In this document: positions 1 through 37,007 of the stretch, in pieces
Numbering within the stretch: the stretch's first letter is position 1
Layout of the letters: each line of letters begins with the position of its first letter
DNA from: an uncultured Lachnospiraceae bacterium
GTDB taxonomy: Bacteria > Bacillota > Clostridia > Lachnospirales > Lachnospiraceae
Assembly (NCBI GenBank): GCA_947652925.1
Contig: CANTEW010000024.1
Location: 1 to 37,007 of the forward strand
Direction: 5' to 3'
Length of the DNA: 37,007 nucleotides
Notes under the pieces: model-generated
What the model was told of the DNA's origin: nothing
Databases searched by the model: none
The model's input: only the letters and a program-made list of their open reading frames with translations
Made by a program: the position numbers and the translations under genes

Positions 1-357
1 GCAGATCGCCATGCAGATCAAAAGGACGACAAATACATTGAGCTGCGGAAAGTTAGGCCAGATCCGTCCGGGTGCATCGGGTTTCTGCAGCATGATGCCT
101 GCCAGACATCCGGCAAGCCCCACCATACGTCCGGCGGACAGGTCGGTGCCTTTTGTGATCAGGCAGCCGCAGACGCCCAGGGCTACGATCACACGGGGGG
201 CGGCGTTGATGGCCAGGTTCTTTAAGTTTGCGAGGCTCCTGAAGCTGGGGACGGTGATGCTGACATATACGACCAGAACGGCCAGCAGTACGATGATCCC
301 GTTGTTGATCAGGAAATTTTTTATATCAAAGCTTTTTGCTGTATCCTTCTTATTCAT
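1..357 (-). CDS. mglC: Galactose/methyl-galactoside ABC transporter permease MglC (N-terminal part, cut by window edge)
   Basis: This is the first 119 residues of a sugar ABC permease in the inner membrane; the gene runs off the left edge. The start is the ATG at 355-357 (minus), preceded by a strong AGGAGGAGG ribosome site. A short Lys/Asp-rich cytoplasmic N-terminus is followed by a hydrophobic helix at about residues 16-36. A later stretch contains GTDLSAGRMVGLAG, which resembles the conserved T-D-L-S-x-G-x motif of ribose/galactose-type (RbsC/MglC) permeases. It lies 13 bases downstream of the stop of mglA, so the order is mglB-mglA-mglC in one operon. The sugar is assigned from the family of all three proteins and from galK/galT in the same window; ribose or another hexose is possible. 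Confidence 0.85.
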   Translation of the reverse strand, partial: MNKKDTAKSFDIKNFLINNGIIVLLAVLVVYVSITVPSFRSLANLKNLAINAAPRVIVALGVCGCLITKGTDLSAGRMVGLAGCLAGIMLQKPDAPGRIWPNFPQLNVFVVLLICMAIC

Positions 358-370
358 CCTTTTCCTCCTC

Positions 371-1876
371 CTAAAATTGTGTTGCATATTTCATGACGTT
401 TTCCTGGGTGGCTTCTTCTCCGGAGACTTCACCGGTGATCTTGCCGTTGCACATGATCATGATCCGGTTGGATACGCCCAGGAGTTCCGGCATCTCTGAT
501 GAGATCATGATGATCCCTTTCCCTTGTTTTGCCAGGCCGATCATGATCTGGTAGATCTCGTATTTGGCGCCTACGTCGATCCCGCGGGTGGGTTCGTCCA
601 TGATCAGTACGTCCGGGTTGTTGGCCAGCCAGCGGGAGATGATGACTTTCTGCTGGTTACCGCCGGAGAGGTTCTGGATCAGGGTCTTGCTGTCTGGCGT
701 TTTGATAGAGAGTTTTGCCACATTGTCCTGTACCAGTCCTTCGATCTTCTTATTATTGAGCTTTATGCCGGCTTCCAGGTAGTGGTCGAGGGAAGCGATG
801 GATACGTTGTCTGCGATGGAGAGACAGCCTAAGATACCGGTCCCGCGGCGGTCTTCCGTGATCATCCCGATACCGTTCCTTATGGCGTCCTGGGGTCGTT
901 TGATCGTGATCTTCCTGCCGTTCAGGAGTACCTCGCCTTTTGTGGTGTGCCGCATGCCGAAGATGGCTTCCATCAATTCTGTCCGCTGGGCGCCCACCAG
1001 ACCGCCGAACCCTAAGATCTCACCGCGGCGGAGGGTGAAGGAGCAGTCCTGGAAAGAGCGTTCATGGATACTGCTGTATCCTTTGATCTCCAGGAGTACA
1101 TCGCCGGGGGTGTTCTCAAGGGGCGGATATACGTTGGTGAGTTCACGGCCCACCATCTGTTTTACGATCTCGTTGTCGCTGATGTCCTCGATACGCCAGC
1201 TCCCCACATACGTCCCGTCCCGCATGATCGTGATGTCGTCGGCGATCTGGCGGATCTCGGCCATCTTATGGGAGATATATACGAAAGAGACCCCTCTCTT
1301 ACGCAGGTCTTTTACGATGTTGAATAAAGCTTCTACTTCTGTCTCTGTCAGGGATGAGGTGGGTTCGTCCAGGATGATCAGCTTCGCATCCTGGGAGACT
1401 GCCTTGGCTATCTCTACGGACTGCATCTGTGAAATAGAAAGATCCCCCAATTTTTTCTTGGGGTCGAAAGGCATTTTTACATTTTCCAGCCATTTTGAGG
1501 CTTCGGCGTTCATCGCTTTGTGGTCGATGACCTGGATGGGTCCGTATTTTTTGACGGGATACCGGCCCAGGTACATATTTTCCGCGATCGTCCGGTCGGG
1601 TACAGGCTGTAATTCCTGGTGTACCATAGCCAGGCCGTGGTGCAGGGCTTCATCCGGATTGCTGATGTCCATCTTTTCCCCGTCCACATATACTTCGCCT
1701 TCGTCCATATGGTAGATGCCGAAGAGGCATTTCATCAGTGTGGATTTGCCGGCGCCATTTTCACCCATGAGTGCATGGACGGTCCCGGGGCGGATCTCCA
1801 AATTTACTTTGTCGAGAGCTTTGACACCGGGGAAACTCTTGCTGATTCCATGCATCTGTAATCTGTATTCTGACAT
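371..1876 (-). CDS. mglA: Galactose/methyl-galactoside ABC transporter ATP-binding protein MglA
   Basis: Cytoplasmic ATPase of the sugar importer, 501 aa, the normal length for the fused two-domain sugar ABC ATPases (MglA, RbsA, XylG). The first nucleotide-binding domain has Walker A GENGAGKST near residues 38-46, signature LSISQMQ and Walker B LIILDEP. The second domain has a degenerate Walker A (GGLVGAQRTE), an intact LSGGNQQK signature and VLIMDEP; this asymmetry is usual in the family. The ATG at 1874-1876 is preceded by AAAGGAGAG. The upstream gene mglB ends 62 bases before it, and a strong hairpin lies in that gap. Substrate specificity cannot be read from the ATPase itself. Confidence 0.93.
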   Translation of the reverse strand: MSEYRLQMHGISKSFPGVKALDKVNLEIRPGTVHALMGENGAGKSTLMKCLFGIYHMDEGEVYVDGEKMDISNPDEALHHGLAMVHQELQPVPDRTIAENMYLGRYPVKKYGPIQVIDHKAMNAEASKWLENVKMPFDPKKKLGDLSISQMQSVEIAKAVSQDAKLIILDEPTSSLTETEVEALFNIVKDLRKRGVSFVYISHKMAEIRQIADDITIMRDGTYVGSWRIEDISDNEIVKQMVGRELTNVYPPLENTPGDVLLEIKGYSSIHERSFQDCSFTLRRGEILGFGGLVGAQRTELMEAIFGMRHTTKGEVLLNGRKITIKRPQDAIRNGIGMITEDRRGTGILGCLSIADNVSIASLDHYLEAGIKLNNKKIEGLVQDNVAKLSIKTPDSKTLIQNLSGGNQQKVIISRWLANNPDVLIMDEPTRGIDVGAKYEIYQIMIGLAKQGKGIIMISSEMPELLGVSNRIMIMCNGKITGEVSGEEATQENVMKYATQF

Positions 1877-1901
1877 CCATTCTCTCCTTTCTCATAAATG
1901 A

Positions 1902-1921
1902 CCCCGCAGCAAGCTGCGGGG
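1902..1921 (-). promoter_or_regulatory. Intercistronic stem-loop between mglB and mglA
   Basis: A perfect 9-bp GC-rich inverted repeat (CCCCGCAGC / GCTGCGGGG) with a 2-base spacer sits between the mglB stop and the mglA start. There is no U-run after it on the minus strand, so it is not a standard full terminator. In binding-protein transport operons, hairpins at this position often protect the 3' end of the binding-protein message or terminate in part. That would give more MglB than MglA or MglC. The role here is inferred from position. Confidence 0.6.
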
Positions 1922-1938
1922 TATCAGAGTGCGATTGA

Positions 1939-3066
1939 TCACTGGATCTTTTCAAGGATCTCTGCAGCGTTGTCAGCTGTAACCTTGACATAATCTACCA
2001 TATTGACAGCGTCTACCGTCTCGCCGTTCAAGAATTTTACAGCAAGGTCGCCAGCACCCTGGGCCTGCCCGAAGTAATCATTGAATACGGTGCCTGTAAA
2101 GCTGCCGTCTACGATGTTCTGTACCGCGTCGGTCAAGGCGTCCACACCTACCAGATAGATGTCTTCCCCAACTTTGCGGTCTGCAGCCTGGATCGCCTGC
2201 AGTGCGCCGAGAGCCATAGCATCGTTGTTGCAGAATACAACTTCTACTTTATCGCCGAACTGTGTCAGGGCATCCTGTACGATCTGCTGGCCTTTGGCCT
2301 GGTCCCAGTCACCGCGCTGGAGCAGCAGTTCTTCTGTCTCGATACCCTGGTCGTTGAGTGCTTTGATGGAATACTCTGTCCTGTACTGTGCATCGATGTT
2401 CTCAGGGTCCCCCTGTACCATGATGTAGCTCACTTTGCCGTCGCCGTTGATATCGCCTTTATTTTCTGTCTCAGCGATCTCTTCGCCCTGGAATGTACCG
2501 GACTGTCTTGCGTCTGCGCCGATGTATGTAGCTTTGATGCCTTCATCTTCCCATCTGTTGGACTCAGTCTCGTCGGGCTGGCGGTTGATATAAACGACCG
2601 GGATCCCTGCGGTGTTGCACATATCTGTGATCTGCGGTGCGGAAGAAGACTGTACCAGGTTCAGGATCATAACATCTACACCGCTGGTGATGAAGTTCTG
2701 GATCTGGTTCGTCTGTTCAGCCTGGTCGTTCTTGCCGTCCTGTACAGTGATGTTGCTCTCTGTGAACCCTAAGTCTTCCACCATATAACGTACTAACTCT
2801 GTACGGTACAGGGTCATGAAATTATCGGAGAACTGGTAGATGCTGATACCGACTTTGGCGTCTTTCACGTCAACGCCTGCGGATGATGCGGCATCGTCCG
2901 CAGCATCCCCTGTATCTTCCGCAGCATCTTCTGCTCCGGAAGTATCTTCCGCGGCTTCTGTCGTGTCTGCTTTTTCCCCGCTGTCTGAGGAGCCCCCGCC
3001 GCATGCGGTCAGCATGGATACAGCCAGTGTGAGGCAGAGCAGTGCTGAGATCAGTTTTTTCTTCAT
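1939..3066 (-). CDS. mglB: Galactose ABC transporter substrate-binding lipoprotein MglB
   Basis: Extracellular sugar-binding protein, 375 aa. The start is the ATG at 3064-3066, preceded by AAAGGAGGG; a longer reading frame continues upstream but has no ribosome site and lacks the signal peptide at its N-terminus. The N-terminus is a lipoprotein signal (MKKK, hydrophobic core, lipobox LTAC with Cys22). A linker rich in Ser, Asp, Glu and Ala follows (about residues 25-65), then a periplasmic-binding-protein type 1 domain. Recognisable family stretches include NLVQSSSAPQITDMCN, PVVYINRQP and VEVVFCNNDAMALGALQA. GDINGDGKVSYIMVQGD resembles the Ca-binding-loop region of galactose-binding proteins. 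It is the first gene of mglBAC. No clear cre or repressor site was found upstream. Confidence 0.92.
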   Translation of the reverse strand: MKKKLISALLCLTLAVSMLTACGGGSSDSGEKADTTEAAEDTSGAEDAAEDTGDAADDAASSAGVDVKDAKVGISIYQFSDNFMTLYRTELVRYMVEDLGFTESNITVQDGKNDQAEQTNQIQNFITSGVDVMILNLVQSSSAPQITDMCNTAGIPVVYINRQPDETESNRWEDEGIKATYIGADARQSGTFQGEEIAETENKGDINGDGKVSYIMVQGDPENIDAQYRTEYSIKALNDQGIETEELLLQRGDWDQAKGQQIVQDALTQFGDKVEVVFCNNDAMALGALQAIQAADRKVGEDIYLVGVDALTDAVQNIVDGSFTGTVFNDYFGQAQGAGDLAVKFLNGETVDAVNMVDYVKVTADNAAEILEKIQ

Positions 3067-3303
3067 TTCAAAAGTCCCTCCTTTATTTTGGCGGCATGTC
3101 TCATGCCTGTTTGATGATATTGATTTTAGCAAATGTTTTCTGAAATAAACATAGAAATTTCTTTTGTTTTTATAGGATTTTATTAGGACATCTTTGTGGA
3201 TGCCCTGTATTGTTTGGGAGCTTATAGGTTTTTTGGCCATGTTTGGAAGATATGGGGAATATCGTTCTTTGGATCTTCAGGCGTATATACTTTTTATAAA
3301 TGC

Positions 3304-3331
3304 TTTACATTTTCAGTCTTTTTGTTATAAT
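3304..3331 (+). promoter_or_regulatory. Sigma-A promoter of a candidate small RNA
   Basis: TTTACA (3304-3309), a 16-base spacer, then a perfect TATAAT (3326-3331). Transcription should start near 3338. The only thing downstream before an intrinsic terminator at 3395-3444 is about 107 bases with no convincing reading frame. It points away from mglB. Confidence 0.6.
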
Positions 3332-3337
3332 CAGGAC

Positions 3338-3444
3338 AGGGCTGTATAGAAATGCTATGATGGAGCAGCAGGTGCCGGTCTTACAGATATAGTGAAAAGT
3401 GTAAGGTCTTTACTGAGTGATCGGTGAGGGTCTTGCACTTTTTT
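3338..3444 (+). ncRNA. Candidate small RNA of about 107 nt (promoter-terminator pair)
   Basis: The segment lies between a near-consensus promoter and a strong intrinsic terminator and contains no supported ORF. It does not contain the motifs of a cobalamin riboswitch (no B12-box-like GCCACTG). A second promoter (3485-3513) restarts transcription before the next gene, so this looks like a separate transcription unit. The alternative is an attenuated leader of the cbi operon, with some read-through. Nothing in the sequence identifies a known RNA family. Confidence 0.4.
3395..3444 (+). terminator. Intrinsic terminator of the candidate small RNA
   Basis: An outer stem AAAAGTGTAAG / CTTGCACTTTT (one G-U pair) encloses an inner stem formed by 3408-3415 and 3422-3429, rich in G-U pairs. 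Six T residues (3439-3444) end the structure. The orientation fits plus-strand transcripts; the reverse direction has only a short T-run. Confidence 0.65.
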
Positions 3445-3484
3445 CGATAGCTGTTTTAGTCCTAAATTTGGGCATAACTCTACC

Positions 3485-3513
3485 TGGAAATTTCTTATAG
3501 TCCATGCTATACT
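3485..3513 (+). promoter_or_regulatory. Extended -10 promoter of the cbi operon
   Basis: TGGAAA (3485-3490), a 17-base spacer, and TATACT (3508-3513) preceded by TGC, which is an extended -10 motif. The predicted start near 3520 lies about 34 bases before the first gene of the operon. No riboswitch-like sequence lies between this promoter and the coding region. Confidence 0.55.
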
Positions 3514-3553
3514 GGTACAGTTGATATCCCATGTTGAAAACAGGAGAAAAACA

Positions 3554-3982
3554 ATGCAAGAATACAGTGATATGATCAGTTTTGTCTATTCAGACAATGG
3601 GACATATTTTTTTCAGAGGCTTTACAAAGAGGTAGAGCAGATGCGCAAGAAAGATCAGCCCTTAGAGGGCGGGCATTATATCAAAGAACTTGAGATGACT
3701 CTCTCAGAGGCCCTGGCTGTGACTGTTTCAGCTACTTTTGCTATACAAGATGAGTTCGTGGAGAAGGATCACCATAAAGATTTTGATGCCTGGAAGAAGA
3801 AACATCCCCAGGAAGATATGGATTACCAGACTTGGATCAATAAATCTCTGATCTTCCAGTTGGACGAGCTGAAGCTCACAGATATCAATACTGCGCTGAC
3901 AGGGGTGGTCGTGCCCCCGAAAGAGGGGAAGCGTACAGCAGTGCCTAAGAAGAAAAAGAGGGGATTTTGGAATAAACGTTGA
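3554..3982 (+). CDS. Unrecognised 142-aa protein at the head of the cobalamin operon
   Basis: I do not recognise this family. The ATG at 3554 has GGAG 9 bases upstream; a longer frame starting at 3521 would begin at the transcription start itself and is less likely. The protein is soluble-looking, with no signal peptide or membrane helix. It is rich in charged residues, with a probable helical N-terminal half (residues 1-75). The C-terminal tail is very basic (AVPKKKKRGFWNKR). No cysteine is present, so a metal-cluster role is unlikely. It ends 25 bases before cbiD and shares its promoter, so its expression is tied to corrin-ring synthesis. Whether it acts in that pathway or is a bystander cannot be told from sequence. 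Confidence 0.7.
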   Translation: MQEYSDMISFVYSDNGTYFFQRLYKEVEQMRKKDQPLEGGHYIKELEMTLSEALAVTVSATFAIQDEFVEKDHHKDFDAWKKKHPQEDMDYQTWINKSLIFQLDELKLTDINTALTGVVVPPKEGKRTAVPKKKKRGFWNKR

Positions 3983-4007
3983 CAGGTGATCTGGAAAGGA
4001 GTATCCG

Positions 4008-5144
4008 GTGGGTCTGCAGACAGAAGATGAGTATGTGGAAAAGAACAATAAACGGCTGCGCAGGGGTTATACCACAGGCTCCTGTGCCGCCGCTGCCGCA
4101 AAAGGAGCGGCCATGATGCTCCTGGGGGGAGAACGGATAGACAGTGTGGAGCTGATGACCCCCAGAGGCATCTTACTGGAACTCTCCCTGGAAGAGGTCA
4201 GCAGGGGAGCGGATCTCGTATCCTGTGGTGTGGTGAAAGACGGCGGGGACGATCCGGACACCACCCATGGGCTGCTGATCTGCGCGCAGGTATCTAAATG
4301 CAGGACCCCCGGTATATACATAGAAGGCGGCGCCGGCGTGGGCCGGGTGACAGTCCCGGGGCTTGACCAGCCGCCGGGGGCGGCGGCGATCAATCGTGTC
4401 CCCCGGCAGATGATAACGGAGGGAGTGGCGGATGTATGCCGCCGGTACGGGTATGAGGGCGGTATCCAGGTACTGATCACTGTGCCTGGAGGAGAAGGAG
4501 CTGCGAAGAAGACTTTCAATCCCCGTCTGGGCATCCAGGGAGGGATCTCTATATTGGGCACATCTGGGATCGTGGAACCCATGAGCGAGCGCGCCCTGGT
4601 CAAGAGTATCGAAGTAGAGATGAATGTGCGCATCGCCCAGGGCGCGCAGGTACTCCTGGTGACCCCGGGAAATTACGGGGAGGCTTTTTTGAAAGAAAAT
4701 ATGCCCCTGCCTTTTGAAAAAAATATGAAATGCAGCAATTATATCGGGGAGACCATAGATATGGCGGTGGCAAAAGGCGTCTCCGGCATCTTGTTTGTGG
4801 GGCACATCGGAAAACTGATCAAAGTGGCGGGAGGGATCATGAACACCCATTCCCATGCGGCGGATAGCCGGTGCGAGCTGATGGCGGCCAACGCCCTGCG
4901 CGCAGGTATCTCCCGGGAAGGCGCGCTCAAGATCCTGGAGACAAAGACCACGGACGAGGCTCTGGATATCCTGGATGGGGAGCATGTGCTGGAAAGGACG
5001 ATGGGTCTGATCGGGGATAAGATCCAGTTCTATCTGGAACACCGCTCGTACAGCCGGATCAGACTGGGGGCCGTATTCTTTTCCAGTGTCCGGGGGTATC
5101 TGGGGGAGACAAAGAACGCCAGGCAGCTGATGGAAGAGATATGA
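4008..5144 (+). CDS. cbiD: Cobalt-precorrin-5B (C1)-methyltransferase CbiD
   Basis: Methylates C1 during corrin ring contraction in the anaerobic pathway, using S-adenosylmethionine. The protein is 378 aa, typical for CbiD. The N-terminal hallmark RRGYTTGSCAAAAAKGA is at about residues 18-34. The central glycine-rich segment YIEGGAGVGRVTVPGL and VTPGNYGEAF are also family-typical. The start is a GTG at 4008 with AAAGGAG 6 bases upstream; no in-frame ATG gives a full N-terminus. It is the first recognisable gene of the 11-gene ring-building block and lies 27 bases before cbiL. Confidence 0.95.
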   Translation: MGLQTEDEYVEKNNKRLRRGYTTGSCAAAAAKGAAMMLLGGERIDSVELMTPRGILLELSLEEVSRGADLVSCGVVKDGGDDPDTTHGLLICAQVSKCRTPGIYIEGGAGVGRVTVPGLDQPPGAAAINRVPRQMITEGVADVCRRYGYEGGIQVLITVPGGEGAAKKTFNPRLGIQGGISILGTSGIVEPMSERALVKSIEVEMNVRIAQGAQVLLVTPGNYGEAFLKENMPLPFEKNMKCSNYIGETIDMAVAKGVSGILFVGHIGKLIKVAGGIMNTHSHAADSRCELMAANALRAGISREGALKILETKTTDEALDILDGEHVLERTMGLIGDKIQFYLEHRSYSRIRLGAVFFSSVRGYLGETKNARQLMEEI

Positions 5145-5171
5145 TCGATGATAAAATAAAAGGAGGCACAA

Positions 5172-5852
5172 ATGAAAGGTAAACTTTATGGGATCGGCGT
5201 GGGGCCGGGGGATCCGGAACTGTTGACTCTGAAAGCGCTGCGCATCGTGAAGGAGAGCCAGGTGATCACTGTCCCAGGGGACACGGCGCAGGAGAGCGTG
5301 GCTTATAAGATCGTAAAAGGGGCGTATCCGGAACTGGATACGAAGGAGATCGTAGCGATCCCTATGCCCATGACAAAAGATAAAAAGCAGTTGGAAGAGA
5401 GCCATGAGAAAGGGGCGGCCACCCTCGCCGGATATCTGGAGGCGGGCAGGCAGGTGGCTTTCCTGACCCTGGGCGACCCGACTGTGTATTCTACATATAT
5501 CTATCTGCATAAGCGCATAGAGGCGATGGGGTATCCCCTTGAGATCGTCAGCGGCATCCCGTCTTTTTGTGCAGTCGCCGCCCGGTTAAATACCGGACTG
5601 GTGGAGAAGGCAGAACCTCTCCATGTGTTCCCGGCGTCTTATCCCATTGATGAGGCGCTGGATCTGTCCGGCACGAAGATATTGATGAAAGCCGGGAAAA
5701 AGATGGGCGGTGTGAAAGAAAAACTGAGAGCACACGGCGTGTCATGCAAGATGGTGGAAAACTGCGGTATGGAAAATGAGAGAGTATACAGCTCGCTGGA
5801 GGAGATACCGGAACAGGCGGGTTATTATTCACTGATCGTTGTGAAAGGATAG
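5172..5852 (+). CDS. cbiL: Cobalt-precorrin-2 C20-methyltransferase CbiL
   Basis: Adds the C20 methyl group to cobalt-sirohydrochlorin, the first methylation committed to cobalamin. The 226-aa protein belongs to the tetrapyrrole methylase (CobA/CbiF/CbiL) family. It shows the N-terminal loop GIGVGPGDPELLTLKALR (residues 6-23), LTLGDPTVYSTY and EIVSGIPSFCAVAARL. The last two are the usual SAM-site motifs, and the Y-S-T-Y variant is typical of C20 enzymes. The ribosome site is AAAGGAGG, 6 bases before the ATG. Confidence 0.94.
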   Translation: MKGKLYGIGVGPGDPELLTLKALRIVKESQVITVPGDTAQESVAYKIVKGAYPELDTKEIVAIPMPMTKDKKQLEESHEKGAATLAGYLEAGRQVAFLTLGDPTVYSTYIYLHKRIEAMGYPLEIVSGIPSFCAVAARLNTGLVEKAEPLHVFPASYPIDEALDLSGTKILMKAGKKMGGVKEKLRAHGVSCKMVENCGMENERVYSSLEEIPEQAGYYSLIVVKG

Positions 5853-5875
5853 TGTAGAAAGGATAGAAGAAGGAT

Positions 5876-6640
5876 ATGGTACATTTTGTGGGAGCGGGGC
5901 CTGGGGCGCCGGATCTGATTACTTTGAGAGGAAAAGGATTGTTGGAGCAGGCGGACGTGATCATTTACGCGGGGTCTTTAGTGAATCCCCAGCTTTTGGA
6001 CTATGCAAAAGAAGGCTGCGGCATCTATAACAGCGCAGAGATGACACTGGAGGAAGTACTGGCGGTGATGCGCCAGGCGGAAAAAGACGGAAAGATGACG
6101 GTGCGCCTGCATACGGGGGATCCCTGTATCTACGGGGCCATCCGGGAACAGATGGATGCATTGGATGAGGATGGGATCGCATATGATTCCTGTCCGGGGG
6201 TCAGTTCTTTTTGCGGGGCGGCTTCAGCTCTGGATCTTGAGTACACCCTGCCGGATATCTCCCAGAGTGTGATCATCACCCGCATGGCGGGACGGACGCC
6301 TGTCCCGGATAAAGAGAGCATAGAATCTTTTGCGGCCCATCAGGCCACGATGGTGGTATTCCTGAGTACGTCCATGCTGGAAGAACTCAGCGGTAGACTG
6401 GTGGCCGGTGGATATAAGGAAGATACTCCGGCGGCGATCGTCTACAAAGCCACCTGGGAGGATGAGCAGACGCACATCTGTACAGTGGGTACGCTGGCAC
6501 AGACAGCGAGAGAGCATAACATCACCAAGACCGCGCTGATGATCATCGGGGATGCGGTATCAAGTAATTCCTATGAGAGGTCTAAGCTGTACCATCCGGA
6601 GTTCACGACAGAGTTCCGGGAGGGGAAGGGTTCGGACTGA
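5876..6640 (+). CDS. cbiF: Cobalt-precorrin-4 C11-methyltransferase CbiF
   Basis: Methylates C11 of cobalt-precorrin-4 with SAM. It has 254 aa, the usual CbiF length. Family motifs in order: VGAGPGAPDLITLRGKGLL (residues 4-22), YAGSLVN, RLHTGDPCIYGAIREQMDAL, YDSCPGVSSFCGAASAL and TRMAGRTPVP. The TRMAGRTPVP stretch separates C11 methylases from other members of the family. Spacing is 23 bases from cbiL and 16 bases to cbiG, so it is within one operon. Confidence 0.95.
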   Translation: MVHFVGAGPGAPDLITLRGKGLLEQADVIIYAGSLVNPQLLDYAKEGCGIYNSAEMTLEEVLAVMRQAEKDGKMTVRLHTGDPCIYGAIREQMDALDEDGIAYDSCPGVSSFCGAASALDLEYTLPDISQSVIITRMAGRTPVPDKESIESFAAHQATMVVFLSTSMLEELSGRLVAGGYKEDTPAAIVYKATWEDEQTHICTVGTLAQTAREHNITKTALMIIGDAVSSNSYERSKLYHPEFTTEFREGKGSD

Positions 6641-6656
6641 CGGCGGGGGTGTATAG

Positions 6657-7706
6657 ATGAAGGTCAACATCGTCAGTTTCAGCCGCAGAGGGGCTGCCCT
6701 GGGAGAGAGGCTGCAGGCGGGCCTGGAAGAGAAGGGGTGGCAGGTCTATACATTCGGAAAAGGCAGGTATATGGAAGGCGCCCACAAGATCTGGGCACGT
6801 CAGATCAAAGAGCCGATCGGTCAGTGGACAGGGGAGCATTTCTCCAGATCCGACGCGCTCATCTTCGTGGGAGCCTGCGGGATCGCTGTGCGCAGCATCG
6901 CGCCTTTTATAGGTCATAAGACTACAGACCCGGCGGTGGTCGTGGTAGATGAGAGGGGAAGATTTGCGATCTCTCTTTTGTCCGGTCATATAGGAGGGGG
7001 CAATGAACTAGCGCAGACAGCGGCCCAGATCGTGGGGGCGCAGCCGGTGGTGACCACAGCTACGGATCTGGCCCAGGTTTTTGCGGTGGATATATTTGCG
7101 AAAAAAAACGGCTGCCATATCTCGGATATGAAATATGCCAAGGAAATATCAGCCAGGCTCCTGGAGGGGGAGAAAGCGGGCTTTTTCAGCGACTTTCCCT
7201 GGGAAGGGACACTGCCGCAGGGACTCGTGGAGTGCAGAGCGGGTATGGAGCTGGGGATCGGGCTGACAGTTTTTACAAAAGAAAAATGTCCCTTTTCCCA
7301 TACGCTGTATCTGATCCCCAGGGTGGTCACCGTGGGGATCGGATGCAGGAAAGGGATCGCCCAGGGCGCGATAGAGGCTGCTGTGAAAAACGCGGCGGAG
7401 CAGGCGGGCATCTCCCTGGATGCGATCGGACAGGCGGCCAGTATCGACCTGAAAAAAGAGGAGCCGGGGCTTATAGACTATTTAAGAGAAATGGATCTGC
7501 CTTTTAAGACATTTTCAGCAGAAGAGCTGCGGGCGGTGGAAGGGGCGTTCACACCCTCTTCTTTTGTATCCTCCGTGACCGGCGTGGACAATGTGTGTGA
7601 GCGGAGCGCTGTCCTGGCCAGCGGAGGGCGGCTGATCCTGAGAAAGACGGCCTGGGACGGTGTGACCGTCGCCTTTGCGATGAAGGGATGGACCCCTGTG
7701 TTCTGA
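6657..7706 (+). CDS. cbiG: Cobalt-precorrin-5A hydrolase CbiG
   Basis: Opens the lactone of cobalt-precorrin-5A and releases the extruded C20 unit as acetaldehyde; known for the anaerobic pathway. The N-terminal CbiG domain contains GACGIAVRSIAPFIGHKTTDP (about residues 73-93), followed by VVDERGRFAISLLSGHIGGGN. A variable middle leads to the C-terminal domain that starts near GIGCRKGIAQGAIEAAV and has IDLKKEEPGL. The length of 349 aa is normal and both domains are complete. GGGGGT lies just before the ATG and serves as ribosome site. Confidence 0.94.
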   Translation: MKVNIVSFSRRGAALGERLQAGLEEKGWQVYTFGKGRYMEGAHKIWARQIKEPIGQWTGEHFSRSDALIFVGACGIAVRSIAPFIGHKTTDPAVVVVDERGRFAISLLSGHIGGGNELAQTAAQIVGAQPVVTTATDLAQVFAVDIFAKKNGCHISDMKYAKEISARLLEGEKAGFFSDFPWEGTLPQGLVECRAGMELGIGLTVFTKEKCPFSHTLYLIPRVVTVGIGCRKGIAQGAIEAAVKNAAEQAGISLDAIGQAASIDLKKEEPGLIDYLREMDLPFKTFSAEELRAVEGAFTPSSFVSSVTGVDNVCERSAVLASGGRLILRKTAWDGVTVAFAMKGWTPVF

Positions 7707-7742
7707 GATTTTGACAATACGAGAGAAGAAAGGATTTTCTGT

Positions 7743-8474
7743 ATGAATAAGATATATGTAGTAGGCATCGGGCCCGGATCGTATGATCAGATGACCATCC
7801 GGGCTGCGGAAGTCTTGAAGGACAGTGATGTGATCATCGGATATACCGTATATGTGGATCTGGTCAGGGAGCATTTCCCGGGGAAAGAATTTCTGACGAC
7901 CCCCATGACAAAAGAGACCCAGCGGTGCCGGATGGCTTTTGAAGAAGCGGCCAAGGGAAGAGCAGTCTCCATGATCTGCAGCGGGGACGCCGGTGTGTAC
8001 GGCATGGCCGGACTGATGTACGAGGTGGGCAGAGACTATCCGGATATCCAGGTGGAGGTGCTGCCGGGTGTGACAGCGGCCACTGCAGGCGCGGCTTTAC
8101 TGGGGGCGCCTTTGATCCATGACTTCTGTCTGATCAGTCTGAGCGATCTTCTGACCCCATGGGAGAAGATCGAGGCAAGGCTCTTGCACGCCTCTGAGGC
8201 GGATCTTGTCATCTGCCTGTATAATCCGTCCAGCAGGAAGAGGAAAGACTATCTGCAGAAAGCCTGCGATCTGATGCTGCGTTTTAAAGCGGGAGATACG
8301 GTGTGCGCGACGGTGGGCAATATCGGAAGGGATGGGGAAGAGAGCCATCTCATGACGTTAAAGGAACTGCGGGATACATCCGTGGATATGTTCACCACTG
8401 TGTTCATCGGAAATTCCCAGACAATGCGGATAGGGGATAAGATGGTCACGCCCCGGGGATATAGAGATGTGTAA
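7743..8474 (+). CDS. cbiH: Cobalt-precorrin-3 C17-methyltransferase CbiH
   Basis: Methylates C17 and drives ring contraction. The 243-aa protein is a tetrapyrrole methylase with GIGPGSYDQMTIRAAEVL (residues 8-25), GYTVYVDL, SGDAGVYGMAGLMYE and EVLPGVTAATAGAALLGAPL. The HDFCLISLSDLLTPWEKIE stretch is typical of C17 enzymes (CobJ/CbiH). No ferredoxin or CbiG extension is fused to it. AAAGGA precedes the ATG. Its last 8 bases overlap the start of the next gene, which suggests coupled translation. Confidence 0.95.
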   Translation: MNKIYVVGIGPGSYDQMTIRAAEVLKDSDVIIGYTVYVDLVREHFPGKEFLTTPMTKETQRCRMAFEEAAKGRAVSMICSGDAGVYGMAGLMYEVGRDYPDIQVEVLPGVTAATAGAALLGAPLIHDFCLISLSDLLTPWEKIEARLLHASEADLVICLYNPSSRKRKDYLQKACDLMLRFKAGDTVCATVGNIGRDGEESHLMTLKELRDTSVDMFTTVFIGNSQTMRIGDKMVTPRGYRDV

Positions 8475-10470
8475 GATACTGGTGTTTGCGGGTACTGCGG
8501 AGGGGTATGCCCTGGCGGAGTATCTGTATGGGACGCAGGTCAGCGCCCACATCTGCACAGCGACCGATCATGGAGCTGAGAAGATCAGGGAGCGGGAGGG
8601 CTTTACCTGTTCCGGCCATCGGATGGACGGGGAAGAGATAGAGGCTTTCCTGAGGGCAGGAGGTTTTTCCCATGTGGTGGATGCCACCCATCCTTACGCT
8701 GTCCAGGTGAGCAGCAATATCCGCGGAGCCTGTGAGAGGGTCAAGATCCCTTATATGCGGGTCCTGCGGGAGTCGGCCGGGGGAGAAGGGAGCGGAGGGA
8801 TCCACTATGTGGACAGTATAGAGGCGGCTGTGGAACTCCTGGAGAGTACGCAGGGCAATATCCTGGTCACCACGGGCAGCAAAGAGCTGGCTGCATTTAC
8901 CCGTCTGTCGGACTATAGGGAGCGGGTCTATGCCCGTGTGCTGTCTCTCCCCTCTGTGGTCCAGTCCTGCGCGGAGCTTGGATTTACCGGCAGCCATCTG
9001 ATCTGTATGCAGGGGCCTTTCTCTCAGGAGATGAACGAGGCTATGCTCAGACAATGGGACTGTAAGTACCTGGTGACGAAAGATACCGGGCAGGCCGGCG
9101 GCTTCCAGGAAAAATGGGATGCAGCCGGCAGCCAGGGAGCGGAGCTGGTGGTGATCGGGCGTCCCACGCAGGAACAGGGAGAGTCGTTCTGGGCGTGCAA
9201 GAGGCGGCTGCAGTCTATCTGCAAGATCCCGTACCGCCCCCAAGTCTCTCTGGTGGGCATCGGGATGGGCGATCCAGGCACCATGACCCTGGCCGGGAGG
9301 CAGGCCTGCCGGGAGGCGGATCTTCTGATCGGAGCGGGTCGGATGGCAGAGGCGGCCAGGAGTCCGGGACAGCAGGTGCTGCAGGAATACCGGGCGGATA
9401 AGATCCTGGAGTATCTGCTGGAACATCCGGAATATGAGAGAGTGGCTGTGGCTCTCTCCGGAGACGTGGGTTTTTACAGCGGCTGCCGTTCTCTCATGGA
9501 TACGCTCACAGAAGGGCTGCCGAAAGAGGCTGCGATCCAGGCGCTCCCAGGCATCTCCTCTCTGAATTATTTCATGGCGAAGATCCAGAAGAGCTGGGAC
9601 AAGGCCAAGCTGGTCAGCGCCCATGGCAGAGAATGCAACCTGATCCATCAGATCCGCGGGAATGAAGGTACATTCGGTATCCTGGGGAAAGCCCGGGGGA
9701 TCGCAGACCTGGCCCGGAGCCTGTGCGACTACGGTATGGGAGATGTAGTGCTGTCTGTAGGTGAACAGCTGTCTTACCCCCAGGAGAAGATATTTTCAGC
9801 TCCGGCGAAGGAGCTGACCGGCCATCAGGGGGATCCGTTGAGCGTATTCTATGCGGAGAACCCGGCGCCCGTCTTTTATCCGGGGCGCGTCCGGGATGGG
9901 GACTTCCTCAGAAACGCCGCGGGTGAAAAGAATGTGCCCATGACGAAAGAGGAAGTGCGCACAGTGTCTCTGTCCAAACTGGAACTCACTGAGGATGCGA
10001 TATGCTATGATGTGGGTGCGGGCACAGGCTCTCTTTCTGTGGAAATGGCTCTGCGCGCCTTTGAGGGAAAAGTCTATGCGGTGGAGAGACAGCCGGAGGC
10101 CGTGGCGCTGATCAGAAAAAACGCCCAAAGATTCGGACGGGATAATCTGGAAGTGGTGGAGGGCATGGCGCCGGGGGCGCTGGAAGGACTGCCCGCGCCC
10201 ACCCATTGTTTTATCGGAGGGTCTTCCGGGAATCTGAAAGAGATCCTGGATGTGCTATTGGAGAAAGCTCCGTGTGTCCGTCTTGTGATCAACTGTATCA
10301 CATTGGAGACGCTGCAGGAAGCCATGGAAGCTATGGAGACTATGCCTTTCACAGATGTGGAGGTGGTGCAGGTCATGGTGTCCAGGGCGAAGAGACTGGG
10401 CAGATATCATATGATGATGGGAGAAAACCCCATCTACATTATTTCTTGTACAGGAGGGAGAACACGATGA
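8467..10470 (+). CDS. cbiJET: CbiJ-CbiE-CbiT triple fusion (cobalt-precorrin-6A reductase, C5- and C15-methyltransferase/decarboxylase)
   Basis: One 667-aa polypeptide carries three steps. Residues 1 to about 253 are CbiJ/CobK, the reductase, with ILVFAGTAEGYALAEYL, VVDATHPYAVQVS and LVTTGSKEL. Residues about 258-455 are CbiE, a tetrapyrrole methylase, with LVGIGMGDPGTMTLAGRQA and ALSGDVGFYSG. Residues about 485-660 are CbiT, a Rossmann methyltransferase/decarboxylase, with ICYDVGAGTGSLSVEMAL and CFIGGSSGNLKEIL. CbiE-CbiT fusions are common (CobL type); the extra N-terminal CbiJ makes this a three-domain enzyme. All three domains look complete, with short linkers and no frameshift. The ATG overlaps the cbiH stop by 8 bases. 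Confidence 0.93.
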   Translation: MCKILVFAGTAEGYALAEYLYGTQVSAHICTATDHGAEKIREREGFTCSGHRMDGEEIEAFLRAGGFSHVVDATHPYAVQVSSNIRGACERVKIPYMRVLRESAGGEGSGGIHYVDSIEAAVELLESTQGNILVTTGSKELAAFTRLSDYRERVYARVLSLPSVVQSCAELGFTGSHLICMQGPFSQEMNEAMLRQWDCKYLVTKDTGQAGGFQEKWDAAGSQGAELVVIGRPTQEQGESFWACKRRLQSICKIPYRPQVSLVGIGMGDPGTMTLAGRQACREADLLIGAGRMAEAARSPGQQVLQEYRADKILEYLLEHPEYERVAVALSGDVGFYSGCRSLMDTLTEGLPKEAAIQALPGISSLNYFMAKIQKSWDKAKLVSAHGRECNLIHQIRGNEGTFGILGKARGIADLARSLCDYGMGDVVLSVGEQLSYPQEKIFSAPAKELTGHQGDPLSVFYAENPAPVFYPGRVRDGDFLRNAAGEKNVPMTKEEVRTVSLSKLELTEDAICYDVGAGTGSLSVEMALRAFEGKVYAVERQPEAVALIRKNAQRFGRDNLEVVEGMAPGALEGLPAPTHCFIGGSSGNLKEILDVLLEKAPCVRLVINCITLETLQEAMEAMETMPFTDVEVVQVMVSRAKRLGRYHMMMGENPIYIISCTGGRTR

Positions 10471-11861
10471 AGATACCCCGTATATTGATCGGAGCCGGGG
10501 CCAGCGGCAGCGGGAAGACCCTGATCACCTGCGGGATCTTAGAGGCTCTGCAGGAGAGAGGGTTAAAGGTCGCTTCCTTTAAATGCGGCCCGGATTACAT
10601 CGATCCCATGTTCCACAGCCAGGTGCTGGGGACAAGATCCCGGAACCTGGATACTTTTTTTACAGGGGAGACTGTGACCCGTTACCTGCTGGAGCAGAAT
10701 GCCCGGGACGTGGATATGGCCGTGATGGAAGGAGTCATGGGATTTTATGACGGGGTAGGCGGTGTCACTACCCAGGCCAGCGCCTATGAGCTGTCCCGTA
10801 TGACCCGGACGCCGGCGGTCCTGGTCCTGGACTGCCGGGGGATGAGTGTCTCGATCGCGGCCTATATGAAGGGTTTTCTGGAATATCAGGAAGATAGCCA
10901 GATCAAAGGCGTGATCTTGAACCAGTTATCGCCCATGCTCTACCAGAGGATGAAGGGTCTTTTGGAAAAAGAACTCCATCTGAAAGTCCTGGGCTATGTG
11001 CCGAAAGTGGAAGACTGTGTGATCGACAGCCGCCATCTGGGGCTTGTAAAGCCGGAGGAGATCCCAGATCTTAAAGAGCGTCTGGAGCGTCTGGCCAATA
11101 TCCTGGAAAAGACGATGGATATGGATGGTCTTCTGGAACTGGCGAAAGAGGCCCCTGCGTTGGAAGAAGTGGAACTTTCCCAGGAAGATCCGTATTTTTC
11201 CTGGCATGTGCCGGAGCCTGTGACGATCGCGGTGGCCAGGGATGATGCTTTTTGTTTCTTTTATGAAGATAATCTCCGTCTGTTGGAGGATATGGGGGCA
11301 AAGATCGTATATTTCTCCCCGCTGAAAGATAAAGAAGTGCCGAAAGAAGCCCAGGGGCTGCTGCTCTATGGAGGCTATCCGGAACTGCACGCCCGCGCTC
11401 TGTCGAAGAACAGATCCATGAAGAAGAGCATCTACAAGAAGATCACAGGCGGAGTCCCCTGTATGGCGGAGTGCGGCGGGTTCATGTATCTCCATGAGAC
11501 CATGGAGGATATGGAGGGGAACGCCCATAAGATGGTAGGGGTGATCCCGGGCGGCGCCTATAAGACGCCCAAGCTGAACCACAGATTCGGCTATGTGACC
11601 CTCTCCCATGGGGTGGAAGGGGTCTTTGGCCAGGATGTGGGTGAGATCCCGGCCCATGAATTCCATTATTTCGATTCCCCCAACTGCGGCACGGACTATC
11701 TGGCAAAGAAACCGGCCAGCAGTCGTTCCTGGGAGTGTATGCACAGCAACGCCCAGCTTTTTGCAGGTTTCCCTCATTTTCATTATTACGGCAACCCTCA
11801 GGTGGCAAAGGCGTTCCTGGAGAAATGTCTGCAGTATCTCCATAGAAAGGGCAGGCGGTAG
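10467..11861 (+). CDS. cbiA: Cobyrinate a,c-diamide synthase CbiA
   Basis: ATP- and glutamine-dependent amidation of the a and c side chains of cobyrinate. The ATG at 10467 forms an ATGA overlap with the stop of cbiJET and is preceded by AGGAGGGAG; the frame extends upstream but that part is antisense to nothing and is inside cbiJET. The protein has 464 aa. The N-terminal synthetase domain has P-loop GAGASGSGKT (residues 8-17), FKCGPDYIDPMFH and MEGVMGFYDG. The C-terminal class I glutaminase-like domain has AECGGFMYL with the catalytic Cys, and a final H-x-H (FPHFHYYGN). Confidence 0.94.
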   Translation: MKIPRILIGAGASGSGKTLITCGILEALQERGLKVASFKCGPDYIDPMFHSQVLGTRSRNLDTFFTGETVTRYLLEQNARDVDMAVMEGVMGFYDGVGGVTTQASAYELSRMTRTPAVLVLDCRGMSVSIAAYMKGFLEYQEDSQIKGVILNQLSPMLYQRMKGLLEKELHLKVLGYVPKVEDCVIDSRHLGLVKPEEIPDLKERLERLANILEKTMDMDGLLELAKEAPALEEVELSQEDPYFSWHVPEPVTIAVARDDAFCFFYEDNLRLLEDMGAKIVYFSPLKDKEVPKEAQGLLLYGGYPELHARALSKNRSMKKSIYKKITGGVPCMAECGGFMYLHETMEDMEGNAHKMVGVIPGGAYKTPKLNHRFGYVTLSHGVEGVFGQDVGEIPAHEFHYFDSPNCGTDYLAKKPASSRSWECMHSNAQLFAGFPHFHYYGNPQVAKAFLEKCLQYLHRKGRR

Positions 11862-11867
11862 AATCTC

Positions 11868-12854
11868 ATGTATCCTTTACATATCTGTGTTTTACCTGTG
11901 AGCTTTCTGTTAGACTTATTATTCGGGGATCCGGCGTGGCTTTACCATCCGATCTGTCTGATCGGGAACGGGATCTCTTTTCTTGAAAAAGCCCTGCGTG
12001 CCATAGGCGGATGCCGGGGACCAGGGGAACATCCGGTGCGGGAGACGATCTGCGGCGGCGTTCTGGTCCTGGTGACGCTCTTATGTGCTTATGTCGTCCC
12101 TTTTGCCGCTCTCTATGTGGTGGGCCGGGCGTGGCCCACAGCGGCCGTGGTCCTGGAGATCTTCTGGTGCTGGCAGCTTTTGGCCGCCCATTCACTGAAA
12201 AAAGAGAGCATGAATGTCTATCGTGAACTGGCAAAGCCGGATCTTGAAAAGGCGCGGTATGCAGTCTCGATGATCGTGGGAAGGGATACAGAAGAGCTGT
12301 CGGAAGAAGGCGTGGCGAAGGCGGCGGTGGAGACGATCGCTGAGAATACGTCGGACGGCGTGGTGGCTCCCATGTTTTATGCGTCTTTACTGGGCGTGCC
12401 GGGGATGTTCCTGTATAAAGCTGTCAACACTATGGATTCTATGCTGGGTTATAAGAACGACCGCTATCTGTATTTTGGAAAATGTGCGGCCAGGCTTGAT
12501 GATGCGGCGAATCTTATCCCTGCCAGGGCGACGGCTCTCCTGATGGTCCTGGCCAGTTTTATTGATAAGCTGGACGGGAAGAATGCATGGCGGATCTTCA
12601 GACGGGACCGTTTCTGCCATGCCAGTCCCAACTCTGCGCAGACAGAGTCTGTGGCTGCGGGCGCGCTCCATCTGCAGCTGGCCGGGGACGCCCGGTATTT
12701 TGGCAGACTGCACCAGAAACCGGCCATTGGGGATAAAGACCGGACGATCGAGCCGGAGGATATCCCCCGGATGGACCGTCTCATGTATGTGACGGCTTTC
12801 CTGGGGATGGTCTGTTTTACACTATTGAGGATGGGGGTGACCATGATCGTATGA
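11868..12854 (+). CDS. cbiB: Adenosylcobinamide-phosphate synthase CbiB
   Basis: Integral membrane enzyme that joins adenosylcobyric acid to (R)-1-amino-2-propanol phosphate, the product of the next gene. The 328-aa protein has an N-terminal LLDLLFGDPAWLYHPICLIG motif (residues 14-33), which is diagnostic. Later stretches AETIAENTSDGVVAPMFYA, NTMDSMLGYKNDRYLYFG and SPNSAQTESVAAGAL are conserved in CbiB. Hydrophobic segments near the start, around residues 60-110, 165-190, 225-240 and at the C-terminus fit a polytopic protein. The ribosome site is weak, and it follows cbiA by 6 bases. It shares ATGA with cobD. Confidence 0.93.
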   Translation: MYPLHICVLPVSFLLDLLFGDPAWLYHPICLIGNGISFLEKALRAIGGCRGPGEHPVRETICGGVLVLVTLLCAYVVPFAALYVVGRAWPTAAVVLEIFWCWQLLAAHSLKKESMNVYRELAKPDLEKARYAVSMIVGRDTEELSEEGVAKAAVETIAENTSDGVVAPMFYASLLGVPGMFLYKAVNTMDSMLGYKNDRYLYFGKCAARLDDAANLIPARATALLMVLASFIDKLDGKNAWRIFRRDRFCHASPNSAQTESVAAGALHLQLAGDARYFGRLHQKPAIGDKDRTIEPEDIPRMDRLMYVTAFLGMVCFTLLRMGVTMIV

Positions 12855-13930
12855 AAGGAGCTGAGAAACATCAGCATGGAGGGGATGTATACCGCTATAA
12901 AGGCTGCATAGATTTTTCTGCCAACTGTAATCCTCTGGGCACGCCCAAGAGTGTGATCCGGGCGGCGGCGGAGAGCGCGGCGCGGATGGCGGATTACCCG
13001 GATGTCCATTGCCAGGAGCTTAAGGGAGCGCTGGCTGTGTACGAAGGCGTGGGACAGGAGCAGCTCTGCTTGGGAAACGGGGCGGCGGAGGTGATCTTCT
13101 CCCTCTGTCTGGCTGTGAGACCGCAGAAGGCGCTGGTCCCGGCGCCCACTTTTGCAGAGTATGAGCAGGCTTTGGCCAGCGTGGGATGTGAAGTGGTCCA
13201 CGTCTTTTTAAAAGAAGAAAAAGGTTTTTGCATTGATGAGGAGTTCGTACAGGCGATCCGGAGGGAACGGCCCCGGATGGTGTTCCTGTGTAATCCTAAC
13301 AATCCTACGGGGGTACTGACATCCAGAGGATCCTTACTGCAGATTTTAGATGCCTGTGAAAAGGCGGGCAGTCTGTTGGTGCTGGATGAGTGTTTCAATG
13401 ATTTTATCCGGGACAGGGAAGAGTATACGATGAAGGCATATCTGTCCGATCATCTGGCTCTTTTTATCCTGAAGGCGTTCACCAAGCGCTATGCCATGGC
13501 CGGGATACGGCTGGGGTATGGTCTGTCTGCGGATCTGGATCTTCTGGATAAACTGGAGACGGTCACCCAGCCGTGGAATGTGTCTTCCCTGGCCCAGGCC
13601 GCAGGAGTGGCTGCCCTGAAAGAAGTGGATTATGTAGAGAAGGGCAGGCGGCTCATATGGGAGGAGAAAGAGTATCTGCGAAAAAGATTGACGGACCTTG
13701 GATACCGTCTATATGATTCCCAGGCGAATTATGTGTTCTTTTACAGCGGCAGGCCTCTGTGGGAGGCCTGTAAGGACCGGGGAGTGCTGATACGGGACTG
13801 CAGCAATTATCCAGGTCTGGGAGAGGGGTATTACCGGATCGCGGTACGCACCCATGAGGAAAATCTGAAATTGATACAGGTATTGGAAAATATTCGAGAA
13901 GGAGGAGCGGCATGGCAAGAGCGATCATGA
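12851..13930 (+). CDS. cobD: L-threonine-O-3-phosphate decarboxylase CobD
   Basis: PLP enzyme that makes (R)-1-amino-2-propanol O-2-phosphate, the linker attached by CbiB. The 359-aa protein is a fold-type I aminotransferase relative. The N-terminus [13 protein letters not shown] (about residues 18-30) is typical of Cob[25 protein letters not shown] and the PLP-lysine region [17 protein letters not shown] follow, and the C-terminus has a conserved Arg in [11 protein letters not shown]. It overlaps cbiB by 4 bases and cbiP by 19 bases. No kinase for threonine (PduX type) is seen nearby, so the threonine phosphate must come from elsewhere. Confidence 0.92.
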
Positions 13931-15432
13931 TCCAGGGAACGATGTCCAATGCGGGAAAGAGCCTGCTGGCGGCCGGGTTGTGTCGGATCTTCCGGCAGGA
14001 CGGCCATCGGGTGGCGCCTTTCAAAGCCCAGAACATGGCGCTGAATTCTTTCATCACCCCGGAAGGCCTGGAGATGGGCCGGGCGCAGGTGATGCAGGCA
14101 GAGGCGGCAGGCATCCAGCCTTCTGTGCTGATGAACCCCATTTTGTTAAAGCCTACGAACGATGCCGGGTCCCAGGTGATCGTAGGCGGGGAAGTCATGG
14201 GGAATATGAGCGCATGGGACTATTATGACTATAAGAGCCAGCTCATCCCCAAAGTCAGAGAGGCGTATGAGGAGCTGGCGGCCCAATATGATATCATCGT
14301 CATCGAGGGGGCGGGAAGTCCTGCGGAGATCAATCTGAAACGGGATGATATCGTCAACATGGGCATGGCTAAGATGGCAAAAGCCCCGGTACTCTTAGTG
14401 GGGGATATCGACAGGGGCGGAGTTTTCGCCCAGCTGATCGGAACGGTCATGCTCCTGGACGAAGATGAGAGGGATCTGGTCAAAGGGCTGATCGTGAATA
14501 AATTCCGCGGCGACCGGGCGATCTTGGATCCGGGTCTTGTCCTTTTAGAAGAGAAGGCGGGCGTCCCGGTGGTGGGCGTGGCTCCTTATCTGCATATCCA
14601 GGTGGAGGATGAGGACAGCCTGACGGAGCGTTTTGAGGGCGGCGGTCGTCCGGTGGATCTTATCGATATCGCGGTGGTACGGCTGCCCAGGATCTCGAAT
14701 TTCACGGATTTTGATCCTTTTGAGAGCATCCCGGGGGTCTCCCTGCGTTATGTCAGGAATGTATCTGAGTTAAAGGATCCGGATATGGTCATCCTCCCGG
14801 GGACAAAGAACACCATGGAGGATCTGCGGTGGCTCCGCCAGAGCGGCATGGAGGCGGCGATCCTCAAGCTGGCCGGAAAAGGGCGTATCATCATGGGGGT
14901 CTGCGGCGGTTATCAGATGCTGGGGACCAGCCTCTCCGATCCGGAAGGTGTGGAAGCCGGGGGGAGTATGCGGGGCATGGGGCTCCTGCAGATGGATACG
15001 GTGTTCTCATCGAAGAAGACCCGCACCCAGGTGGAAGGCGTGTTCACCCAGATGGGCGGGGCGCTGGGAGCCTTGCAGGGAGTAGGATTTTCCGGTTATG
15101 AGATCCACATGGGGGAGCCTGTATTTGCGGGGGATACCCACGGACTGGATCAGGTCACAGACCGGGTGACGGGAACGACCAAGCAGGATGGGGCATGCAG
15201 TGGGAATGTGTATGGGACTTATGTACATGGGATCTTTGACCGGGAAGCGGTGGCAAAAGGCATCGTGTCTGCGATCGGACGGGCGAAAGGGCTGGATGTG
15301 TCAGAGATCCAGGCGGTGGATTTTGCCGCTTTTAAGGAGACGCAGTACGACCTGCTGGCAGACGGCCTGCGCAGCAGTCTGGATATGGAGAGGATCTATC
15401 AGATCCTGGAAGAGGGGGTAGGAGAGCGATGA
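13912..15432 (+). CDS. cbiP: Cobyric acid synthase CbiP
   Basis: Amidates the b, d, e and g side chains of adenosylcobyrinate diamide with glutamine and ATP. The 506-aa protein has P-loop-like [15 protein letters not shown] (residues 9-23), [24 protein letters not shown] and [13 protein letters not shown] in the dethiobiotin-synthase-like domain. The glutaminase domain has [10 protein letters not shown] with the nucleophilic Cys and GTYVHGIFD with the catalytic His. GGAGG lies 5-9 bases before the ATG, within the end of cobD. Length and motifs are complete. Confidence 0.95.
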
Positions 15433-16052
15433 AGATCAGATTAGAACAAGTTGCACCAAAAGAGATAGAAGCCCGCAGTTTTGAGATCATCACCCAGGAG
15501 CTGGGGGATGCTGCCCTGGTGCCTGGCACGGAGGCGATCGTAAAACGCTGTATCCACACCAGCGCGGATTTTGACTATGCTGAAAATCTCTGTTTTTCAG
15601 AAGGTGCGGTGGAGGAGGCGCTCGCCGCCCTGCGCGGCGGAGCCAGCATCGTGACGGATACCCAGATGGCCAGGGCCGGGATCAACAAGAAGATCCTGGG
15701 CGGCTACGGCGGCCAGGTACACTGCTTTATGTCTGATGAAGATGTGGCAGTGGCCGCGAAAGAAAAAGGCTGCACCAGGGCGGCGGCCAGTATGGAGAAA
15801 GCGGCGGCTATGGGAGAAGACCTGATCTTCGCCATCGGCAATGCGCCTACGGCGCTGGTCCGTCTGTATGAACTGATCAAAGAAGGGAAGCTCCATCCGC
15901 GTCTGATCATCGGCGTACCGGTGGGATTCGTGAATGTGGTGGCGTCCAAAGAACTGATCATGGAGCTGGATGTGCCGTATATCGTGGCAAGAGGAAGAAA
16001 AGGCGGGAGTAATATAGCGGCTTGTATCTGTAATGCGCTTTTATATATGTAG
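15429..16052 (+). CDS. cbiC: Cobalt-precorrin-8 methylmutase CbiC
   Basis: Moves the C11 methyl to C12 to give cobyrinate, the last ring step. The 207-aa protein has [10 protein letters not shown], then [16 protein letters not shown] (about residues 37-52), where the His is the catalytic acid/base. [29 protein letters not shown] and [15 protein letters not shown] follow, all family-typical. The start shares ATGA with the cbiP stop. It is the last gene of the cbi operon; a hairpin without a strong U-run follows 17 bases later. Confidence 0.95.
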
Positions 16053-16069
16053 TTTCTTTATGGATAGAG

Positions 16070-16101
16070 GAGCTGCCGGATGTTGGATCATCTGGCAGCT
16101 C
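16070..16101 (+). terminator. Stem-loop at the 3' end of the cbi operon
   Basis: A 13-bp stem (16070-16082 with 16089-16101, one G-U pair) and a 6-base loop lie just after the cbiC stop. No U-run follows, so it may be a weak terminator or a 3'-end stabiliser, with some read-through into the next gene possible. The next gene has no obvious promoter of its own. Confidence 0.5.
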
Positions 16102-16136
16102 TCTGAGTGTATCTTAAAACAGAGAAGGGATCAGAG

Positions 16137-16679
16137 ATGGAGATAGACGGTACAGTAGATAATATCATATTGATCGGTATGCCGGGCAGCGGTAAATCAA
16201 CCATTGGCGTTTTATTGGCGAAAAGGCTGGGGATGGGGTTCATTGATACAGATATCCTCATACAGAGCGCATCAGGGAAGCTCCTGTATCAGATGATAGA
16301 AAAAGACGGTATAGAGACGTTCATAAAATATGAGGAGGACGTCCTCAAAAAGCTGGTATGTGACAACTGCGTCATAGCGACAGGGGGCAGCGCAGTGTAT
16401 GGCAGGGCAGCGATGGACCACATGGCGCGGCTTGGCTGCAGGGTCTATCTGGATCTGCCGAGCAAAGTCATTGAGGGACGTCTGGGCAATATCAGTACGA
16501 GGGGCGTTGTCATACGTGAAGGCGAGACGATAGGACAGTTATACGAAGAAAGGGCGCCCCTCTATGAAAAATATGCAGATGTGACTGTGGATGGGGCAGG
16601 GATGCCGAAGGATGTCGTTGAGTATGTGTGCAGAGCAGTCAGCAGGTATAAAAAAGACCGGTCCGGGGGAGATCTGTGA
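16137..16679 (+). CDS. Shikimate-kinase-like P-loop protein, substrate uncertain
   Basis: The 180-aa protein has the shikimate kinase fold signature: P-loop GMPGSGKST (residues 14-22), FIDTD (35-39), ATGGSAV (81-87) and ERAPLYEKYAD (138-148). The Arg of the F-R-x-x-E shikimate-binding motif is missing: the equivalent is FIKYEE (63-68), with Ile at that position. The RPLL lid motif is also replaced (NISTRGVV). It is therefore either a divergent shikimate kinase or a small-molecule kinase with another substrate. The start is the ATG at 16137 with AGAAGGGA upstream; a GTG at 16107 would lengthen it by 10 residues. No other aromatic-pathway genes are nearby. Its stop codon lies in the edge of a repeat. 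Confidence 0.7.
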   Translation: MEIDGTVDNIILIGMPGSGKSTIGVLLAKRLGMGFIDTDILIQSASGKLLYQMIEKDGIETFIKYEEDVLKKLVCDNCVIATGGSAVYGRAAMDHMARLGCRVYLDLPSKVIEGRLGNISTRGVVIREGETIGQLYEERAPLYEKYADVTVDGAGMPKDVVEYVCRAVSRYKKDRSGGDL

Positions 16680-16687
16680 TCCCCCGG
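16663..16687 (+). terminator. Hairpin overlapping the stop codon of the shikimate-kinase-like gene
   Basis: An 8-bp inverted repeat CCGGGGGA / TCCCCCGG with a 9-base loop that contains the end of the coding sequence; CGCTTTT follows. The T-run is short, so this is a weak terminator at best. The 3' arm belongs to the repeat at 16676-16795. Confidence 0.4.
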
Positions 16688-16795
16688 CGCTTTTGGTACT
16701 TTTCTCATAGAAAAGTACATAGAAAGATCTGAGCAGTCGCGGATCATACCAAATTGTCTGTGAGATCCAAGTCATTTACAGAATTTAGAAGGCTT
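16676..16795 (-). repeat. Left inverted copy of a MITE-related repeat (about 120 bp)
   Basis: By eye, this segment matches the reverse complement of 21702-21820 along its whole length, at roughly 80 percent. Shared landmarks are GATCCCCCGGCGCTTTTGG, a 10-bp hairpin (GTACTTTTCT / AGAAAAGTAC, 16697-16719), AGAAAGATCTGAGC and ACAGAATTTAGAAGG. Similarity fades further right over the degenerate terminal repeat, which runs into the stop codon of the VOC gene. The left end overlaps the stop codon of the shikimate-kinase-like gene. It corresponds to one half of the full 300-bp element at 21689-21988. Confidence 0.75.
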
Positions 16796-16809
16796 TATGT
16801 GAATACGCT

Positions 16810-17178
16810 TTAAGTTACAGAGATATTTTCAAGAAGTTGTACCTGATAGCCATCTGGATCTTTGATAAAAAAGAATCGCAGAGATGGATCTGGTGAGATA
16901 GGGCCAACAGGTATACAGTCAAATGTTTTTTTGACTTTTTGGATCATTTCCTGTGCGTTTTCAACTTCAAATCCAATGGAGATCCCTGTATAAAGGGGAG
17001 GATCGCTCTTTTTTTCGATCAGTTCGATGTGGGGCACATCTTTTTGGCCGAGCATAGTTATCCTTTCACCGAACTTGTTTGTAAACTGTTCTAGAATGGG
17101 CATCCCTAACAGTTTATGATAAAAGAGCAGGCTTTTTTCCATATCGGATACTCGCAATGTGACAAAAGTAAATTTCAT
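16810..17178 (-). CDS. VOC-family (glyoxalase/bleomycin-resistance fold) protein
   Basis: A 122-aa single-domain VOC protein with the two beta-alpha-beta-beta-beta repeats: FVTLRVSDMEKSLLFYHKLLGM at the N-terminus and FFFIKDPDGYQVQLLEN at the C-terminus. The final Glu of the metal site (VQLLE) and HIELIE are present. The first metal His usual in glyoxalase I is not in its normal place, so activity as a lactoylglutathione lyase is doubtful. The start at 17178 has GAAAGGGAT upstream. It lies 15 bases downstream of the RACo gene and is very likely co-transcribed with it, so a role in corrinoid-linked metabolism (as in methylmalonyl-CoA epimerase relatives) is possible but unproven. Confidence 0.75.
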   Translation of the reverse strand: MKFTFVTLRVSDMEKSLLFYHKLLGMPILEQFTNKFGERITMLGQKDVPHIELIEKKSDPPLYTGISIGFEVENAQEMIQKVKKTFDCIPVGPISPDPSLRFFFIKDPDGYQVQLLENISVT

Positions 17179-17193
17179 GATGATATCCCTTTC

Positions 17194-19116
17194 TTATTTA
17201 ACATTTGGAAATAAAGAGGCGTCTGTATGAGGGAGAAAACAGCTCGCTATGAATTCATCCATATAAGTAGGTACGATGCTCAATTCCAGGTAAGTCATAT
17301 TTGCAGCCAGTCCGTAAGTTTTTCTTTCTGCTTCTGTGGACATCAGCATTGTGTAGGCCCCTGTCAGGGAAGAATTGCCGATATAATGGAATCTCTCGAT
17401 CTCAATGTCAGGGAACATCCCAATGCGTATGGCGTTTTTCATGTTGATTCCGCTCCCGATCCCTCCGGCCACATAGACCTGGTCGATCATAGACACATCA
17501 AAGTCAATAGAGTGCAGCATAGTGCGGACAGCAGAGAATATAGCACCTTTTGCACGGATAAAATCATCAATGTCCACCTCTGTGATCTGGATGTCTTTGT
17601 TCCCGGCGGCTTCTTCCCGGTATACGAGTATATAGCTGCCCATGCCATGTTCATCATGGAGGATGCGTTTCCCTTCACGGACAAACTTTCCTTTGGGATT
17701 GATGATCCTTGTACGGAACAGTTCACTGATGAGGTCGATGATGCCCGAACCGCATATCCCTACAGGTTTTTCATCCTGGCCGCCTACGATATGGAAGTGA
17801 GGTTCCATGGTATCGGCGTCGATCGTGCATGCTTCAATGGCACCGTCGGTCGCCCGCATCCCACAGCTTATATCGCCTCCCTCGAAAGCCGGTCCCGCTG
17901 AACATGCGCAGCACATCATAAAGTCATTGTTCCCAAATACAAGCTCCCCATTTGTCCCCAGGTCTATGAAAAGTGAAAACTCCGGCTTGTCCCATAAAAG
18001 GCTGACCAGTGTGCCTGCTGTGATATCCCCGCCCACGTAACTGCCCACATTGGGCGCAAATATGATATGGGCATCCGGATGGACATTGAGTCCCAGGTCA
18101 GACGCAAATATGGAATTGGATTTAAAGAAAGCCGGTATATATGGTTCCTGCCGGAGATAGTCTGCGTAGATCCCTGCAAAAAGGTGGTTCATCGTGGTGT
18201 TTGCCGCTACACATATCCTGTAGATATGTTCCGGGGAGATATCTGCATCCTGGCACATCTCCAGGATCAGCGGATTGAGTGTATCGTCGATGATGGCATC
18301 CTGGAGCTGTTTTTGACCGCCTTCTTTTGTGGATCCGATGATCCGGTTTATCACGTCTGCGCCAAATCGGATCTGGGCATTCCCTGTGGAGGCTTTGGAG
18401 AGGATCTTTCCGGATGTCATGTCGATCAGCAGCGCTGCTACGGAGGTGGTCCCGATGTCGATAGCCAGTCCTCCGATCACAGGATCTTCTTTTGCAGGCA
18501 GAACATCATACAGAAAGATATCATCGTCTGTCTTTCCGGCGACACATTGTACATGGAAGTTGCTGTTCCTTAAAGTGACGGGGAGTTTTTTGAGGACAGT
18601 GTAGGTCATGCGCACACGGGAGATACCTGTTGTGTGCTTGACGGCGCGTATCAGCCGTTCGTTGTCCGGCATGGTATCGTCGAGGCTGGGCGCGTCCATA
18701 GATATCTCCAGTAGTTCCATAGAGTTTTCCATAGGGATCCCTGCTGTTTTGATCTTTTCTTTGGCTTCTTCGAAGATTATGGTCTCCTTGGCAGAGCCCA
18801 GGTCGGCGATCTTCATCTTCTTTTTAAAAGCGGACGCCACATCGGGGACTTCTATCTCTACATCTTCTACGATGGTGTTCTCACATGCGAGACGCCATCC
18901 CTGCGCGTATTCTTCCTCGGTGATATGGAGGCTCTTTTTGGAGTGCAGCGTCCCTGCCCTTGACCGTACACGGCATTTGCCGCAGGATCCGTTTCCAGAA
19001 CAGGGGGCGTCGATCACTACATTGGCGCTACGGGCTGTTTCCAGCAGGTTGCTCCCTTTTACGGCTGAGACTGTGGTCGTATGGCCGTCTTCAAAATGAA
19101 ATACTACATCAGGCAT
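17194..19116 (-). CDS. RACo/RamA-type corrinoid-protein reductive activator (2Fe-2S + ASKHA, DUF4445)
   Basis: ATP-dependent reactivase that reduces an oxidised Co(II) corrinoid protein back to Co(I), as known for RACo and related O-demethylase activators. The 640-aa protein has an N-terminal plant-type 2Fe-2S domain with Cys39, Cys45, Cys48 and Cys78 (PCSGNGSCGKC then RLAC). A linker (about residues 95-200) follows, then an ASKHA ATPase core starting at GGLAIDIGTTSVAALLID. LFIDLGTNGELVFGN, CSAGPAFEGGDI and VGICGSGIIDLI are its further phosphate and adenosine motifs. No corrinoid protein or methyltransferase gene lies in this window, so its target is encoded elsewhere. It has its own promoter and a LysR-type site upstream. 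Confidence 0.92.
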   Translation of the reverse strand: MPDVVFHFEDGHTTTVSAVKGSNLLETARSANVVIDAPCSGNGSCGKCRVRSRAGTLHSKKSLHITEEEYAQGWRLACENTIVEDVEIEVPDVASAFKKKMKIADLGSAKETIIFEEAKEKIKTAGIPMENSMELLEISMDAPSLDDTMPDNERLIRAVKHTTGISRVRMTYTVLKKLPVTLRNSNFHVQCVAGKTDDDIFLYDVLPAKEDPVIGGLAIDIGTTSVAALLIDMTSGKILSKASTGNAQIRFGADVINRIIGSTKEGGQKQLQDAIIDDTLNPLILEMCQDADISPEHIYRICVAANTTMNHLFAGIYADYLRQEPYIPAFFKSNSIFASDLGLNVHPDAHIIFAPNVGSYVGGDITAGTLVSLLWDKPEFSLFIDLGTNGELVFGNNDFMMCCACSAGPAFEGGDISCGMRATDGAIEACTIDADTMEPHFHIVGGQDEKPVGICGSGIIDLISELFRTRIINPKGKFVREGKRILHDEHGMGSYILVYREEAAGNKDIQITEVDIDDFIRAKGAIFSAVRTMLHSIDFDVSMIDQVYVAGGIGSGINMKNAIRIGMFPDIEIERFHYIGNSSLTGAYTMLMSTEAERKTYGLAANMTYLELSIVPTYMDEFIASCFLPHTDASLFPNVK

Positions 19117-19166
19117 ATTTTATCTCTCCCTTATTTTTATGGATAGTGGTGTTTTTCGATGTTTTT

Positions 19167-19195
19167 ATTATATCCTTTGTCTTATTTTTCGTAAA
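19167..19195 (-). promoter_or_regulatory. Promoter of the RACo-VOC operon
   Basis: On the minus strand: TTTACG (plus 19190-19195), a 17-base spacer, TATAAT (plus 19167-19172). Transcription would start near 19160, about 44 bases before the RACo ATG. Confidence 0.65.
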
Positions 19196-19216
19196 ACAGA
19201 GAATTGTTGTAGGATA

Positions 19217-19231
19217 ACAACTTTAAGTTGT
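19217..19231. promoter_or_regulatory. LysR-type operator in the divergent RACo/LysR promoter region
   Basis: A perfect 7-bp inverted repeat with a one-base centre (ACAACTT T AAGTTGT), with the T...A ends expected of LysR-type sites. Its centre is about 64 bases upstream of the predicted RACo start, the classical position of the LysR recognition site. It also abuts the TGC-TATACT extended -10 of the LysR gene (19231-19239), which would fit autorepression. The regulator is presumably the adjacent LysR protein. Confidence 0.6.
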
Positions 19232-19239
19232 GCTATACT
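19231..19239 (+). promoter_or_regulatory. Extended -10 promoter of the LysR gene (upstream of the intron)
   Basis: TGC followed by TATACT at 19234-19239; there is no good -35, but the extended TGN motif compensates. Transcription would begin near 19246 and run through a 10-G run (19251-19260) straight into the group II intron. The same TGCTATACT motif is used by the cbi operon promoter at 3505-3513. Confidence 0.5.
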
Positions 19240-19756
19240 GTATTTAGAATGGGGGGGGGGTGCGCCAGTTCGGCGCTAGATATATAACTGGTGGGAATCC
19301 AGTCTGGTAAGGCCTAGCAAGCCGCCAGTGCCGAGTCCTTGGAGCGCCAAAGGCTAACAATGGTGCTTAAGCGTAGGACAGGGAACAGGAACGCCGTAAT
19401 GCGAAAGCGTGAAGTGATTGAGCTCCGTTAGAAAATCGATTGTGTGGGGTGGTCTGCTACCTCCTTGGGTCACCAACAAGGAATAGTCGTTAAAGCGAGA
19501 CTATGAAAACACACCGGAGTCCTAGAGCACGGCATACCTGATATTGTTATATCCAGCGTACCTGGGAGACCTGGACGGTTCTGTACACGAGACAGTAGGG
19601 ACTATCGGCCAAGGCAATGGCGAGTAGGAACGAAGACCGTCGAGGAGTCGGATTCGCCAATAGTACCGATGAAGGAAGTAATGACTCTGGAGGGAAGGGC
19701 GGACAATAAGTTGCTTCTGCTGACAAAACATGGAAAGCACAGGAGGCAGTCATTCT

Positions 19757-20659
19757 ATGGAAAGAGAGAAAGCAGAAATAGCCAGTCTCGTAGAGAAATA
19801 TGGCAGAGTCCAGTCGTTGATGAAATACGTCAACAGCGACACGCTCAAGGAGTCCTACCGCAGACAGCCGAAAGGAAAAGCGGTTGGAACAGACGGGGTG
19901 ACAAAGGAAGAATACGGAGAAAAGCTAGAGGAAAATATAGAAGACCTGATAGCCAGGATGAAGAAGTTTTCCTATAAGCCATATCCGGTACGCAGAGCCT
20001 ATATACCAAAAGGGAATGGGAAAATGCGCGGACTGGGCATCCCGTCATTTGAGGACATAGTGGTACAGGGCGTCTTCAAGGAGATACTGGAAGCGATTTA
20101 TGAGCCGAAGTTCAAAGAGTTCTCTTTTGGGTTCTGGCCAGGAAGAAGCTGCCACGATGCAATCCAGAGGGTAAACAAACATATCATGGCGGATAAAGTC
20201 AATTATATCTTAGATGCTGATATCAAAGGCTTCTTTGAAAGCAGAATCCTACCCTTTGGCAGATACAAAGGGACAAAAGAGTCTTTCGACTTTCTGGGGT
20301 TCACACACTATAACGCAACAAGCCACTGGGGAAAATACTGTGTGCTGCATAGGACAAGCAAAAAGAAGCTGAAGACGAAACGTGAAGCCGTAAAGAAATG
20401 GATATGGGAGCATATGCACGAGAGCATAGCTGATACGATTGAAGCGTTGAATGTGAAACTGACAGGACATTACAGATACTATGGAATCTATGGAAACTAT
20501 GTGGGCCTGCAAAAGTATTATAAGTATGTCCGGGAAGAATTATGGAAAAGCAAGAGACGCAGAGACCAGACCTATTGGCTGACATGGAGGAAATATAGGA
20601 ATATCTTAAAGATACACCCATTGGAGTATCCGAGGATATATCTGAAAAGTGCTTATTAG
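19757..20659 (+). CDS. Group II intron-encoded protein, reverse transcriptase core deleted, maturase part kept
   Basis: A 300-aa reading frame with AGGAGG 10 bases before the ATG. Residues 1-160 match the N-terminal RT blocks: GTDGVTKEEY, RRAYIPKGNGKMRGLGIPSFEDIVVQ, FGFWPGRSCHDAI and YILDADIKGFFE. Then the frame jumps directly to SRILPFGRYKG...TFDFLGFTHY-type sequence (residue 161 on), which normally follows the YADD block. About 120-130 residues, including PQGG and YADD, are therefore missing without a frameshift. The maturase/thumb region and the C-terminal WRKYRNILKIHPLEYPRI stretch are intact. No HNH endonuclease domain is present. Polymerase activity must be lost; splicing help may remain. 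A normal member has about 420 or more residues. Confidence 0.88.
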   Translation: MEREKAEIASLVEKYGRVQSLMKYVNSDTLKESYRRQPKGKAVGTDGVTKEEYGEKLEENIEDLIARMKKFSYKPYPVRRAYIPKGNGKMRGLGIPSFEDIVVQGVFKEILEAIYEPKFKEFSFGFWPGRSCHDAIQRVNKHIMADKVNYILDADIKGFFESRILPFGRYKGTKESFDFLGFTHYNATSHWGKYCVLHRTSKKKLKTKREAVKKWIWEHMHESIADTIEALNVKLTGHYRYYGIYGNYVGLQKYYKYVREELWKSKRRRDQTYWLTWRKYRNILKIHPLEYPRIYLKSAY

Positions 20660-20676
20660 GCGAATGGCTTATTGAA

Positions 20677-20709
20677 GAGCCGTATGCCTTAATAGGGCAC
20701 GTGCGGTTC
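20677..20709 (+). ncRNA. Group II intron domain V (catalytic hairpin)
   Basis: The 33-base hairpin starts GAGCCG and ends CGGTTC, with the catalytic AGC in the 5' arm and a short loop in the middle. It is the best conserved part of group II introns and looks undamaged, which suggests the ribozyme can still splice. Confidence 0.85.
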
Positions 20710-20804
20710 TGTGAGGGGCTTTTGAGACTTGAACCTCTCATCGCAAAAAGAAAAAAGATGAAAGGAAGTGAAAAGTCGAGACAAAGTCTACTCGACGTTC
20801 CAAT

Positions 20805-21689
20805 ATGGATCTTAAACTGTTGGATCATTTTATCACAGTATACCAGACGGGGAGTATCACAGCGGCGGCCAGAGAATTGGATATTTCTCAGCAGGGGTTA
20901 TCAAAGTCGATACAGAATCTGGAACGTGAGCTTGATCTTCCGTTGTTTTTAAGAGAAAAAAATCGTCTGCAGCCGACTTCTTTTGGGAATCTCTTTTATA
21001 CACAAGCGCTCCATCTGACAGGAGAATTCCAGAAGATGCTGGATATGATGGAGGACGCGAGAAAAGGGGCTGCTACTCTGAAGATCGGATTTGCCACCAA
21101 TATCTTTAGCGCGCTCAATGAGATAGAGACAGCCATATGGCGTTTTAGAAAACTGAATCCGGGGATCTTAGTCGAGATATCCAATGAGACGGATCTCGTC
21201 TGTGAAGAAGAGGTGGAAAAAGGAGGATTGGACGTTGCTTTTGGTATGGGATCTTTTTTCTCACCGGATATACGATCCCATTATCTGGCGGAGGAATCCA
21301 TATATGCTCTTGTTCCCGACACACATCCGCTGGCTTCGAGGGAGCTGTTGTATATATCAGATATATGTGAGGAACCCTTGATCACTTCTGACAAGAAAAA
21401 TAAAGGTTATTTCTATCTGAAAGAAGATTTTCAGAAAAAAGGGCTGCTGCCCCGTATCGCGTTCTGGTCAGACGATCCGCAGACACATTTTAGGCTCGTG
21501 CAGAAAAGAATGGGGATCTCACTTTTTCCAGAACATTGGATCTCGCTCTTGAGTAATGTCAGCGATCTAAAAGTGATCCCGCTCGCAGATATCTCGAAAC
21601 GGAAGATCTATGTCATTTATAAGAAACAGGGCAGAGTGCCCCCTGCGTTGAAGGATTTTTTGAGATTTATTTTAGGTCCTGCTATTTAG
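20805..21689 (+). CDS. LysR-family transcriptional regulator
   Basis: A 294-aa regulator of normal LysR length. The winged helix-turn-helix is at residues 1-65 (LLDHFITVYQTGSITAAARELDISQQGLSKSIQNLE, then FLREKNRLQPT). The rest is a periplasmic-binding-like effector domain. It is divergent from the RACo-VOC operon, which is its likely target; the effector is unknown but may be a methylated substrate or other signal for corrinoid-dependent metabolism. The ATG at 20805 has no ribosome site in the intron sequence just before it; the G-run before the intron would be placed 9 bases from the ATG after splicing. The stop TAG (21687-21689) uses the TA target and the first G of the MITE that follows. 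Confidence 0.9.
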   Translation: MDLKLLDHFITVYQTGSITAAARELDISQQGLSKSIQNLERELDLPLFLREKNRLQPTSFGNLFYTQALHLTGEFQKMLDMMEDARKGAATLKIGFATNIFSALNEIETAIWRFRKLNPGILVEISNETDLVCEEEVEKGGLDVAFGMGSFFSPDIRSHYLAEESIYALVPDTHPLASRELLYISDICEEPLITSDKKNKGYFYLKEDFQKKGLLPRIAFWSDDPQTHFRLVQKRMGISLFPEHWISLLSNVSDLKVIPLADISKRKIYVIYKKQGRVPPALKDFLRFILGPAI

Positions 21690-21701
21690 AGAGTGTTTGA
21701 A

Positions 21702-21820
21702 AACCTTCTAAATTCTGTAGATGATCTGGATCTTACAAATGATCTGAGATGATACGTGGCCGCTCAGATCTTTCTATGTACTTTTCTACGAGAAAAGTAC
21801 CAAAAGCGCCGGGGGATCAC
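21702..21820 (+). repeat. Right copy of the MITE-related repeat
   Basis: Matches 16676-16795 in inverse orientation over about 119 bp. Together the two copies bracket the VOC, RACo, intron and LysR genes. The hairpin GTACTTTTCT / AGAAAAGTAC is preserved in both copies with a different 3-base loop. Confidence 0.75.
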
Positions 21821-21902
21821 GGATCCTCATCCGGACCCCTTAAAACGCCGTTTTGGGAATGTACTCATCTATTCAGAGATCATAGTTTGACTGGATGGAG
21901 TA

Positions 21903-21919
21903 TTAGACGTTTTGTCTAA
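21903..21919. promoter_or_regulatory. Palindromic operator candidate upstream of the gal promoter
   Basis: TTAGAC, 5 bases, GTCTAA: a perfect 6-bp inverted repeat ending 6 bases before the -35 box of the galK promoter. A second near-palindrome, TGAAAGCTTTTCA (21927-21939), overlaps the -35 box. Either could bind a GalR/LacI-type or other sugar regulator; none is encoded in the window. Confidence 0.45.
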
Positions 21920-21925
21920 ATATAG

Positions 21926-21954
21926 TTGAAAGCTTTTCAGTAAGAGCATATAAT
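21926..21954 (+). promoter_or_regulatory. galK: galKT promoter, located inside the MITE
   Basis: TTGAAA (21926-21931), exactly 17 bases, TATAAT (21949-21954). Transcription should start near 21961, just before the right terminal repeat of the element, and read into the leader ORF and galK. Confidence 0.75.
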
Positions 21955-22011
21955 GGTGATAGATTGGAGAAGGTTTTAAAACACGCTCTAACGTGAAAGG
22001 AGTTTATTCTT

Positions 22012-22098
22012 ATGAAAGGCAAAAGATCATCGGGTCAGTGTGGAAATGGCACAGCAGCCATCCCAATGACCATGGAGAGGGGAAGAGCAGATGGATAA
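22012..22098 (+). CDS. Possible 28-aa leader peptide overlapping the galK start
   Basis: A short frame with a strong AAAGGAG 10 bases before its ATG at 22012. It encodes a basic 28-residue peptide beginning MKGKRSSGQCG and ends with TAA at 22096-22098, 8 bases inside galK. The ribosome site of this leader is better than that of galK (AGAGGGGAAG), so translation of galK may be coupled to it. The peptide resembles nothing I know; it may equally be non-functional. Confidence 0.4.
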   Translation: MKGKRSSGQCGNGTAAIPMTMERGRADG

Positions 22099-23269
22099 GG
22101 AACAGTTGATAGAGGAGTTTACGGAAGTCTATGGAGGCGGCGGTGAGATCAGGTGCTTCTTTGCACCGGGCAGGGTCAACCTGATCGGGGAGCATACGGA
22201 TTATAATGGGGGCCATGTCTTTCCATGTGCCCTGACTATCGGGACTTATGGTGTGATCCGCAGGAGGGATGATGACAAGCTGCGGTTCTATTCCATGAAT
22301 TTCCAGGAAGTGGGTATGCTGGAGTCGGATCTTTCTCATCTGGAACCTGCAAAAGAGGCAGTGTGGAGCGATTATCCAAAGGGTGTGGTCTGGGCGTTTG
22401 GCGAGAAAGGCCATCCGATCCCCACGGGGTTCGATCTGCTGATCTATGGGAATATCCCGGCGGGATCTGGATTGTCCTCCTCGGCATCCCTGGAAGTACT
22501 CACAGGACTCATGCTGAAAGAAATCTATGGGTTTGAGGGGGTCTCTATGGTGGATGTGGCGCTCATCGGGCAATACTCGGAAAATAATTATAACGGGATG
22601 AACTGCGGGATCATGGATCAGTTTGCCAGCGCTATGGGAAAAAAGGATCATGCCATATTCCTGGATACGGCGACATTGCGATATGAGTATGCGCCTGTGA
22701 GACTGGATGATGCGAAGATCGTGATCACAAACAGTAAAGTAAAGCACAGTCTGGTGGATTCAAAATATAATGAGCGCAGAGAGCAGTGTGAGGAAGCGCT
22801 GAAAGATCTGCAGAAAGTGGCGGATATCGCCCATATCAAGTCGTTGGGAGAGCTTGACAGGGAGACATTTGAGAAATATGAGTTGTCTGTCAAAGACCCT
22901 GTATGCAGGATGCGCGCCAGGCATGCAGTCTGTGAAGACCAGAGGACGATAGAGGCAGTACAGGCTCTGAAAGGCGGGGATCTGAAAAGATTTGGGCGGT
23001 TGATGAACGCTTCCCATGTGTCTTTGCGGGATGACTATGAGGTTTCCTGTGAGGAGATCGATATCCTGGTGGATCTGGCCTGGGAGATCTCCGGCGTGCT
23101 GGGCGCCAGGATCACGGGAGGCGGTTTTGGGGGCTGTACGGTCGCGATCGTCCAAAACGATGCGGTGGACAGATATCAGGATGTCATAGGCCGGGCTTAT
23201 AGAGAGCGCGTGGGTCACAGTGCAGAATTTTATGTAGTGGATATAGGAGATGGAGCATATGCCTTTTAA
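22091..23269 (+). CDS. galK: Galactokinase GalK
   Basis: Phosphorylates galactose to galactose-1-phosphate (Leloir pathway), cytoplasmic. The 392-aa GHMP kinase has the galactokinase signature GRVNLIGEHTDYNGG (residues 27-41), the ATP-loop PAGSGLSSSASLEVLTGL and the C-terminal GGGFGGCTVAIV. MNCGIMDQFASAMG is the other conserved substrate-side region. The ATG at 22091 has AGAGGGGAAG upstream and lies within the tail of a leader ORF. It is followed by galT with an 11-base overlap, and the mglBAC importer in the same window could supply its substrate. Confidence 0.96.
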   Translation: MDKEQLIEEFTEVYGGGGEIRCFFAPGRVNLIGEHTDYNGGHVFPCALTIGTYGVIRRRDDDKLRFYSMNFQEVGMLESDLSHLEPAKEAVWSDYPKGVVWAFGEKGHPIPTGFDLLIYGNIPAGSGLSSSASLEVLTGLMLKEIYGFEGVSMVDVALIGQYSENNYNGMNCGIMDQFASAMGKKDHAIFLDTATLRYEYAPVRLDDAKIVITNSKVKHSLVDSKYNERREQCEEALKDLQKVADIAHIKSLGELDRETFEKYELSVKDPVCRMRARHAVCEDQRTIEAVQALKGGDLKRFGRLMNASHVSLRDDYEVSCEEIDILVDLAWEISGVLGARITGGGFGGCTVAIVQNDAVDRYQDVIGRAYRERVGHSAEFYVVDIGDGAYAF

Positions 23270-24749
23270 ATATATAAAAGAACTTGTGGAGTATGGGATC
23301 AGGAAAGGACTGATGAAAGAGGCAGACAGGGTCTATGTGACCAACCGGATCTTGGATCTGATCAGCTTTGATGAGTACCGGGAGCCGGAGGATGCGGATG
23401 GAGATGCTCCGTTGGAGGATATACTGGGAGGACTCCTCACATATGCCTGTGATGAAGGTCTGATCGAGGATACTGTCACGGACCGGGATCTGTGGGATAC
23501 CCGGCTGATGGATCAGCTGCTCCCCAGACCCAGCGAGGTGATCGCTAGGTTTGGAGAGCTTTACCGGGAAAGTCCGAAGAAAGCTACTGACTTTTTTTAT
23601 CAATTTAGCCAGGATTCCGATTATATCCGCACATACCGGATAAAAAAGGATATAAAATGGATGGTGGACAGCCCTTATGGAAAGATCGATATCACGATCA
23701 ATCTGTCAAAACCAGAGAAAGACCCGAAAGCCATCGCAGCCGCGAAACTGGCTGTCCAGAGCGGTTACCCCAAATGTCTGCTCTGCAAAGAAAACGAAGG
23801 CTATGCAGGGACGCTGACCCATCCGGCCCGGGATAACCACCGGATCATCCCGCTGACCATAGGCGGGAGTCCCTGGGGTTTCCAGTACTCTCCGTATGTG
23901 TATTATAATGAACATTGTATCGTGTTCAATGGGGAGCATACACCTATGAAAGTGGACCGGGCGGCTTTCTGTAAATTATTTGACTTTGTAAAATGGGCGC
24001 CCCATTATTTTATCGGTTCCAATGCGGACCTTCCTATCGTGGGCGGCTCTATCCTGAGCCACGACCATTTCCAGGGGGGCAACTATCAGTTCGCCATGGC
24101 GAGAGCGCCCATCGAGGAACATGTGAAGATCCCCCGGTTTGAGGATGTGGAGGCGGGGATAGTCAGATGGCCCTTGTCTGTGATCCGCCTGCGCAGTGAG
24201 GACAGCGACCGGCTGGTGGATCTGGGCGACTATATCTTGCAGTGCTGGCGGGCGTACAGTGATGAAGAGGCATTTATCTTCGCCAAGACAGAGGACGGCC
24301 TCCACAATACGATCACCCCGATCGCCCGGAAAGTGGGAGATATATACGAACTGGATTTGGCACTGCGCAATAATATCACCACAGAAGAGCATCCGCTGGG
24401 CGTGTACCATCCTCATAAGGAACTGCATCATATCAAGAAAGAGAACATCGGCCTCATCGAGGTCATGGGCCTGGCGGTCTTACCCGCCCGTCTGAAGGCA
24501 GAGATGGAAGGTGTGGCGGACAGCATCCTGCATCATAAGGATCTGCGTGCGGATAAGGAGTTGGAAAAACATGCGGATTGGGTAGAGGAGTTCCTGCCCG
24601 GATATACAGATATAGATGAAGGGAATGTGATGGATATCTTGAAAGAAGAGATCGGAAAGGTCTTTGTGAGAGTCCTGGAAGATGCCGGGGTATACAAGAA
24701 TACCCCGGAGGGAAGGGCGGCTTTCCACAGATTTATAGAGAGTCTGTAA
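23259..24749 (+). CDS. galT: UTP/UDP-glucose--hexose-1-phosphate uridylyltransferase GalT (class 2, Gram-positive type)
   Basis: Exchanges UMP between UDP-glucose and galactose-1-phosphate. The 496-aa length and sequence are those of the larger Firmicute GalT class rather than the E. coli type. Landmarks are PKCLLCKENEGYAG (about residues 168-181), HPARDNHRIIPL, YNEHCIVFNGEHTPM and the active-site region SHDHFQGGNYQFAM. The ATG at 23259 is chosen because AGGAG lies 9 bases before it; the ATG at 23250 directly touches that site. galE is not in the window. A long hairpin follows the stop. Confidence 0.95.
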   Translation: MPFKYIKELVEYGIRKGLMKEADRVYVTNRILDLISFDEYREPEDADGDAPLEDILGGLLTYACDEGLIEDTVTDRDLWDTRLMDQLLPRPSEVIARFGELYRESPKKATDFFYQFSQDSDYIRTYRIKKDIKWMVDSPYGKIDITINLSKPEKDPKAIAAAKLAVQSGYPKCLLCKENEGYAGTLTHPARDNHRIIPLTIGGSPWGFQYSPYVYYNEHCIVFNGEHTPMKVDRAAFCKLFDFVKWAPHYFIGSNADLPIVGGSILSHDHFQGGNYQFAMARAPIEEHVKIPRFEDVEAGIVRWPLSVIRLRSEDSDRLVDLGDYILQCWRAYSDEEAFIFAKTEDGLHNTITPIARKVGDIYELDLALRNNITTEEHPLGVYHPHKELHHIKKENIGLIEVMGLAVLPARLKAEMEGVADSILHHKDLRADKELEKHADWVEEFLPGYTDIDEGNVMDILKEEIGKVFVRVLEDAGVYKNTPEGRAAFHRFIESL

Positions 24750-24774
24750 CTGTTCAGGATCTTCACAGTCACGG

Positions 24775-24817
24775 GCAAACATCCCATTGGAACGTCTTTG
24801 GGCAATGGGATGTTTGC
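24775..24817. terminator. Long stem-loop between convergent galT and cbiK
   Basis: A perfect 15-bp inverted repeat (24775-24789 with 24803-24817) with a 13-base loop, set between two genes that end toward each other. There is no strong T-run on either side, so it may act as a bidirectional barrier or 3'-end stabiliser rather than a classical terminator. Confidence 0.65.
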
Positions 24818-24832
24818 TATGTGTCTCAGTAT

Positions 24833-25627
24833 CTACTGGATCGTCCCGGTGTTTTTGATGTGCTGGATAAAGATATCCCGGATGCCGGGGTATTCTCCCA
24901 GTCCTTTCAGGCAGGTCTCTACAGGGAAGCCAGCTCTACGGAATTGAGAGTACCAGGAGTCTGCCTCGTCTCCGGCCATATCGTTGCGGGCATGGTCGCC
25001 AGCTACGATCATGAAGGGGGCCAGATGGATCTTCTTCGGCTGGAAGCTGCGGATCATCTTGATCAGAGTCTCCATGGAAGGGTAGGCTTCCACAGTACCC
25101 ATGAAAAAATTGGGATACCCCATGTCTTTCATGGTGTAATCCAGCGCCGCATAGATGGAGTTGGCATGGTGGGTGGTCCCGTGGCCCATCAAGACTAATG
25201 CCTCATCTTTGGGCAGGTGCTGGAATGCCTGGGCGATGGCATCTATGACTTTTCGGTTATCTTCTTCTGTAGTCAAGAGCGGCGCGCCAAAAGATATTGA
25301 TCTGAATCTGCCGCTAAAAGCCAGGGCATCTTCTTTCATCAGGTCGTTTTCGATGCCGTTGATCACGTGCGTGGGCTGTATGATCACATGGGTGATCCCA
25401 TCCCTGTGCATTTCCTCCATTGCTTCTGTCACGTTGTTGATATGGATCTGATCTCTGGTCTTTAATTTTTTCAGGATCATCTTGCTGGTCCAGGCGCGGT
25501 AGATCTTATAGCCGGGGAATGCCTGGGCGATAGATCCTTCAATGGCGTCGATCGTTACTTTTCTGGTCTCTTCGTAGCTGGTCCCAAAACTGACGACCAG
25601 GATAGCTTTTGTTATTTCTGTGGACAT
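24833..25627 (-). CDS. cbiK: Anaerobic sirohydrochlorin cobaltochelatase CbiK
   Basis: Inserts Co2+ into sirohydrochlorin, the entry to the anaerobic corrin pathway. The 264-aa protein starts at the ATG at 25625-25627 with GGAGGAAA upstream; the frame continues further but into cbiO. Landmarks are ILVVSFGTSYEETRK (residues 8-22), PTHVINGIE, VLMGHGTTHHANSIY with the metal-binding His, GTVEAYPSMETLI with the Glu, and PFMIVAGDHARND with the second His. No signal peptide is present, so it is the cytoplasmic form. It is the last gene of the riboswitch-controlled cobalt operon and overlaps cbiO by 16 bases, linking import directly to insertion. Confidence 0.95.
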   Translation of the reverse strand: MSTEITKAILVVSFGTSYEETRKVTIDAIEGSIAQAFPGYKIYRAWTSKMILKKLKTRDQIHINNVTEAMEEMHRDGITHVIIQPTHVINGIENDLMKEDALAFSGRFRSISFGAPLLTTEEDNRKVIDAIAQAFQHLPKDEALVLMGHGTTHHANSIYAALDYTMKDMGYPNFFMGTVEAYPSMETLIKMIRSFQPKKIHLAPFMIVAGDHARNDMAGDEADSWYSQFRRAGFPVETCLKGLGEYPGIRDIFIQHIKNTGTIQ

Positions 25628-26499
25628 GTGTCTGTTTCCTCCTTGTTGTGGGATGTCTGGATATTTTCTATGTAATGCTCTAATGTGCCAAGATCTCTGG
25701 GCAGCGGAAGGGAGGCGTCCAAGATGCCTTTTTTGCAAAGGCTCTCAAATAGCTGCAGGACTGCAGGTTGTGCCAGGTTCGTCTGTGCCAGTATCTTTTT
25801 ATCGGTGAATACCTCCAGCGGACTCCCATGCATCAATACCTGCCCCTCATGCAGCAGTACGATCTCATCAGCCCATTCCAGGGCATAGTTTACATCGTGG
25901 GTAGACATCAGGACAGTGATACCCTCCTGGGTCAGCTGGTCTACGATCTTGTTCACCATGATCGTATGTTTTGGGTCCAGGGCGGCTGCAGGCTCGTCCA
26001 GGATGATGATATCCGGGTGCATGACCAGGATATCGGCGATGGAGACCTGTTTTTTCTGGCCGCCGCTCAGGGCATGGGTGGGTTTGTGGCGGAAAGGCGT
26101 GATCTCCAGCCTGTCGATCACCTGCTCTACTTCCCTGCGGGCTTCTTCTGTGGGAACGCCCAGGTTCAGGATGCCGAAAGAGATCTCCTGGTATACGCTG
26201 GCAGAGAAAAGCTGGTCGTCCGGGTCCTGGAAGATGATGCCCACCTTACTCCGGAGTCTTAACAAACCTTTCCGAGAGTAGTCATAGGGTTCGCCGCAAT
26301 AATATAAAGTACCCTTGCTGGGACGGTTGATGCCGTTGCAGCATAGGAAGAAGGTAGATTTTCCAGAACCGTTCGCACCCATGAAAGCTATTTTTTTTCC
26401 GCGGAAGATCTCTAAAGATAGCCCGTTTAAGGAGTGGCTCTTTTCATTGTCGTATGAATAGTATATATTTTCTGCTCTTAAGATCGGGGTTTCGCTCAT
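25612..26499 (-). CDS. cbiO: Cobalt ECF transporter ATPase CbiO
   Basis: ATP-binding component of the CbiMNQO energy-coupling-factor cobalt importer. The 295-aa protein has Walker A GANGSGKST (residues 41-49), Q-loop VGIIFQDPDDQLF, signature LSGGQKKQVSIA, Walker B IIILDEPAAALD and H-switch STHDVNYA. The DPDDQLF Q-loop is typical of ECF ATPases. It overlaps cbiQ by 4 bases (ATGA). Confidence 0.95.
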   Translation of the reverse strand: MSETPILRAENIYYSYDNEKSHSLNGLSLEIFRGKKIAFMGANGSGKSTFFLCCNGINRPSKGTLYYCGEPYDYSRKGLLRLRSKVGIIFQDPDDQLFSASVYQEISFGILNLGVPTEEARREVEQVIDRLEITPFRHKPTHALSGGQKKQVSIADILVMHPDIIILDEPAAALDPKHTIMVNKIVDQLTQEGITVLMSTHDVNYALEWADEIVLLHEGQVLMHGSPLEVFTDKKILAQTNLAQPAVLQLFESLCKKGILDASLPLPRDLGTLEHYIENIQTSHNKEETDTCPQK

Positions 26500-27269
26500 T
26501 TTATTTTACTCCAAATGGTAAGTATCAAAAGAAAGATCTCAAAAAAGAGGATCCATAGGATCTCTTTGCGTTTGGGCGGATATTGTTCCTCCAATACCTG
26601 CAGCCTGCCGTCATAACACCGCGCTTCCATAGCATCGAATAAGGCGCCGGATCTTGTCATGGCCCGGATGAGCAAGACAGACGCCATGGCACCAAAAGAG
26701 CGCAGGGAAGTCTTCAGATCCCGGTTTCCCAGACGGGCATCCTGGGACAAAGAAATGGAAAAGGAGATGCCGAGCAGCAGGAATATGTAACGATAGATCA
26801 AAAGCATCAGTTCCACCAGAAGATCTGGACAGCGGAGTTTCTTCAACACGGACAGTATATCAGTCATGGGGGTGTTGAAAGAAAGGAAATACAGGCAGGA
26901 TACACTGGCAAGGGCAGTCAGGATCATCTGTATACCTTTATAGATGGAAGCGTAGCTGGCAGTGAGGTGATAGCTCCCCACCGGAATGGCAAATGCGTCA
27001 AAGGGTGTGCGGGAGATATTGACGATCACAGCCAGGGTACTCAAGATCAAAAAAGCGAGAGGGATCATCAGATAGTGCCAGTACCGGGAAAACGGGATCC
27101 CTCCTTTTTTCACAGTCAAGATCCCGTTCACGGCCAGTACGAGGACCGCCATTGCCAGAGAACGGCTGACCACGCAGAAGAGCAGGGTCAGCATGGCATA
27201 TGTAAATTTTTCCATAGCGTTCATATAGCGGAGCCTGGAATAATAACAGAGCATGTCAATGGTTATCAT
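26496..27269 (-). CDS. cbiQ: Cobalt ECF transporter T component CbiQ
   Basis: Membrane T component that couples CbiO to CbiM. The 257-aa protein has about five to six hydrophobic segments (near residues 24-50, 60-80, 110-135, 150-175 and the C-terminal WILFFEIFLLILTIW). The coupling-helix motifs are near ALFDAMEARCYDG, matching the A-R-G-type signature of EcfT/CbiQ in part. It shares ATGA overlaps with cbiN and cbiO, so the translation of the three is coupled. Confidence 0.92.
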   Translation of the reverse strand: MITIDMLCYYSRLRYMNAMEKFTYAMLTLLFCVVSRSLAMAVLVLAVNGILTVKKGGIPFSRYWHYLMIPLAFLILSTLAVIVNISRTPFDAFAIPVGSYHLTASYASIYKGIQMILTALASVSCLYFLSFNTPMTDILSVLKKLRCPDLLVELMLLIYRYIFLLLGISFSISLSQDARLGNRDLKTSLRSFGAMASVLLIRAMTRSGALFDAMEARCYDGRLQVLEEQYPPKRKEILWILFFEIFLLILTIWSKIK

Positions 27270-27595
27270 CTGCGCATTTCTTCCTGTTTTTTCCGTTCAA
27301 CGAAACGTCCCATGAAAAAAGCGATGATACCGACCCCGATGCCTGTCTGGAGGCAGAAGATCAGGCTCTCGACTTCTCCAGGGATCTCTCCGCCCAGAAT
27401 GCTTTCCAGTATAGGTGTAAACCAGGGGGTATACGCTTCTCCGGTCACTTCTTCTACCATGACGCTCCCGGCATCGTCAGAACCGCCGAATTCCGCGCCC
27501 TTTTTTAGGAACAGGGGGGCGACAGCCAGTAGAGCCACACATAGGAGTAAGATCAGGACAGTTGTTGTATTCCGGCTTTTTTTGGTCGTTTCCAT
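27266..27595 (-). CDS. cbiN: Cobalt transport auxiliary protein CbiN
   Basis: Small membrane partner of CbiM, 109 aa. It has an N-terminal transmembrane segment (about residues 10-29), an external region with FGGSDDAGSVMVEEV (family-typical F-x-G-x-D-D) and a second membrane helix (about residues 81-98), then a basic tail. Its stop overlaps the cbiQ start, and it begins one base after the cbiM stop. Confidence 0.92.
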   Translation of the reverse strand: METTKKSRNTTTVLILLLCVALLAVAPLFLKKGAEFGGSDDAGSVMVEEVTGEAYTPWFTPILESILGGEIPGEVESLIFCLQTGIGVGIIAFFMGRFVERKKQEEMRR

Positions 27596-27596
27596 A

Positions 27597-28352
27597 TCAA
27601 TAGACCTCCTTTTCCTTGATAAATCCGATGGATCTTAATTCAGGCATTGCATAAGTCTCCAGGCCGATGATGATGATAACAGTCAATAGACCTTCGATGA
27701 CGGCCAGAGGCAGCTGGGTCGGTGCGAAAACGCCAAGGAATTTTACAGCGGAGGCTGCCACGCCGCCGGATTCGGAAGGATAGGCCATGGCCAGCTGGAG
27801 ACTTGTCACACAATATGTAAAGACATCTCCCAGCATAGCGGCCAGGAAGATACTCACTTTCCGGTTTACTTTCAGTCTCAGGCAGAGATGGTAGACGGCA
27901 TAGGATAAAAATGGCCCCGCGATCGCCATGGAAAATGTATTTGCGCCCAGAGTGGTGAGTCCGCCGTGGGCCAGCAAGATCGCCTGGAATAAGAGTACGA
28001 TGATGCCCAGGATACTGACGGCGGAAGGGCTGAAAAGGATCGCTCCTAGACCGGTGCCTGTCATATGGGAACAGCTGCCTGTGACAGACGGGATCTTCAG
28101 AGATGAGATCACGAAGATAAATGCGCCGGACATGGCCAGGATCGTCAGGGCCCGTCTGTTTTCACGGAGTTTATTCCGTATGGAGAAAAAGCCTGCAGCC
28201 AGGAAAGGGATACATAAAGCGCCCCATGTGATACAAGATCCTACGGGCAGATAACCTTCCATAATGTGCATGGCGTTTGCGATGGGGGTGATCCCGAAGC
28301 TTAAAGCTAGGATGGTGCAGAGAGCCACAGTTTTCTTTTGGTTCTTTGACAT
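27597..28352 (-). CDS. cbiM: Cobalt ECF transporter substrate-capture protein CbiM
   Basis: Binds Co2+ outside the cell for the CbiMNQO importer. The 251-aa form starts at the ATG at 28350-28352 with GAGGAGG upstream. A signal peptide (residues 1-27) ends at NA, so the mature protein should start Met-His (MHIMEGYLP); that N-terminal Met-His is the known metal ligand in this family. HMTGTGLGAILFSP and AHGGLTTLGANTFSM are further conserved motifs. It is the first gene after the cobalamin riboswitch. Confidence 0.95.
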   Translation of the reverse strand: MSKNQKKTVALCTILALSFGITPIANAMHIMEGYLPVGSCITWGALCIPFLAAGFFSIRNKLRENRRALTILAMSGAFIFVISSLKIPSVTGSCSHMTGTGLGAILFSPSAVSILGIIVLLFQAILLAHGGLTTLGANTFSMAIAGPFLSYAVYHLCLRLKVNRKVSIFLAAMLGDVFTYCVTSLQLAMAYPSESGGVAASAVKFLGVFAPTQLPLAVIEGLLTVIIIIGLETYAMPELRSIGFIKEKEVY

Positions 28353-28411
28353 AACAACCTCCTCATTCTTTTTTGATCTTAGATTTTTGATCTCAGAGTA
28401 AGATCCGGAAC

Positions 28412-28441
28412 AAAAAAATACCGCACAGGTCAAGTGCGGTA
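28412..28441 (-). terminator. Riboswitch-controlled intrinsic terminator before cbiM
   Basis: On the minus strand an 8-bp stem TACCGCAC / GTGCGGTA (plus 28419-28441) with a 7-base loop is followed by seven U (plus 28412-28418). It lies about 140 bases downstream of the aptamer and 60 bases before the cbiM start. The stretch immediately before it (plus 28441-28451) can pair with plus 28540-28550, a candidate alternative stem. Confidence 0.8.
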
Positions 28442-28582
28442 GGCCGAAGTGTATTATCTCCACAGAAATAAGACATCAATACCAGATCATATCAGCGAAA
28501 AACGATGATACTGGATATCTGACGGTACAGTATTCTAGGCACTTCAGGCTATCGTTCGCGTAACCTTATGTGTGTGTTATAT

Positions 28583-28732
28583 GTGGCAGGTCTTCTGACT
28601 TGGGTATATGGCAGATCTGCCAGTCTTTGCCCGCCTTCCCGGTTTCCCAGTGGCATCTTTGGACAAAGATTCTTCCCTTACAGCGGCGCGACCGTGCAAG
28701 ATTCACACTTGCTTCCCTATAAAGACCACATA
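28583..28732 (-). promoter_or_regulatory. Cobalamin riboswitch aptamer controlling cbiMNQOK
   Basis: On the minus strand the conserved order is present: AGGGAAGC, GTGTGAATCTTGCACGGTCG, CGCCGCTGTAAG, then GCCACTGGG (the B12 box), CCGGGAAGGCGGG and AGTCAGAAGACCTGCC at the 3' end. Cobalamin binding should favour the downstream terminator and shut off cobalt uptake and CbiK. The aptamer ends about 230 bases before cbiM. Edges are approximate. Confidence 0.95.
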
Positions 28733-28747
28733 TATAGTGTCTACTTG

Positions 28748-28776
28748 ATTTTATCAGTAGTGATAATTTTTGTCAA
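28748..28776 (-). promoter_or_regulatory. Promoter of the cbiM operon
   Basis: On the minus strand TTGACA (plus 28771-28776), 17 bases, TAAAAT (plus 28748-28753). It starts transcription just before the riboswitch. Confidence 0.8.
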
Positions 28777-28781
28777 TACAA

Positions 28782-28810
28782 TTGACAAAAAAAGAAGTGT
28801 TGCTTATTAT
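28782..28810 (+). promoter_or_regulatory. Promoter of hemA-sirC-hemC
   Basis: TTGACA (28782-28787), 17 bases, TATTAT (28805-28810). Its -35 box is only 5 bases from the -35 box of the divergent cbiM promoter, so the two polymerase sites overlap. The predicted start near 28817 rules out the ATG at 28813 as the hemA start. Confidence 0.75.
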
Positions 28811-28842
28811 GGATGAGAATAAAGAGCAGGAGGGATCGAAAA

Positions 28843-30084
28843 TTGAGTATCTTTATGATCGGTATTGACCATAATAGAGCATCCGTAGATATCCGGGCAT
28901 TGTTCTCTTTTACAAAAAAAGCTGCCGGTGAGGCTATGCTGGCGGTCAAGGAGATGGACGGGGTCAATGGGTGCGTCATTCTTTCTACATGTAACCGGAT
29001 GGAGATCTGGGTGAGTGTCCGGGATGGCTGGGATGGAGGGGGAGAGGGGCTTTATGGGCAGCTGTGCGCGATCAAACAGGTGTCCGGAGGACCTTACCGG
29101 GATCATTTCGTGTTCCGCCAGGGCCGGGAAGCTGTCGGACATCTCTTTTATCTGACCAGCGGGCTCAAGTCTCAGATCCTCGGGGAGGATCAGATACTGA
29201 CCCAGGTGAAAGACGCCCTGACGCTGGCTCGGGAAGCTTTTAGCACAGACGGTGTACTGGAAGTGCTGTTCCGCATGGCGGTCACGGCGGGAAAACGGAT
29301 CAAAACGGAAGTTGTTTTCCACAGATCGGATCCTTCTGTGATCCACCAGGCGATCCGCACACTCAAGCGGCAGGGGTTTGGAGTGTCCGGGAAAAAGTGT
29401 ATGGTGATCGGAAACGGGGAGATGGGTAAGATGGCCGCGCAGACATTGGAAGAGGCCGGCGGGGACGTGACAGTGACCATCCGGCAGTACAGGAGCGGTA
29501 TGGTCAATATCCCCCAGGGATGCCAGAGGATCGATTACGGCCGCCGGATGGAGCTGCTGCCCCAGTGCGATCTGGTGGTGAGCGCCACAGCCAGCCCCAA
29601 TCTCACACTCCGGGAGGAACTCTTCCAGCAGATAGAGCTTTCAAGACCTCTGATCTTGATCGATCTGGCCGTGCCCAGAGATATCGAGCCGGATCTGGGG
29701 AAATGGGACGGAATCACCCTCTACGATATGGACAGTTTCCGTGAGAGTGAGGCGGCGCCGGAGAGGGAAGAGAGTTTCCGGCAGGCAGAGTCTATCGTTA
29801 CAGAACAGATGGAAGAGTTTTACCAGTGGCTGGAGGGGCGGGATATCATCCCACGGATACAGAAGATCCAGACAGAGGCTGTCCACGATCTGGATCTGAG
29901 GATCCATAAAGTCCTGCAGAAAACTCCTATGGAGGAGGAAGACCGCAGAAAACTCCAGCAGACGATAGAGAAGGCGGCGGGAAAGGTAGTCAATAAATTG
30001 ATCTTCGGCCTGCGGGACGATCTGGATAAAGACATGTTCCTGGAATGCGTGGCCGGTCTGGAAAAGGTGTATGGAGATGCATAA
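28843..30084 (+). CDS. hemA: Glutamyl-tRNA reductase HemA
   Basis: Reduces glutamyl-tRNA to glutamate-1-semialdehyde, first committed step of tetrapyrrole synthesis by the C5 route. A TTG start at 28843 is preferred: AGGAGGG lies 8 bases before it and the result is 413 aa, normal for the family. With this start the catalytic Cys falls at residue 50 (ILSTCNRMEIW). GIDHNRASVDIR at the N-terminus, HLFYLTSGLKSQILGEDQI, the NADPH-site GNGEMGKMAAQTL and a helical dimer domain at the C-terminus follow. It overlaps sirC by 14 bases. There is no riboswitch in its leader. Confidence 0.94.
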   Translation: MSIFMIGIDHNRASVDIRALFSFTKKAAGEAMLAVKEMDGVNGCVILSTCNRMEIWVSVRDGWDGGGEGLYGQLCAIKQVSGGPYRDHFVFRQGREAVGHLFYLTSGLKSQILGEDQILTQVKDALTLAREAFSTDGVLEVLFRMAVTAGKRIKTEVVFHRSDPSVIHQAIRTLKRQGFGVSGKKCMVIGNGEMGKMAAQTLEEAGGDVTVTIRQYRSGMVNIPQGCQRIDYGRRMELLPQCDLVVSATASPNLTLREELFQQIELSRPLILIDLAVPRDIEPDLGKWDGITLYDMDSFRESEAAPEREESFRQAESIVTEQMEEFYQWLEGRDIIPRIQKIQTEAVHDLDLRIHKVLQKTPMEEEDRRKLQQTIEKAAGKVVNKLIFGLRDDLDKDMFLECVAGLEKVYGDA

Positions 30085-30568
30085 AGAGGCAGATGGAGGG
30101 ATACATAGATGGTTCCCCCTGTTTTTTGATCTGAGCGGCTGGCGTATCTTGGTGGTGGGATGTGGTAAGATCGCGTGCCGCCGTATACAGACTCTGCTGG
30201 GATTCGGCCCCGGGCATGTCTGTGTAGTCGCCAGGGAGACAGGGAAGAGTCCGGAGGGCTGGCGGGATCTTCCCAATATGGAGATATGTGAGCGGGGATA
30301 TCATACAGAGGATCTTGAGGGGTGCCAGATGGTGATCGCCGCTACAGACGATGAAGATCTGAACCGCCGGATCGGGGAAGAGTGCCGCAGACGGGGGATC
30401 CTTGTCAATGTGGCCAGCGACCGCAGCCTGTGTGATTTTCATTTTCCGGGGGTGGCGGTGAGCGGCCCGATAACAGTGGGGATAAACGCTGCAGGGCTGG
30501 ATCACAGCTCGGCAAAGAAAGCACGGGAACAGATACAGATATTTTTAGATCAGGGAGGTCATAGGTAG
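30071..30568 (+). CDS. sirC: Precorrin-2 dehydrogenase (SirC / CysG N-terminal type)
   Basis: Oxidises precorrin-2 to sirohydrochlorin with NAD+, supplying CbiK and sirohaem synthesis. The 165-aa protein consists of the NAD-binding domain WRILVVGCGKIACRRIQTLL (residues 24-43), MVIAATDDEDLNRRIGEECR and the FHFPGVAVSGPITVGINAAG region. It lacks the C-terminal methylase domain of CysG and most of the Met8p dimerisation extension, so it is a short SirC-like form and probably has no chelatase function. ATG at 30071 or 30077 are both possible. It lies between hemA and hemC in one operon. Confidence 0.88.
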   Translation: MEMHKEADGGIHRWFPLFFDLSGWRILVVGCGKIACRRIQTLLGFGPGHVCVVARETGKSPEGWRDLPNMEICERGYHTEDLEGCQMVIAATDDEDLNRRIGEECRRRGILVNVASDRSLCDFHFPGVAVSGPITVGINAAGLDHSSAKKAREQIQIFLDQGGHR

Positions 30569-30570
30569 AT

Positions 30571-31467
30571 ATGGTACGTCAGATCGTGATAGGGAGCAGG
30601 GAGAGCAAGCTTGCAGTCGTGCAGAGTGAGATGGTGGCAGACTATATACGGGAACAGTATCCCCAGTGGGAGGTGAGCCTCCTGACCATGAAGACTACAG
30701 GGGATAAGATCTTGGACCGGACTTTGGATAAGATCGGGGGCAAAGGATTGTTTGTGAAGGAATTAGATAAGGCGCTTCTGGATAAACGCAGCGATCTGTC
30801 GGTACATAGCCTGAAAGACATGCCCATGGAGGTATCAGAGTCTCTGCCATTGGTGGCTTTTTCCAGACGTGAGGATCCGCGGGATGTGCTGGTGCTGCCG
30901 AAGGGATGCGAGGGGATGGATCTGATGGATATCACAGGACCGATCGGATGCTCCAGCCTGCGGAGGCGGCTCCAGTTGTCCAGACTATTTCCCCAGATCC
31001 CCTGTAAAGATATCCGGGGGAATGTGCTGACACGGCTGGATAAATTAGACAGAGGGGGATATGGCGCGCTGGTGCTGGCCTGCGCCGGGTTAAAAAGACT
31101 GGGATTGGAAGACAGGATCAGCCGGTATTTTGAGCCGGATGAGATGGTACCTGCCGCCGGACAGGGGATCTTAGCCATCCAGGGGCGGGAAGGCGAGGAT
31201 CATTCCTATCTGGACGGATATGACTGTCAGGAGAGCCGGTATGCGGCTTTAGCAGAACGGGCTTTTGTGCGGGAACTGGACGGAGGCTGCACATCCCCGG
31301 TCGCAGCCCATGCCAGGATCACAGATGGAACGATACGGCTCGATGTCCTGTATTATCGGGGATCCACGGAGGAGTGGCATACGGCGGGATGTACAGGCCC
31401 GGTGGAGGAGGCAGAGAGTCTGGGCAAAGACATGGCCGTCCGGATGAGGGAAAAGTACGGCGTCTGA
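30571..31467 (+). CDS. hemC: Hydroxymethylbilane synthase HemC
   Basis: Polymerises four porphobilinogen units into hydroxymethylbilane. The 298-aa protein begins IVIGSRESKLAVVQSEMV and contains TTGDKILDRTLDKIGGKGLFVKELD, DLSVHSLKDMPME, RGNVLTRLDKLD and the dipyrromethane-cofactor Cys in ELDGGCTSPVAAHA. It lies 2 bases after sirC. The usual next gene, hemD or a cobA-hemD fusion, is absent; a minus-strand DUF2284 gene follows 24 bases later. Confidence 0.95.
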   Translation: MVRQIVIGSRESKLAVVQSEMVADYIREQYPQWEVSLLTMKTTGDKILDRTLDKIGGKGLFVKELDKALLDKRSDLSVHSLKDMPMEVSESLPLVAFSRREDPRDVLVLPKGCEGMDLMDITGPIGCSSLRRRLQLSRLFPQIPCKDIRGNVLTRLDKLDRGGYGALVLACAGLKRLGLEDRISRYFEPDEMVPAAGQGILAIQGREGEDHSYLDGYDCQESRYAALAERAFVRELDGGCTSPVAAHARITDGTIRLDVLYYRGSTEEWHTAGCTGPVEEAESLGKDMAVRMREKYGV

Positions 31468-31491
31468 GATCTTATGTATGGATGGACGGGA

Positions 31492-32046
31492 TCATTTGCG
31501 CAGCAGCCCGCAGACCAGTACGAAATAGTGGGGGAGTTTCCCTTCTTCCATCCACTCCAGTCCGATCCCCATCAGTTTGCTGATGGTCAGCCCCACATTC
31601 CCGCCCAGGGATTCTATGGAATAACGCATTTTGTCCGGAAAACGGCAGGGCTTGTTCTCTTTGCGGCTGCAGTCTCCTTCACAGAGGATACAGGAGCCTG
31701 CAGATAAGCTGATGCTGCCGGGGATCTCTTTTTCCCGGCGGAGGAGTTCTTCGGAAAGCTCACGTTTGATCTGCATGACGGAGGCTTCGGTGATCCGCTG
31801 GATATCTTCTTCAGGGAGTTCCCTGCCGGCGTATCCTTCGTCGAATATGATCTTGACGGCGGTCAGGTCCAGCGTCTGGTATCTTTTCCAGTATTCGATC
31901 ACGTCAAAAGCGTAGGATGGGCAGGACCATCTGCTGTCATAGTTGGGACAGGCCTTGCAGCACTCCAGGAATGTGTCTACGTCTACATATCCTTCCAGAT
32001 AGTCGGATATGGGGATCGTGGCTCCATAGCGTTTGGTTGTATACAT
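31492..32046 (-). CDS. DUF2284 cysteine-rich predicted metal-binding protein
   Basis: A 184-aa protein with two Cys clusters: CCKACPNYDSRWSCPSY (residues 29-45) and SCILCEGDCSRKENKPCRFP (about residues 118-137). The spacing suggests Fe-S or Zn binding, as annotated for DUF2284. It has no signal peptide. The biochemical role of this family is not established. The start at 32046 has GGAGG 8 bases upstream and its own consensus promoter. It is convergent with hemC and divergent from the SDR gene. Confidence 0.85.
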   Translation of the reverse strand: MYTTKRYGATIPISDYLEGYVDVDTFLECCKACPNYDSRWSCPSYAFDVIEYWKRYQTLDLTAVKIIFDEGYAGRELPEEDIQRITEASVMQIKRELSEELLRREKEIPGSISLSAGSCILCEGDCSRKENKPCRFPDKMRYSIESLGGNVGLTISKLMGIGLEWMEEGKLPHYFVLVCGLLRK

Positions 32047-32084
32047 GGGATGTACCTCCTTAAGATTATGTTTCAGTCATATTG

Positions 32085-32113
32085 ATTCTACGATAGAAAG
32101 CGATATTTGTCAA
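32085..32113 (-). promoter_or_regulatory. Promoter of the DUF2284 gene
   Basis: On the minus strand TTGACA (plus 32108-32113), 17 bases, TAGAAT (plus 32085-32090), about 45 bases before the ATG. Confidence 0.7.
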
Positions 32114-32157
32114 AAACCATAATCTGGGATCAGCTGTCCATTGGGCTACAGTAATGA

Positions 32158-32187
32158 TTGACAGTGATGGATATATGATGATACACT
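32158..32187 (+). promoter_or_regulatory. Promoter of the hydroxysteroid-dehydrogenase-like gene
   Basis: TTGACA (32158-32163), 18 bases, TACACT (32182-32187). The predicted start is near 32194, giving a leader of about 50 bases. Confidence 0.6.
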
Positions 32188-32200
32188 GTTTTAGAGTGTA
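32182..32200. promoter_or_regulatory. Operator candidate overlapping the -10 box
   Basis: TACACT, 7 bases, AGTGTA: a perfect inverted repeat whose left arm is the -10 box itself and whose right arm lies at the transcription start. A repressor bound here would block the promoter. No regulator gene is adjacent. Confidence 0.5.
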
Positions 32201-32244
32201 GAAGTTACAGGAGACGATATGTATTTAAGATCGGAGGAGAACAA

Positions 32245-33045
32245 ATGGGATTTTTAAAAGGCAAGACAGCGATCCTCACAGGCGGCGGCAAAGCTGTCCT
32301 GAGTAACGGCAGATGTGGATCGATCGGTTACGGGATCGCGACTGCGTATGCAAAAGAAGGAGCAAATCTGGTCATCACAGGCCGCAATGTACAGAAGCTT
32401 GAAAATGCAAAAGAAGATCTGGAAAAACTTTATGGGATCAAGGTACTCACTGTGCAGGCAGATGTCAATGCAGGGGCTGATAATGAAGCAGTCGTAAAAA
32501 GAGTAGTGGATCAGACGATCGAAACTTTTGGCGATATCCATGTATTGATCAACAATGCACAGGCGTCAGCTTCAGGAGTTGCCCTTGCAGACCATACGAC
32601 AGAACAGTTTGACCTGGCGCTGTATTCAGGTCTGTATGCGACTTTCTATTATATGAAAGCCTGTCATCCGTATCTTGCAAAGACCAAAGGTTCAGTCATC
32701 AACTTTGCTTCGGGCGCAGGTCTGTTTGGGAATTATGGGCAATGTGCTTATGCGGCTGCGAAAGAAGGGATCCGGGGACTTACCCGTGTGGCAGCCACGG
32801 AGTGGGGAAAAGACGGCATCAATGTGAATATCGTCTGCCCGCTCGCGTGGACAGCACAGTTGGAGAATTTTGAAAAAGCTTATCCGGACGCGTTTAAACA
32901 GAATGTCCACATGCCGCCTATGGGACATTACGGAGATGCGGAAGAAGAGATCGGACGTGTATGCGTACAGCTGGCATCCCCGGACTTTAAGTTTATGACG
33001 GGAGAGACGATCACATTGGAAGGCGGATTAGGCCAGAGACCGTGA
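32245..33045 (+). CDS. Short-chain dehydrogenase, probable NADP-dependent 12-alpha-hydroxysteroid dehydrogenase
   Basis: A 266-aa classical SDR. Catalytic residues are Ser156 (NFASGAG), Tyr169 and Lys173 (YAAAKEG); NNAQ replaces the usual NNAG. Arg47 at the end of the second strand (TGRN) suggests NADP(H). The stretches SIGYGIA.AYAKEGANLV, LINNAQASASG, YSGLYATFYYM and TLEGGLGQRP match, from memory, the 12-alpha-HSDHs of bile-acid-converting clostridia, which interconvert 12-alpha-hydroxy and 12-oxo bile acids. The glycine-rich loop here carries about eight extra residues (AVLSNGRC, 17-24). It is monocistronic, with its own promoter and terminator. Specificity should be treated as a strong but unproven homology call. 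Confidence 0.8.
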   Translation: MGFLKGKTAILTGGGKAVLSNGRCGSIGYGIATAYAKEGANLVITGRNVQKLENAKEDLEKLYGIKVLTVQADVNAGADNEAVVKRVVDQTIETFGDIHVLINNAQASASGVALADHTTEQFDLALYSGLYATFYYMKACHPYLAKTKGSVINFASGAGLFGNYGQCAYAAAKEGIRGLTRVAATEWGKDGINVNIVCPLAWTAQLENFEKAYPDAFKQNVHMPPMGHYGDAEEEIGRVCVQLASPDFKFMTGETITLEGGLGQRP

Positions 33046-33062
33046 TGATCAGATCTTTATAT

Positions 33063-33104
33063 AGTAAAAAGCCCAATGGATGGATCCCACTGGGCTTTTT
33101 TACT
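33063..33104. terminator. Bidirectional intrinsic terminator between the SDR gene and tRNA-Leu
   Basis: The stem AGTAAAAAGCCCA / TGGGCTTTTTTACT (one unpaired base) ends in T-runs on both strands. It ends the SDR transcript on the plus strand and the tRNA transcript on the minus strand. Confidence 0.85.
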
Positions 33105-33112
33105 GTATCGCT

Positions 33113-33193
33113 TGCGGATGACAGGATTTGAACCTGCACGTCGTGAACACCAGAACCTAAATCTGGCGCGTCTGCCAATTCCGCCACATCCGC
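33113..33193 (-). tRNA. tRNA-Leu (anticodon UAG)
   Basis: Read on the minus strand: acceptor stem GCGGATG / CATCCGC, D-arm with GGCAGACGC, anticodon arm CCAGA TTTAGGT TCTGG with anticodon TAG, a long variable arm of the leucine type, and T-arm with GTTCAAATC. It has 81 bases and no encoded CCA end. Confidence 0.93.
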
Positions 33194-33215
33194 ATATCGA
33201 TCATTGACAGGGCAT

Positions 33216-33245
33216 ATTATAACATTTTTAAAAATAATTTGTCAA
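33216..33245 (-). promoter_or_regulatory. Promoter of tRNA-Leu
   Basis: On the minus strand TTGACA (plus 33240-33245), 18 bases, TATAAT (plus 33216-33221), about 23 bases before the mature 5' end. Confidence 0.75.
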
Positions 33246-33262
33246 TAAGAAGTTATTGGACT

Positions 33263-33364
33263 TGTCATGTCACAGCCTGCAGGACATGACACCTGCATTT
33301 ACTTTATGGTGCAGAAAAGTTGGTTGACAAATGACATATCATACTATAAGATGTATTTTATAGT
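33263..33364 (+). promoter_or_regulatory. Regulatory region of the MBOAT-DHHW pair
   Basis: The 297-base gap before the MBOAT gene contains three signals. A 9-bp inverted repeat TGTCATGTC / GACATGACA lies at 33263-33291 with an 11-base spacer. A promoter TTGACA (33324-33329), 17 bases, TAAGAT (33347-33352) follows. An inverted repeat ACTATAA / TTATAGT (33343-33364, 8-base spacer) overlaps the -10 box. The inverted repeats look like repressor sites; the regulator is unknown. Confidence 0.5.
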
Positions 33365-33407
33365 AAGATAAAGTCGAAATATGGTAGATGGTCGGCGTGA
33401 GGAGTCC

Positions 33408-33542
33408 ATGTTGGGGAGCGATATGGGCCGGTATTTTGGGGAGGATATGCAGATGATCTGCCAGTGTTTGGGAGTGTCAGGGGATTATAAATGGTATTTG
33501 CAAGCTTATTTTTTGTGTGTTTTTTCTTTGTGGTCTGGATGA
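33408..33542 (+). CDS. Possible 44-aa leader ORF overlapping the MBOAT gene
   Basis: A frame opening with ATG at 33408, preceded by GAGGAG at 4 bases, runs in another frame into the start of the MBOAT gene and stops at 33540-33542. It contains a MICQCLG stretch and a hydrophobic end. It has no recognised family and could be chance; listed because the leader of the MBOAT gene is otherwise unused. Confidence 0.2.
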   Translation: MLGSDMGRYFGEDMQMICQCLGVSGDYKWYLQAYFLCVFSLWSG

Positions 33543-34924
33543 TGGTCTACAGCAGCGTGACGACGATCCGCAGGAAGAATATCGTGTTGCTGGTATTTTC
33601 GATGATCTTTTATGCCTGGGGAGGGGCGCAATATCTGATCATACTTGTGGGGATGACATTCGTTGCATGGTCTTGCGCGAGGAAGATAGAATGGTACCGG
33701 GATAGAACTTTGCGTATCGTTCTTTTTATTTCTGCATGTGTGATCTTGATCGGTGTACTTTGCATATTTAAATATACGGGATTTTTTCTGGAGGGGTTCC
33801 GGGCTGTATCTGGGGTGCCTGAGGAGATCCCGGTCATTGTCTTACCTATAGGTATTTCCTTTTATACATTCCAGTTGCTGTCTTATGTGGTGGATGTATA
33901 CAGGGGAGAGGTGGAGGCCCAGAAAAATTTCTGGGTGCTTTTACTCTATGCGGGTCTGTTCCATCAGTGCGTAGCAGGACCTATCGTGCGGTACAGCACG
34001 GTATCTGCTGAATTGGAACACCGGCGGGTCAGGATGGGCGAAGTGGCGGAAGGTGCCTGGAGATTTTCGTCAGGACTTGCGAAAAAGGCGATACTGGCCA
34101 ACGGATGTGCCTTGGTGGCGGATACTTTTTTGCCCTTTGACAGTGCTGCGCTGGGATCTGTCCCGGTGTCTGCCATATGGATCGGGATCATCGGATATAC
34201 ACTGCAGATCTATCTGGATTTTTCGGCTTACTCGGATATGGCTATCGGGATGGGGCTGATGGCGGGTTTTCATTATCAGGAAAATTTCGATCATCCTTAT
34301 ATAGCCGGTTCGGTACAGGAGTTTTGGCGGAGATGGCATATCTCTCTGAGCAGTTTTTTCAGGGACTATGTATACATACCCCTGGGAGGGAGCAGGAATG
34401 GCCAGATCAGGACCATACGGAATCTGTTCATCGTGTGGGCTTTGACAGGGTTATGGCATGGGGCTTCCTGGAATTTTGTTGTGTGGGGGTTATATTTTTT
34501 CTGTTTTCTGGTCATGGAACGGCTTTGGAAACGGTGGGGGTTCAGTCTCCCGCCTGTGATCCGCAATATCTATACTCTGTTGATCGTAGCGTTTGGATGG
34601 GTCTTGTTCCGGTTTACGGATTTTTCTGATATAGCGGTGGTGGCAAAAGGCATGTTCGGATTGAACGGCAATGGATGGTCTGATCTGGAGACGAAGATCT
34701 TTTTCCAGAACCATTGTTTTCTGCTCCTGTTCAGCGCTTTATGCAGCACACCTTTTGTGACGCTGCTGCGGGAACAGTTCCGGTATGTGGGAAAAGTGTG
34801 GGAAGGACGTTTTGGGCGTGTTGTATATCTGGTGGGGGCTTTAGTGCCAGTGGTCTTGATCGTCTTGTCGGTGATGGCGCTGGTGGGAAATAGTTATAAT
34901 CCGTTCTTGTATTTTCAATTTTAG
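33491..34924 (+). CDS. MBOAT-family O-acyltransferase (AlgI/DltB-like)
   Basis: Polytopic membrane acyltransferase, 477 aa, that moves acyl (usually acetyl) groups across the membrane to an extracellular polymer. About ten hydrophobic helices are visible from the very N-terminus (LFFVCFFFVVWMMVYSSV). Family landmarks are YAWGGAQYLIIL, PIGISFYTFQLLSYVVDVYRG, YLDFSAYSDMAIGMGLMAGF, EFWRRWHISLSSFFRDYVYIPLGG and the catalytic-His stretch LTGLWHGASWNFVVWGLYF. It lies 20 bases before the DHHW gene, its usual partner. The polymer modified is unknown. Confidence 0.93.
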   Translation: MVFASLFFVCFFFVVWMMVYSSVTTIRRKNIVLLVFSMIFYAWGGAQYLIILVGMTFVAWSCARKIEWYRDRTLRIVLFISACVILIGVLCIFKYTGFFLEGFRAVSGVPEEIPVIVLPIGISFYTFQLLSYVVDVYRGEVEAQKNFWVLLLYAGLFHQCVAGPIVRYSTVSAELEHRRVRMGEVAEGAWRFSSGLAKKAILANGCALVADTFLPFDSAALGSVPVSAIWIGIIGYTLQIYLDFSAYSDMAIGMGLMAGFHYQENFDHPYIAGSVQEFWRRWHISLSSFFRDYVYIPLGGSRNGQIRTIRNLFIVWALTGLWHGASWNFVVWGLYFFCFLVMERLWKRWGFSLPPVIRNIYTLLIVAFGWVLFRFTDFSDIAVVAKGMFGLNGNGWSDLETKIFFQNHCFLLLFSALCSTPFVTLLREQFRYVGKVWEGRFGRVVYLVGALVPVVLIVLSVMALVGNSYNPFLYFQF

Positions 34925-34944
34925 TATGGCAGGAGGGGAGTCGT

Positions 34945-36312
34945 TTGGAGCTTAGTACACGACGTCAAAAGCGTAAAGAGAGAGAGAGAAAGAGATATCA
35001 TAATTATCTGAAGGTAGAGATACGCGGTTTTCGATGGGTCTTGCTGCTCTTCTGCCTTCTGGGGATATTGTTGCCTTTGCGGCCGGAGAGGTCCAAAGTA
35101 GAGAAGAGAGATCTGGAAAAATTCCCGGAGATATCTATAGAGGGCATATTAAATGGGGATTTTTTCGCCGGTGTCAGTACCTGGTATGCGGATACGTTTC
35201 CTTTCCGGGAGCATCTCTTGACGGCGAATGCCGCTGTGGAACGCTTTTATGGATTGGGTAAAGAGCAGATCCATGGCGGTCTGGGTACCGGAGATGATAT
35301 CCCTACGGAGTATACGGAGACAGACAAAGAGACGGATCGTGTGTCGGATGATAAATTATCCGAGGAAAAGACCACAGCGTCGGCGCAGGGGGATGAAGGC
35401 GGAGATGGCACAGTCCATGTGATGCCTGAGGTGGCGGGGACGATCTACATAGCGCAGGACAGGGCGTTTGAGTTATATTATTTTGCATTGGATTCGGCGA
35501 ATCAGTATATCAGGATGATCGACCGGGCAGCACAGCTGTTGGAGGGGAAAGCGACTGTTTATGATATCCCTGTACCTACATCTATAGGTATCTATCTGGA
35601 TAAGGAACTCCAGGATTCTCTGGGATGCAGCGATCAGTCCCAGGCGTTTGATTATATCCTGGATAATCTGGACAGTAGTGTCCGCGGGGTGCGGGTGTTT
35701 GACACACTGCTGGAACATAATAACGAGGATCTGTATTTCCGGACAGATCATCATTGGACAGCGGACGGGGCATACTATGCTTATGAAAGATTTTGCCAGG
35801 AAAAGGGCATCACGCCTATCTCCAGGGATGACCGACAGATACGGGAGTTTGATGATTTTGTGGGCAGTTTCTATTCTTTCGGGAATCAGGCGGCTGTCCT
35901 GGCAGAAAACCCGGATCGGATCATTGCCTATCTGCCAAATGGTACCAATGATATGACGTATACGGGTGTGGATGGGATCGAGGTGGAATGGAATGTGGTC
36001 TCTGACGCGTCCCAATATGATGATGGGAATAAATATTCGTGTTTTATCGGAGGGGATAATCCATATTCGATCATCCAGAATCCTGCAGTGCAGGACGGCT
36101 CTTCCTGTGTGGTGATCAAAGAATCCTACGGGAATGCTTTTGTACCGTTCCTGGTGGACCATTACCAGACTGTCCATGTAGTGGATTATCGGTATTTTAT
36201 GGGGAATATCCCTCAGTTTGTGGAAGAAAACGGTGTGCAGGATGTGATCTTTGTCAATAATGCGGATGCTATATCGGCATCGGCAGTCGCTTATATGGAT
36301 GGATTGTTCTGA
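34945..36312 (+). CDS. DHHW-family membrane-anchored protein (AlgX/AlgJ-like SGNH acyltransferase partner)
   Basis: A 455-aa extracellular protein anchored by one N-terminal helix (about residues 31-48) after a very basic tail. TTG at 34945 is the start, with AGGAGGGG 6 bases upstream. The segment at about residues 115-155 is acidic and low in complexity, probably a flexible linker. The signature RTDHHWTADGAYYAYERF (about residues 268-285) gives the family its name. The Ser/His residues of an SGNH-type hydrolase may include the Ser in VIKESYGNAFVPFLVDHY. It is the partner of the MBOAT protein and would complete acyl transfer to a surface glycan. Confidence 0.88.
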   Translation: MELSTRRQKRKERERKRYHNYLKVEIRGFRWVLLLFCLLGILLPLRPERSKVEKRDLEKFPEISIEGILNGDFFAGVSTWYADTFPFREHLLTANAAVERFYGLGKEQIHGGLGTGDDIPTEYTETDKETDRVSDDKLSEEKTTASAQGDEGGDGTVHVMPEVAGTIYIAQDRAFELYYFALDSANQYIRMIDRAAQLLEGKATVYDIPVPTSIGIYLDKELQDSLGCSDQSQAFDYILDNLDSSVRGVRVFDTLLEHNNEDLYFRTDHHWTADGAYYAYERFCQEKGITPISRDDRQIREFDDFVGSFYSFGNQAAVLAENPDRIIAYLPNGTNDMTYTGVDGIEVEWNVVSDASQYDDGNKYSCFIGGDNPYSIIQNPAVQDGSSCVVIKESYGNAFVPFLVDHYQTVHVVDYRYFMGNIPQFVEENGVQDVIFVNNADAISASAVAYMDGLF

Positions 36313-36545
36313 TCATGGGCCGGTTGGATGTATATAAGTTAAAAACATGATCTTCCACTGGTATTTTTATTAAATATGTGGTATATTATGAAGGTCCACT
36401 TTGGACCACCTCCTATATTGGATCGGGCTGGGAACGCCGTTTGATCATTTAGGGGGTTTTCTTTTGTGCTGTCGTCCCGTGACATGTTCGTCTGTACTTT
36501 TTCTGCGGCTGATAGTATAATAAGAAAAAGGCGGGAGGAAAGAAC
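36313..36545. promoter_or_regulatory. Intergenic region with a palindrome and the tcdA promoter
   Basis: No gene is seen in these 233 bases. A perfect 6-bp inverted repeat GGTCCA / TGGACC with a 3-base loop lies at 36393-36407. A TATAAT at 36516-36521, with only a weak -35 (36493-36498), is the likely promoter of the last gene. Short T-rich runs do not form a convincing terminator. Confidence 0.45.
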
Positions 36546-37007
36546 ATGTTGAATGGATTTTCGAGGATGGAATCCCTGATAGGCAGAGAAGGGATCGACC
36601 TGTTGAGCAGAAAGAAGATAGCGGTGTTTGGGCTGGGCGGTGTCGGGTCGTTTGTGGTGGAGGCTCTGGCCCGCTGCGGAGTAGGGAGCCTGATACTGGT
36701 GGATCATGATACAGTTGACATAACAAATATCAATAGACAGTTATATGCATTGCATTCTACCTTGGGCAGATCTAAAACGAAAGTGGCGAAAGAGCGGATC
36801 CGCGATATTGATGAAAATATCTTGGTCCATACTTATGATACATTTTATAACGCGGACTCGGCTCATATGTTTGACTTTTCAGCATATGATTATGTTGTGG
36901 ATGCCATTGATACAGTTTCATCCAAATTGCTGCTCATAGAGCAGTCAAAGCAGTCAAAAACGCCGATCATCTCATCGATGGGAACTGGTAATAAGCTAGA
37001 TCCCACT
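36546..37007 (+). CDS. tcdA: TcdA-like tRNA threonylcarbamoyladenosine dehydratase (N-terminal part, cut by window edge)
   Basis: The first 154 residues of a ThiF/MoeB/E1-like protein that adenylates its substrate. The start is the ATG at 36546 with GGGAGG upstream. The Rossmann motif KIAVFGLGGVGSFVVEALARCGVG is at about residues 24-47, followed by ILVDHDTVDITNINRQ and DAIDTVSSKLLLIE, then ISSMGTGNKLDPT. The NKLDPT ending is typical of the TcdA/CsdL branch, which cyclises t6A to ct6A in tRNA, rather than ThiF or MoeB. The reading frame is open at the right edge. Confidence 0.85.
   Translation, partial: MLNGFSRMESLIGREGIDLLSRKKIAVFGLGGVGSFVVEALARCGVGSLILVDHDTVDITNINRQLYALHSTLGRSKTKVAKERIRDIDENILVHTYDTFYNADSAHMFDFSAYDYVVDAIDTVSSKLLLIEQSKQSKTPIISSMGTGNKLDPT

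Follow-up and report, generated by a model that had tools for sequence, protein, structure and literature searches.

The lysR gene studied here carries a group II intron between the position of its Shine-Dalgarno (SD) sequence and its start codon, which raises the question of whether translation of LysR depends on splicing, and of why an intron should lie at such a place. We analyzed the window, i.e., the whole 37,007-nucleotide stretch of DNA from an uncultured Lachnospiraceae bacterium, in which the locus comprises the following features.

17194..19116, minus strand: divergent gene for a RACo-type corrinoid-protein activator with Fer2 and RACo domains (Pfam PF14574, PF17651, PF17650, PF00111)
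19217..19231, no strand: palindrome ACAACTTTAAGTTGT between the divergent lysR and RACo genes, probable LysR operator
19231..19239, plus strand: extended -10 of lysR, TGC-TATACT; GTGCTATACTG is identical in the ortholog of genome G001
19251..19259, plus strand: end of the 5' exon, a G-run at the SD position, whose last 6 nt (19254-19259) are IBS1; GGAGGT stands here in G001
19260..20796, plus strand: group II intron of 1537 nt (Rfam RF02005 and RF00029; boundaries from homologs)
20797..20804, plus strand: 3' exon spacer GTTCCAAT, whose first G is a candidate IBS3
20805..21689, plus strand: lysR, intact, 294 aa (PF00126, PF03466)

The presence of a group II intron between the SD position and the ATG, first proposed in a preliminary description of this DNA, was confirmed by the Rfam matches and by the boundaries of homologous copies. 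The first bases of the window intron, from 19260 on, are GTGCGCC, and its last bases are CTACTCGAC, the final one being 20796; GTGCG at 19260 and AC at 20795-20796 fit the GUGYG/AY signature of group II introns. Both boundaries were reproduced, from position 1 through the last base, by three homologous copies, and further copies reproduced one boundary each. Domains D1-D4 matched RF02005 with 102 bits (E 5.9e-28) and D5-D6 matched RF00029 with 42.6 bits, for a cut-off of 40. Five near-complete copies of the same lineage scored 96.7-98.6 and 41.2-42.6 bits, respectively, and L087, a deletion copy, scored 53.8 and 42.6 bits. As the window scores are on par with those of the near-complete copies, its ribozyme looks intact, as the catalytic domain V did in the preliminary description. 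The 3' part of the intron is organized as follows.

20677..20709, plus strand: domain V (RF00029 alignment)
20711..20796, plus strand: domain VI with a distal extension of ~50 nt (folds)

The domain V sequence is identical in most of the copies compared, with one loop base changed in L071. Domain VI folds with a bulged A, the candidate branch point, at 20790 inside CUACUC, but it is absent from a longer fold of 20640-20825. A 3' extension of the B. cereus domain VII type, as presented in PMC3261151, was not preferred as a reading, since the fold of D6 alone is canonical and places the additional bases distally.

Upstream of the intron, the lysR -10 hexamer TATACT (19234-19239) is preceded by TGC, and the -35 is poor, with 3/6 matches. 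The extended -10, the G-run and the ATG at 20805, 8 nt past the intron end, were all found where the preliminary description had placed them. The 15-bp palindrome at 19217-19231 is identical in G001 and reads ACAACTAAAAGTTGT in G003, with two centre bases changed. We calculated the anti-SD duplex over the 25 nt before the ATG with the common bacterial 16S tail, which presumably holds for this host. Pairing reached -14.8 kcal/mol for the joined exons and -1.1 kcal/mol for the unspliced RNA, which supports the earlier proposal that exon joining brings the G-run within anti-SD pairing distance. No host 16S end was recovered from the assembly, whose sole near match had no Rfam hit. A second promoter just upstream of the ATG was rejected, as promoter-like sites were no more frequent than by chance (2 on the two strands together vs 2.7 expected, with one weak plus-strand site at 20579-20607). 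Rfam searches identified no riboswitch adjoining the intron, and neither a c-di-GMP aptamer nor a group I intron in the window at the gathering score. A cobalamin riboswitch (91 bits) is present at 28568-28745 on the minus strand, on the contig that also carries the corrinoid activator gene.

Comparison with intron-free relatives showed the SD and the start codon joined exactly at the insertion point, which supports the anatomy given in the preliminary description. Within the genus, lysR has its best ortholog in G001 (60% identity, one TAA in frame); this ortholog is devoid of intron and reads ACAACTTTAAGTTGTGCTATACTGCTTTATTATGGAGGT, then GACTGATT, then TTG, the insertion join falling after GGAGGT and 8 nt before the TTG. 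Its window counterpart reads ACAACTTTAAGTTGTGCTATACTGTATTTAGAATGGGGGGGGG, the intron, GTTCCAAT and ATG, with nine Gs at the junction where G001 has GGAGGT. As the operator, the -10 and the spacer length are the same in both, the intron lies directly behind the SD position. In G003, a more distant lysR ortholog (54%) has GGGAGG, 8 nt and TTG. A second empty site, L171, reads GAGGT^GGATACA-ATG; it belongs to the same assembly as the intron copy L066 and is 96.5% alike to it over the first 400 nt. A search for related loci seeded with LysR found none. By eye, the G003 lysR leader (L006) contains a repeat-like insert between promoter and SD that resembles sequence on contig C28 of the window's genome, G000 (L002); an RT fragment, L002, is located at G000:C28:34797-35075 in the same genome.

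The guide loop of the intron matches this position.

19459..19464, plus strand: EBS1, ACCUCC, in the apical D1 loop (Rfam alignment; matched change with IBS1 in L085)

The apical loop reads UACCUCCU (19458-19465 in the Rfam alignment), and the context of EBS1, ACCUCCUU, is what we take to be the 16S anti-SD sequence. The pairing energy of ACCUCC is -8.7 kcal/mol for GGAGGU and -7.7 kcal/mol for the window's GGGGGG, EBS1-IBS1 pairing in the window including a mismatch at -1 and one G-U wobble. By eye, L085 displays a matched change (EBS1 ACTCCT, IBS1 GGGAGT), the ATCTCC loop of L075 pairs with its GGAGGT exon via G-U, and EBS1/IBS1 pairing is poor in L067 and in the decayed L073.

Scanning the GTDB collection for the exact pattern of the intron 5' end yielded 25 contigs, which with the window make 26 distinct sites in 18 genomes; L035-L039, L044 and L047, which repeat copies among L064-L088, were counted once. 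The hosts, Lachnospiraceae-like Clostridia, include Blautia, Eisenbergiella, Fusicatenibacter, Hespellia and Robinsoniella. At 25/26 sites the 5' exon forms an anti-SD duplex at or below -6 kcal/mol, as do 7.4% of 2000 positions drawn at random. The 5' exon of L082, a copy that belongs to a more distant branch, is without SD, and this copy was left out of the position table (25 sites), in which the consensus of the last six exon bases is GGAGGT. G occupies positions -5, -3 and -2 in 24/25 sites, A is found at -4 in 21 and T at -1 in 21, and positions -12 to -7 hold at most 0.20 bits. The distinct 3' exons number 21, leaving aside L064, whose contig stops one base past the intron, and one G205 3' end without a locus. 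Each of the 21 has G as its first base and a start codon (20 ATG, 1 GTG) at offset 5-8, which opens an ORF of at least 40 codons in 17 and a shorter one in 4. Ten proteins encoded by these 21 ORFs were scanned and all had Pfam matches, namely, flavodoxin, HTH, radical-SAM/4Fe-4S, HxlR, AAA, two response regulators, HicA, HAD hydrolase and AbiH. As unrelated genes carry the same intron, a regulator-specific switch was rejected as the main reading. The position of the intron looks like the target choice of a mobile element, not an evolved LysR switch, since the downstream genes are not only regulators. Phages gave no match for the intron lineage; viral contigs gave a single one, which has the same flank as L072 and was excluded from the counts, and further viral searches found none.

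The insertion sites also appear to lie close to promoters. A TANNNT hexamer with at least 5/6 matches to TATAAT starts at -27..-16 in 23/26 sites, compared with 20/207 control SD sites (Fisher 5e-17) or, with AT-rich controls only, 19/109 (P 1.3e-11); these P values are only indicative, since the bin was picked after inspection of the sites, with its far edge set by the window site, and the copies share ancestry. The controls were SDs before ORFs of at least 80 codons, taken from 768 kb of control sequence; of 5000 random positions, 224 had such a hexamer. Counts in the neighbouring bins were 5/26 vs 26/207 controls (-39..-28) and 2/26 vs 24/207 (-51..-40), indicating that a promoter is closely placed, not just present. 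Counted per genome, the first site was positive in 16/18 and every site in 15/18. The distance from the end of the -10 to the insertion varies from 11 to 20 nt, a floating distance that is more in line with a promoter than with a protein contact at a set place. From the exon, guide and -10 comparisons at the 26 sites, the intron lineage appears to target promoter-proximal SDs.

Related introns have other guides and targets. Among 30 RF02005 loci, 7, including the window, had the start motif and were read. In 4 of the 6 others (L173, L177, L181, L184) the exon end has no SD likeness, and it is GA-rich in L183 and L190; L173, L181 and L190 have different loops, each pairing with its own exon by eye. 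Five introns of Bacillaceae plasmids (L159-L163) match the window intron partially at the DNA level (8-34% of the query, 66-72% identity) and have the EBS1 loop at the same place. By eye, four of them combine IBS1 GCAGGT with EBS1 ACCUGC, and three are located downstream of a hairpin and T-run. With these different loops and targets in both groups of relatives, the anti-SD guide appears to be derived in this lineage.

We propose, with a probability of about 0.72, that EBS1 copies the anti-SD, that the lineage inserts behind promoter-proximal SDs, and that exact splicing restores the SD-ATG arrangement and hence translation. Because it has the same sequence as the 16S anti-SD, the ACCUCC loop would direct the intron RNP to SD sequences. 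Insertion would take place immediately behind the SD, 5-8 nt ahead of the start codon and mostly with a -10-like box just upstream, where the open promoter may offer single-stranded DNA to an RNP without endonuclease. In the precursor RNA, the SD could pair with EBS1 and would be separated from the ATG by ~1.5-1.9 kb, and exact splicing would place it next to the ATG again. We infer that splicing occurs and that host translation depends on it; that lysR translation needs splicing is thus well motivated by the sequences but not proven. In the earlier proposal that splicing enables LysR translation, the logic of rejoining SD and ATG is supported by the empty sites and by the lineage, whereas its specificity for a regulator is not, as unrelated genes carry the intron.

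Mobile bacterial group II introns without an endonuclease domain are exemplified by RmInt1 and class C introns. The present lineage shares with them the ribozyme domains, EBS/IBS recognition and an RT/maturase without endonuclease domain, RVT_1 being the only Pfam match of the 421-aa intron-encoded protein (IEP) of L088. It differs in its target, a promoter-proximal SD, as homing sites, terminators and attC are the three target specificities named in a 2015 review (PMC4424553). Unlike terminator-targeting class C introns, the window intron is not behind an intrinsic terminator, with no plus-strand terminator-like site in 19000-20900. Among the open full-text matches listed, judged by titles and abstract openings and with subscription papers mostly outside this set, none described SD-targeting group II introns. 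The passages of PMC8919778 examined contain no word beginning with 'shine', and those of PMC2882425 refer to a Shine-Dalgarno sequence only for a cloning construct.

The window copy itself might be dead, i.e., lack a working maturase and not splice, leaving lysR silenced or poorly expressed.

19757..20659, plus strand: shortened IEP of 300 aa, lacking 121 codons including YADD (alignment to 421-aa copies)

The deletion removes the RT core in frame, so that the window copy has no complete RT/maturase ORF and is probably immobile; the IEP remainder scores 198 bits against TIGR04416, under the 300-bit cut-off. Full-length IEPs of 421 aa are encoded by L064, L066, L071 and L088, and that of L085 stops after 12 codons; the best PDB relatives of the IEP had similar scores, which did not single out a class for it. 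The window's genome has a single intron copy, and no intact RT was found elsewhere in its assembly, the only other RVT_1 match being a fragment with a 108-aa open frame, and the window G-run departs from GGAGGT. Against a dead copy, the ribozyme scores equal those of near-complete copies, lysR is intact, and the IEP remainder is open, with a dN of 0.03-0.05 for a dS of 0.5-1.1 (comparisons made without L085 and L075), although such a low ratio may merely reflect a recent deletion. An RT/maturase ORF is optional for group II introns, and ORF-less introns exist. Splicing of the window copy may rely on what is left of its maturase or on trans-acting help, or it may be weak or absent, and we regard its being dead as rather doubtful. 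A regulated on/off splicing switch for LysR is most improbable. Its model would be the C. difficile c-di-GMP riboswitch/group I intron, in which, according to PMC3984707, splicing brings a ribosome site in front of the start codon. This parallel, already drawn in the preliminary description, is sound as regards the position between SD and start codon and the outcome, predicted in our case, of splicing. However, the C. difficile element is a group I intron with an aptamer upstream, whereas the window has a group II intron with no aptamer found beside it, whose place probably reflects the target choice of a mobile element. The same intron precedes unrelated genes, and the 5' exon leader would be only ~14 nt long if transcription starts 7 nt past the -10.

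Translation of the unspliced RNA is a real rival, in view of a conserved SD-like stretch, an alternative hairpin fold and an intron remnant.

20760..20771, plus strand: SD-like stretch GAAAGGAAGTGA, 11/12 to the SD consensus
20775..20796, plus strand: alternative hairpin GUCGAG/CUCGAC, between the SD-like stretch and the ATG

The earlier statement that the last 40 bases of the intron contain no SD near the ATG needs a correction, as the SD-like GAAAGGAAGTGA lies among them, 33 nt ahead of the ATG of lysR, which is the first ATG downstream. This stretch could serve as a replacement site that recruits ribosomes, the hairpin shortening the gap to the ATG, and splicing would then not be required. 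It is exact in 16/21 3' ends and one base off in 5, namely, L085 and 4 ends that come from a single genome, and its anti-SD duplex amounts to -14.9 kcal/mol in 7/8 copies and -13.6 in L085; 3/60 shuffles also contained a comparable 12-mer, which tempers the argument. The ~50-nt D6 extension that holds it is absent from the related introns read, which have a shorter D6, but it may be a mere elaboration of D6. A CCUCUC segment in the extension (20711-20796) can pair with the SD-like stretch. Folded alone, D6 reached -20.7 kcal/mol with the SD-like stretch partly paired, and the alternative fold, with the stretch free and the hairpin present, was 3.5 kcal/mol worse at -17.2. Folding of the 3' end by itself gives the hairpin, as does folding of 20640-20825, for which the lowest-energy fold has the hairpin and no D6, whereas for 20670-20830 it has D6. 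Even so, the effective spacing between the SD-like stretch and the ATG is still long. In L085, unspliced pairing (-9.2 kcal/mol) nearly equals spliced pairing (-10.8). L076 retains a 123-nt intron remnant (3380-3502) between the SD and the ATG of an intact 184-aa HTH ORF; it is without domain V and thus not splicing, and it kept precisely the SD-like part. On balance, we find it unlikely that the replacement site makes splicing dispensable, and we favor restoration of the SD by splicing.

SD targeting of this kind would provide a further RNA-guided target type, based on a very common bacterial mRNA signal. It would account for an intron that has very many sites open to it in each genome yet stays removable, and it would give rise to genes in which translation is tied to splicing. 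From the association with the -10 comes a testable proposal, namely, that an endonuclease-less intron uses open promoters as single-stranded DNA. In its full form, with the anti-SD adopted as a guide to a near-universal target, entry through the single-stranded DNA of the transcription bubble, where the SD would be among the first bases transcribed, and splicing gating the translation of invaded genes, the idea is tentative and we doubt it more than we trust it; if it is true, group II introns have a fourth target specificity. Among 397 genomes, a second, related lineage is represented by 4 copies (L208, L209, L215 and L216, in G298 and G118); RF02005 had no match in G298. By eye, the 5' side of all 4 copies has a -10-like box followed by AAGGA or GAGG, and this second lineage seems to have arrived at that target too, in a different register.
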